A DNA stretch of 35,825 nt, taken from positions 1-35,825 of IMG/VR virus record IMGVR_UViG_3300042988_000731, one strand, 5' to 3'. The translations under genes and the position numbers were made by a program. Source of the stretch: a virus. Positions within the stretch are counted from its first letter, which is position 1, and every line of letters begins with the position of its first letter. The notes below the pieces were generated by a model. The model was not told the DNA's origin. It did no database searches and was given only the letters and a program-made list of their open reading frames with translations. Of the stretch, positions 1 through 35,825 are shown piece after piece.

Positions 1-1403
1 AGTCCTGCGGCAGACCCTCTCCCGGGACCAGTAAGACGTTCATTTTGTTCATAGAGAGCTAGAGCCTCCTCGCACACAAAGAAATAGGAGAGTAGGTCGA
101 TGGTCCCGTTGGCATAAAGCATGTCTATTTCGGTCTTAAGTCGAGTTACGTACTTCTCGTCCTGCCAATCCATGCGTTCATGCTTATCGATCAGGCTCTT
201 GAGATGGCGCAGGGTATCGGTTGGATAGAACTTAGTGGGAAGGTCGCGACGGGCCTTGAACGAGAAGTCCTTGAATCGCTGAGCCCAGGTGATATTGTTG
301 TCTACCCAGCCAGCAAAAGTGGCTTCATCGGTCCCAAGGCTTTCCTTGAAGTGGGCGTATGCTTCATCGGAAGAGAAGCGATGGTAGCTGGCAAAGAATC
401 GCCAAGAGCCACCGGATGCCATCAAGCGAACATCCTGCACCACCTTTTCCTCTTCGTAGGCGAAGTGTGCGTCGTCAGAGATCAGGGCCGGGACGGAGTG
501 CTGTTCCGACAACTTGAGCATGGCGATGTTGCACCACTTCTGTGAGTCCGGGGTTGTGGCCCCGGGCATACAGTCGTTGTCAACAAATCCTTCAGCACTG
601 GTAATGTTGGTGATTTCCTGGGGAAGCCCTGTGGTGTCCCACTTGCTGTAGTTCTTAATCCCCTCAAGGTTCCAAACGCCCTCACGTTTAGCCCACCGTT
701 TGCTGGCTTCTTCGGCCTTGATTTCCTCGCCATTGATCTTGAGAGTCTTACCCGCATACCAATTCAGCTTGATAATGCCATGCCCTAGTTCAAAGTTAAT
801 ACCGGATGTCCACTGCTTACTTGTATCGTGAGGGAAGACTTCGATGTAGAGGTTTCCTGGGCGCACCATCGATTGCAGCTTGGCAAAATACGCCAGCGCA
901 AGGTCTTCTCGACCGTTAATGAGGTGGCGCTGAGTCATGCCAACGAGACACCCCGTAGTAAACGTAATGTTGAATCCGGCTAGCTCCTCAAGGTCAGCCC
1001 AATTGAATAGGGGCTTCTCCTCAGAGCCGTGCCGCTCCATGCGAGTCAGGCTCGCCCTAGAGAGCACTCGGACCAGAGCTTCATAACCAGCTTGATCCAG
1101 AGCGTGTAAGGTGATGTGATAATACTTTGCGTACTCGATTACCGCTTCCTTGCCAACGATGCCAGCGGCGGCAAGAATAGGACAGTTGTCATCGCGGAAG
1201 TACGCTTCTACTCCTAAGATTGGAATCAGACCAGCCTTCTTGGCAAGCTCATAGACATGCCGGGTGGCCTGCATCGTACCGTGGTCGGTACAGGTGATAC
1301 ATCCGGTTCCAAGTTCCTGCTCCCGCTTGATGAATTCTTTTGGCGTTGAAGCAGAATCCAAACTCTGGATGTGACAATGCGGACTAGGGAAGTTTTTGAA
1401 CAT
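1..1403 (-). CDS. dnaE: DNA polymerase III alpha-type replicative polymerase, N-terminal part (partial)
   Basis: The reading frame starts at 1403 and is open to the window edge, giving about 467 residues. It is the N-terminal part of a C-family (DnaE-type) DNA polymerase, which would replicate the phage genome. A PHP domain comes first, with HCH near residue 9, TDHG near 40, GVEAYF, and SDDAH further on. The frame leaves the window in GPGRGSAAG, which matches the conserved glycine-rich motif that opens the polymerase palm. PHP metal ligands of the HxH type are visible, so the domain may be an active proofreading or phosphatase domain; this is inference. A Shine-Dalgarno-like GGAAGG lies just upstream of ATG. 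It is the last visible gene of the leftward arm. The catalytic aspartates are outside the window. Confidence 0.93.
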   Translation of the reverse strand, partial: MFKNFPSPHCHIQSLDSASTPKEFIKREQELGTGCITCTDHGTMQATRHVYELAKKAGLIPILGVEAYFRDDNCPILAAAGIVGKEAVIEYAKYYHITLHALDQAGYEALVRVLSRASLTRMERHGSEEKPLFNWADLEELAGFNITFTTGCLVGMTQRHLINGREDLALAYFAKLQSMVRPGNLYIEVFPHDTSKQWTSGINFELGHGIIKLNWYAGKTLKINGEEIKAEEASKRWAKREGVWNLEGIKNYSKWDTTGLPQEITNITSAEGFVDNDCMPGATTPDSQKWCNIAMLKLSEQHSVPALISDDAHFAYEEEKVVQDVRLMASGGSWRFFASYHRFSSDEAYAHFKESLGTDEATFAGWVDNNITWAQRFKDFSFKARRDLPTKFYPTDTLRHLKSLIDKHERMDWQDEKYVTRLKTEIDMLYANGTIDLLSYFFVCEEALALYEQNERLTGPGRGSAAG

Positions 1404-1436
1404 GGTTTCCTTCCGGGCACAACGACCCGTCACTAC

Positions 1437-1444
1437 AGTATAGC
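1437..1444 (-). promoter_or_regulatory. Candidate -10 element GCTATACT upstream of the polymerase gene
   Basis: Minus-strand GCTATACT lies directly after the stop of the 72-aa gene and about 33 nt before the polymerase ATG. It belongs to a GCTATA-type set seen at several gene starts in the window. No good -35 hexamer is visible 16-18 nt upstream. Confidence 0.4.
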
Positions 1445-1663
1445 TTAAAGTTCGATCTTAAGGATGTCGCGTAGTTTAAGAATGATGTTTTCGTAGATGT
1501 CGTCAACGTCGTCTTCGGTAACCATGAGAGCGGCAGCGACTACCCTATTCGGCACCCCTCCTGGGTACTTGTTCACCAAAGCGGCAAGGCTATAGTCGAA
1601 CCTCTTTAGAAAGATGAAGTCCGGTTCAACGGCAATACGCTCTCTGGCTTCGTCGCCTCTCAT
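1445..1663 (-). CDS. Small hypothetical protein (72 aa)
   Basis: This is a 72-residue protein that I do not recognise. It is charged and probably helical, with an acidic stretch (TEDDVDDIYE) and a lysine-containing C-terminal helix. Its ATG overlaps the TGA of the preceding coiled-coil gene (ATGA), so translation is probably coupled. It lies between that gene and the polymerase III alpha gene in the leftward operon, which suggests a replication-period role without showing one. No catalytic motif, membrane segment or cysteine pair is visible. Confidence 0.7.
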   Translation of the reverse strand: MRGDEARERIAVEPDFIFLKRFDYSLAALVNKYPGGVPNRVVAAALMVTEDDVDDIYENIILKLRDILKIEL

Positions 1664-2052
1664 GTAGCCTTTCTGAATGGGAGCAGCTTTCCACGGTTCT
1701 GCAAGATTCGCTTCATGTCCAACAGGATCTTCTTCAGTTGGGTTGATTCTTCTTCACACTTTTCTAGGCTGGCGGTAGTTGCTGCGATTTCAGTTTCAAT
1801 CTGCTGTAGCGCGTCTACGGTTAGCGCCATCTCAGCCTTCATGGCTTTGTACTCTAGGATGTCTACAGGATCGTCCGCATCTAGGATGTAGCACATGTCG
1901 TCTTGAATGAGGTCGATGCTGTCTTCACAGTCTTCCTTCTGCTGGTTTAGCTCAGCCAGCCTTTCGTTGTGAGCCTTCCAGTTCTTGAGCACACCGTTGC
2001 GCTTGTCTGCAACTGACTTGTAATACCGTAGATCGACGTTCGTCGTTTCCAT
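1660..2052 (-). CDS. Predicted coiled-coil protein (130 aa)
   Basis: The 130-residue protein is rich in Glu, Lys, Gln and Leu, with long heptad-like stretches over roughly residues 20-120, so it should form a coiled coil. I recognise no family. Start and stop overlap the neighbours: TAATG with the phosphoesterase upstream and ATGA with the 72-aa gene downstream. This places it in one co-translated unit between the phosphoesterase and the polymerase. A scaffold or adaptor role is possible but unproven. Confidence 0.75.
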   Translation of the reverse strand: METTNVDLRYYKSVADKRNGVLKNWKAHNERLAELNQQKEDCEDSIDLIQDDMCYILDADDPVDILEYKAMKAEMALTVDALQQIETEIAATTASLEKCEEESTQLKKILLDMKRILQNRGKLLPFRKAT

Positions 2053-3188
2053 TAGAAAGCCACAAAGGGTTTGATGATCTTGTCTAGAGAGGCGTCCTTG
2101 TCGGTGTCGGTGTCTACCGTAAGCTCACGATAGTCGCCTGCAACGAACTTTTCGGTGCTCTCCCAAACAGTTTGTGAGCAGGTAGACTCTAAACGTCCGA
2201 TACCGTTGACCATGAAGCCGTCAGGCGGGATTAGAGCACCGTTGGTCATTACCACAACTCCACCCGGAAGCCTGATGCGGCTAGCAACGTGAACGTGGCC
2301 CACAGCAAGCAGTTCGACGCTCTGGCCATTCGGTCGAGTAGCGTTGATCTCGTTAAGCTTGACGTTGAGGTTCTTTACGTTAATGAGCGAGCCGGGGTTG
2401 CCGACCTCGATGAAAGTATCGCCATGGGTGGCCATGACGAAGTGCCCCAATGACTCGTAGATATAAAAGGGGGTGTATGGAATCTCTACCGTCACGTTGG
2501 GAAGGTGAGCTAGGCCAGCCTTGATACCCTTGTAGACGATAGTCTCAAAGGCATCCCACTTCTGATGCATTGCGCGAGCCTTATGACGAGCCACGTTGCG
2601 ACCGTGGTTACCGGGTACACAACGAACCTTAACCTGGGGGAAATGATGTGCTAGGAAGGTAAGGGATTGAATGATAAGGTGCATCGCCGCTCCGCACTGT
2701 TCTGCGAGCGGGTTACCATCCCGTGGGTCGTGATCAAGGATGCCCTGGATGATGTCACCAATGAGGTTGACGTTCAGGGCTGTCTCGTCGCGATACTTGA
2801 CCTTGAAATCCGCGATCTCCTGAGTGATCTTAGCTAGACGGCGGGCCTCTTCCTGCCAACCGTATTGGAGAGGAAGCTCTCGCGGGTCTAGATTTGCTCC
2901 GATATGGAGGTCGGAGAAGATGGCGTGTAGCTCACGCTTGACCGGCTTCTTGTGCTTCTTTGCCATGAACCCTGAAAGCTTGACATTGATAGGGTTCTTG
3001 GAAAAAAGCTGATCAGTAAACGTCGTAAGCTGCTGGAAGAAAAGCTCGTCCCTAGCAGCGAGCAAGGAGAACGAGCGATTCTGAATTGTTTGCGCCTTGT
3101 TGTGAACGACATTGGCGCGTTGCTTAAGGATGTTAAGGAGCGTGGCGTCTTCTTCGCTGAGCAACTGCGTCTTTGTCGTTTTGGCCAT
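2052..3188 (-). CDS. Calcineurin-like metallophosphoesterase (378 aa)
   Basis: This is a metal-dependent phosphoesterase with the full ordered motif set: SDLHIG near residues 92-97, GDIIQG near 152, GNHGR near 203, HGD near 270 and GHVHV near 312. These residues bind two metal ions in the calcineurin/Mre11 superfamily. About 85 N-terminal residues that look helical precede the catalytic domain. I chose the ATG at 3188 because it overlaps the stop of the upstream gene as TAATG; longer starts run back into that gene. The motif GNHG replaces the usual GNHD, as in some phage and DNA-repair phosphoesterases. The substrate (nucleic acid or protein phosphate) cannot be told. A separate SbcD-like gene at 16706 makes this the second such enzyme in the window. 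Confidence 0.9.
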   Translation of the reverse strand: MAKTTKTQLLSEEDATLLNILKQRANVVHNKAQTIQNRSFSLLAARDELFFQQLTTFTDQLFSKNPINVKLSGFMAKKHKKPVKRELHAIFSDLHIGANLDPRELPLQYGWQEEARRLAKITQEIADFKVKYRDETALNVNLIGDIIQGILDHDPRDGNPLAEQCGAAMHLIIQSLTFLAHHFPQVKVRCVPGNHGRNVARHKARAMHQKWDAFETIVYKGIKAGLAHLPNVTVEIPYTPFYIYESLGHFVMATHGDTFIEVGNPGSLINVKNLNVKLNEINATRPNGQSVELLAVGHVHVASRIRLPGGVVVMTNGALIPPDGFMVNGIGRLESTCSQTVWESTEKFVAGDYRELTVDTDTDKDASLDKIIKPFVAF

Positions 3189-3619
3189 TAGAGTGTCTCT
3201 AGTCTGGAGGTTAGCACAGCCAGCCGGTCCTTGTAAACCTTGGCGTGCGCTTCTTCGCGGGCAACCCACTCCTCAATGTGGGATAGGGCGAGCAGCCGCT
3301 TGATTTGAGCGTTGACATCGTTAGTCTGAAAAACGAGTAGCTGCATCTTGGTTTTGTCTACAACGGGCCTTTGGGCTTCAAAACCCGCAAGCCATGATTG
3401 ACATTCCGCAATCTGCCGCTCGACTTCAACCTTGGTGTGTAAAGCCACGCGAGCCAACTCTGACTCGATACCAGCCAACTTAGCATTATTGATGGCAGTA
3501 ACAGACTCGTTGGCAAGCTTGATAGCTTCGTTTGCCGCGATGCGACCTTCCGCTTCCTTCACGCGAAGTAGCCGGTCCTGCTCATACTCCGCATCGTACT
3601 CTGCGTCGGTTTTGGTCAT
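3188..3619 (-). CDS. Coiled-coil hypothetical protein (143 aa)
   Basis: The 143-residue protein starts at MTKTDAEYDAEYEQ. AGGAG sits 6 nt before this ATG, which makes it a better start than the longer frame beginning at 3649, inside a hairpin. The sequence is almost entirely charged helix rich in Ala, Glu, Lys and Arg, so it is probably a coiled coil. No family is recognised. Its stop overlaps the phosphoesterase start, so the two are translationally coupled. Confidence 0.78.
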   Translation of the reverse strand: MTKTDAEYDAEYEQDRLLRVKEAEGRIAANEAIKLANESVTAINNAKLAGIESELARVALHTKVEVERQIAECQSWLAGFEAQRPVVDKTKMQLLVFQTNDVNAQIKRLLALSHIEEWVAREEAHAKVYKDRLAVLTSRLETL

Positions 3620-3635
3620 AGATGCTCCTGTAAGA

Positions 3636-3672
3636 TTAGGGGCGGTCACCCCTGCTAGATGACCGCCCCTAA
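3636..3672 (-). terminator. Perfect 13-bp inverted repeat, likely terminator or processing hairpin
   Basis: The arms at 3636-3648 and 3660-3672 are perfectly complementary (TTAGGGGCGGTCA) with an 11-nt loop. The hairpin lies between the stop of the 185-aa gene and the start of the 143-aa gene. On the minus strand the stem is followed by TCTTACAGGAG, which has only a weak T tract. Partial termination, RNA processing or mRNA stabilisation are all possible. Confidence 0.65.
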
Positions 3673-3679
3673 CGGTGCC

Positions 3680-4237
3680 TTACGGCTGCACAACTTCCGG
3701 TGTAAGAACGGGCACTTCCGGCTCAGCCTTCTGAGGCACCGACTCGTACACTCCGTTGACTGTGAACGTGTTACCGTCCACGGTGTCGAACTTAAAGCCG
3801 ACACTCTCCCCAAGCATCTTCTCCTTAAACTCGGGCTTCACACCCAGCATGGAAAGCTGGATGTACCCAGGCTTAACAGGATTGCCGTCCTTGTCATTCT
3901 CGACACCGACGATAATCGAGTTTTCCCCGATCACGGTGCCGCTGACAACCTGACCGGCTGCGATGGCCTTATCAAGCCCTTCCTTAGCCTGGGTTGCCTG
4001 CGTAGCCGCACGCTCGTCACGGGCAGCCAGGACAGCCGCTTCGACAGTTTCCTGACCCACGATACGGACCAGAGCGTCGATGACCTCAGAAGCACCCAAA
4101 ATCCGCTTCTCAAGTTCGGTGATGGCACCCTGAACGCCCGACATCAGGCCGCTCAGATCGCCCTCTAGGGCTGCAATACGCTCTAGCGCGTTACGTTCAC
4201 GGGCACGAACGCCCTGCTTCGGGGGAGTGTTAGTCAT
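3680..4237 (-). CDS. Hypothetical protein with helical N-terminus and beta-rich C-terminus (185 aa)
   Basis: This is a 185-residue protein. Residues about 10-95 are Ala/Glu-rich helix, probably coiled coil. Residues about 98-170 look beta-rich and end in a segment (GESVGFKFDTVDGNTFTVNG) that loosely recalls the C-terminal FKBP-like domain of GreA-type factors. The resemblance is too weak to assign that function. The tail is rich in proline and valine. A good Shine-Dalgarno, AAGGAG, lies 9 nt before ATG. A 13-bp hairpin follows the stop. It may be a virion or nucleic-acid associated protein; the function is unknown. Confidence 0.75.
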   Translation of the reverse strand: MTNTPPKQGVRARERNALERIAALEGDLSGLMSGVQGAITELEKRILGASEVIDALVRIVGQETVEAAVLAARDERAATQATQAKEGLDKAIAAGQVVSGTVIGENSIIVGVENDKDGNPVKPGYIQLSMLGVKPEFKEKMLGESVGFKFDTVDGNTFTVNGVYESVPQKAEPEVPVLTPEVVQP

Positions 4238-4252
4238 TGTGTTTTCTCCTTG

Positions 4253-5395
4253 TTACCGCTTTCTAGGCGGGGGTTGTGGGATGTAAGATTCCCGGTCGGG
4301 GGCTTTCTGAGCCGCATCGACAATCTTTGCGAAAATCGGGCTCTGCTGGATTCTGCCTTCGGACTGTGCTCCTTCAACTGCTGCGAGGTTCATAGCCTCC
4401 TGCTCAGAGGGGTAGGGTTTGGCCTGCGGAGGTTTGATTGGCTTGGTAATTTCAGCCGGGACGTATTCTTCCTTGACAGTGCCATCCCGATACTGGACTT
4501 GACGCAAGTCTAACCTATAACGCACGCCATTGGGCATGTCAACAATTTTCTTTCCATCGATAATCTGGATGGGTACTCCCTGGAATTCACTGGTTTCCTG
4601 AACCTTCTCAACCTTGGTGCCTTCGGGGATCTTACCCTGGTTGGCCTTATGGTCGCATTCCATCTGATTACAGATTTTGCAGGGATTGACCCGGGGGCGA
4701 CCGGCTGAACGACGGGAAGTGCTGGTCTGTACCCGTGGAGGCGTCTGGACGGGCTTAATGGCGGTTTGAACCTTTGGGGTGGCCGGTTTAACCTGCGGCG
4801 CTACTACAGGGGCTACAGCGGGCGCTGGGGCTTGCTGGACGGTCTGCTGTGGGGCAGGCTTACCACCCAGTACGCGAGCGGCAACTGCCTTGAGCGCGGC
4901 TGTCTCGTCTTCAGTGAAGGGCTGTTCAACCTTCCCAGTACGTAGAAACCGGTCTTCCAATTCGGCTAGCTTACTGGCGAACTTGTTGTTTTCCAACCCG
5001 TCAACTGCCCGGATTCCAAGCAGAATTTCCATCTGCTCTACAGCCCACGCTTGTAGCTCCTTCTCGACCTCCACTGCCGCAGGGTGGTCACTTGACAAAA
5101 GCTGGGAGTTGATAACTGCCCGATAAAACTGAGCCTTTTCTAGCCTCCATTCAGCTTCGGTCAGCTTGTCAGCATCGACGCCAGCCGACTCTTCTAGTTC
5201 TTCCATGGCGGCTTCGACGTTCATTTTGGGTGGCTCCTGCTTGGGTGCCGCTGGCTTAGGGATAACCGGTGCCGCTGGTCGCTGGGACTGAACAGAGGGT
5301 TTTGGGGTAAGCACCGGGGCCGGTTGGACGGGCTCCGGGCTGCTCTCATACCCCTCTAGCGGGTCTGGTCGGTCATTCCAATCGAATCCTGGCAT
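4253..5395 (-). CDS. Pro/Ala/Gln-rich protein with a short zinc-binding motif (380 aa)
   Basis: The 380-residue protein starts at MPGFDWNDRPDP, with AGGAG 8 nt upstream. The frame is open 30 nt further back, but that extension has no ribosome site and covers a promoter-like element. Low-complexity proline, alanine and glutamine segments flank a helical middle (about residues 70-165). A Cys/His cluster, CKICNQMECDH, near residue 240 could bind one zinc. The mix suggests a flexible scaffold-like or DNA-associated protein, but no family is recognised. It lies directly downstream of the ribonucleotide reductase gene. Confidence 0.78.
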   Translation of the reverse strand: MPGFDWNDRPDPLEGYESSPEPVQPAPVLTPKPSVQSQRPAAPVIPKPAAPKQEPPKMNVEAAMEELEESAGVDADKLTEAEWRLEKAQFYRAVINSQLLSSDHPAAVEVEKELQAWAVEQMEILLGIRAVDGLENNKFASKLAELEDRFLRTGKVEQPFTEDETAALKAVAARVLGGKPAPQQTVQQAPAPAVAPVVAPQVKPATPKVQTAIKPVQTPPRVQTSTSRRSAGRPRVNPCKICNQMECDHKANQGKIPEGTKVEKVQETSEFQGVPIQIIDGKKIVDMPNGVRYRLDLRQVQYRDGTVKEEYVPAEITKPIKPPQAKPYPSEQEAMNLAAVEGAQSEGRIQQSPIFAKIVDAAQKAPDRESYIPQPPPRKR

Positions 5396-5413
5396 TGTCG
5401 CTGCTCCTGATAG

Positions 5414-5422
5414 GGTATAGCA
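5414..5422 (-). promoter_or_regulatory. Extended -10 element TGCTATACC upstream of the 380-aa gene
   Basis: Minus-strand TGCTATACC has an extended TGn and a TATAAT-like hexamer. It begins just after the TAG stop of the reductase gene and ends 18 nt before the ATG at 5395. No clear -35 is present, which is usual for extended -10 promoters. Confidence 0.45.
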
Positions 5423-5428
5423 CAAGAG

Positions 5429-7390
5429 CTAAGCTATTTCACAACTCCCACTGCTGCATGCCAATTCTTTAGCCCCCATTGTACCGTCTTCTAGCTCATA
5501 ACGCGATAGCTGAGTATAGTCGATATCGGGAAAAGCCGCCAAAGCCTTTTCGTACTGGGCCTCTGTGATTTCTTCGTATGGAGCCTGCTCGTACTTGTGG
5601 TCACTGGCAGGGAGGAAGCTAACTCCAACCAATTCGTTGAAGTGGTCATAGACCCAGGCACCTACGCGCATCCATTCCTCGTCCTTCACGTAGACGGTGA
5701 TGGACTGATTGTGCTCGCACCACGCAGAGCGAAGCTTAAGGTACCACTCAAGCTGTTCAATGGCGCTAACGTCCGCTACCACGATTGCGTTCTTGGGAGC
5801 CTTGATGGGGAAGGCGCAAACCCAAGTATCAACCATCTTTTCGCTCCAATCGGGAACGAGCAGCTTGGCTTCATGCTTGGTGCGCCCGTACTTCTCCACC
5901 ATCTCCGCTCGACGCTTCTCAACAGTCTCCGGTCCTTGGTCGTTCTCAGGAGTAAACTTAACTCCCTGGTCCCGCATCATAACGAAGAGGGGATCGGTCC
6001 CGGCCAGACGGTAACGACGCCAGTAATACTTGGCATACCGTGGGTGACCACCAGACGCGCAATTGACTAGCTGACTGACGGTGCCGGAAGGCTTGCCGGT
6101 CGTAACCGCAGCACTGAAATTGATGCCTAGAGCGGCAGCCGCCTTCTTGGCTTCCTTGACAGCGTACTTCTTGAGAATCTCAAGCTTCTCTTCGGTCATC
6201 AGCTTGGGGTTGTCCATCTGGCCGGTGAGGCTAACGCCCAGGAGCCGTTCCTCTTCGCAGTTCTTCTTGAAGAGAGGGCGGATGTAGGGGAAGTCGGTCA
6301 GTGTGGATTGCATTGCCCCCAGCCATACAGCGACCTTGACCTTGGAAATAAGGTCATCGAAATCGTCAGTACCTCGGACCACGACTTCTGACAGATTACA
6401 AAACTGGAAGGGTCGGAGGATGATTTCACCACAAGGGTTTGTTCGGAATTCGTCGGTCCACTTACGCCTAGCGGGCAGATGGTTTTTAACTGCTGCGAGG
6501 TTAAAGAACCCCCGCTCTCCACGACCAGAGGCCGCAAGAGCGGCCCACTCACGCATAAACGTAACGGAATCGGGCTTGCTGTAGTAGACGGCTGAATTGT
6601 TGCTGTTATATCGATGTGGCGGGAAAGCTCCATCTTTTGCATGTCGAATAAGATCGTCATCGAGATCGGAGAAGTTGATCTCGCTAGACCTTCGTACTCC
6701 ACCAACAACGACAACATCTCCAATAACGTTTCCGATATCAAGCCATTCTTCGGAGTTAAGCTGTCGTCCTTGTGCGCGGAGCACAAGACCTCTTGTAAAG
6801 TCGTGAAGCTTTTGTAGAGGCTCGGGGCCAGATGCGCGGCCACCCATGGTCTTAAGCCTAGATCCGCGAGGTCTAACCTTGGAGTAGTCAAACTGGATGT
6901 CCTTCCCTTCCCACAGTGCGTATAGGAGAGCCTTGAATGAGTCAGCCCAACCCTCGCGCGAGTCTCCTACAACGTGAACGCCAGCACCGGCACCGGTCTG
7001 CTTAGGTACAGCCGGAATCTGGTTGATGTATCGGCTCTCAACAGAAAAACCGACCCCCGTTCCACACATGAGAATGTAGAACAGTTCTACCGCAGCCTGC
7101 AAGTCTTGGAAGGGTACGTAGCAGCAGTTGTACCCGATGATGTGGTTCTTCTTGAGAGCATCTCCTGCGCCCCAGACAGCACGCATAGAGGGCATAACGC
7201 CCATCTCATTAACCAGTTTTTCAGCGAGCGTCCAGATGTTCTTGGGGACCGCTCCGTCCAGCTTTTCCTTGAAGAAGTCGAAGTACCTCTTGGTGGTTTC
7301 AGGCCACTCAATCTCACGCCGATTTAGCGGTTCGATCCAACGCGAGTACCGACTGACATAGATGAATTGCTGGGCTGCGTCGAGTTGCAT
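5429..7390 (-). CDS. nrdJ: Adenosylcobalamin-dependent (class II, monomeric) ribonucleoside-triphosphate reductase
   Basis: This enzyme reduces ribonucleotides to deoxyribonucleotides using a thiyl radical made from coenzyme B12, supplying dNTPs for phage replication. At 653 residues it is shorter than the 739-residue Lactobacillus leichmannii enzyme but keeps its key features. NPCGEI carries the radical cysteine (C320), and C331 follows at exactly the family spacing of 11. YNCC near residues 87-90 holds the partner cysteine. KTMGGRASGPEPL is near 180-192, and the C-terminal CSSGSC gives the re-reducing cysteine pair five residues apart. AAGGAG lies 5 nt before ATG. The first 67 nt overlap the upstream HNH gene. 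The gene ends in TAG. It depends on host or imported cobalamin; no B12 genes are visible. Confidence 0.96.
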   Translation of the reverse strand: MQLDAAQQFIYVSRYSRWIEPLNRREIEWPETTKRYFDFFKEKLDGAVPKNIWTLAEKLVNEMGVMPSMRAVWGAGDALKKNHIIGYNCCYVPFQDLQAAVELFYILMCGTGVGFSVESRYINQIPAVPKQTGAGAGVHVVGDSREGWADSFKALLYALWEGKDIQFDYSKVRPRGSRLKTMGGRASGPEPLQKLHDFTRGLVLRAQGRQLNSEEWLDIGNVIGDVVVVGGVRRSSEINFSDLDDDLIRHAKDGAFPPHRYNSNNSAVYYSKPDSVTFMREWAALAASGRGERGFFNLAAVKNHLPARRKWTDEFRTNPCGEIILRPFQFCNLSEVVVRGTDDFDDLISKVKVAVWLGAMQSTLTDFPYIRPLFKKNCEEERLLGVSLTGQMDNPKLMTEEKLEILKKYAVKEAKKAAAALGINFSAAVTTGKPSGTVSQLVNCASGGHPRYAKYYWRRYRLAGTDPLFVMMRDQGVKFTPENDQGPETVEKRRAEMVEKYGRTKHEAKLLVPDWSEKMVDTWVCAFPIKAPKNAIVVADVSAIEQLEWYLKLRSAWCEHNQSITVYVKDEEWMRVGAWVYDHFNELVGVSFLPASDHKYEQAPYEEITEAQYEKALAAFPDIDYTQLSRYELEDGTMGAKELACSSGSCEIA

Positions 7391-7704
7391 GTAGTCTCCT
7401 TGACTCGTTGCTCATACTGCTTCATGTATTCTACACCGCGCTCTAGTTTCTTGAGAGTCCATCCCTTACGCATCAATCGAAGGTTGCAGTAGGCGCAGAG
7501 TAGCCCGCGAACATGCGTCTTTCGTTGTGCTGGTGGCAACTTCTTCCATTTGGGGATGTGCTGGTGATCTGTGCAGAGGCGACCATTAGGCGGCACTTTC
7601 TCACAGATGAAGCACACACCACCCTGACGCTCTAGTATAGCCAGCCACTCCTCACGGGAGAGTCCGTACTTTTTAAGCGTAGCAGTTTTGGGAGGCGTGA
7701 CCAT
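7324..7704 (-). CDS. Endonuclease VII-like HNH nuclease (126 aa)
   Basis: This 126-residue protein resembles the recombination endonuclease VII family (T4 gp49 type). It has YGLSREEW near 13-20, a zinc pair C31-x2-C34, CTDHQH near 44-49, and RGLLCAYCN near 66-74 with the second cysteine pair. These make a His-Me finger (beta-beta-alpha metal) fold with D46/H47 at the active site. Family members cut branched DNA or act as homing endonucleases. The C-terminal 22 codons overlap the start of the reductase gene, and the reductase ribosome site lies inside this gene. No Shine-Dalgarno precedes the ATG at 7704. It could be a resolvase for packaging or a free-standing homing nuclease next to a reductase gene, a common homing target. 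Confidence 0.88.
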   Translation of the reverse strand: MVTPPKTATLKKYGLSREEWLAILERQGGVCFICEKVPPNGRLCTDHQHIPKWKKLPPAQRKTHVRGLLCAYCNLRLMRKGWTLKKLERGVEYMKQYEQRVKETTCNSTQPSNSSMSVGTRVGSNR

Positions 7705-7717
7705 GGTAGGAATGAAA

Positions 7718-7751
7718 CCGCCCCAGGACCGGGCAGGTGGGCAAGGGGCGG
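7718..7751 (-). terminator. GC-rich hairpin, probable intrinsic terminator
   Basis: CCGCCCC at 7718-7724 pairs with GGGGCGG at 7745-7751. Read on the minus strand the second arm is followed by TTTCATT. It lies in the gap between the 91-aa gene and the HNH gene, so it may end transcripts coming from the chaperonin/SbcC unit. Confidence 0.5.
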
Positions 7752-7786
7752 GTAAAAGTCAAGATTAGGGCGGGCTACTACAGACG

Positions 7787-8062
7787 TTACTCGGCCTTGC
7801 CCCGCGCGCGGAGAAGATCGTAGAGGTATCGGGTCTTTAGCTGATTCGCTTTCGACGCCTCCTTGTACTGCTCGCCAGCCATGTCATGCTGTGCCTTCTT
7901 CTCTGACAGATCCTCGTCGTCTGCCTTAAGTCGGCGGTTGTACTCCTCTGCCTTGGCAACATCGCCAAGCATTTCAAGGATTTGCTCGTCAGTTGCTCCC
8001 TCTACCTTATCCTTGAATTCCGGGGGTAGATCCGCGTATGCGTCCTTCTTAGGTCGTGCCAT
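7787..8062 (-). CDS. Small charged helical protein (91 aa)
   Basis: This 91-residue protein begins MARPKKDAYAD and is strongly charged and helical, with Lys, Glu and Asp throughout and no cysteine. I recognise no family. AGGAAG lies upstream of ATG. It overlaps the end of the 78-aa gene by 14 nt and is the last gene before a GC-rich hairpin, so it closes the wHTH-GroEL-SbcC transcription unit. Confidence 0.72.
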   Translation of the reverse strand: MARPKKDAYADLPPEFKDKVEGATDEQILEMLGDVAKAEEYNRRLKADDEDLSEKKAQHDMAGEQYKEASKANQLKTRYLYDLLRARGKAE

Positions 8063-8285
8063 TTGTGTCTTCCTTTCGTATTACGTACCAAGTCCAGTAC
8101 GGGTTAAAAATCTCTGGTACGGCGGCACCACGCCACCAAATCCAGACTCCATAACTTGCAACGTCTGATTCAATCCTATCTACATATAGCCCAGCGGGGC
8201 CGATCATAAGCTCTGCTCGTTCGGACCCCATGACGAGATCCCCGGGTTTGAGGAAGTTGGTGTTTATCCTGATCGTCGCTTCCAT
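8049..8285 (-). CDS. Small hypothetical protein (78 aa)
   Basis: This 78-residue protein has mixed beta character, with a tryptophan-rich stretch (GVWIWWRG) near residues 46-53 and another, YWTWYV, near 63-68. The pattern GDLVMG followed by short strands suggests a small beta-barrel (SH3-like) fold; this is inference. Start and stop overlap neighbours: TAATG with SbcC upstream and 14 nt with the 91-aa gene downstream. Function unknown. Confidence 0.7.
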   Translation of the reverse strand: MEATIRINTNFLKPGDLVMGSERAELMIGPAGLYVDRIESDVASYGVWIWWRGAAVPEIFNPYWTWYVIRKEDTNGTT

Positions 8286-10387
8286 TACTCACTCGCAATC
8301 GATGACCGTCCGTTAGCAGACGTTACTGTAAAACGCTTGTCGAACATTTCCTTGAATTCAGTCATGTGGTCAACAACCAGAATGAGCGTATCCTGTGCTG
8401 CAAGCTTGAGGAGGCCCATGGCTGCTTCCTTCTCCGCGATGCCCAAACCCTCAAAGCATTCATCTAGAACGAGCCAGCCTGGGCTGACTCCCGTCCTGGC
8501 AGAAATCACCTTACGGACAGCGAGGTCAACGGCTAGCTCTACCGCAGTAGCCATACCACCAGAGAGTGCGGTCTTAGGATTACGCTCGACGCCAGAAATA
8601 GTAACGAATGGCTGGATAGCCCGCTTGACCGTACCCTTGGCTGTAGCTGACTCTGACCTAAACCCTACCGTTACGTGAGCCACGTTTGGCACATGCGCGA
8701 GCATCTGGTTGGCGTTCCAGGCGATCTCTGTGAGGACTTCATCAAAGATGGCTGTAAGGAAGCTCTTGAGTAGCTCTAGGAAGTCCTGCTCGATATTAAG
8801 GGCGGATTGGGTGGCCTTGACCTTCTCCGTAGCTTCCGCAACCCGGGCCTTGGCAGCTTCTAGAGCCTTGGCATGTTTCTCTTTGTCCCTGGTGATGGTT
8901 TCATTTCGATACTCACACTCGCGCAGAGCCTTCTGGGCTGCGGTGACACCTTCCAGGGCCTTGTTGTGCTCGGCTGTCACCAGCTTTGAAACCTTGAGCA
9001 TACCGTCGTACTGGCTCTGGTAGATGTTGTTAATGGCATTGATTTGCTTCTGAGTGTTCAGGTTAACAACACTCACCATAGTCTCCCACTCCTTGACGGA
9101 AGTGTTAAACTTTTCCTGTAGAGTGCAAGACTCGCCAAACCGTTCAACATCGAGATTGTGAATCATCTCCTTAAACTGAGCAATCTTGGGGTCTACTTGA
9201 GCTAGTTTTGCCTTGTGATCAGCGAGAGTCGCATTCCACCCATCTCTAACTTGATGGGCATTGCGAGCCTTACGGATATCTTCTTCAAGCTCTGCGAGAT
9301 CCTCTTTGGCCTGCACCAAATCAGACTTTGATTCAATCCACGTTTGGAAACAGCGAGGGCACTGCTCGCCAGAAAGCTTCCAGATGTCCTCCTCAAGTTC
9401 CTTTTTCTGGACTTCAAGGGCTGGCAGGCTGGCGATGGCATATTCTGCCTTCTGGACTTCCTTCTCAGCGTCCTTGACAGCCGCTATCCAAATCTCTGCA
9501 CGCTCCTTCTCAGCAGCCTCAAGTTTGGCAAGCCGCGCCTTCCCCTGCTCGATAAGGACTTCAAGGTTGCCAATCTTGGCATTACGGGTGGGGGCAGTGA
9601 TCGGCTTGCTTTGTATTAGGTCGAGTAGCTGACCTTCTCCAATGGTTCGTTCTTTTTCAACCTCTGTTTTCCACTGAGTCTTGAGGCTCGCGATAGCTTC
9701 TTCGGTCTTTGCAACAGCAGCCTGCTGCGTATCGGCTAGAACGTGGGCATCGTGAAGAAGAAGTTTGAACGGCTTGGTATCTTCAATGTCAGGGAAACTT
9801 TCCAGATTGATGGTGGTGAAGTCAACCATTAGCTGGCTTTGAACGTCAACCAGATTGGCATACTTACCAACCAAATCCTTGACCTTCTCTCCGCTTGCTT
9901 CAATGGCCTCTTCAAATTTGCGGAGGCCCAGGAGGATGGTGAGAAATTCTTGAATCTCACTGTTGGTCTTGGAAAGAAAAAGACCCGGAGTCTTCTGGGG
10001 GCGATAAGTCAGGGCCGCTAGAAGGTCGGTATCCATGCCAAGTAGCTTAGGAAGCTCTGCGTTTACAGCGGACGCTCCCTTAATCATTCCACCCTTGTCG
10101 GTGGTCAAAGATGTTGTAGAACCGCGAGAGATAAATGCATCGCCCTCTTTGGTTCCAGTAAGGGATGCCGTAACACAGAGTGGTAGTTCCCCATACCAAG
10201 ACTTTAGTTCGGTGGCCGGATAGGGAGAGTATCCTAGGGCATAAGCAATACCCATAAGTACAGTAGATTTACCAGCCCCAGACGGCCCCTGAAACAACAC
10301 AAGCCCGGTGTCGGGGAAATAGATCGGAGTGGTCTGCTCAAACGACCGAAACCCCTGTAGGGTTAGCTGTGTTAATCGGATAGCCAT
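8285..10387 (-). CDS. sbcC: SbcC/Rad50-like SMC-type ATPase (700 aa)
   Basis: This is the ATPase subunit of an SbcCD/Mre11-Rad50-type nuclease complex (T4 gp46 counterpart), which processes DNA ends in recombination-dependent replication. The Walker A GPSGAGKST is near residue 34. Long coiled-coil arms surround a zinc hook CPRC near residue 343. The signature LSGGMATAVELAV is near 605, and Walker B WLVLDECFEGLG is near 638. I chose the ATG at 10387; the GTG just before it is also possible. No Shine-Dalgarno is visible, but TATACT ends exactly 6 nt before the ATG, so the mRNA may be leaderless. Its SbcD partner is not adjacent but lies at 16706 on the other arm. Confidence 0.95.
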   Translation of the reverse strand: MAIRLTQLTLQGFRSFEQTTPIYFPDTGLVLFQGPSGAGKSTVLMGIAYALGYSPYPATELKSWYGELPLCVTASLTGTKEGDAFISRGSTTSLTTDKGGMIKGASAVNAELPKLLGMDTDLLAALTYRPQKTPGLFLSKTNSEIQEFLTILLGLRKFEEAIEASGEKVKDLVGKYANLVDVQSQLMVDFTTINLESFPDIEDTKPFKLLLHDAHVLADTQQAAVAKTEEAIASLKTQWKTEVEKERTIGEGQLLDLIQSKPITAPTRNAKIGNLEVLIEQGKARLAKLEAAEKERAEIWIAAVKDAEKEVQKAEYAIASLPALEVQKKELEEDIWKLSGEQCPRCFQTWIESKSDLVQAKEDLAELEEDIRKARNAHQVRDGWNATLADHKAKLAQVDPKIAQFKEMIHNLDVERFGESCTLQEKFNTSVKEWETMVSVVNLNTQKQINAINNIYQSQYDGMLKVSKLVTAEHNKALEGVTAAQKALRECEYRNETITRDKEKHAKALEAAKARVAEATEKVKATQSALNIEQDFLELLKSFLTAIFDEVLTEIAWNANQMLAHVPNVAHVTVGFRSESATAKGTVKRAIQPFVTISGVERNPKTALSGGMATAVELAVDLAVRKVISARTGVSPGWLVLDECFEGLGIAEKEAAMGLLKLAAQDTLILVVDHMTEFKEMFDKRFTVTSANGRSSIASE

Positions 10388-10393
10388 CACTTA

Positions 10394-10401
10394 AGTATAG
10401 C
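10394..10401 (-). promoter_or_regulatory. Candidate -10 GCTATACT giving a leaderless SbcC mRNA
   Basis: Minus-strand GCTATACT ends 6 nt before the SbcC ATG at 10387 and starts 1 nt after the TAA of the FmdB-like gene. Transcription starting 6-8 nt after the hexamer would begin at or next to the ATG. There is no Shine-Dalgarno. A -35 match is poor. Confidence 0.45.
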
Positions 10402-10402
10402 G

Positions 10403-10642
10403 TTAGATAACGCCCTTCTTGCCGTGTGCCATCTCGTCATGGATTTGTTCAGCATCGGCAAGACGTTCCACCCTCTTGACCATCACACCGTTATCCAGAG
10501 TCTCCGTTATACGTACAGTCGGAGGCTTTGGGCAACGCTGAGCGGTGGCTCCGCAGTTACAGTCGATGTAGGGAAGCTCCTTCGACAACAGGCGTCTGGT
10601 AACGAAGGAGCAAGCCTTACATTCGTAGAAGTAGATCGGCAT
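10403..10642 (-). CDS. FmdB-type zinc ribbon protein (79 aa)
   Basis: This 79-residue protein begins MPIYFYECKACSF, a near match to the MPIYEYxCxxCG start of the FmdB zinc-ribbon family. The ligand pairs are C8-x2-C11 and CNCG near residues 28-31. Family members are small putative regulatory proteins of largely unknown role. The start overlaps the chaperonin stop (TAATG), so it is translationally coupled to it. A link to chaperonin function is only positional. Confidence 0.82.
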   Translation of the reverse strand: MPIYFYECKACSFVTRRLLSKELPYIDCNCGATAQRCPKPPTVRITETLDNGVMVKRVERLADAEQIHDEMAHGKKGVI

Positions 10643-12480
10643 TAGATACGCTCGTCAGCCTCAGACCCGCTCTTGATATCACGTAGGAATGCGTTGTTCT
10701 CACGCGCCTCCGCTCGCTCAAAAGTCTCGTCACGCGGGAAGACGATGGCACCGCCAAGTGTACCCAGGAGGGTGGCGATTGAGAGACTGTTGCGGATTGC
10801 TTCTAGTACCGCAGGAGTCGAGTCCAAAATGCCGATTTCAATGGCATCGCCCCACTCGCTCTCAAGTGCGTCGAAGACTAACTTGTTGTCACTCTCAGCC
10901 ATCATCACGTTGAGGGTCTTGGTAATCTCTTCGTCGCCCCAACCCAGGTTCCGGTACAGGACGTAGAACGGCTCAAGTAGGGCCGGTGCTAGCACATCGT
11001 CCAGTACGTCGGTGACATCGGGAACGTCCTTGAACATCTCGTACCACTTCCGCGTAGGGCGAGGTCCGTTCCTGAACGGACGGTTTTTGATAGCCTTGGC
11101 AAGCTGGATAAGCATCCACCCACCACCCGGCAAGCAACCGCTCTCGATAGCCTTACGAACGGCCATGATAGCGTCTTCGGCACGGTCCCGGCGCTCACGT
11201 AGCTCGCCGTTGGATGAACCGATGACCTTAAGCTTCGCGATACCACCGGAGATACGACCGATACGCTCTTGTAGGTAGCTGGCCTCAAGGATTGAACCAG
11301 CCGATTGTGCGAGTTGCTTCTCAAGAATGTCTACGCGCTCAAGAATCAGAACCTCGTCACACTGACCAAGCACGGTAGAGCGGAACTTGGTGGCCTCAAA
11401 TGCATCGACGCCATGCCCAAGATCCGCAAGGTTAAGCTCCTCATGCGTCCTGGGAAGCGGGTTGTTGAGGGCATCGTAAATCTTGGCTCCGGTGACCGCC
11501 GACAGGTCAAGTAGGAAGTCATACTGGCTGTTGGGGATTGCATTCATGGGAGCGATGATCGGGTAGACGTTCAGTGTCTCAGCCGACATCCAGTTGGCAG
11601 CAAGCTGGCCTAGTACAGATTCGCTGAATCCAGTAGCGACCAGCACCACGTTGTGGTTAAATCCATCGGTTTGCCACGCCATACCGATGCGTTCCATGAT
11701 GAAGATGATTTGCTGGATATCAATAATCCGCCCGTGGACGAGGACGAAGACCGGCTTCTCCATGTAGACCCGCTGTGCTCCTGGGTCGTTGATGAACTTG
11801 TTGTAGAACCGTCCGCAGGAGTCTTCGTAGCCGCTGTTGATCGGATAGCCCTCGATGCGCTCCACTTCGTAGGCAGACGGGCCACTGATTTCGGTGATGG
11901 TGACATTGCCCCTATCTCCAACGAGTGCAAGAGCTTCCATGACCGCATCTGCAAGGGGTTCGTCGCCATTAGCAGATAACTTTGCGACATTGTGTAGCAT
12001 TTCCTTTCCTTCGTCGGTAGACGAATCGCACGGGATTGATTCAGCGGTGATGGTGGGTTCGATTACATCGCGGAAGTAAGCCTGTAGCTCGCGAATGACC
12101 CGCTGTGGGGAGACTTCGGGGTGAGCCTTAGTGTAGGCCGAAATGTTCTTGACAATGGAATAAGCTAGGATTGTCGCCGTAGTGGTACCATCACCGGCCT
12201 CATTGGCGGTACGGATTGAGGCATCCCGGGCAGACTCCATGATTGCGTGAGCAACCGGGTCTTGGAAACCAATTGACTTGAAGACGGTCACACCGTCCTT
12301 GGTTACGAAGTTGGGGATGTTGTGTTCCTGCCGTTCCAGTAGCACGCTGCTACCTCCCGGCCCCAGAGTCGCCCCTACCAGAGCGGAGATGGTCTGCATA
12401 GTGTTAAGCACCTTGGCCTCAAGGCTGCTTCCCTTGACCATCATCTCCTTGCCTGTTGACTTGACCTTCTTGGTTTCCAT
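10642..12480 (-). CDS. groEL: Phage-encoded GroEL-like chaperonin (612 aa)
   Basis: This is a group I-type chaperonin, an ATP-driven folding machine, here 612 residues against about 548 for Escherichia coli GroEL. The ATP-site motifs are present: ATLGPGG near 37-43, VTKDGVTV near 59-66 with the catalytic aspartate D62, and GDGTTTATILA near 96-106. The late equatorial motif RAEDAIMAVRKA and the following GCLPGGG match GroEL EDAL and VAGGG. The apical region is divergent, so clients and lid may differ. It probably folds phage proteins. It follows the wHTH gene by a TAATG overlap with AAAGG upstream. No GroES gene is adjacent; a GroES-like candidate sits at 16248. Chaperonins are known from some giant phages such as Pseudomonas phage EL. 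Confidence 0.95.
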   Translation of the reverse strand: METKKVKSTGKEMMVKGSSLEAKVLNTMQTISALVGATLGPGGSSVLLERQEHNIPNFVTKDGVTVFKSIGFQDPVAHAIMESARDASIRTANEAGDGTTTATILAYSIVKNISAYTKAHPEVSPQRVIRELQAYFRDVIEPTITAESIPCDSSTDEGKEMLHNVAKLSANGDEPLADAVMEALALVGDRGNVTITEISGPSAYEVERIEGYPINSGYEDSCGRFYNKFINDPGAQRVYMEKPVFVLVHGRIIDIQQIIFIMERIGMAWQTDGFNHNVVLVATGFSESVLGQLAANWMSAETLNVYPIIAPMNAIPNSQYDFLLDLSAVTGAKIYDALNNPLPRTHEELNLADLGHGVDAFEATKFRSTVLGQCDEVLILERVDILEKQLAQSAGSILEASYLQERIGRISGGIAKLKVIGSSNGELRERRDRAEDAIMAVRKAIESGCLPGGGWMLIQLAKAIKNRPFRNGPRPTRKWYEMFKDVPDVTDVLDDVLAPALLEPFYVLYRNLGWGDEEITKTLNVMMAESDNKLVFDALESEWGDAIEIGILDSTPAVLEAIRNSLSIATLLGTLGGAIVFPRDETFERAEARENNAFLRDIKSGSEADERI

Positions 12481-12818
12481 TACAGTACCTTTCCGTATCG
12501 TTCAATCTGATGTCGAGCAACCCCGATTTGACCGGGCTCGACGGTAAGAGTGCGTTGAACGCACCAACCAAAAACAGGGTGCTTGTATCGAGAGGAAGTC
12601 AAGTGAAAAATACCCTTGTCCTTCCAATACTTTAGATAACGTTTCGCGGTCCTGACGGGAACCTTACATAGAGCGGCAAGTTCCTGATCGGTTGGCGTAA
12701 ACGGCTTATCTGGGTGTTGTAGAAAGGTTGTTACCACGGTTGTTCGGAAGTCTTCTTTGCGAATCCGGCTAAACTCGACCTTCATCCGGGGTGCAAACTG
12801 GTTCCACTCTTGTCGCAT
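12480..12818 (-). CDS. Helix-turn-helix DNA-binding protein (112 aa), first gene of the leftward arm
   Basis: The start at 12818 (MRQEWNQFAPR) is chosen because AGGAG lies 5 nt upstream. The longer start at 12863 has no ribosome site and lies upstream of a candidate promoter. Residues about 45-80, with FTPTDQELAALCKVPVRTAK then RYLKYWKDKGIF, read as a winged helix-turn-helix, typical of replication initiators or transcription regulators. Being the first gene next to the divergent repeat region, it is the obvious candidate to bind the 15-mer repeats, either as autoregulator or origin-binding protein. That is inference from position. Its stop overlaps the chaperonin start as TAATG. Confidence 0.8.
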   Translation of the reverse strand: MRQEWNQFAPRMKVEFSRIRKEDFRTTVVTTFLQHPDKPFTPTDQELAALCKVPVRTAKRYLKYWKDKGIFHLTSSRYKHPVFGWCVQRTLTVEPGQIGVARHQIERYGKVL

Positions 12819-12834
12819 TACCTCTCCTGTGATC

Positions 12835-12842
12835 GGTATAGC
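12835..12842 (-). promoter_or_regulatory. Leftward promoter -10 (GCTATACC) of the divergent control region
   Basis: Minus-strand GCTATACC lies 16 nt before the ATG at 12818, with the AGGAGAGG ribosome site between. A weak -35-like TGGTCA sits 16 nt upstream. A copy of the 15-mer repeat (12873-12887) ends about 32 nt upstream of the hexamer, in the orientation GTATCGGGCCAGACC relative to transcription. Confidence 0.5.
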
Positions 12843-12872
12843 GTATCGATCCAAAATGACCATATGTTTTGG

Positions 12873-13043
12873 GGTCTGGCCCGATACCCAGCATATATGG
12901 GCTCGCGCAAGGGAGTGGCCCGATACGGGTTCTGAGGGTCTGGCCCGATACCCGCCCTATATGGCCCAATCTTATACCAATATGGTATTTACTATTAACC
13001 AATCTAGATCATAATAAGATTGGAGTCAGTATCGGGCCAGACC
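12873..13043. repeat. Divergent control region with repeated 15-mers and an AT-rich dyad
   Basis: The 15-mer GGTCTGGCCCGATAC occurs on the plus strand at 12873-12887 and 12937-12951, and inverted at 13029-13043. An 11-nt part of it lies at 12916-12926. The first two copies extend to 28-bp units (12873-12900, 12937-12964) that match at 25 positions and end in TATATGG. CCAATCTTAT follows the second copy (12966-12975) and, inverted, the third (13014-13023). These form a large imperfect dyad around an AT-rich core (12976-13013, about 74% A+T). ATACCA/TGGTAT is a smaller inverted repeat at 12974-12988. No gene fits here. Operators or activator sites for two divergent promoters, or a replication origin, would explain it. 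Confidence 0.85.
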
Positions 13044-13060
13044 GATCTTACAATTTCTCT

Positions 13061-13069
13061 TGCTATATC
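13061..13069 (+). promoter_or_regulatory. Rightward promoter, extended -10 TGCTATATC
   Basis: TGCTATATC lies 19 nt before the ATG at 13089, followed by AAGGAG. The inverted 15-mer repeat (13029-13043) ends 20 nt upstream of the hexamer, where a -35 or activator site would be. No TTGACA-like -35 is seen, so a repeat-binding activator or repressor could control it. Confidence 0.5.
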
Positions 13070-13088
13070 AAAGAGAAGGAGTGACAAC

Positions 13089-13706
13089 ATGCTAGTACGG
13101 TTCATTGGAGCACCCATTTCTGGAAAGACTACTGTTGCAGCGCAAGTGTTTGCTCAGCTTAAGCTTTCAGGACAGCCTAACGTAGAATTTGTCGTTGAGC
13201 AAGCTCGTTTATTCATCGCAGAACGTAAGTCCAATGGCCCAGAAGGACAGGAACTACCTCCCTTAACTGACGATGACCAGATGGCTATCCTCCTCAAGCA
13301 GATGAAGATGGAGGAGATCATGGAACATTCGGTTGGTAGAGATGGAATCGTAATCACTGATTCAAGCATCTTCAACTCCTTCTGGTACATGACCCCTTCT
13401 TTCCGGGATCACGCTTTTAACGACCCGATGGTTTACCATCATCTTGAAACCTACAAAGACCCACACAACCTTCTCTTCCTCTGTGCTCCTTTGCCTGTCA
13501 TGGTGCAATCAGATCGTAACCGGCTTCACAGCCCAAAGGATTCCAGACTGATACACGACAAGATCATGATCATGGTGAAGAACGAAGTGTTGGTTCGACA
13601 CCCGGTTATGCAGGTTGCTCACGATGTTTCCATCCCTTTGGGTGGCCCTAACTCATTCCGCGTTAATGAGGTGGTGCAGAAAATCTACGAGAAGCTAACG
13701 GAGTAA
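13089..13706 (+). CDS. P-loop NTPase, AAA_28/kinase-like (205 aa)
   Basis: This 205-residue protein begins MLVRFIGAPISGKTT, a Walker A GxxxxGKT at residues 7-14. Later, DGIVITDSSIFNS near 85-97 gives an acidic Walker B-like strand. The layout resembles the small AAA_28/NadR-type P-loop proteins or nucleotide kinases found in large phages. The substrate is not known. AAGGAG lies 8 nt before ATG, and the longer open frame back to 13020 would run over the promoter. It is the first gene of the rightward arm and is followed after one base by the helicase. Confidence 0.82.
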   Translation: MLVRFIGAPISGKTTVAAQVFAQLKLSGQPNVEFVVEQARLFIAERKSNGPEGQELPPLTDDDQMAILLKQMKMEEIMEHSVGRDGIVITDSSIFNSFWYMTPSFRDHAFNDPMVYHHLETYKDPHNLLFLCAPLPVMVQSDRNRLHSPKDSRLIHDKIMIMVKNEVLVRHPVMQVAHDVSIPLGGPNSFRVNEVVQKIYEKLTE

Positions 13707-13707
13707 C

Positions 13708-15162
13708 ATGATAATTTGGGATACCCCGACAACGGTTCGTTTTGTCGAGCAGGACGAGAAGAAGGCTGCTCTCGTTAGGACCGCTTTGACTTACACCAAC
13801 CGCTCTGTCGATTACCAGATCAGACGCCTCAAGAATGCTCGCTGGTTTGACGCCGAGAAGCAACAGGAGCATCTGGCTGAGCTACAGGAAGCTCGCAGGG
13901 TGTGCCTCCTCAACGAAGAGGGTGACTCGTTTACCACCTACGCTGGGTTGGCAACAAACGTTGACCAGATTCTTCATCAGGGAATCGAAAATCGTATCGT
14001 CTATCCTACTGCCCACACCGTACCTTGGGCAGAGGTCCCTCCACCCCTTCGACCGTACCAGCAAGAAACCGTAGACCTCTTCCTCGATAAGAAGCATGCA
14101 GCTGCTGAAATGGCAACTGGCCTTGGAAAGAGCTACGTCATCCTCCACTTAGCTAAGACCTTGGGGCTCAAGACTATTGTCATGGCTCCAACTACCTCGA
14201 TTGCGGACCAACTCTATGCCGACTTTATTCGTTTCCTGGGGAAAAAGTACGTGGGACGCTTCTATGGCGGAAAAAAGGAAAGTGGCAAGCTCTTTACGGT
14301 GGCTATCCATGCATCTCTGGCGAGGATCCCCTTGGATTCACCGGACTATCTGGCGTTCTCCAAGTCGCTCGTTTTCATTGCAGACGAGTCACACCTCACA
14401 CCGGCTGCCACGCTCAAGGAAGTCTGCCTTGGACTTTGTTCCTCTGCCCCCTACCGTTTCTTCCTCTCTGGAACACAGCTACGGGCTGATGGAAGCGATC
14501 TCCTTCTTCGCGGTATCACCGGACCAATTCTCAAAAAGATGACGGTAGCCGATGGAGTGGAACAGGGCTACCTAGCCGCTCCCAGGTTCCGCATCTTCCC
14601 GATGACTTCCTGCGACTCCTACGATTCTTCAGATCCTCTCAAGATGACCCAGCGGCATTTTTACTACAACCAAGCAATCATCCGTAAGGCCACCGCTCTT
14701 GTTAACTACGCTGTTACCCGCATGAACCACCAAGTTCTCATTGCCATCGATGAAATTGAACAGTTCCGCGACATCGCCCCTCACCTTACCGCTCAGTACA
14801 AATTCGCTCATGGCCCGATTACCAAAGCAAACGAAAAATTCGTTCCACCCGAACATCGCGATAGTGACACCACTAAGATCGTAGCCGAGTTTAACGCAGG
14901 TAAGTTCCCGGTCCTGATTGGAACGTCGGCAGTTGGCATGGGTACGGACATCCGTCCAGTTAAAACCATCGTCAACCTAACAGGAGGCAAGAGCGAGGTA
15001 CAGATCCGACAGCTAGTTGGACGAGGTACCCGCAAGGTCGAGGGCAAGACTGAGTGTATGGTGTTTGACTTTGATGTGGTCAACATTCCAATGCTCCACC
15101 GTCATGCCGAGGAGAGAGTAGGTGTCTACACAGACATCTATGACGATGTGGAGATGCTATGA
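13708..15162 (+). CDS. SF2 DNA/RNA helicase (484 aa)
   Basis: This is a superfamily 2 helicase of the DEAD/DEAH, UvsW-like type. LRPYQQE near 114-120 is the Q-like motif, ATGLGKS at 136-142 is Walker A, and IADESH near 225 is motif II. FLSGTQ is motif III, and QLVGRGTRK near 435 is motif VI. A roughly 110-residue N-terminal extension of unknown fold precedes the motor. It would unwind or remodel branched DNA or RNA in replication and recombination, as T4 UvsW does; the exact substrate is inferred. The gene overlaps the sigma-like gene downstream by 4 nt (ATGA), with GGAG in front of that start. Confidence 0.93.
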   Translation: MIIWDTPTTVRFVEQDEKKAALVRTALTYTNRSVDYQIRRLKNARWFDAEKQQEHLAELQEARRVCLLNEEGDSFTTYAGLATNVDQILHQGIENRIVYPTAHTVPWAEVPPPLRPYQQETVDLFLDKKHAAAEMATGLGKSYVILHLAKTLGLKTIVMAPTTSIADQLYADFIRFLGKKYVGRFYGGKKESGKLFTVAIHASLARIPLDSPDYLAFSKSLVFIADESHLTPAATLKEVCLGLCSSAPYRFFLSGTQLRADGSDLLLRGITGPILKKMTVADGVEQGYLAAPRFRIFPMTSCDSYDSSDPLKMTQRHFYYNQAIIRKATALVNYAVTRMNHQVLIAIDEIEQFRDIAPHLTAQYKFAHGPITKANEKFVPPEHRDSDTTKIVAEFNAGKFPVLIGTSAVGMGTDIRPVKTIVNLTGGKSEVQIRQLVGRGTRKVEGKTECMVFDFDVVNIPMLHRHAEERVGVYTDIYDDVEML

Positions 15163-16238
15163 AGCCCGGTCAGGATAACCACTTTAAGCTTTTTGCAGGA
15201 CAGCTAGAGAAGGCGATTGAAAAATACGGAAGTGTGGACGAGATCGTCATCGTAGAACGCCAGCGTAAGCAGGTAGAGAAGCTGGTGTCTCTAGAGCGAA
15301 AGTTTCGCCGTACCCTAGTTAACCATCCTTGGGGTCCTGGCGTCTACCGCTCGTTCATAAAGATGATCACAGAGGAGCGCGGAAACATTCTTGCCGCCCG
15401 TCCATTCTTCCGCGAGCGACAGGATGTGTTCACCGCTAAGATCAGCAAGGCTCTCCGCGACAAGAAAGAGAAGCGACTCTACCCTTTCGCTATCAACTAC
15501 CAGTTTGTAAGGTTTGTCATGGAGAGTCGTAACTGGAAGGGGAGCGGGATTGGTGGCAAGGTGGTCAAGCTAGCAGAGCAGATAGCCCTTTTACGCACTG
15601 AGCTTATCGAAATGAACATGCCCTTGGCAATCTCCCGGGCTCGCATCTTCTGGTCCCGCACTCCCAAGAGCCATCTGTCGTACATGGATCTTGTCCAGAT
15701 TTCCTGTGAGGGCCTGATGTCTGCGGTAGACAAGTTTGTCTTGCCGTACAGCAAGGTCTTCCGCTCTGTAGCTATCGGTCGCATCGTTGGTAACTTCATC
15801 GAGAGCTATTCTGAGACACTTGTTCATTTCTACCCCCAAGACAAACGGAAAATTTACCGGGCCAATAAAGGCATCTCCAAGCTATCGCCAGAGCGCGGAG
15901 ACAGCATCGATTTTTCCAAGCTGGCAGAAGAGGTAAATCGAGATGTCGAAGACAACCAAAAAACAAACCCCAACGAGCTTAGCCACCTCGTCGCAGCCGC
16001 ATCGCATGTTTCCACCGATGCCCCGAGTCCCGAAGAAGTCTCCGCTGGTAGCAGTGGTGCCGCTGGTGCCTCTTCTTCCGTTGATAAGTACGCAGCCGAA
16101 ATAACCTGTCAGCCCGACCATCAATACGAAACAGCGGAATTACAGACCGTCGTCCGAGCCGCCTACTCAGGCTTGACCCTTATAGAACAAAAGTTGCTTA
16201 GACTTCGGGGCATTGAGCTTACTGCGCTATACCAATAA
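15159..16238 (+). CDS. Sigma-70-like factor with region 2 but a truncated region 4 (359 aa)
   Basis: Residues about 145-226 read as sigma-70 region 2. EMNMPLAISRARIFW matches the region 2.1 helix, SYMDLVQISCEGLMSAVDKF matches the DLIQEGNIGLMKAVDKF core-binding motif, and an IGRIVGNFIESYSE helix follows. The first 145 residues are helical and unassigned. A Ser/Ala-rich linker (about 285-310) leads to LTLIEQKLLRLRGIEL at 339-354, which looks like the start of region 4.1, and the protein then stops without the -35-binding helix-turn-helix. The likely role is binding host RNA polymerase and recognising a -10-like element in phage promoters, comparable to T4 gp55. A partner that supplies region 4 is not identified. 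A GCTATACC motif overlaps its 3' end. Confidence 0.75.
   Translation: MKPGQDNHFKLFAGQLEKAIEKYGSVDEIVIVERQRKQVEKLVSLERKFRRTLVNHPWGPGVYRSFIKMITEERGNILAARPFFRERQDVFTAKISKALRDKKEKRLYPFAINYQFVRFVMESRNWKGSGIGGKVVKLAEQIALLRTELIEMNMPLAISRARIFWSRTPKSHLSYMDLVQISCEGLMSAVDKFVLPYSKVFRSVAIGRIVGNFIESYSETLVHFYPQDKRKIYRANKGISKLSPERGDSIDFSKLAEEVNRDVEDNQKTNPNELSHLVAAASHVSTDAPSPEEVSAGSSGAAGASSSVDKYAAEITCQPDHQYETAELQTVVRAAYSGLTLIEQKLLRLRGIELTALYQ
16226..16233 (+). promoter_or_regulatory. Possible internal -10 GCTATACC
   Basis: GCTATACC lies in the last codons of the sigma-like gene, 14 nt before the ATG of the GroES-like candidate, with AAGGAG between. It matches the motif at other gene starts, but being inside coding sequence it may be chance. 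Confidence 0.3.
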
Positions 16239-16247
16239 GGAGAATCT

Positions 16248-16709
16248 ATGACCACACAGCCGTCAACGTTTGGAATGACTTGTCCCATTTGTGGCACCGT
16301 AATGGTCCCAGATGGAATGGGTGGTTCGTTACCGCACTACTGCACCTTTAAGCTGAACCAGCAAAACGTCCAACTGTGGACCCCAGCTATCGAAGCTGTG
16401 AATGACCAGATTGCCGTTGAGCCGTTCAAGAACGACCTGACCGATGTGGTGCAGAAGGGGACCGGTTTCAATACCATGAAGGGTGCCACCACTTTGACCG
16501 GGTGTCGGGTGATCTATGGCAATAAGGACTACCCGGCTGGCCAGACGGTCTATGTTCGGGCTGAGCTTGCCAAGGATCCCATCGGTAAGTCAGTTCTTGA
16601 TGTCGAGGGTGTCAAGGTGACGTTCATCCCCGTCAAGGAAATCAAACTGGTCAAGCGGTACGACCCCAACTGGAATCAGTCGTCAGTTAGCTATGGGAAG
16701 CTTCCATGA
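16248..16709 (+). CDS. Zinc-finger plus GroES-like domain protein, candidate co-chaperonin (153 aa)
   Basis: The N-terminus has a likely zinc site: C12-x2-C15 and H30-x-C32. Residues about 50-136 follow the layout of a GroES (Cpn10) barrel. An opening strand NDQIAVEPF resembles DRVIVK. Next comes a flexible Gly/Thr-rich stretch where the mobile loop would be, then CRVIYG, then AGQTVYVRAEL resembling GDIVIF, and finally VTFIPVKEIKLV resembling EVLIMSESDILAIV. The similarity is by pattern only. The mobile-loop hydrophobic tripeptide is not obvious, so the call is tentative. The window also encodes a GroEL-like protein, which would need a lid. AAGGAG lies 5 nt before ATG. The other reading is an unrelated beta-barrel. 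Confidence 0.5.
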   Translation: MTTQPSTFGMTCPICGTVMVPDGMGGSLPHYCTFKLNQQNVQLWTPAIEAVNDQIAVEPFKNDLTDVVQKGTGFNTMKGATTLTGCRVIYGNKDYPAGQTVYVRAELAKDPIGKSVLDVEGVKVTFIPVKEIKLVKRYDPNWNQSSVSYGKLP

Positions 16710-17668
16710 AAACATTGTACGTAGGCGACCCCCACGTTACTGTGGAGGAAATGGATGACTGTGAGAAGCTTCTGGCCCTGGTCTACAGGACGGCAGAGGA
16801 ACAGTTCTGCACAGACATCGTTTTCCTAGGCGACCTGCACAACAACTTCGCGGTCACCAATGTCCGGGTCACGGCTTTCTGGCTACGCTGGCTGAGATTG
16901 CTGGCCAGCAGATTTAAGGTGCTTGCCCTAGTTGGCAACCACGATATGCTTGGGAATGGACAGCCACTCCCTCATGCGCTCATTCCTTACGAAGACCTCA
17001 TTACAGTTATCGATGCCTCCAAGCTAATCGGGAACACTTTGTTCGTGCCGTACATTGCGGACCCCAATCTTTTCATTAGTGAAGTTAAGAAGTTCCCGCA
17101 AGCTGAGCGCATCGTTTGTCACCAAGAATTCAACGGGGCGGCTTACGATAACGGGTACTTTGCTCCACATGGGGTGGACCCCAATCTTATGCAAGTGCCT
17201 GTAATCTCTGGACATATTCATACCCCACAACGTTTGGGGAACGTCTGGTATCCGGGTGCTCCACGCTGGCGAACCCTATCCGATGCTGCTGTTCAGGAGC
17301 GTTACCTTCACGCCATTAGTGATACCGGTGCCAGTGCCGTCTTCCCGACCTCACCGCACGTTAAGCGGGTTGTTGATATTGTAATCACGCCAGAGACAGC
17401 CCATATCGTACACCTTTTCGCTAAGAAGGATGACTACCGGATTCATGTAGAGGGGCCAGCGGTCTTCGTTAAAGAGCAGCTAGAAAAACTGGCTGGTTAC
17501 ACAGAGACAAACAAGAAGGTGTCTTCTATCGTTACCGACAGTCGAGTCATCCGGGTCAAGGAATCAGAGGGCATCGACGTAGCTTTCCAGAAATACGTCG
17601 GAGCTTTCAAACCCAAGAATGGCACCTCGCCAGTAGCCTTGGCGGAATTGGCAGCAGACAGACTATAA
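16706..17668 (+). CDS. sbcD: SbcD/Mre11-like nuclease subunit (320 aa)
   Basis: This 320-residue metallophosphoesterase is of the SbcD/Mre11 type (T4 gp47 counterpart). The metal-site motifs appear in order: GDPHV at 7-11, GDLHNN at 42-47, GNHDML at 78-83, CHQEFNG near 139, and GHIHTPQ near 170. A C-terminal part of about 100 residues would hold the capping and SbcC-contact region. With the SbcC-like ATPase at 8285-10387 it would form an ATP-dependent nuclease for processing DNA ends. The start overlaps the GroES-like gene by 4 nt, and GGAAG lies upstream. Confidence 0.92.
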   Translation: MKTLYVGDPHVTVEEMDDCEKLLALVYRTAEEQFCTDIVFLGDLHNNFAVTNVRVTAFWLRWLRLLASRFKVLALVGNHDMLGNGQPLPHALIPYEDLITVIDASKLIGNTLFVPYIADPNLFISEVKKFPQAERIVCHQEFNGAAYDNGYFAPHGVDPNLMQVPVISGHIHTPQRLGNVWYPGAPRWRTLSDAAVQERYLHAISDTGASAVFPTSPHVKRVVDIVITPETAHIVHLFAKKDDYRIHVEGPAVFVKEQLEKLAGYTETNKKVSSIVTDSRVIRVKESEGIDVAFQKYVGAFKPKNGTSPVALAELAADRL

Positions 17669-17676
17669 GGAGCCAC

Positions 17677-18168
17677 ATGATAATCAACGCTACACCCGTC
17701 ATCTATGTTGAAGACCCGTCATACAAGTGGCACCGACGCTTTGTGGATATGGCACAAACCGTTGCAGCTTGGTCTAAGGATCGTAGTACCAAAGTCGGAG
17801 CGGTGATTGTCCGCGAGCGTACCCTCCTATCTACCGGGTTCAATGGTTTTCCGGTTGGAGTAAATGATGATGTAGAGGAACGTCATGGGCGGCCAGCGAA
17901 GTATCTCTATACAGAGCACGCTGAGCGCAACGCCATTCTACAGGCTGCCAAGTTTGGCATTCGCCTGGATGGAACAACGATGTATATGAACTATGCACCC
18001 TACCCATGTGCCGATTGTACGCGAGCGGTGATTCAGTCTGGCATCAAGCGCATCATCACTTCGGGTATCGAATTCCCCGGCGTGTCGAAAGATATGTGGG
18101 ATGGCCATTTTAGGGCAGCTAAAGAAATGCTACAGGAGGCTGGCGTAGTCGTTTACGCCATACAATAA
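17677..18168 (+). CDS. dCMP deaminase family protein (163 aa)
   Basis: This is a zinc-dependent deaminase that turns dCMP into dUMP, the precursor for dTMP. The zinc and catalytic residues are seen in TEHAERNAI near 78-86 (His ligand and proton-shuttling Glu) and PYPCADC near 109-115 (two Cys ligands). The N-terminal MAQTVAAWSKDRSTKVGAVI matches the deoxycytidylate deaminase start. No thymidylate synthase lies in the window, so the product would feed a host or off-window enzyme. AAGGAG lies 4 nt before ATG. Confidence 0.93.
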   Translation: MIINATPVIYVEDPSYKWHRRFVDMAQTVAAWSKDRSTKVGAVIVRERTLLSTGFNGFPVGVNDDVEERHGRPAKYLYTEHAERNAILQAAKFGIRLDGTTMYMNYAPYPCADCTRAVIQSGIKRIITSGIEFPGVSKDMWDGHFRAAKEMLQEAGVVVYAIQ

Positions 18169-18545
18169 TGAAACCGACAATCGCAGTAGACCATGAGAAG
18201 CAACTGATCCTCCTCCGCGACCTGACGGCTCGCATGGGAGTCATCCACGAAGCTCAACAACTACAACTCAAAATGTGGCCAATCGTCCTCTTTACTCATG
18301 GCCAAAAGTTTGAGGAGCGTGTCGATATCAATGGCAAGGAAGTGGACTTCATCATCCTACAGACCAAGGGGAAGAAGCCTGCGGACATGGACGAGCGGTT
18401 CAAGGCTCTGAACGATTGGACTAAGTGGTTACTGGGTGATGATTGGTTGGTCCGGGTTAAGCTTCGCGACAAGGTGCTGTACCGGGGTATGCGTCGAGTG
18501 GCGTTGCGTGATAAGGCTGATGAAGCCAAGGCAAAGGAGGGGTAA
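18168..18545 (+). CDS. Hypothetical protein (125 aa)
   Basis: This 125-residue protein is not recognised. It has a helical N-terminus, a beta segment (MWPIVLFTHGQKFEER), and a Lys/Arg-rich C-terminal half ending in charged residues. The ATG overlaps the dCMP deaminase stop (TAATG), and no separate Shine-Dalgarno is seen, so expression probably depends on coupling. The stop overlaps the next start. It belongs to a run of three small genes ahead of the terminase. Confidence 0.75.
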   Translation: MKPTIAVDHEKQLILLRDLTARMGVIHEAQQLQLKMWPIVLFTHGQKFEERVDINGKEVDFIILQTKGKKPADMDERFKALNDWTKWLLGDDWLVRVKLRDKVLYRGMRRVALRDKADEAKAKEG

Positions 18546-18760
18546 TGAGCAAGGTACGAAACGCTCTTAATGAGCTAGTCGAACTGCTAGAAAAGGGGCA
18601 AGCGGTCAGAGGCAAGACTCCTCTTCTAGAGGATCTATCTCCTCACCGGTTTTGGCGCAAGACCACCTACGACCATAAGCCAATTGACTTGCACGCTAAG
18701 GGGAAGAAGCTAACCCGAGAACTAAGCGACATGGAGATTTGGCATGCCATCAGCAAGTAA
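18545..18760 (+). CDS. Small basic hypothetical protein (71 aa)
   Basis: This 71-residue protein is rich in Lys, Arg and His with an N-terminal helix (MSKVRNALNELVELLEKG). No family is recognised. A strong AAAGGAGG ribosome site precedes it inside the previous gene. It overlaps the next gene by 17 nt, in keeping with the tight operon. Confidence 0.75.
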   Translation: MSKVRNALNELVELLEKGQAVRGKTPLLEDLSPHRFWRKTTYDHKPIDLHAKGKKLTRELSDMEIWHAISK

Positions 18761-19097
18761 GACGGTGGAAGTCAAGAATAGCACGTACCTGAAGGTTGTC
18801 GAAACCGACACCCTCTTGTTTGAGTATGTGATGCTTCCCATTGCGGACCTCAGTAACCGGTATCTCTATCGGTTTGTCGAGCCCGTCCCAACCGGCTGGA
18901 CGGAAGGTAAACCTATTTCGTTGATAGACGTTTTGGGTATCAATGGGAAGTTTGAAGACAAGCTTCGTAGAGAAGCAATGAAGATGTGGTACAAGCTGCT
19001 TGACGACATCCCTGGTGAGTGGCCGGTCGAGGCCCAGTGGCTTAAGCTTATCAGCAAGGTCACCCTGCGCGAGTGTCACATCGTTCCAAAGGAATAG
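18744..19097 (+). CDS. Hypothetical protein (117 aa)
   Basis: This is a 117-residue protein with a beta-rich N-terminal half (VEVKNSTYLKVVE, LLFEYVMLPIADL) and helical C-terminal half. It is not recognised. GGAG lies about 8 nt before ATG, inside the upstream gene. It ends with TAG one base before the small terminase start, which suggests co-expression with packaging genes. Confidence 0.75.
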   Translation: MPSASKTVEVKNSTYLKVVETDTLLFEYVMLPIADLSNRYLYRFVEPVPTGWTEGKPISLIDVLGINGKFEDKLRREAMKMWYKLLDDIPGEWPVEAQWLKLISKVTLRECHIVPKE

Positions 19098-19098
19098 T

Positions 19099-19677
19099 AT
19101 GGCAGAAGAGATTGTTTTATCGCCCGTAGACAAGCTTACCCCGGAGGAACGTAAGGCTTACAAGCTTTACATCCAGAAGGGCGACCCTCCACTTGCTCCC
19201 GGGGTGCAGGCTCAACTCTACATGCTGTACCTGAATGGTTCAAGCTGCGAAGAAATCGTTAAGCTCAACCCCAACTTCACTCTAGGCATGGTGGCCAGAG
19301 CTAAGGTAGAGGGGTTGTGGGACGACCGTCGCGATACCCATCTACAGAACCTCTTTGAGAACGTGCGCGAGCGAGTGCAACAGGTACAGATGGAGTCGGT
19401 CATGTTTTCCGCCGACCTACTCTCCTCTGCCAACAAGATGTTTGGAGATAAGCTCAAGAGGTATATCCAGACCGGGGACGAGCGAGAGCTTGGCACCCTA
19501 CGCATCGATAGCCTTAAGCAGTACCGTGATGCTGTCGAGCTACTCCTCAAGCTAACAGGCCAGGACAAGAAGGTTGAAGTGTCGGGACAGGTCAAGCAGA
19601 CCGTTGAATTCACGGGGCCTATGTCGCCCAAGGATGCAGCCGCACTTCTCAAGAGTGCCAACATCAAGGAGAGCTAA
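19099..19677 (+). CDS. terS: Terminase small subunit (192 aa)
   Basis: The start at 19099 (MAEEIVLSPVDK) is chosen because it follows the previous stop, with AAAGGA 6 nt upstream; the longer open frame overlaps the upstream gene. The N-terminal half has a helix-turn-helix-like segment (SSCEEIVKLNPNFTLGMVAR). The middle is helical, as in small terminase oligomerisation domains, and a short beta C-terminus (VSGQVKQTVEFTG) would contact TerL. TerS recognises phage DNA to start packaging. The assignment rests on this layout and on its place immediately before the large subunit, with a 49-aa gene between. Confidence 0.78.
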   Translation: MAEEIVLSPVDKLTPEERKAYKLYIQKGDPPLAPGVQAQLYMLYLNGSSCEEIVKLNPNFTLGMVARAKVEGLWDDRRDTHLQNLFENVRERVQQVQMESVMFSADLLSSANKMFGDKLKRYIQTGDERELGTLRIDSLKQYRDAVELLLKLTGQDKKVEVSGQVKQTVEFTGPMSPKDAAALLKSANIKES

Positions 19678-19826
19678 TGCTAAACAAGATAAAGTGCTTC
19701 CTACGGGGCCACCGCTGGGTAGCTTGGTACAACGCAGGTTGGGTTTGCCAGAGATGTTCCAAAACCATTGTAGAGGCTAGTCAAATAGAGCCGAAGGATA
19801 GAGTTATCACCCGGGCTACGGAATAA
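19677..19826 (+). CDS. Zinc-knuckle mini-protein between the terminase subunits (49 aa)
   Basis: This 49-residue frame starts MLNKIKCFLRGHRW and has C7-x4-H12 followed by CQRC near residues 24-27. The layout fits the short CxxxxHxW...CxxC zinc proteins common in phages. It is real by context: its ATG overlaps the TerS stop and its TAA overlaps the TerL start, both as TAATG, and CAAGGAG lies just upstream. Function is unknown; a link to packaging is positional. Confidence 0.75.
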   Translation: MLNKIKCFLRGHRWVAWYNAGWVCQRCSKTIVEASQIEPKDRVITRATE

Positions 19827-21787
19827 TGATTGAAGGACCGACACCAGAACAACTTGAGGCGGCGCTGTTTGTCCTCCCCGAGACTAAGGAAGACCTCCAC
19901 CAGTGGATTAGGGTCTATCTGGGTATTAACTTGCCCGCTGTCATTGTTGACCCGGATTCCAACTCTTCCCCAATGGACATGGTGTGGGAGCTTTACGATG
20001 CTGCCCGATTGAACAAGCCTGAGTACAGCCAAGTTCTAGCATACGCAGCCCGCGACTCCTTCAAGACCTTCTCAGCCGCCATCTTTGAAATGCTCTGCGT
20101 CGTCCTCCTGGGACGATCAGTAGCTCACATGGCCGCTATCGAGTCCCAGGCAAAGAAGAGTCAGCAGTACCTCAAGCGTCACATCAACCGCCCGTACATT
20201 CGTAAATTCGTTACGGTCAAGAACGAGCGGTTCGTTGAGATCACCCGATACCACAACGCTGTTACTGGGCGCAACTTGACCACCGAAGAATTTGCTGGCC
20301 TCCTAGCAGCCGACCAAGCAAGCTACGAGGAAATCAAACACTACGTCACCATCGTTATTTGTACCATCGCCGGTGCTAACTCAGAACACGTACCGGTAAT
20401 GATCGTGGACGAAGTTGACGTTGTGGAAAACCCGGACGCTTACGAAGAAGCGAAGATGATTCCCGCACCTATGAACGGGAAGATGCCCATCACCCTTTAC
20501 ACCTCTACCCGTAAGTATTCCTACGGACTTGTCCAGAAGGAAATCGACCAGCAGGCAGAAACGGGCCTGCTCATTCGCCACTGGAACCTAATCGATGTCA
20601 CCCACCCATGCCCTTCCTTCCGACACCAGCCCGAAAAGGAAAAGATCAAGGTTTGGTACAACGACGAGTCTCTCAAGACCATTTCCGACGCTGACTACAA
20701 CCTCTTTGACCAAGTAGAGAAGGACAAGTGGCATGAAGATGAAGCCTACTACGGCTGCCTTCACAACTGCCGCCTCTTCGCCATGTGCCGTGGTCGCTTG
20801 GCTACCAAAACTGTCTGCCCCCGCTGCGACGGGAACGGAGTAAACTGCGGCGGTTTCCTCAAGCCGGTCGAACACACTCAAAACGTGTTCCGCAAGGTGA
20901 CCATTGACAAGGCCCAGGCTCAGCTACTCTGCCGCAAGCCCTCGACTCAGGGGTTGATCTACCCCAATTTCAACCGCGATACCCACATGAAGACCGCCGC
21001 CGACATGGCGTTCATCATCGATGGCGAGAAGCGCAAGGACTCCTTCTCCAAGAGCGACCTCATAGCGTTGCTCAAGGAGCGAGGGGCGCGTTTTGTGGCC
21101 GGTATCGACCATGGATTCAGTCACAACTTTGTCGTCGTCCTGGGGGCCATTTACGGCCAACGGCTCTATATCTTCGATGTCATCGCCCAGGCTGAGTTAG
21201 AGCTATCTCAAAAGGTCGAAATCTGCCTACAGCGAGTTTCCCCGCACGATCCAGAGGTCTGGGCCGATACGGAAGCTCCCGGAGACAACAAAACCCTTAA
21301 GAAAGACGCCCATTTACGTATCAAGGAGTGGGTAAAAGGCAAGGGATCGGTCATCGACGGCATTTCTTTGGTCCGTCTAGCCATCATGCCCGCTCTTGGC
21401 AAGGCAGAAGATGTCCGATTGTACCTTTTGAAGAACGATGAAGGCTGCGATCACCTTGCCCAGCGCATTTCTACGTATCACTGGGTCGTAGATGCGGCTG
21501 GACGCCTCACCAAAGAGCCCGATGACGAGGATGATGACGAGTGCGATGCCCTCAGATACCTCGTAATGAACGCCATGTCTATCAAAATGAAGGCATCGGT
21601 GAGCGAAGTGGACCGATTGGGTGACCAAAGCAAGCGGGAACCTCTCCAAGAGGGCAAAAAACAGTACAATCTCAATACGTGGATGCAGCAAATCATCGTA
21701 GAGCGCACCGGAATCGACTATGACGGTGAAGTAGTCGATGAAGGGCCAAAAGTGGGCGGAAAGGGCTCATTCAATTGGAATTTCTAG
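19826..21787 (+). CDS. terL: Terminase large subunit with a zinc-binding insertion (653 aa)
   Basis: This is the packaging motor ATPase and nuclease. The Walker A is the atypical ARDSFKT at residues 75-81, and VMIVDEVDVVE near 191 is Walker B plus the catalytic Glu. The RNase H-like nuclease has FVAGIDHGFSH near 424, WADTEAPGD near 474 and DDDECDALRYLV near 570 as the three acidic clusters. Between the two domains, about residues 310-350, an insertion contains seven cysteines (GCLHNCRLFAMCRG, then CPRCDGNGVNC) and probably binds zinc. At 653 residues it is longer than most TerL proteins, partly due to this insertion. It ends in TAG. Confidence 0.94.
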   Translation: MIEGPTPEQLEAALFVLPETKEDLHQWIRVYLGINLPAVIVDPDSNSSPMDMVWELYDAARLNKPEYSQVLAYAARDSFKTFSAAIFEMLCVVLLGRSVAHMAAIESQAKKSQQYLKRHINRPYIRKFVTVKNERFVEITRYHNAVTGRNLTTEEFAGLLAADQASYEEIKHYVTIVICTIAGANSEHVPVMIVDEVDVVENPDAYEEAKMIPAPMNGKMPITLYTSTRKYSYGLVQKEIDQQAETGLLIRHWNLIDVTHPCPSFRHQPEKEKIKVWYNDESLKTISDADYNLFDQVEKDKWHEDEAYYGCLHNCRLFAMCRGRLATKTVCPRCDGNGVNCGGFLKPVEHTQNVFRKVTIDKAQAQLLCRKPSTQGLIYPNFNRDTHMKTAADMAFIIDGEKRKDSFSKSDLIALLKERGARFVAGIDHGFSHNFVVVLGAIYGQRLYIFDVIAQAELELSQKVEICLQRVSPHDPEVWADTEAPGDNKTLKKDAHLRIKEWVKGKGSVIDGISLVRLAIMPALGKAEDVRLYLLKNDEGCDHLAQRISTYHWVVDAAGRLTKEPDDEDDDECDALRYLVMNAMSIKMKASVSEVDRLGDQSKREPLQEGKKQYNLNTWMQQIIVERTGIDYDGEVVDEGPKVGGKGSFNWNF

Positions 21788-21815
21788 CCGCAATCTTTGA
21801 CAAAGGAGTGTGCCC

Positions 21816-22799
21816 ATGGCCTCAACCCCCGCTTTTCTAAATATCAACTCGTCTGCCGTTGCTTTTCAGGATCAAGTTCTGACAAACAACCCCCTTCTGC
21901 GCTCATTTGACTGGAATCGTCGCCTAAACAACATCCAAGTCGCTAGTCCAGAGGCGCGGACGTTTACGGTGCCCGGTCGTCAGATGATGACCCTCTTTAA
22001 CTCTGCCCGAGCCACCACTATCGACGCTACGACCATCTTTGCGGTCAAGTATCTCTCTGGTAGCACCTATCGCTTCGCTTGGACGGGCGGCACCAACCCC
22101 TCATTGGCTACCGATCAGGCTTTGACCTTTGGTGTGACCAATTTTACGGTGGCTGTCGCTTCCAACCAAGTTGTGACCATCACGGCACTCTCCGGTACCC
22201 CGTTCATTAACGTAACGGCTGGCGCAACTCTCTATATCAATGGTCCCACTGACGTAGCTGTACCTACCTTCAACATCCTTAACTCCGGGTACTGGAATGT
22301 GTCTACGGCTACCTCTACCGTACTGACCCTAGTTCGCCCATCGGGTTCCCCTTTCTCAGCCATTGCTGAAACGGTTACTGGGGCAACCGGGGCTAACGAC
22401 ATGATTGCATTCGTCCCTACGACCGTACAGGTAGGAGACAAGATGCGTATCTCTGCGGGGTTCGCAGTGGATACTCGTCAGACCTACGAAGTTGTTGAGG
22501 TCACTTCCGATTGGGTCAAGGTCGTCAGCACCCTCCCCTTACCGGATGAAGCTGGCATCATCCCTACTTCCTCTGGCATGGTGTTTTACCTAGCCAAGCG
22601 TTTTACCCGTATCGAGGTCAACCAGCGTGCCAACATTTACTATAACGGCGCTGGCGATCAAGCACAAGAGTTAGAGCCGTGGGTGTCTGGTGATGCATCC
22701 CAGATGGCGTGGCAAGAGCGAGTCGGACCCGTATGGTCGCTCCTCGTTTACAATCTTTCCCAGGTGCCGATGACGGTCAATGTCTTTAGCTGTGAATAA
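21816..22799 (+). CDS. Beta-rich virion-associated protein (327 aa)
   Basis: Start MASTPAFLN at 21816 is chosen because AAAGGAG lies 8 nt upstream; a GTG at 21810 is less likely. The sequence is low in charge, rich in Thr, Ser, Val, Ala and Asn, with repeated beta-strand-like patterns and no cysteine until the last residues, typical of capsid decoration, fibre or tail-surface proteins. It sits between TerL and portal, an uncommon place for a structural gene. The family is not recognised, and the structural role is inferred from composition and position. Confidence 0.75.
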   Translation: MASTPAFLNINSSAVAFQDQVLTNNPLLRSFDWNRRLNNIQVASPEARTFTVPGRQMMTLFNSARATTIDATTIFAVKYLSGSTYRFAWTGGTNPSLATDQALTFGVTNFTVAVASNQVVTITALSGTPFINVTAGATLYINGPTDVAVPTFNILNSGYWNVSTATSTVLTLVRPSGSPFSAIAETVTGATGANDMIAFVPTTVQVGDKMRISAGFAVDTRQTYEVVEVTSDWVKVVSTLPLPDEAGIIPTSSGMVFYLAKRFTRIEVNQRANIYYNGAGDQAQELEPWVSGDASQMAWQERVGPVWSLLVYNLSQVPMTVNVFSCE

Positions 22800-22810
22800 G
22801 GAGCCGTCCC

Positions 22811-24883
22811 ATGGCAAAGCGCCCCGTTGTTAACAAAACGGTCAAGTTGTTTTTGGCCGATCCAAACTCTACTCCGTTGGACAAGGTAGAGAAGATGGAG
22901 AACGACCCGACTGAGAGTCCGTTGCTTAAGAGCATGCTCTCTGCCCTTAGCGACCAGGGTGATTCCATTCAGCGTTTGTCGTTTGAGCGTGACCCGACTC
23001 AGAACAACGAGTACGCTGCAATTTACCGCCAGAAGATCCGCCTCATTCCAGACTTCCTCCTCAAGAGGGTGTCGATTCAAGACGACCTAGTAGCCGCTAT
23101 CATCAATGCTCGTTCTAACCAGCTTTCTGCGTTCGGTCGTCCACAGCCAGATCGTTTCTCCCTAGGATACAAAGTAGATATCAAGCCTGAGATTGCGGAG
23201 AAAGCCGACGAACAGGAAAAAGAAACTCTAGCCAAGCGGGTAGACAAGTTTGAGAAGCGACTCCTCACCTGTGGAGCTACGAAGGGCTGGGAGCAGGAAG
23301 AGGCTTTGACCCTTTCCCGCTTCCTAGCCATGCAGACCCGCAACGCTCTCGTTCTTGGACGGTTCGCTACGGAAATGTTGTATGCACCAGATGACAATGG
23401 CACCAAGGAATTCCACTCTTTCCGCCCGGTAGACGCTGGTACTATTTATCGCGCCGCCCCCTACAAGACTACGGCTGAGAACGTTCGTAAGCAAGCTCGC
23501 AAGCTTATGGAGCAGATGCTTAACCGAAAGATCAAGGAGGAAGAGGCTGAAAACTTCGATGAAAACTACCCGTGGGTACAGGTCATCAACGGCTTGCCGA
23601 TTCAAGTGTTTACTGGCAAGGAGCTTGCTGTTCATACTGTTTATCCTGTCACTGACGTTGAGCTACAGGGCTATCCACTTACCCCACTAGACACTGTAAT
23701 CGCAGCCGTTACCACACATATCAACATAACTTCACACAACAAGCTATTCTTCCAATCTGGTCGAGCCGCCAAGGGCATGCTCGTTATTCAGAGCGAGGAC
23801 TTGAGTGAGAACGAGGTGGCTAAGATTCGCCAGCAGTTCCAGGCGAACATCAACAACGTTAACAACTCCTGGCGCATGCCGGTGTTCGCGATTGGCCCGA
23901 AGGATCAGGTTACTTTCCAGCCTATCGAGACTACTGCACGCGACATGGAATTCCAGTACCTATCGGACAGCAACGCCCGAGTCATCCTCTCTGCCTTCCA
24001 GATGTCCCCAGAGGAGCTACCCGGTTATGCCCATCTGTCTCGCGGTACCAATAACCAAAGCCTTTCTGAGAGCAACAAAGAGTATCAGCTAGAGGCGCAC
24101 CGCGACACCGGCATCCGTCCCCTACTTGCCCAGTTTGAGGACTTCCTAAACGGGACCATCTTCCCAGCAATGGACGAGGAGCTAAGCAAGCTCTGCGTCA
24201 TCAAGCTTGTGGGTTTGGATGCAGATTCAGCAGAAAAGGAAGCCGTCCGTCTATCGACCGACATGCCTCTTCACATGAACATGGACGAGGTACTGTCCCA
24301 TGTGGAAAAGGACCCAATCGGTAAGGAGTTTGGTGGTGAGTTCCTGATCAACCCCCAATGGCAAGCCATTCTCGACAAGTACGTCGAAGTGGGAGTCATT
24401 CAGGAGAAGTTCTTTGGCCGAAAGGGTGCTAGCCAAGACCCAACCATGAAGTATTACCGCGACCCCTTCTGGTTCCAGTGGCAACAGCTACAGCTACAGA
24501 TGATGCAGATGCAGCAAGAGGCACAGGCACAGCAGCAGGCAGCCGCGCAAGGCCAGCCGCCTCCCGGTGAGGGTGGTGGAGGCGAAGGTGGCCCACCCCC
24601 AGAAGGCGGCGGTGAAGGTGGTCCCCCGCCAGAGGAAGGGCAGGCTCCCCAAGAAGAACAGCCCCAGGAGCAGGGTGGTGGTCAGGAATTGACGCAGGGC
24701 GTTGACCAAGCCCTGGCTGATATGTCTAAGTCTGAAGCCCAGCTACCCCCTTCTAAGCGCCGGTTGGTAGTCCAGCAGCGTCGTACCATTAAACACATCA
24801 TGGACGCTTGGGAGAACGACGCTCGCGCAGCCATAGATGACATTCTAGACATTGCAGAGGCACATGCTCCCAAGGAGAAGTAA
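22811..24883 (+). CDS. Portal protein with low-complexity C-terminal tail (690 aa)
   Basis: This is the portal, the dodecameric channel of the head vertex. The call rests on size, position (after TerL, before a Mu F-like gene) and portal-like segments: a helical N-terminus, SIQDDLVAAIINARSNQLS near 95, a long helix in the core (ENEVAKIRQQFQANINN), and NARVILSAFQMSPEELPGY near 390. Residues about 555-630 are Gln/Gly/Pro/Glu-rich low complexity. The last 60 residues are charged helix. AAGGAG lies 7 nt before ATG, and the stop overlaps the next start (TAATG). Confidence 0.85.
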   Translation: MAKRPVVNKTVKLFLADPNSTPLDKVEKMENDPTESPLLKSMLSALSDQGDSIQRLSFERDPTQNNEYAAIYRQKIRLIPDFLLKRVSIQDDLVAAIINARSNQLSAFGRPQPDRFSLGYKVDIKPEIAEKADEQEKETLAKRVDKFEKRLLTCGATKGWEQEEALTLSRFLAMQTRNALVLGRFATEMLYAPDDNGTKEFHSFRPVDAGTIYRAAPYKTTAENVRKQARKLMEQMLNRKIKEEEAENFDENYPWVQVINGLPIQVFTGKELAVHTVYPVTDVELQGYPLTPLDTVIAAVTTHINITSHNKLFFQSGRAAKGMLVIQSEDLSENEVAKIRQQFQANINNVNNSWRMPVFAIGPKDQVTFQPIETTARDMEFQYLSDSNARVILSAFQMSPEELPGYAHLSRGTNNQSLSESNKEYQLEAHRDTGIRPLLAQFEDFLNGTIFPAMDEELSKLCVIKLVGLDADSAEKEAVRLSTDMPLHMNMDEVLSHVEKDPIGKEFGGEFLINPQWQAILDKYVEVGVIQEKFFGRKGASQDPTMKYYRDPFWFQWQQLQLQMMQMQQEAQAQQQAAAQGQPPPGEGGGGEGGPPPEGGGEGGPPPEEGQAPQEEQPQEQGGGQELTQGVDQALADMSKSEAQLPPSKRRLVVQQRRTIKHIMDAWENDARAAIDDILDIAEAHAPKEK

Positions 24884-25659
24884 TGGCCAATCTGAATAGA
24901 CTTGGTAAGGGGGCATCGCGTAAGATCCAAAAAGCGATAGAAGCTCTCTACGACAATGCAAAGGTCCGTTTCCTTGGCCCGAATGCCGTGGGAAAGCGGA
25001 TCTTCATTTCGTTTGACCGCAACTTCTCGCTACCCGGTATTTTTGAAGCGGGCTCGATGGAAGAGAACATCAAACCCGACATGGAAGTCTTAGCGTCACT
25101 GATTCGGGTTGCCACCGACTACCTTGAGGCTTCTCGTCAGCGCACTACCGCCAAGGTCATTCACGAAATTAACGGAGCACTAGCAGAAGCGAAACACTCT
25201 GGTGGAATGTCCAGAGAGGATTTTCGGGGGCTGGTCAATACTCGATTGAGTGAAGTGTGGGCCGATGCGGCGAATGCGGTCCACACCATTATCGATACTG
25301 AAGTCAATCATGCCAAGAACGTTTCCGTCCTTGACGGTATTGTGGGGGCGAACCTGAACGCAGGCGTCGATGACCCCGTAGTCTTTTTTGTGGTGGTGAG
25401 AGATGAAGACCTGTGTAACGAGTGTAAAAGGCTGCACCTCCTGCCCGATGGCAAAACTCCCCGCGTCTGGCGACTCAGCGAGCTTTCACATGGCTACCAT
25501 AAGAGGGGCGAAGATAGCCCTAGTATCGGTGGGCTTCATCCTCATTGCCGCTGTACTCTCGTTACTCTAATGCCCGGATACGGATTCAACGCTGGTGGCT
25601 TTGTGCAGTACAAAAAAGTCGGCTATAGCGAGTACGACCACCAACACAATGTGGATTAA
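24883..25659 (+). CDS. Mu gpF-like minor head/head morphogenesis protein (258 aa)
   Basis: This 258-residue protein has the Mu F-type signature. A helical region is followed by a cysteine pair, CNECKRLH near 177, and then GLHPHCRCTL near 217-226, the hallmark HPxCRC motif with metal-binding Cys/His. Such proteins follow the portal in many tailed phages and enter the head, often with an injected role. The ATG overlaps the portal stop and AAGGAG lies 5 nt upstream. It is the last gene of the rightward run before the minus-strand block. Confidence 0.9.
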   Translation: MANLNRLGKGASRKIQKAIEALYDNAKVRFLGPNAVGKRIFISFDRNFSLPGIFEAGSMEENIKPDMEVLASLIRVATDYLEASRQRTTAKVIHEINGALAEAKHSGGMSREDFRGLVNTRLSEVWADAANAVHTIIDTEVNHAKNVSVLDGIVGANLNAGVDDPVVFFVVVRDEDLCNECKRLHLLPDGKTPRVWRLSELSHGYHKRGEDSPSIGGLHPHCRCTLVTLMPGYGFNAGGFVQYKKVGYSEYDHQHNVD

Positions 25660-25696
25660 AACGGTCCTCATAATACGGACATAACCTTCTAAGTGT

Positions 25697-25819
25697 ATGG
25701 GAAACGTTATGTTCATGCATGAGCCCGTAAAATGCGATAAGGCATTGATCTTGGCTTTGCTCGCATTGACCCTGGCCACATCTGCATTAGGCGCTGTTGT
25801 TATGCATATAGTTGGCTAA
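25697..25819 (+). CDS. Possible small membrane protein (40 aa)
   Basis: A 40-codon frame starts ATG GGA AAC GTT and encodes MGNVMFMHEPVKCDK, then one strongly hydrophobic helix (ALILALLALTLATSALGAVV), as in small phage membrane proteins. It follows the Mu F-like gene and overlaps the end of the minus-strand nucleotidyltransferase gene by 33 nt. The ribosome site is weak. It could be real or a chance hydrophobic frame. Confidence 0.35.
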   Translation: MGNVMFMHEPVKCDKALILALLALTLATSALGAVVMHIVG

Positions 25820-26887
25820 GGAAATGCAAAGCTTGTCAAGTGCTTCTCTATCCGGCGCACGGGGCAGAGATGACGTAGCCGCCGCAGCCAGGATCCTCTT
25901 CTCCATTTCACCAGCAAACTCAAGTAGTTGCTCGTAAGTCCAAGCGCCAGCGCGAATCTCAAGTAACTCCTTAGCGTCAGGCCGTTTTACTAGCACCTTC
26001 CCCTCAGACATAATTTCGTAGCCCATACGCATGAGCCTGACAAGGTGCATGCCGTGCTTGGTATCGTAGCCGTACTTCTCTTCCAGCGCCGCGCGAGCGG
26101 GATTCCGGGTAGCCTTCCAGTTCTGGTACTGCTTCCATTCGTTCCGGGCGTTGTTGTATCCGCGCTCCATCTCCATAAGCCGGATGAAGTTGTCGTCTAC
26201 TCCAATGGTTCTAGCCGCAGCAGCCCAGATTTCGCTTGCGCTGGCTAGCTTCATTTCCACCATAGCCTTCTGCATCCTGCTGGTGATCAAAATCCGGGTG
26301 GCAAGATCAACAGGCTCAAGATCGGCTTCCCAATCGTGAAGTTTAGACTTCACCGCTGCTTCGGCTGCCGCTCGCTGGTCCGCTGGTACGACCGTCCGCT
26401 CTGGCAGCCCATAGTCAACGCGAGTGGGCTCCTTGGTCGGCGGGTGCTTGAGCCAAGCATAATGACGCTGAATACGGCCAAGCTGGCTAATGGCGTAGCC
26501 GGTGAAGGTGTACTGCGCCTTCTTGCTAAGGAATAGGTGGGCGTTATCTCTCAGGGCGCAGCCAGCCTCGTTAGCGAAGATAACGTCTGACTCGTCCACA
26601 AAAAGAAGCTCAAGGATGGACGGGTTGCAATCGGCAGCCAGCCTCATAAACTTCCGAAGCTCATAGATCACGCTGTCGTAAGGCTCCCGCTGCTCAGCCT
26701 GCTCAAAGGTTTTGACGAAGCCCAGGTAGTATTCGCGCGGCGCAATGGCCACGCCCCGGAAGTCTTCGTCACTCCCTTCAATGTTGGTGCCATAGGCATG
26801 GCTGCCCGCACGCGAGGCCAGGATGACGCTATCCTTGAGCCAGGGCATCGACTGTTCATGAACTATGGTTAGGTCAGAAATCTGCAT
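25787..26887 (-). CDS. RlaP-like nucleotidyltransferase, DNA polymerase beta superfamily (366 aa)
   Basis: This protein matches the predicted nucleotidyltransferases associated with RNA ligases (RlaP type). GSHAYGT at 29-34 is the GS active-site motif, and GSDEDFRG at 38-45 carries the catalytic DxD. ILELLFVDE follows near 88. A long helical C-terminal half has ARAALEEKYGYDTKHGMHLVRLMRMG near 265. The family is linked to RNA repair, perhaps adding nucleotides to broken ends. I chose ATG 26887, which has AGAGG 6 nt upstream, over the ATG at 26893, which is almost touching it. It overlaps the 66-aa gene by 14 nt. No RNA ligase is seen in the window. Confidence 0.85.
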   Translation of the reverse strand: MQISDLTIVHEQSMPWLKDSVILASRAGSHAYGTNIEGSDEDFRGVAIAPREYYLGFVKTFEQAEQREPYDSVIYELRKFMRLAADCNPSILELLFVDESDVIFANEAGCALRDNAHLFLSKKAQYTFTGYAISQLGRIQRHYAWLKHPPTKEPTRVDYGLPERTVVPADQRAAAEAAVKSKLHDWEADLEPVDLATRILITSRMQKAMVEMKLASASEIWAAAARTIGVDDNFIRLMEMERGYNNARNEWKQYQNWKATRNPARAALEEKYGYDTKHGMHLVRLMRMGYEIMSEGKVLVKRPDAKELLEIRAGAWTYEQLLEFAGEMEKRILAAAATSSLPRAPDREALDKLCISLANYMHNNSA

Positions 26888-27074
26888 TGTCATCCTCTAG
26901 GATGGCTTCGATTTCGGCATAGTCATCTTCGTAGTCGTCGGTTTCCCTGAACAGTTGAAGTTGCTCGCCGTGAGTTAGTGTTTTCTTTTCGCTCATGCCG
27001 CTGATCTTCCAGGGCTTGCACATCTTGCAACCGGCTCTGGCATTGGGTGGCTTACGCTTTTTATGATGGGCCAT
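26874..27074 (-). CDS. Small protein with CxxC motif and acidic tail (66 aa)
   Basis: This 66-residue protein has a basic start (MAHHKKRKPPNARAG), CKMCKPWKISG near 16-26, and a very acidic C-terminus (DDYEDDYAEIEAILEDD). CxMCKPxK is a pattern in short conserved bacterial and phage proteins of unknown role. AAAGG precedes ATG by 7 nt. It is cotranscribed with the nucleotidyltransferase, whose start it overlaps. Confidence 0.7.
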   Translation of the reverse strand: MAHHKKRKPPNARAGCKMCKPWKISGMSEKKTLTHGEQLQLFRETDDYEDDYAEIEAILEDDNADF

Positions 27075-27181
27075 TTAGACACCTTTCTGGAATTCCCGAC
27101 ATGTACGTTTCTAACTACTTGATTTTACGAGAGTCAAAAACTGGCATGAAGGTTGCTGTACTACATCCTAGGAGATACACA

Positions 27182-27496
27182 ATGAATACTAAGACTTATC
27201 CCGTTGTCGGTTCCGCTGTGGGCCTTGCCCTCTTCCTCGCAGTTGCCCTACTCCCCGCCCTGCTCTACGGTGGCTACGCAGGCATCCTTCTAGCTGGTGG
27301 CATCTTCGGTACGCCCATCCAGCCGACCTTCGCTGTACGCGCCCTGATCGTATTCGGCATGGTTATGGGGGCATGCGGCGTTGGTGCCCTCTTTACCGTG
27401 GCCGGTGCCGCCGCTGGTGCTGCCGTTGGAGCACTTGTGACGCGCCAGCCAGCGAGTCCGCAGGTAGTGGTAGAGCGTACCGCTACCCGTGAGTAA
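27182..27496 (+). CDS. Multi-helix membrane protein (104 aa)
   Basis: The ATG at 27182 follows AGGAG by 7 nt and is preferred to an earlier frame start at 27047, which would overlap the divergent gene. The 104 residues contain a hydrophobic stretch at about 8-43 and another at about 52-86, rich in Ala, Gly, Val and Leu, then a short polar tail. Two or three transmembrane helices and small size fit a holin-like or other inner-membrane protein, but nothing else points to lysis. It is the only clear plus-strand gene inside the minus-strand accessory block. Confidence 0.72.
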   Translation: MNTKTYPVVGSAVGLALFLAVALLPALLYGGYAGILLAGGIFGTPIQPTFAVRALIVFGMVMGACGVGALFTVAGAAAGAAVGALVTRQPASPQVVVERTATRE

Positions 27497-27537
27497 GCCG
27501 ATAGCCATCGTAATTTCTTCGCCGCAGATGTGGAACA

Positions 27538-27816
27538 TCAGTAACCCTCCTGATAAGGGGTGGCGGGGCCGGTGCGATCTTTAATGATCCACCGTTCCCC
27601 GTTGGGAAGATCAATTCGGCAGTAGTCGGCAAGCTGCAATGCCCAGATCCCGTGCCCGCCAGCAACATGGCCAAACTTCATGTCGAGCATTTGCTTGGTG
27701 ATACCATCTACGGTAGTTTCGGGTGTTTCAAAACCGATGGTGATTATTTCGGCGTTGACTTCCCCCTTCTTGAGAAGCCAAGGGGCGTAGTGGAAAGTAA
27801 TTGCGGCGGTGCTCAC
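27538..27816 (-). CDS. Hypothetical protein, GTG start (92 aa)
   Basis: This 92-residue protein starts at GTG (27816), which overlaps the upstream TGA as GTGA, with GAGGGGAG just before it. It is mixed alpha/beta (ITFHYAPWLLKKGEV, ALQLADYCRIDLPNGERW) and not recognised. It ends 41 nt from the convergent membrane-protein gene. Confidence 0.68.
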   Translation of the reverse strand: MSTAAITFHYAPWLLKKGEVNAEIITIGFETPETTVDGITKQMLDMKFGHVAGGHGIWALQLADYCRIDLPNGERWIIKDRTGPATPYQEGY

Positions 27817-28259
27817 GGGCTCCCCTCCCCCTCTTCGTAAACTGCCTCAACCCAACCATCCCCAAGATAGATCATCCCGTGCTTCGTTCTAAGCGGGTTT
27901 TCACAATAGGGGCATACCCTGTAGGTCCCTTCAGGGGCCTTTGGAATCTCAACAGAGTCCTGCTCCGTAACCGTACCATCCCCCATCCAGCCACCGGGAC
28001 ACTCAGTTTCTCCGCTATTAGAGAAGGTGCTGTGCAGTTTCCAATTCTCGATGTTGCCCGGAGGATTGGACGTAGCACAGTCCATGATGACCGTGCGATA
28101 GTTAACGGTATCGGAGTAGTGCCCCTTGACGTATTCGGGTGTCCCTTCGTGCCAATGAAGGTGTCCGTCCCATGGTTCGCTGGCAAGCTCCCCACCCAGA
28201 AGTCCGAAGACCCACTCTATCTTTTCTTTGAGCCATCCTGCCTGTCGGGCATCAACCAT
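27813..28259 (-). CDS. Hypothetical protein with cysteine pair (148 aa)
   Basis: This is a 148-residue protein, Gly/Glu-rich and polar, with CPYC near 116-119 and further Cys and His residues (DGHLHWHEG, ETECPGG), so zinc binding is likely. No family is recognised. AGGTGAG lies just upstream, and its ATG overlaps the TAA of the 81-aa gene. It belongs to the accessory block. Confidence 0.7.
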   Translation of the reverse strand: MVDARQAGWLKEKIEWVFGLLGGELASEPWDGHLHWHEGTPEYVKGHYSDTVNYRTVIMDCATSNPPGNIENWKLHSTFSNSGETECPGGWMGDGTVTEQDSVEIPKAPEGTYRVCPYCENPLRTKHGMIYLGDGWVEAVYEEGEGSP

Positions 28260-28504
28260 TAGCTCACCTTTGCTTTCTCGATAGCGTCGTTAGCGGCCTT
28301 AATGAGTGCTTCGCCAAGGGCCAGAGCCGCCTCTGGCTGCAACATTAGGTCAATCTTGCCGTACCACTCTTCTGACTTCCTGTCGGCAGTACGAACCTGA
28401 ACGCAGCCAAGCTCCCCGTCTGGGCCGACAACGATGCAGGTACCTTCCTTGTTGTTATAGATCCTGTAGTGTTGTTCGATCTCGTACTCAGGCACCTTAG
28501 CCAT
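28259..28504 (-). CDS. Small hypothetical protein (81 aa)
   Basis: The start MAKVPEYEIEQHY at 28504 is chosen because GGGAG lies 7 nt upstream and it overlaps the preceding gene by only 8 nt; the frame is open further back. The N-terminal half looks like beta strands (HYRIYNNKEGTCIVVG), followed by an amphipathic helix (EAALALGEALIKAANDAIEK). Function unknown. Confidence 0.7.
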   Translation of the reverse strand: MAKVPEYEIEQHYRIYNNKEGTCIVVGPDGELGCVQVRTADRKSEEWYGKIDLMLQPEAALALGEALIKAANDAIEKAKVS

Positions 28505-28823
28505 TGGCGCTCTCCCAGAGGTAGTTCCACATTCCGGCACCGTCGTACTGGCCGGTGGCATTGTTGAAGAACTTGATGTGGACGTTTACAGGGCGCAGCC
28601 CGTTCTTGAGGATGTACTTGGCCGTGGCGATGCTCGCCAAGTCGTAGTTGCCGATCTTCTGCCACGCATTCATAAAGAATGCGCTGATGATCGCATCGAC
28701 CTCGTTGGCGTGCGTGCTGTCGGCTCCGTAGTTGCAGCCGTCGAAGTCGTACTAGACCACATCAAAGGTCTTCTGACCATCGTCGTGGGTACGTTCCTCA
28801 ATCTTGTAGACGTAGTTTTGCAT
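28497..28823 (-). pseudogene. 108-codon gene interrupted by an in-frame amber codon
   Basis: From ATG 28823, with AAGGAG 4 nt upstream, the frame reads MQNYVYKIEERTHDDGQKTF and then a TAG at 28752-28754 (codon 24). It continues in frame, without another stop, through a protein-like sequence (YDFDGCNYGADSTHANEVDA, VNVHIKFFNNATGQYDGAG) to TAA at 28497. The downstream 81-aa gene overlaps its end by 8 nt, as intact neighbours do. Other genes in the window stop at TAG, so general recoding is unlikely. A recent nonsense mutation, a sequencing error or suppression in a particular host would fit. The family is not recognised. Confidence 0.7.
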
Positions 28824-28831
28824 GGTTCTCC

Positions 28832-29182
28832 TTACATTCGGGAATCGTCAACGTACTCCTGATTAACAGCGTCCCAACGATAGGGGCCGTACCGCTCGAT
28901 CAGCCCCTTCATGTAGTCTCGCGCCACAGGATTCGCGCTGTGGATGCGGATGCGGCGGGGGTAGTAAGAACGGCCAAAGAGGTTCAGTTGCTCAGCCAAC
29001 CAAAGGCAGACGTAGCGCCCCTCAGACATCCAATGCAGAATGCCAAGGTCGTTGTCCAGGCTGAGAAGGTCTACGTCGCCAGCCCGGTCCTCAAGCTCGT
29101 TGATGGTGTCCTGGGCTGTCCAAGTCCGAATGTCGAAATGGGGCGGGGTGACACGCTCGTCATCGAGGTAGATGTTGACCAT
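28832..29182 (-). CDS. cREC-like receiver-domain protein (116 aa)
   Basis: The protein starts MVNIYLDDERVTPP at 29182; an upstream TTG start is part of the promoter. LDDER at 6-10 gives the acidic pair, SLDNDLG at 41-47 the central aspartate, and IHSANPVARDYM at 80-91 a conserved C-terminal motif. Together these match the cyclic-phosphate-processing receiver (cREC) family, predicted to act on RNA ends with cyclic phosphates in RNA repair systems. There is no typical phosphorelay context. The ATG is 6 nt downstream of TATAGT with no Shine-Dalgarno, so the mRNA is probably leaderless. With the RlaP-like gene in the same block it suggests an RNA-repair function. Confidence 0.8.
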   Translation of the reverse strand: MVNIYLDDERVTPPHFDIRTWTAQDTINELEDRAGDVDLLSLDNDLGILHWMSEGRYVCLWLAEQLNLFGRSYYPRRIRIHSANPVARDYMKGLIERYGPYRWDAVNQEYVDDSRM

Positions 29183-29188
29183 GTGGTT

Positions 29189-29218
29189 ACTATACCACCT
29201 TTTCCCGTGTTTCGTCAA
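29189..29218 (-). promoter_or_regulatory. Sigma-70-like promoter (TTGACG-N18-TATAGT) for the cREC-like gene
   Basis: The -35 TTGACG is at 29213-29218 and the -10 TATAGT at 29189-29194, 18 nt apart. The hexamer ends 6 nt before the ATG at 29182. The TAG stop of the upstream 78-aa gene lies within the -10 element. This is the best-matched promoter seen in the window. Confidence 0.65.
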
Positions 29219-29426
29219 GTTGTACGAATCCCTTGGATTTCTTCTTAACTACTGTACCAACGCTGGTGTCAATGGGGCCATTTACGATGGTCCCTGCGGC
29301 CTTTTTAGTGCCCTTGATGACCTTCTTGACGGCTCGCTGGTAGTCCTCGTCGGAATGACGACGCAGATGCGTCACGATGTCATCAATTTCGGTAGGGGCT
29401 TCGCAGATATAGCAGGGGACTTTCAT
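29190..29426 (-). CDS. C2H2-like zinc-finger protein (78 aa)
   Basis: This 78-residue protein begins MKVPCYICEAPTEID and has C5-x2-C8 followed by H20-x3-H24 (THLRRH), the spacing of a C2H2 zinc finger. A Lys/Gly-rich basic stretch follows. It may bind nucleic acid. The start overlaps the upstream 150-aa stop (TAATG), and the stop codon lies inside the next gene's -10 box. Confidence 0.72.
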   Translation of the reverse strand: MKVPCYICEAPTEIDDIVTHLRRHSDEDYQRAVKKVIKGTKKAAGTIVNGPIDTSVGTVVKKKSKGFVQLDETREKVV

Positions 29427-29878
29427 TACCAGCTAATCTCCGACAGCTTGAACCACTTGTTGGCAGCCTGACGACCGTTTCCGAACCTGTAGCTGACCAG
29501 CACCCGGGTCTTGGTAGTACGGACCACTCGTCCACGGTACTCACGCCCGGGGCCATTGCTGATGCAGACCCAGGATTGGGTTTGAGGGGCGACAGCGTTG
29601 TGATTGGAAAGAAAGCTATTCCAGTGAGCCTCGACGCGCTCCGGGCTGCTGGCCTGAATGGAGAAGATGGCTTCCCCAGACTTGGCCGGAACGAAGCTAC
29701 CGCCCTTCCCACAGCAGTAGACCACTTCGATGGTCTTGGTGGTGCCCCAGAAGGGGTTGCCCTCAAAGTCGAAGCAAACCCCGGGCGTAGCCTTTTCGGC
29801 GGCATAGGCGTAGTACGTCTTTCCGCCAACCTTGCGATGGAGGGTCTTGCAGAGGGCGATAGTCTCGTTCAGTGTCAT
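29426..29878 (-). CDS. Hypothetical protein (150 aa), probable leaderless gene
   Basis: This 150-residue protein has a helical start (MTLNETIALCKTLHRKVGG), a beta-rich middle, and a C-terminal basic segment with RGRVVRTTKTRVLVSYRF, which resembles a small KOW- or Tudor-like beta barrel; that comparison is tentative. No family is recognised. A near-perfect extended -10 (TGCTATAAT) ends 6 nt before the ATG and no Shine-Dalgarno is present, so translation is probably leaderless. Confidence 0.72.
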   Translation of the reverse strand: MTLNETIALCKTLHRKVGGKTYYAYAAEKATPGVCFDFEGNPFWGTTKTIEVVYCCGKGGSFVPAKSGEAIFSIQASSPERVEAHWNSFLSNHNAVAPQTQSWVCISNGPGREYRGRVVRTTKTRVLVSYRFGNGRQAANKWFKLSEISW

Positions 29879-29884
29879 AGAAGC

Positions 29885-29893
29885 ATTATAGCA
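29885..29893 (-). promoter_or_regulatory. Consensus extended -10 promoter TGCTATAAT
   Basis: Minus-strand TGCTATAAT ends 6 nt before the ATG at 29878. A weak -35-like TTGCAC is 17 nt upstream. The start point would fall at or near the ATG. Confidence 0.65.
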
Positions 29894-29902
29894 GAGTGTG
29901 GG

Positions 29903-30313
29903 CTAAGGTGCAAGCTTAGCAAATTCTGCAAGAGTTTCCTTAGCTTGCCGATACTCGTATTCGGCGTTGTTCAGTCGAAGCGTGAGGATGGTCGTCGCGG
30001 GCTCTAAACTGGGGTATTGGTTGTCTTCTGGCCCCTTCCAATCGATCAGATACCAGCCCGGACCCTCCCAGGAGCCAGCGCAACCGCCATGGTGATGGTA
30101 CAAGCCGTACCGCTTCCAGTAGGTGAAATCGTATTCGTTTTCAAAGCGATAGAAAGAATCGCCACGGATCCAATCCGAATGCGTATACATGTGGGAAGCT
30201 CTATGGTTTCTGGCCGCTTCCTCCTTCTCAAAGGTCTTGTCGCACTTGTCGCAGGCCCAACCCTTGATAGTGGTGATTGTCTGCGTAATTTCAATAGGCT
30301 TGATGTCGTTCAT
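29903..30313 (-). CDS. C2H2 zinc-finger protein (136 aa)
   Basis: The start MNDIKPIEITQT at 30313 follows AAGGA by 8 nt and lies just after the 70-aa gene stop. CDKCDKTFEKEEAARNHRAS plus H, near residues 24-44, is a textbook C2H2 finger (C-x2-C-x12-H-x3-H with a Phe). The middle is rich in Tyr, Trp and His (YGLYHHHGGCAGSWEG). A helix closes the protein. A nucleic-acid or protein-binding role is likely, but its target is unknown. It ends in TAG. Confidence 0.78.
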   Translation of the reverse strand: MNDIKPIEITQTITTIKGWACDKCDKTFEKEEAARNHRASHMYTHSDWIRGDSFYRFENEYDFTYWKRYGLYHHHGGCAGSWEGPGWYLIDWKGPEDNQYPSLEPATTILTLRLNNAEYEYRQAKETLAEFAKLAP

Positions 30314-30314
30314 T

Positions 30315-30527
30315 TTACTTGTCCTTAAGGGGGCACCACTGGGGGAACTTGTGATCCTGGGGAGCTTCGGAGTCCCACTCCACATAGCCAGCGATCAGGT
30401 TATCCTTCCGCTTGGTAAGAGTACAGAGGAAGTCTTCGGCGTAGCCGTATCCCTTGGTCAGCTTGGTGGTACAGTGGGGGCATTCCTTGCAATTCTTTAC
30501 TGGAACCAACTTGACGGTCTTTGCCAT
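30315..30527 (-). CDS. Small zinc-binding phage protein (70 aa)
   Basis: This 70-residue protein has CKECPHC near 13-19, FLCTL near 33-37, and a C-terminal FPQWCPLKDK. The pattern CPxC...C...GY.EWD...WCPL resembles short conserved phage proteins of unknown function. A strong AGGAGG lies 5 nt before ATG. It is the first gene after the divergent promoter at 30545-30573. Confidence 0.75.
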   Translation of the reverse strand: MAKTVKLVPVKNCKECPHCTTKLTKGYGYAEDFLCTLTKRKDNLIAGYVEWDSEAPQDHKFPQWCPLKDK

Positions 30528-30544
30528 TTGCTCCTCCTAATTAC

Positions 30545-30573
30545 AGTATAGCATCCAGGGCCTTACCTGTCTA
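30545..30573 (-). promoter_or_regulatory. Sigma-70-like promoter TAGACA-N17-TGCTATACT
   Basis: The -35 TAGACA is at 30568-30573 and the -10 TATACT at 30545-30550, 17 nt apart, with an extended TGC. It drives the 70-aa gene and the genes below it. It lies in the 75-nt gap between this gene and the divergent giant gene, whose own promoter is not obvious. Confidence 0.65.
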
Positions 30574-30602
30574 CCCAGCCCCAATCTTTACCTGAGAGCC
30601 CT

Positions 30603-33600
30603 ATGGTAACCCCCTCCAAGCAAACCTCCGCTACTAGCATGATCATTGACGGCGTAGCCGCCAGCGAAGCCATTGATAGTTCAGGAGAAATTCTAGACGT
30701 TAAGGGGTGCGATACCTCTGACTTTGAAAACGGTGTTGGCCTCCTCAACTATGAGCATCGCGGTGACCAAGCGCAAGGGGCAAGCGGCAACGACATCGTT
30801 GGCAAGATCATCTACTCCAAGAAAATCTTTAAGCGAGCGGACTGTGAAGGCAAGCGCCAGGAAGCGTACTGGGATCATGTCAAGCTGCCCTTCATCTACA
30901 TCAAGGCTCGCCTCTATGATGGAGCAGAGCACCCGGGCGCTCTAGCCCTCGCCGCCGCAATCCGCGATGCGGTGATGCACTCTGAGCCAATCCTACTTCG
31001 CTTCTCTATTGAGGGGACCACTCTCAAGAAGGAAGGCAATCGCCTGCTCCGGACAATCGGACGCAAGGTTGCCTTGACCTTCAAGCCAGCTAACAAGAGT
31101 GCCATTAGCGGACTGATTTCCGACCCCTCTGGGCCTAAGCCCATCACAGAAAAGCAGGGCGAGAAGTCTCTTCTCTCCCGTTTACTTGAAGACGACACCA
31201 GCAAGAGCGAGGCTCCGGGCCAGCAACACCTGGGCAGCTACGAAATGTCATACAACCCCATCGTGGAAGAAGATGCGGTTGAAATGCTTAAGAGTGCTGC
31301 CGAACGGATTTACGATTTACGTCTGAGCACTTACAAGTGGCACCCTATCAAGTACAATTTTTTGACTCCCATTGATTTACAAAAGGGGGAATTTGATTTT
31401 GACTCGATGTACCCTTCCTTGCAGTTGACTCTGGGGGCTAATAAGCTGCGACAGTTGCGCGACTTCCTACTAGAAAACAACATGCAGAGAGTCAATGAAC
31501 GTGACCCCAGATTACCAGAGCCAATTCGGCAAGCTCTCGCCCATACTGGTAGAGACTATGAGGGAAACTTCTCTGTCAGCCGCATCCAGCAACTCATAGA
31601 CGACAAACCGCGAATCCGTTTCAACCATTCTGCGGATATGGGGATCTATGATTATATCCAGCGTCACAACGATCTCAACTCTAACGTCTTCCGCCTAAAT
31701 CTAACCAACGAACAAGCTGCCAAGCTGCACAGCGCGGGTGTCCTAGATAGTTTTATGAACATGCATAAAATATCGCAGGGATCGCAACACCCTGTTCAGC
31801 CCGGTACCATCGGTTGGGTGCGATGGACGGGTGGCAAAGATGGTATCCACATTGACGAAGTTCAGAGTGATTATGGGCGCAAGTGGTCTGCCCTAATTGA
31901 GCATCAGCTTGGGAAAGAGGTTGCCGAAGGACGCATGACGCCAGAGGCGGCAGACTTCCATCGCAGAGACTTGTACGGAAAACTGCCCGACGATCATCTC
32001 AAGCAGATCCAGAAGATCCTGTTTGGCAACAAGCAGCCTGCTGAAATCTTGCATGAAGGGTTCCATCAGTGGGCACGCGATAACAACTTTGCGGGCACCC
32101 CCGTTCACATCTGGGCTCCCGGCGCTAAGGCTGCCATGAACGGCATGGATCAGCACGCACCGCTCCCGGGCCACTATATCGTAACCTACAAGGACATCCC
32201 TGAGAAGATGGGTATGGAGCCTGCTAAGTACGGCGAAATTCCCACGCAGGACAACAAGTCCATCATCAAGGCGAGGCGCAAGAAGAAGGACAGCGACGAC
32301 GAAATCGAGTGGAAGGGATCAAACGAAACCTTCAAAGACAAGATTCGTAAGACTGAGGAGCTTCTCAAGACCTATATTGGTGGCATGACCAGCGGCGCTC
32401 CGTCTACTCTTGAGGGTGGAGCAGCCTTGCAGCGGGAAGACGATAGACTTCATCGGCACGACTTCAAAAACAAGCTACGTTCCGCTATCCGCGACATGGG
32501 AGTCGAGGTGGTTGGTAAAGCTGCCATGCTTAAGTTCTTTAAATGGCAGTTACCGGAAGTCAATGAGACTTTCCTAGACCATTTTACAGACCTCGTTGCA
32601 GATATCAAGGCGCGTCCAGCAGTATTGGACAGTCTCATGTCTAAGTGGGAACTTCCCATGGCAAAGACGGAAGAAGGCGAGCCCGCAGAGGCCCCCGCTA
32701 CCGAAGTCAAGCCTAAGAAGCCCAAAAAGGAACGCGCCAAGCGTCCTCCCAAGGAGAAGCCTCCTCTCCCAATGCCTGTTGAGCAGTACAAGCCGACTCC
32801 TGAAGCGGAAAATCCTACAGACGCTCCCGCACTTGCTCCCGGCAAGGGTCGTTGGGCTAACACCGTTAGGCCGGGGCTCGTCGGAGGTGTTCTTTTTGCT
32901 CCCGCCATGCCTCAAGGCATCAAGCTGCACAATTGGGACACCGATCCCGTCATGGCTAGCATTATCAATGCCGATAATGAAGCGGAAAGCCCCAATCTGA
33001 CCCCAGAGCAACGGGAACACATTTTGACTTACGTACACCGACCATGGGCACGCGCTATGCGGTCATGGATGGTGATGAACAAGTTGGCTGAAACTGGGAA
33101 TCTACCGGCAAGCGTCATGGCGCATGCTGCCATCTTTGCGGCTATGAGCCCCAATACATCTGTCCCCATTCAGGAGCTTTACTTTGGGCATTACATGGAT
33201 TTCAGACATCAGCACCCTGACTTGTTTACCAATCTAGAGGGGGTTTCTATTCAGGATGCCATCGCTTTCCATAATCACCTTAACAGCCTGACTCCTCCCC
33301 AGTTCCTACCAGCGTACTATGCAGAAGGTGGCCCTGGTGGGATGAAATATGGTACGGAACGTTCACGCCCCGCTCCGGGCACCAAGGCTTTCTTGGCACG
33401 CGAGCAGGCGACGTTTGAAAAACGCCCACAAGGCAAGCCTCTGCTCAATTACCATAAGGTGCATCCGACTCTTATGGCGTTGCACCGAATTGTTAAGAAC
33501 GACGGACGTTCGTTTGTGGATTACATCATGCAGCAGAAGCTTGCCCATGGCCCAGGAGCTTTCATGTACGGGTTTGGGCCGAAGCTTGCTCGTTACATGG

Positions 33601-35498
33601 GATTGATGGCTGGCATGGGCAACATGATTGTCCCCGACCGTCACATGATGCGTTCCTTGTTCAATTTGTCTCTTGCACAGAAAGCGGAGTTTGATGTTGT
33701 CCAACGTACCCTTTCTCCGATGGAAGGAGAGCCCATTCTTCGGGCATTGGACAGACACTTCTTGCAGAGCAACCCCTCTGTGCGAAAAGCTCAGACTTTG
33801 TACCCAGAGCATTTTGGAACGAGGCCCGAACAGGCAGTAGGCCCAGGTTTTTGGCTACATTGGCTAGCGTACCCTCAGTATGAAACTTTGCTGGGGCGTC
33901 CAACCGAAAACGCCAATGCCGGTACCGCACATGACCCGTTTTGGCAGGCAATCCCTCAAATCCTAAATGAAGAGGGTATCCCGCACGATTTCCCACAGTC
34001 AGAGGAACCCTGGCTACAGAAGAACGAGTCTGAGGTGGTTGGTATTCCAGAACGGGTTGCTAGGGCTACAAAACGAGTGGAGGATCAGTTTGGAGAAGCC
34101 GCAGCTTCTCTCTTCTTCCACTCTTACGGTATCCCGGCGCTCATGCACAATGAACAGATGGACGCTATCCCCGGCCAGAGCGTACGTAAGTCTGAATTTG
34201 AAGCTATCGAGCAAGCCAGCTTAATCAAGCGAGAGTACACCGAAGTTGAGTCTGCTCGCATGTGCAAGGCTATGGACTTGGCCGATAACGATGAAATCTA
34301 TACCGTAGACCGTGACTACTCACATGGTCGCTTCTGGGTTAAGGGTGGTCAACTTCGCATCTTGGAAGACCATGAAGGGATCTTAAGGCGTTACCTAAAG
34401 AATGGCCCAGTAGAAGACAATAGAGCGGGCCTTGGTCAGCTTATCATGGAGGGGCACCAAGTCGCTCCTGAGTCTCCTGTTGTTTCTGGCAAGGAGATTG
34501 ACTTGGGCGATCCTGCTGACGATCAGATTAAGCCGGGTGGGGTACCAGAGGCTATCGAAGATCCACACATGGATGAAGGTCCGACCGAAATTGAAACACC
34601 GGCTGCGGTCAACGACCTCAAGCCTCCCCCACCGGTTTTTGATCTGATGGAGGCGGGCTCGCATACCCCAGAACGCATCGAAATCAAAGAAGGGGTAGTG
34701 TATCAGAACGGGTTTAAGCTTGAGCAAGAGGATGCTGACTATCTACTCCACCTTATCCGTACTGGTAGGGCCACAATCCGATACGTCAAGAACGACGTAG
34801 ATGAAAAGCTCGCCAAGATGGCGGCACACTTTGAAAACCTTGCCAAGACCGCCCCCGAAGTCCGCGCAGCAATGGGGAGTCTCCAAGGCGCGGTTAAGTC
34901 TGGATGCATGCCACAAAATCATGCCGACGCTATCCGTCGCGGTCTATTTACCGACCGGCTTACAGGTGGACAGATCGGCAACGTGGCCGCTCACGAAGAC
35001 TTCCTTGAAGGTCTTAAGGGACAAAAAGACCAAGGGGTCCACGTTCATATGGATGCCAACGATTTTGGTTCCATCAACAAGATGCACGGTATGCCTGTGG
35101 GCGACCAAGCTATTAAGACCATGGCTCGATCCATGCGCGAGGTCATGGACAAGCATGTGGGGCGTAAACATGGCAAGCTATTCAGAGTTGGCGGCGATGA
35201 ATTCAAGGCTCATTTCCGAACGGCTGCCCACGCTTCTGCTTTTATGCGAGCGTTGCATAACCATCTAGATAGTTTAGTGCCAGTTGGTGGCACGCACCGC
35301 ATCTCATTGTCGAGCGGGATTGGACACACGCCAGAGCATGCTGAACAAGCATTGATGAATGCTAAGAACGAGAAGAAGGCTCAGAACTATCCAGTTGGTC
35401 AAGCTGAGCATCACTCGCACTCCCTGCTCCCTGGTCAGGAGGGGCCGGTGCCGCTAGCCGCTTCTTCAGTGCCCAAAGTACGCTTGCAACTGCGCTAG
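30603..35498 (+). CDS. Giant polyvalent protein: prohead-protease-like N-terminus, HhH-GPD-like middle, C-terminal GGDEF domain (1631 aa)
   Basis: This protein has 1631 residues. Residues about 15-175 resemble the HK97-type (S78) prohead protease, with LNYEHRG (H52) and LRFSIEG (S135) as catalytic candidates. Residues about 410-430 hold IHIDEVQSDYGRKW, a motif seen in phage polyvalent proteins. Residues about 690-760 are Lys/Pro/Glu-rich linker. Residues about 840-1030, with HAAIFAAMSPNTSVPIQ and GFGPKLARYMG then PDRHMMRSL, look like a helix-hairpin-helix DNA glycosylase domain. Residues about 1440-1600 form a GGDEF domain: LTDRLTGG, MDANDFGSIN (D1484), GMPVGD, FRVGGDEF (GGDEF at 1530-1534) and LSSGIG. 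The start has only weak GAGAG upstream. It likely acts in the head and may be injected; the protease would cut it or other head proteins. It ends in TAG. Confidence 0.88.
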   Translation: MVTPSKQTSATSMIIDGVAASEAIDSSGEILDVKGCDTSDFENGVGLLNYEHRGDQAQGASGNDIVGKIIYSKKIFKRADCEGKRQEAYWDHVKLPFIYIKARLYDGAEHPGALALAAAIRDAVMHSEPILLRFSIEGTTLKKEGNRLLRTIGRKVALTFKPANKSAISGLISDPSGPKPITEKQGEKSLLSRLLEDDTSKSEAPGQQHLGSYEMSYNPIVEEDAVEMLKSAAERIYDLRLSTYKWHPIKYNFLTPIDLQKGEFDFDSMYPSLQLTLGANKLRQLRDFLLENNMQRVNERDPRLPEPIRQALAHTGRDYEGNFSVSRIQQLIDDKPRIRFNHSADMGIYDYIQRHNDLNSNVFRLNLTNEQAAKLHSAGVLDSFMNMHKISQGSQHPVQPGTIGWVRWTGGKDGIHIDEVQSDYGRKWSALIEHQLGKEVAEGRMTPEAADFHRRDLYGKLPDDHLKQIQKILFGNKQPAEILHEGFHQWARDNNFAGTPVHIWAPGAKAAMNGMDQHAPLPGHYIVTYKDIPEKMGMEPAKYGEIPTQDNKSIIKARRKKKDSDDEIEWKGSNETFKDKIRKTEELLKTYIGGMTSGAPSTLEGGAALQREDDRLHRHDFKNKLRSAIRDMGVEVVGKAAMLKFFKWQLPEVNETFLDHFTDLVADIKARPAVLDSLMSKWELPMAKTEEGEPAEAPATEVKPKKPKKERAKRPPKEKPPLPMPVEQYKPTPEAENPTDAPALAPGKGRWANTVRPGLVGGVLFAPAMPQGIKLHNWDTDPVMASIINADNEAESPNLTPEQREHILTYVHRPWARAMRSWMVMNKLAETGNLPASVMAHAAIFAAMSPNTSVPIQELYFGHYMDFRHQHPDLFTNLEGVSIQDAIAFHNHLNSLTPPQFLPAYYAEGGPGGMKYGTERSRPAPGTKAFLAREQATFEKRPQGKPLLNYHKVHPTLMALHRIVKNDGRSFVDYIMQQKLAHGPGAFMYGFGPKLARYMGLMAGMGNMIVPDRHMMRSLFNLSLAQKAEFDVVQRTLSPMEGEPILRALDRHFLQSNPSVRKAQTLYPEHFGTRPEQAVGPGFWLHWLAYPQYETLLGRPTENANAGTAHDPFWQAIPQILNEEGIPHDFPQSEEPWLQKNESEVVGIPERVARATKRVEDQFGEAAASLFFHSYGIPALMHNEQMDAIPGQSVRKSEFEAIEQASLIKREYTEVESARMCKAMDLADNDEIYTVDRDYSHGRFWVKGGQLRILEDHEGILRRYLKNGPVEDNRAGLGQLIMEGHQVAPESPVVSGKEIDLGDPADDQIKPGGVPEAIEDPHMDEGPTEIETPAAVNDLKPPPPVFDLMEAGSHTPERIEIKEGVVYQNGFKLEQEDADYLLHLIRTGRATIRYVKNDVDEKLAKMAAHFENLAKTAPEVRAAMGSLQGAVKSGCMPQNHADAIRRGLFTDRLTGGQIGNVAAHEDFLEGLKGQKDQGVHVHMDANDFGSINKMHGMPVGDQAIKTMARSMREVMDKHVGRKHGKLFRVGGDEFKAHFRTAAHASAFMRALHNHLDSLVPVGGTHRISLSSGIGHTPEHAEQALMNAKNEKKAQNYPVGQAEHHSHSLLPGQEGPVPLAASSVPKVRLQLR

Positions 35499-35811
35499 AA
35501 CAGGCGATGCAGATTTTCCTACCATTGTAGAAATCAATGTCGATTGCCAAAACGTCTTGGCAATGTGAGCATTGCTTTAGCCCTTGTTTTTTGAGGCATC
35601 GTGGGCATGTGCCAATTGAGGTAAGAACCGCAGGGCTTTTACAAACCTTGCAAGTACCCGTTATCTTATCGCCTTTCTTAAGCCGATGATAGGTAGCGCG
35701 GCAAGATCGGCAATCGGAAGAAACGGGCCGTATATTACCGGAAACATTGGACTTTTTGTAAAACTCTTCTGCTGGTTTTTTGACCCGGCAAATTGTGCAG
35801 TGGTATTCCAT
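35362..35811 (-). CDS. Multi-zinc-ribbon protein (149 aa)
   Basis: This 149-residue protein has six CxxC pairs (HCTIC, DCRSC, TCKVC, TCPRC, QCSHC, ICIAC) over residues 5-104, so it should bind two or three zinc ions. The first part (KKPAEEFYKKS) resembles the start of small HNH or zinc proteins of phages. The C-terminal 45 residues are a low-complexity tail that overlaps the 3' end of the giant gene on the other strand by 137 nt. Only 14 nt lie upstream in the window, with no clear ribosome site. A free-standing mobile or regulatory gene is possible. Confidence 0.72.
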   Translation of the reverse strand: MEYHCTICRVKKPAEEFYKKSNVSGNIRPVSSDCRSCRATYHRLKKGDKITGTCKVCKSPAVLTSIGTCPRCLKKQGLKQCSHCQDVLAIDIDFYNGRKICIACSSAVASVLWALKKRLAAPAPPDQGAGSASDAQLDQLDSSEPSSRS

Positions 35812-35825
35812 GGTTACGAAGAAGA

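Follow-up and report, generated by a model that had tools for sequence, protein, structure and literature searches.

Introduction

In iteron plasmid origins of the RepA/RepE type, the initiator gene is adjoined by direct repeats and an A+T-rich unwinding element. At ori-lambda, initiator-bound iterons are located beside an A+T-rich tract, the initiator gene lies at the origin, and nearby transcription influences initiation (PMC7466680, PMC3985674). The PLE satellites of phage ICP1 have a RepA_N initiator and three iterons of ~30 bp, and the DNA-binding domain of the initiator and the iterons vary together while the rest is conserved (PMC7145576, PMC8263062). Iteron origins, and the joint exchange of initiator and iterons in the ICP1 satellites (PMC8263062), are well known. 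The published genome note on Myxococcus phage Mx1 describes a closed-circle assembly with no terminus reported and does not mention an origin (PMC10720576), and no description of an origin for an Mx1-like family was found in the part of the literature searched, this genome note included.

Here, a virus record of 35,825 nt (IMG/VR IMGVR_UViG_3300042988_000731, analysed over its full length and called the window) was examined around the intergenic region between its two divergent gene arms. The interval ~12835-13070 is probably a bidirectional (theta) origin of an Mx1-like phage, with iterons for a phage winged-helix (wHTH) protein, a melting core and divergent promoters. It resembles ori-lambda in having iterons beside an A+T-rich tract, a candidate initiator gene at the origin and promoters nearby, and the repeats of one relative (L019) are dyads, as the lambda iterons are. 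However, the lambda origin lies inside gene O with four 18-19-bp iterons, whereas the repeats of the window are 15 nt long (three exact and one partial) and intergenic, placed between the divergent genes to the left and right of the core, and no single repeat is a palindrome; its wHTH protein also has no O-like C-terminal partner-binding domain. The region would work like ori-lambda or the plasmid iteron origins, yet it does not belong to the lambda type, because the position and the initiator domain of ori-lambda are absent here. Compared with plasmid iteron origins, the repeats are fewer, partly inverted and placed inside a large phage between divergent arms. The likeness to the PLE system lies in a trio of relatives (L023, L052 and L071) sharing both wHTH type and motif, but a RepA_N protein was not identified here, and host, size and element type differ. 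Mx1 has in common with the window the flanking gene order, matched divergent promoter sequences and inverted 13-mers (ATTAACGTCCCAT) around an A+T-rich stretch in its intergenic region, but its repeat sequence is unrelated to that of the window.

The window derives from an Mx1-like phage

Protein identity to Mx1 is ~45% and the gene order is common to both, the window being a fragment of an Mx1 relative. Its genes include those for a GroEL-like chaperonin, SbcC- and SbcD-like proteins, an SF2 helicase, a sigma-like protein, a terminase and a portal protein. The single relative of the window terminase among 50,697 phage records was Mx1, and identity to Mx1 was 44-49% in the terminase, GroEL, helicase and sigma-like protein and 37% in the kinase. 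In both phages, GroEL and a small HTH gene run leftward, and kinase, helicase, sigma-like protein and terminase run rightward; the window thus carries the syntenic block of GroEL, divergent intergenic region, kinase, helicase, sigma-like protein and terminase that marks the Mx1-like lineage. The sigma-factor-like gene at 15159-16238 is conserved with Mx1 and most relatives.

Relatives were gathered by a terminase-profile scan (62 loci) and a helicase-profile scan (60 loci), the contigs of which partly overlap. No relatives were found by single-protein scans with the wHTH, kinase and GroEL, by blastn against phage genomes or by a terminase scan of bacterial genomes.

Features of the divergent intergenic region and its flanking genes. 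Positions are those of the window, and the basis of each assignment is given in brackets.

10642..12480, minus strand: GroEL-like chaperonin, second gene of the left arm (Cpn60_TCP1, E 3e-43; 48.7% identical to Mx1 GroEL)
12480..12818, minus strand: wHTH gene, first of the left arm; proposed iteron binder/initiator (weak, sub-threshold Pfam matches; AlphaFold model; slot in relatives)
12835..12842, minus strand: left-arm -10, GCTATACC on the minus strand (sequence; twin GCTAT-type promoter sequences in relatives)
12873..12887, plus strand: putative iteron 1, GGTCTGGCCCGATAC, exact (sequence repeat search)
12912..12926, plus strand: putative iteron 2, partial copy with 2 mismatches (sequence repeat search)
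12937..12951, plus strand: putative iteron 3, exact; with iteron 1 in a 29-nt, 90% repeat ending TATATGG
12966..12975, plus strand: inner inverted repeat, left arm, CCAATCTTAT
12976..13013, no strand: A+T-rich core, proposed DNA unwinding element (the least stable 38-nt stretch begins at 12979)
13014..13023, minus strand: inner inverted repeat, right arm; the plus strand reads ATAAGATTGG
13029..13043, minus strand: putative iteron 4, exact inverted copy
13061..13069, plus strand: right-arm extended -10, TGCTATATC (sequence; similar TGCTATA sites upstream of other window genes)
13089..13706, plus strand: AAA_28 nucleotide kinase, first gene of the right arm (37% identical to Mx1)
13708..15162, plus strand: SF2 DNA helicase, right arm (profile match; 44% identical to Mx1)
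15159..16238, plus strand: sigma-factor-like protein, right arm (phrog_351, E 3e-6; 44% identical to the Mx1 putative sigma factor)

Repeats flank the least stable DNA of the window

The initial annotation described a 15-mer occurring twice in direct and once in inverted orientation, with a partial copy, and an inward-facing dyad around a 38-nt core of about 74% A+T. The repeat search recovered all of these elements: the exact copies start at 12873, 12937 and 13029, the copy with two mismatches starts at 12912, and CCAATCTTAT and its complement bracket the ~74% A+T core within 12966-13023. Both exact direct copies extend into a 29-nt repeat of 90% identity, GGGTCTGGCCCGATACCCnnCnTATATGG, at 12872 and 12936. 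The 270-bp intergenic region scored 91 for exact repeats of at least 10 nt, against a mean of 4.8 in 300 dinucleotide shuffles of the same region, none of which equalled it (0/300). Within the 35.8-kb window, this region is the top 300-bp repeat cluster, and the core has the lowest duplex stability of any 38- or 60-bp stretch. Multiple short non-coding copies are thus grouped at one place, as in an iteron origin, and the least stable DNA adjoins them, as an unwinding element would, melting itself being a prediction.

By the same annotation, many scattered in-gene copies of the 15-mer would have counted against a role of the region; these were not seen, and the scan found a lone copy with one mismatch, at 21256 inside the terminase gene, which is probably a chance occurrence. 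The 11-base core word TGGCCCGATAC has no further occurrence in the record, and an Rfam search matched no family. An exact scan of viral contigs for two nearby TGGCCCGATAC copies returned only the pentapeptide-repeat gene of L007, which was set aside as a coincidence.

Matched promoters face outward from the region

The nearest repeat lies 32 nt (left) and 20 nt (right) from the -10 of each arm, the spacing originally proposed. Matched divergent promoters for both arms, also part of that proposal, are supported as well by twin promoter sequences in relatives: in Mx1, L054, L032 and L026, promoter sequences were matched between the two arms, and in Mx1 CTCGCTATTAGA precedes both start codons. 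The sequence of the right promoter suggests an extended -10, a form present upstream of several other window genes. Control of both arms of the window by one protein is plausible on this arrangement. GCTATA was also considered as a phage-specific promoter word and dropped, as it is not enriched and seems to belong to a normal extended -10 element.

At the divergence point of L145, L156, L170, L173, L033, L018, L155 and L160, short inverted pairs (CCTATAGCGAAC / GTTCGCTATAGG, for example) look like matched outward-facing -10 promoters.

The gene beside the repeats encodes a small winged-helix protein

Read from the ATG at 12818, which is preceded by a good ribosome-binding site, the first left-arm gene encodes a protein of 112 aa. 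Its matches to Pfam HTH_23/HTH_Crp_2 were weak and sub-threshold, its own PHROG match was insignificant, and Pfam/PHROG profile searches gave no O-family match at a significant level. The AlphaFold model (pLDDT 81) showed a winged helix flanked by long helices at both termini, and no obvious helicase-loading domain was present beside these elements. Fold searches returned generic winged helices, with likenesses to the CRP, MarR and BusR regulators and, among the weak matches, to wHTH centromere-binding proteins (AspA, pNOB8); no initiator family stood out.

While the family matches of the window protein are insignificant, clear initiators occupy the same slot in relatives. The gene opening the left arm is a wHTH gene in many related contigs, and the slot is filled by a PHROG replication-initiation or primosomal protein in L018, L030, L047, L069, L151, L156, L170 and L173. 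A DnaB-type helicase is the next gene in L018 and L145, the two contigs tested. Other relatives have a wHTH of 72-122 aa with, where any, weak profile matches to initiators, DnaD-like loaders or generic regulators; the small wHTHs of Mx1, L052 and L153 weakly match initiator or DnaD-loader profiles. In more distant, A+T-rich members, GroEL itself is first in the left arm. An initiator-related role of the window wHTH is likely from this gene context, and the 112-aa protein is the most likely candidate for the iteron binder.

Relatives carry repeats of their own at the divergence point

The 15-mer of the window has no copy in the Mx1 stretch holding the region, where Mx1 has repeats of its own, in three or more copies. 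Beyond Mx1, 13 contigs (L054, L015, L023, L052, L071, L019, L032, L047, L153, L154, L158, L179 and L180) have their own repeats of 12-23 nt in 3-6 copies at the divergence point, and L156 has a repeat present as a pair. The repeats of Mx1 and the 13 contigs are mostly unlike those of the window, and no near copy of the relatives' motifs was found elsewhere in the fetched loci. In L019 (=L159), the units are dyads, TCACTTCGGCCATTCCGAAGTGA, in three close copies and an opposed partial one, ~33 nt apart. In the near-complete genomes of L052 and L071, the divergence-point cluster is the strongest repeat cluster in ~168 kb. A clear motif in common was seen only in the trio L023/L052/L071, the wHTHs of which share, by eye, the segment GLKPRMVR; between the window and L054, its nearest relative, the likeness of the motifs reached no more than a suggestive level (shuffle P 0.06). 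No repeats were found at the divergence point of L021, L026, L069 and L042. The divergence region of L027 (4737-4972; contig shared with L185) holds a 78-bp tandem unit in about three copies.

Strand composition switches at the divergence point

Cumulative GC skew of the 169.6-kb Mx1 circle has its minimum at the divergence and its maximum ~90 kb away. Raw, uncorrected GC skew clearly supported the divergence point only in Mx1; owing to confounding by gene strand, raw GC/AT skew gave a mixed picture in the metagenomic genomes, and a strand-corrected test was used instead. For eight near-complete genomes (160-182 kb), third-position skew was regressed on coding strand and replichore; since genes also run outward from the divergence point, the coding-strand effect was removed by this regression. 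The null came from rotating the assumed origin at random, a procedure that keeps autocorrelation intact.

The GC3 replichore effect at the divergence point was positive in 7 of the 8 genomes, with a summed t of 21-22 against a rotation SD of ~6.5 (P ~1e-4 or less). Long open frames served as genes here, every record except that of Mx1 is metagenomic and was handled as a circle, and the genomes are not independent. P remained at or below 0.0012 on dropping any one genome, and the mean GC3 profile of the eight genomes peaked at offset 0. The sign was opposite in L047 and the effect weak in L052 and L071; AT3 skew was weaker (P 0.03-0.09). The resolution of these tests is kilobases, against a region of 170 bp, and the window alone is too short for an informative skew comparison. 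At this kilobase resolution, the eight genomes show the switch in strand composition that goes with an iteron origin, and the GC3 skew fits bidirectional replication from the divergence point.

A proposed origin and its alternatives

A replication origin was one of two options in the initial annotation, and it is now supported by the GC3 skew of eight genomes, the initiators in the slot of relatives and the repeats with the least stable DNA. In the proposed mechanism, the 15-nt repeats would be iterons, bound by a phage-encoded winged-helix protein that is most likely the product of the first left-arm gene (or by a partner initiator). Bound to the direct and inverted copies flanking the core, the protein would distort the DNA so that the A+T-rich core opens for loading of the replicative helicase in both directions; replication would start in this interval rather than within a few kb of it. 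Transcription of both arms would begin at the divergent promoters, which may also help the core to open, much as transcription contributes at ori-lambda (PMC3985674). Because a repeat site sits just upstream of each -10, the iteron-binding protein may also regulate both promoters.

The same position of the repeats, the matched promoters of both arms in Mx1 and the contigs named with it, and the likeness of the fold to CRP, MarR and BusR would also suit a pure transcriptional switch, with the repeats as wHTH operators (for repression or activation) coordinating divergent early operons and replication starting elsewhere, perhaps within a few kb. This account is rather unlikely: several copies together with the least stable DNA exceed the needs of two operators, initiators occupy the slot in relatives, and the replication-strand signal is centred at the region. 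That signal, with skew switching here, also argues against a packaging (pac/cos) or recombination site. Repeats can abound in the packaging regions of phages, and the large terminase gene lies ~7 kb downstream of the repeats in the same (right) arm, but it is adjacent to them neither in the window nor in Mx1, the adjacent gene being an HTH or initiator gene instead; with Mx1 assembled as a closed circle and no terminus reported (PMC10720576), this explanation is improbable.

A centromere-like partition site bound by the wHTH, to which the weak fold matches to centromere-binding proteins (AspA, pNOB8) could point, is more improbable still, as no ParA-type gene was noticed beside the region, either in the window or in the annotation of Mx1. 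For chance repeats lacking a function, it can be said only that short two-copy repeats are common; with no shuffle reaching the repeat content and the architecture kept in relatives, the probability of this is very slight.

Variation of the initiator slot

The bidirectional origin might in addition be an exchangeable module throughout the phage family, a tentative reading in which gene order is kept and the iterons and DNA-binding protein are replaced together. Some lineages would then use a bare 72-122-aa wHTH as a minimal initiator lacking a helicase-loading domain, and others O-like or primosomal proteins with a DnaB-type helicase. If the origin assignment is true, the location of the origin becomes predictable in a large-phage family known mainly from metagenomes, with Mx1 as a cultured member. 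The pairs of motif and wHTH in a fixed genomic context would be a natural series for studying joint change of initiator and origin, and the same series would bear on whether a lone wHTH can start replication.

Several proteins near the divergence point showed further features. The Mx1 HTH gene WNM70306.1 (L008:8904-9272; Mx1 record 168903-169271) seems to be annotated too short, as its open frame runs to an ATG at 9272 and the longer frame of 122 aa has a complete winged helix. The wHTHs at L023:2086-2724 and L153:178-885 have an extra N-terminal part of ~90-120 aa, which by eye resembles a GIY-YIG nuclease (IYGLVDP...RYVG; VFYVGS) and gave no Pfam or PHROG match; if this reading is right, it would recall an origin-directed nuclease. 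In L026 (3720-4343), two tandem wHTH domains are apparent in the first left-arm protein. The left-arm GroEL-like frame of L147 is 948 aa long and ends at 2928, ~350 aa longer than in relatives, and looks by eye to hold an intein start after the conserved GDG.

Follow-up and report, generated by a model that had tools for sequence, protein, structure and literature searches.

A GGDEF domain on the prohead protease chain of an Mx1-like phage and its place among the head genes of related phages

The C-terminus of a 1631-residue protein encoded on a virus contig of 35,825 bases (the whole stretch of DNA analysed, hereafter the window) is, as judged by profile search and structure modelling, a genuine GGDEF domain with a palm fold of the cyclase type, and a prohead protease domain stands on the same chain. 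Large phages that form a group with Myxococcus phage Mx1 retain GGDEF beside their head-building genes. The location of the domain near the capsid gene (MCP), often on the protease chain itself, suggests that it may be taken up into the virion and brought into the host. The reading that we prefer, and to which we give not quite an even chance, is that the window protein, from an Mx1-like phage, is a head protein that undergoes autoprocessing; its GGDEF cargo would be packaged and ejected and would make a cyclic dinucleotide. Against this reading stands chiefly the possibility that the domain is cargo without catalytic activity or a palm that binds nucleotides.

The GGDEF domain and the chain that carries it

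An initial annotation, made from the sequence without database searches, had proposed GGDEF for this C-terminus, and the profile search and the comparison of a predicted structure with PleD that it called for both support the proposal. Pfam PF00990 matched residues 1475-1588 at E 9.1e-10 (39 bits, against a curated cut-off of 23.8) and thus not by chance; it was the single PF00990 match in the whole window record (ORF 30603-35498, plus strand). The AlphaFold2 model of the GGDEF region, built from 13 sequences, had a pLDDT of 88.8 and a pTM of 0.83 and was aligned by VIA-align to PleD (2wb4_B) with Z 18.2 and an rmsd of 1.9 over 146 aligned residues, and to SadC with Z 18.6. Foldseek was in agreement with a cyclase fold, and among PDB sequences GcbC was found by profile search at 7.5e-10.

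The metal ligands are kept (D1484 for PleD D327, D1532 for E370), as are the guanine contacts (N1492 for N335, D1501 for D344) and the GGDEF motif at residues 1530-1534. Among the phosphate contacts, K442 is kept as K1588 and the R446 position holds K1592. The FK lysine (K332 in PleD), which is termed a transition-state stabiliser in those parts of the cyclase literature that were available, is replaced by G1489, so that the transition-state lysine is missing, and the second Asp of DxD is N1486. The initial annotation had read the ligands, the guanine contacts, the motif, G1489 and N1486 in the same way. Its suggestion that activity could be altered holds in part: altered activity is possible because K332 is lost, whereas Asn in DxD is no argument for it, since Asn is what the family normally has as the last residue of DxD, in 35 of its 40 distinct sequences. 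The metal ligands of PleD, as given in the accessible text, are D327, the main chain of I328 and E370, and do not include the second Asp of DxD. At the spacing of R359/D362 to the motif at 368-372, the inhibitory-site RxxD is not kept in the window sequence (R1521 is present and Gly occupies the Asp position); with this loss the domain would be free of product inhibition. In comparison with the bacterial cyclases PleD, WspR, SadC and GcbC, the window domain shares the fold (Z about 18) and the metal, guanine and GGDEF residues, but differs by its HYP partner, by Gly for K332 and Lys for R446, and by the lost I-site Asp.

The fusion to a head-associated protein, also claimed by the initial annotation, is borne out by the prohead protease domain on the same chain. 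Protease, insertion, MID region, HYP and GGDEF lie in one frame that is open for 1631 residues (Table 1), with TerL and portal genes on the same contig, and the protein is in this sense polyvalent; DNA polymerase, ribonucleotide reductase and GroEL-like genes are further present on the window. Residues 1-190 are a prohead protease on the strength of sequence comparison. H52 and S135, which we take to be the catalytic pair, are identical in all 51 aligned rows, and the minimal protease relatives of loci L164 and L170 have phrog_1028 matches of 3e-11 and 3e-9, respectively; in Pfam searches of five protease variants, all matches lay below the cut-off. HYP is a domain of 150-180 residues in the family, for which a PHROG search with Mx1 WNM70323 gave no match, and the VIA-align rows for HYP-GGDEF fall mainly on the GGDEF part.

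Table 1. Fusion gene, its parts and neighbouring genes in the window
Feature	Position	Strand	Basis or remark
Head protease / polyvalent / HYP / GGDEF fusion gene, 1631 aa	30603..35498	+	
Prohead protease domain, residues ~1-190, H52 and S135	30603..31172	+	phrog_1028 match, residues 6-54
Insertion, residues ~235-585, contains IDEVQSDY, absent from Mx1	31305..32357	+	two-sequence alignment; no Pfam match
Peptide like the MCP N-terminus, ending ALQRED, residues 586-613; proposed autocleavage site	32358..32441	+	
MID region, residues ~740-1220, alignable with the Mx1 protease protein	32820..34262	+	alignment; no family assigned
HYP domain, residues 1236-1410; separate 150-aa gene in Mx1 (WNM70323)	34308..34832	+	sequence comparison; modelled
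GGDEF palm domain, residues ~1448-1610	34944..35432	+	Pfam, AlphaFold2, Foldseek, VIA-align, PDB profile
D1484 codon, metal ligand (PleD D327)	35052..35054	+	
GGDEF motif, residues 1530-1534 (D1532 = PleD E370)	35190..35204	+	
Terminase large subunit	19826..21787	+	
Portal protein	22811..24883	+	portal tree: window in GGDEF-bearing set
Homologue of Mx1 hyp317	24883..25659	+	weak head-morphogenesis match
Small Cys-rich gene, convergent with the GGDEF gene, whose 3' end it overlaps	35362..35811	-	homologues at the same place in relatives

GGDEF beside the capsid gene in Mx1-related phages

In a comparison with 50,697 phage records, the only relative of the whole window protein was Myxococcus phage Mx1; the GGDEF region alone also matched, weakly, four Acinetobacter-labelled records and one faecal record. 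In Mx1, protease (WNM70322), HYP (WNM70323) and GGDEF (WNM70324) occupy three neighbouring genes, which lie upstream of the MCP gene. The last of these, annotated as 'nucleotide cyclase' (WNM70324.1, OR576727.2), is homologous to the window GGDEF (45% identity, with the same DxNDFGxINK and FRxGGDEFK) and occupies the same slot between protease and MCP, but it is a separate gene of 243 aa, so that three genes in Mx1 stand against one chain in the window.

This Mx1 annotation was already known, as was the fact that polyvalent proteins of phages may contain GGDEF. Iyer et al. (2017; PMC5512222) found GGDEF on giant multidomain phage proteins and proposed host delivery and interference with nucleotide signals; the accessible portion of their text names an Acetonema prophage protein and does not describe a protease fusion, the MCP slot, fusion states or erosion. 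A virus-encoded cyclase (DGC) has also been reported from the Cariaco Basin (PMC7785012), but on the contig of a Mu-like virus and, in the part of the article consulted, with no head fusion described. Our literature search found no earlier report of a protease-GGDEF fusion, of a slot fixed throughout the clade, of a capsid-like junction peptide or of repeated erosion.

Scans of viral contigs with the window GGDEF alone and with a two-sequence alignment gave no confirmed relative. The pattern DxNDFGxIN was found at 19 loci of viral contigs, seven of them members and 12 chance or unrelated matches; since the conservation of DxNDFGxIN in these seven holds by construction, residue counts are given also for the set fetched by MCP alone. 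An alignment scan of viral contigs returned 30 loci, of which 18 (L034-L051) are other GGDEF proteins and were excluded from the family counts, and genome contigs titled as bacterial genomes gave at least 80 loci with 25-43% identity. In order to avoid selection by the GGDEF motif, the census was built from relatives fetched by MCP (65 loci, 63 usable), in which GGDEF was then sought.

GGDEF was present near MCP in 38 of the 63 loci and absent from 18, the slot being out of view in seven (L138, L158, L160, L162, L169, L187, and L190). Its position is upstream of MCP, with both on one strand, in 37 of the 38 carriers, at a distance of 1.8-7.5 kb (35 within 3.2 kb), and the module is inverted relative to MCP in the remaining one, L159. 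The gene order protease, HYP, GGDEF is constant wherever these are in view. A single chain from protease to GGDEF was found in 11 of the 38 carriers, plus the window, and two more are fused and cut at the contig edge; HYP-GGDEF forms one gene behind the protease in 15, three genes are separate in nine, and one is cut (all these counts take in the near-copies L150 and L174). HYP accompanies GGDEF in 37 of the 38 carriers, the 38th (L154) beginning at the contig edge, and occurs in none of the 18 non-carriers. These 18, which amount to 14 by distinct MCP, have the protease domain in view in 15 cases, while L175, L179 and L180 were matched only to other parts of a protease-protein homologue. A PF00990 search of the 18 non-carrier records (11 to 161 kb) gave no match, and the same whole-record search of 20 carriers gave one match each, three of them below the cut-off.

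Since the fusion of the window is known from one contig, and since the matches L042, L044 and L050 of the viral set look like ordinary host cyclases, a chance motif, host contamination or an assembly chimera might be suspected. We attach a negligible probability to this explanation, which is refuted by a gene order that recurs in numerous separate contigs as well as in Mx1, an isolated phage.

On the MCP tree (64 rows; L194, with no MCP, and L195, with 23% MCP, were excluded), all 39 carriers including Mx1 fall together with four unseen rows in one set of 43, whose branch has an SH-aLRT of 89 and is not starred, and all 18 rows without GGDEF lie outside this set. On the portal tree (31 rows), 13 rows without GGDEF are split off by one branch (support 73), and the window belongs to a set of 13 rows with 12 carriers and one unseen (95, starred). 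Both trees are quick and unrooted, so that gain and loss of GGDEF are not separable on them. The MCP tree places L160 within the set of carriers, and its 98.7-kb record has no GGDEF; its contig starts 3.9 kb before MCP, and loss is therefore not separable from truncation.

Active-site residues and selection across the family

Residues were counted over 40 distinct GGDEF sequences, with the near-copies L150 and L174 excluded; L033 is cut before K442, and L133, which was aligned in part only, was counted as eroded. All of the core residues D327, N335, GG, D370, E371 and K442 are intact in 32 of the 39 testable distinct sequences, window included, and in 29 of 36 when the MCP-fetched set is taken alone. 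Seven relatives retain the domain with an eroded core (L133, L140, L149, L156, L159, L167, and L192), the motif being found in the forms SGDEF, SGDKS, SGDKA, SGDRL, EGDKF, GGDCF and KGNDF. Within the 32 sequences with an intact core, the K332 position is K or R in 17; the D344 position, counted over all 40, is D in 28, N in nine and E in two. On the MCP tree, erosion needs six changes (five forced by starred branches), and K versus the rest at K332 needs 11 (seven forced). Selection on the domain looks purifying from these sequences, with a dN/dS of 0.06-0.10 among L178, L181 and L191 (dS 1.1-1.6); two other pairs have saturated dS, and L144/L188 gave a dN/dS of 0.58.

The seven eroded relatives and the missing FK lysine of the window make a non-catalytic role possible. 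The domain might be a part of head cargo or assembly that no longer needs catalysis, namely a GTP- or dinucleotide-binding or a purely structural palm, like the degenerate GTP-sensor GGDEFs that are known from the portions of the literature consulted. We consider this possibility less likely than not, but substantial. It would account for the repeated erosion of an active site in a domain that stays, for a dN/dS of 0.13 even in the eroded pair L149/L156 (at a dS of 2.3, near saturation), and for a window protein devoid of both K332 and the I-site Asp; however, D327, N335, GG-D-E and K442 are kept together in the MCP-fetched set more often than a scaffold seems to need, and L028, L033 and L193 have a near-canonical stretch with FK and ND. 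For the window protein itself, we regard the case for catalysis as close to evenly balanced.

The Asn at D344 in a subgroup may point to a changed product, in that some members may use other purine NTPs in the manner of the Hypr GGDEFs (D to S), with a product that may jam host cyclic-nucleotide defences. D344 sets the choice of base and Hypr enzymes make cGAMP, according to those parts of the literature that were available, and an mCpol palm is also present in many relatives. This is nevertheless unlikely in our view, given that the window keeps D1501, that the same literature has Ser and not Asn at this position in Hypr, and that the Asn of the nine sequences may be mere erosion.

A capsid-like peptide and a putative route into the host

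The MCP N-terminus is a peptide like KALEAGxYNAAPSTLxQGxALQxED. An HMM made from MCP N-termini with EAG (55 of 62 MCPs) and run over 4602 ORFs of the 65 loci detected the peptide at E<0.01 in 38 of the 51 protease ORFs and gave matches in two other non-MCP ORFs; 13 protease ORFs were above E 0.01, three of these between 0.018 and 0.07. The peptide starts 2-84 residues past the matched protease stretch in 37 of the 38 and 177 residues past it in L148, and ALQxE can be read in 30 of them and is absent in eight. In the window it follows the insertion and leaves 1019 residues downstream, while the minimal proteases L164, L170 and L185 have tails of 67, 60 and 59 residues after ALQxE. The protease gp245 of phage SPN3US trims a 64-aa propeptide from its own C-terminus and has its cut sites after Glu, as stated in the part of the report consulted (PMC10052503). 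By analogy, the peptide may be a maturation cut site common to MCP and protease, and whatever follows it on the protease chain would become head cargo; alternatively, it might bind another head part and stay uncut. The minimal relatives resemble gp245 as prohead proteases with about 60 residues past a Glu cut site, but the C-terminal piece can here exceed 1000 residues, the cut is a predicted one, and the site is mostly ALQxE as against AxE.

For an autoprocessed head protein with GGDEF cargo, which is the reading that we prefer, we infer cleavage, packaging, ejection, catalysis and host effect of the GGDEF part in the following way. The chain would enter the prohead by means of its N-terminal protease, which would then cut itself loose at the capsid-protein-like peptide; the remaining 1019 residues, ending in HYP-GGDEF, would stay in the head as cargo and be ejected into the host with the DNA. 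There, GGDEF would bind GTP and most likely make c-di-GMP or a related cyclic dinucleotide and, free of product inhibition, might shift host signalling early in infection. EAL and PilZ domains were sought in 17 records of 121-182 kb and none were found, so that any signal would act through host receptors.

An active cyclase made late from the head genes might instead act unpackaged in the dying host, the fusions doing no more than ensuring co-expression. The position among head genes is compatible with this, and HYP, GGDEF and protease are separate genes in Mx1 and in eight more distinct census phages. We think it unlikely, however, since the fusion to the protease chain (11 census loci and the window) would carry the domain into the prohead, and since processing within the head would be in keeping with the peptide that it has in common with MCP.

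Development of the Myxococcus host involves c-di-GMP, and because Mx1 is an isolate with described host effects, the idea of delivery is testable in a laboratory system. Host cells become spheres once Mx1 has adsorbed, and spores can trap the phage DNA, as reported in the accessible part of PMC6070905; these changes might be linked to c-di-GMP. Phages are described as degrading or soaking up cyclic nucleotides with Acb proteins, in the portions of the literature consulted; phages of the present group, in which a cyclase is retained next to the head genes, might deliver the synthesis of a signal instead. A protease-linked cargo with a capsid-like site further predicts which other proteins enter such heads.

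Extended to the whole clade, the prohead protease might serve as a delivery vehicle, with a cyclase placed behind a capsid-like autocleavage site, freed in the maturing head and ejected to rewrite cyclic-dinucleotide signalling; with mCpol as a second palm enzyme in many relatives, the virion might affect c-di-GMP and defence nucleotides alike, and the active-site losses might be the record of an arms race. We regard this wider proposal as speculative and somewhat unlikely.

mCpol (PF18182, the Panoptes cyclase family) was sought in the window fragment and not found there. Of 40 related records, 22 have a match to it, which in 19 of them exceeds the cut-off; this gives only circumstantial weight to the idea, raised by the initial annotation, that GGDEF may be linked to cyclic-nucleotide defences. 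The 22 comprise 17 of 20 GGDEF carriers, four of 18 records without GGDEF, and L160. The mCpol of Mx1 is WNM70340, which lies upstream of the tail sheath gene and matches below the cut-off. The DGD and GGDE motifs of mCpol are intact in some relatives and lost in others, including Mx1.

mCpol in related phages and a possibly exchangeable cargo domain

A domain of the minimal CRISPR polymerase family (mCpol, PF18182) was detected in 22 of the 40 related phage records, in 19 of them above the cut-off, within proteins of about 400-1800 aa. The DGD..GGDE site is complete in some of these loci (L199-L201, L206, L208-L211), and is eroded in Mx1 and in L213-L215, L217 and L218. The presence of this domain in phages is surprising, because Panoptes, a system that defends against phages, has mCpol as its cyclase.

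In two relatives without GGDEF, PI3/PI4-kinase-like matches were observed behind the protease (E 2e-5 in L182 and 1e-3 in L189, both under the cut-off), as if the cargo domain were exchangeable.

Coordinates of features in the window and in related viral loci
Feature	Location	Strand	Remark
GroEL-like chaperonin, phage-encoded	window 10642-12480	-	phrog_5725, 1e-82
Small Cys-rich gene	window 35362-35811	-	weak HNH or endonuclease VII likeness
mCpol-bearing protein, Mx1	L205:5964-7370		WNM70340
Other mCpol-bearing loci	L197-L204, L206-L218		
PI3/PI4-kinase-like match	L182:6532-8181		
PI3/PI4-kinase-like match	L189:4889-6769		
ORF with capsid-protein peptide	L194:9611-10624		337 aa
ORF with capsid-protein peptide	L160:7762-8328		188 aa

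GGDEF proteins of other phage contigs

Other phage contigs (L034, L040, L041, L047-L049, L051) encode GGDEF as a protein of its own, some 155-200 aa long, in which DxN or DxD is mostly followed by L instead of F; these proteins represent a second phage GGDEF type. A GGDEF-like domain (SDLNALTAIN) was also found in giant frames of 2994-3725 aa (L035-L038), on contigs lacking the gene order of the Mx1-like lineage.

Neighboring gene and additional peptide-bearing ORFs

The small Cys-rich gene is convergent with the GGDEF gene and overlaps its 3' end, and its homologs occupy the matching place in many relatives. The N-terminal peptide of the major capsid protein, together with its continuation, is also present on two more ORFs, one in L160 and one in L194 (the latter on the same contig as L134); both ORFs may encode head proteins carrying the same signal as the capsid protein.
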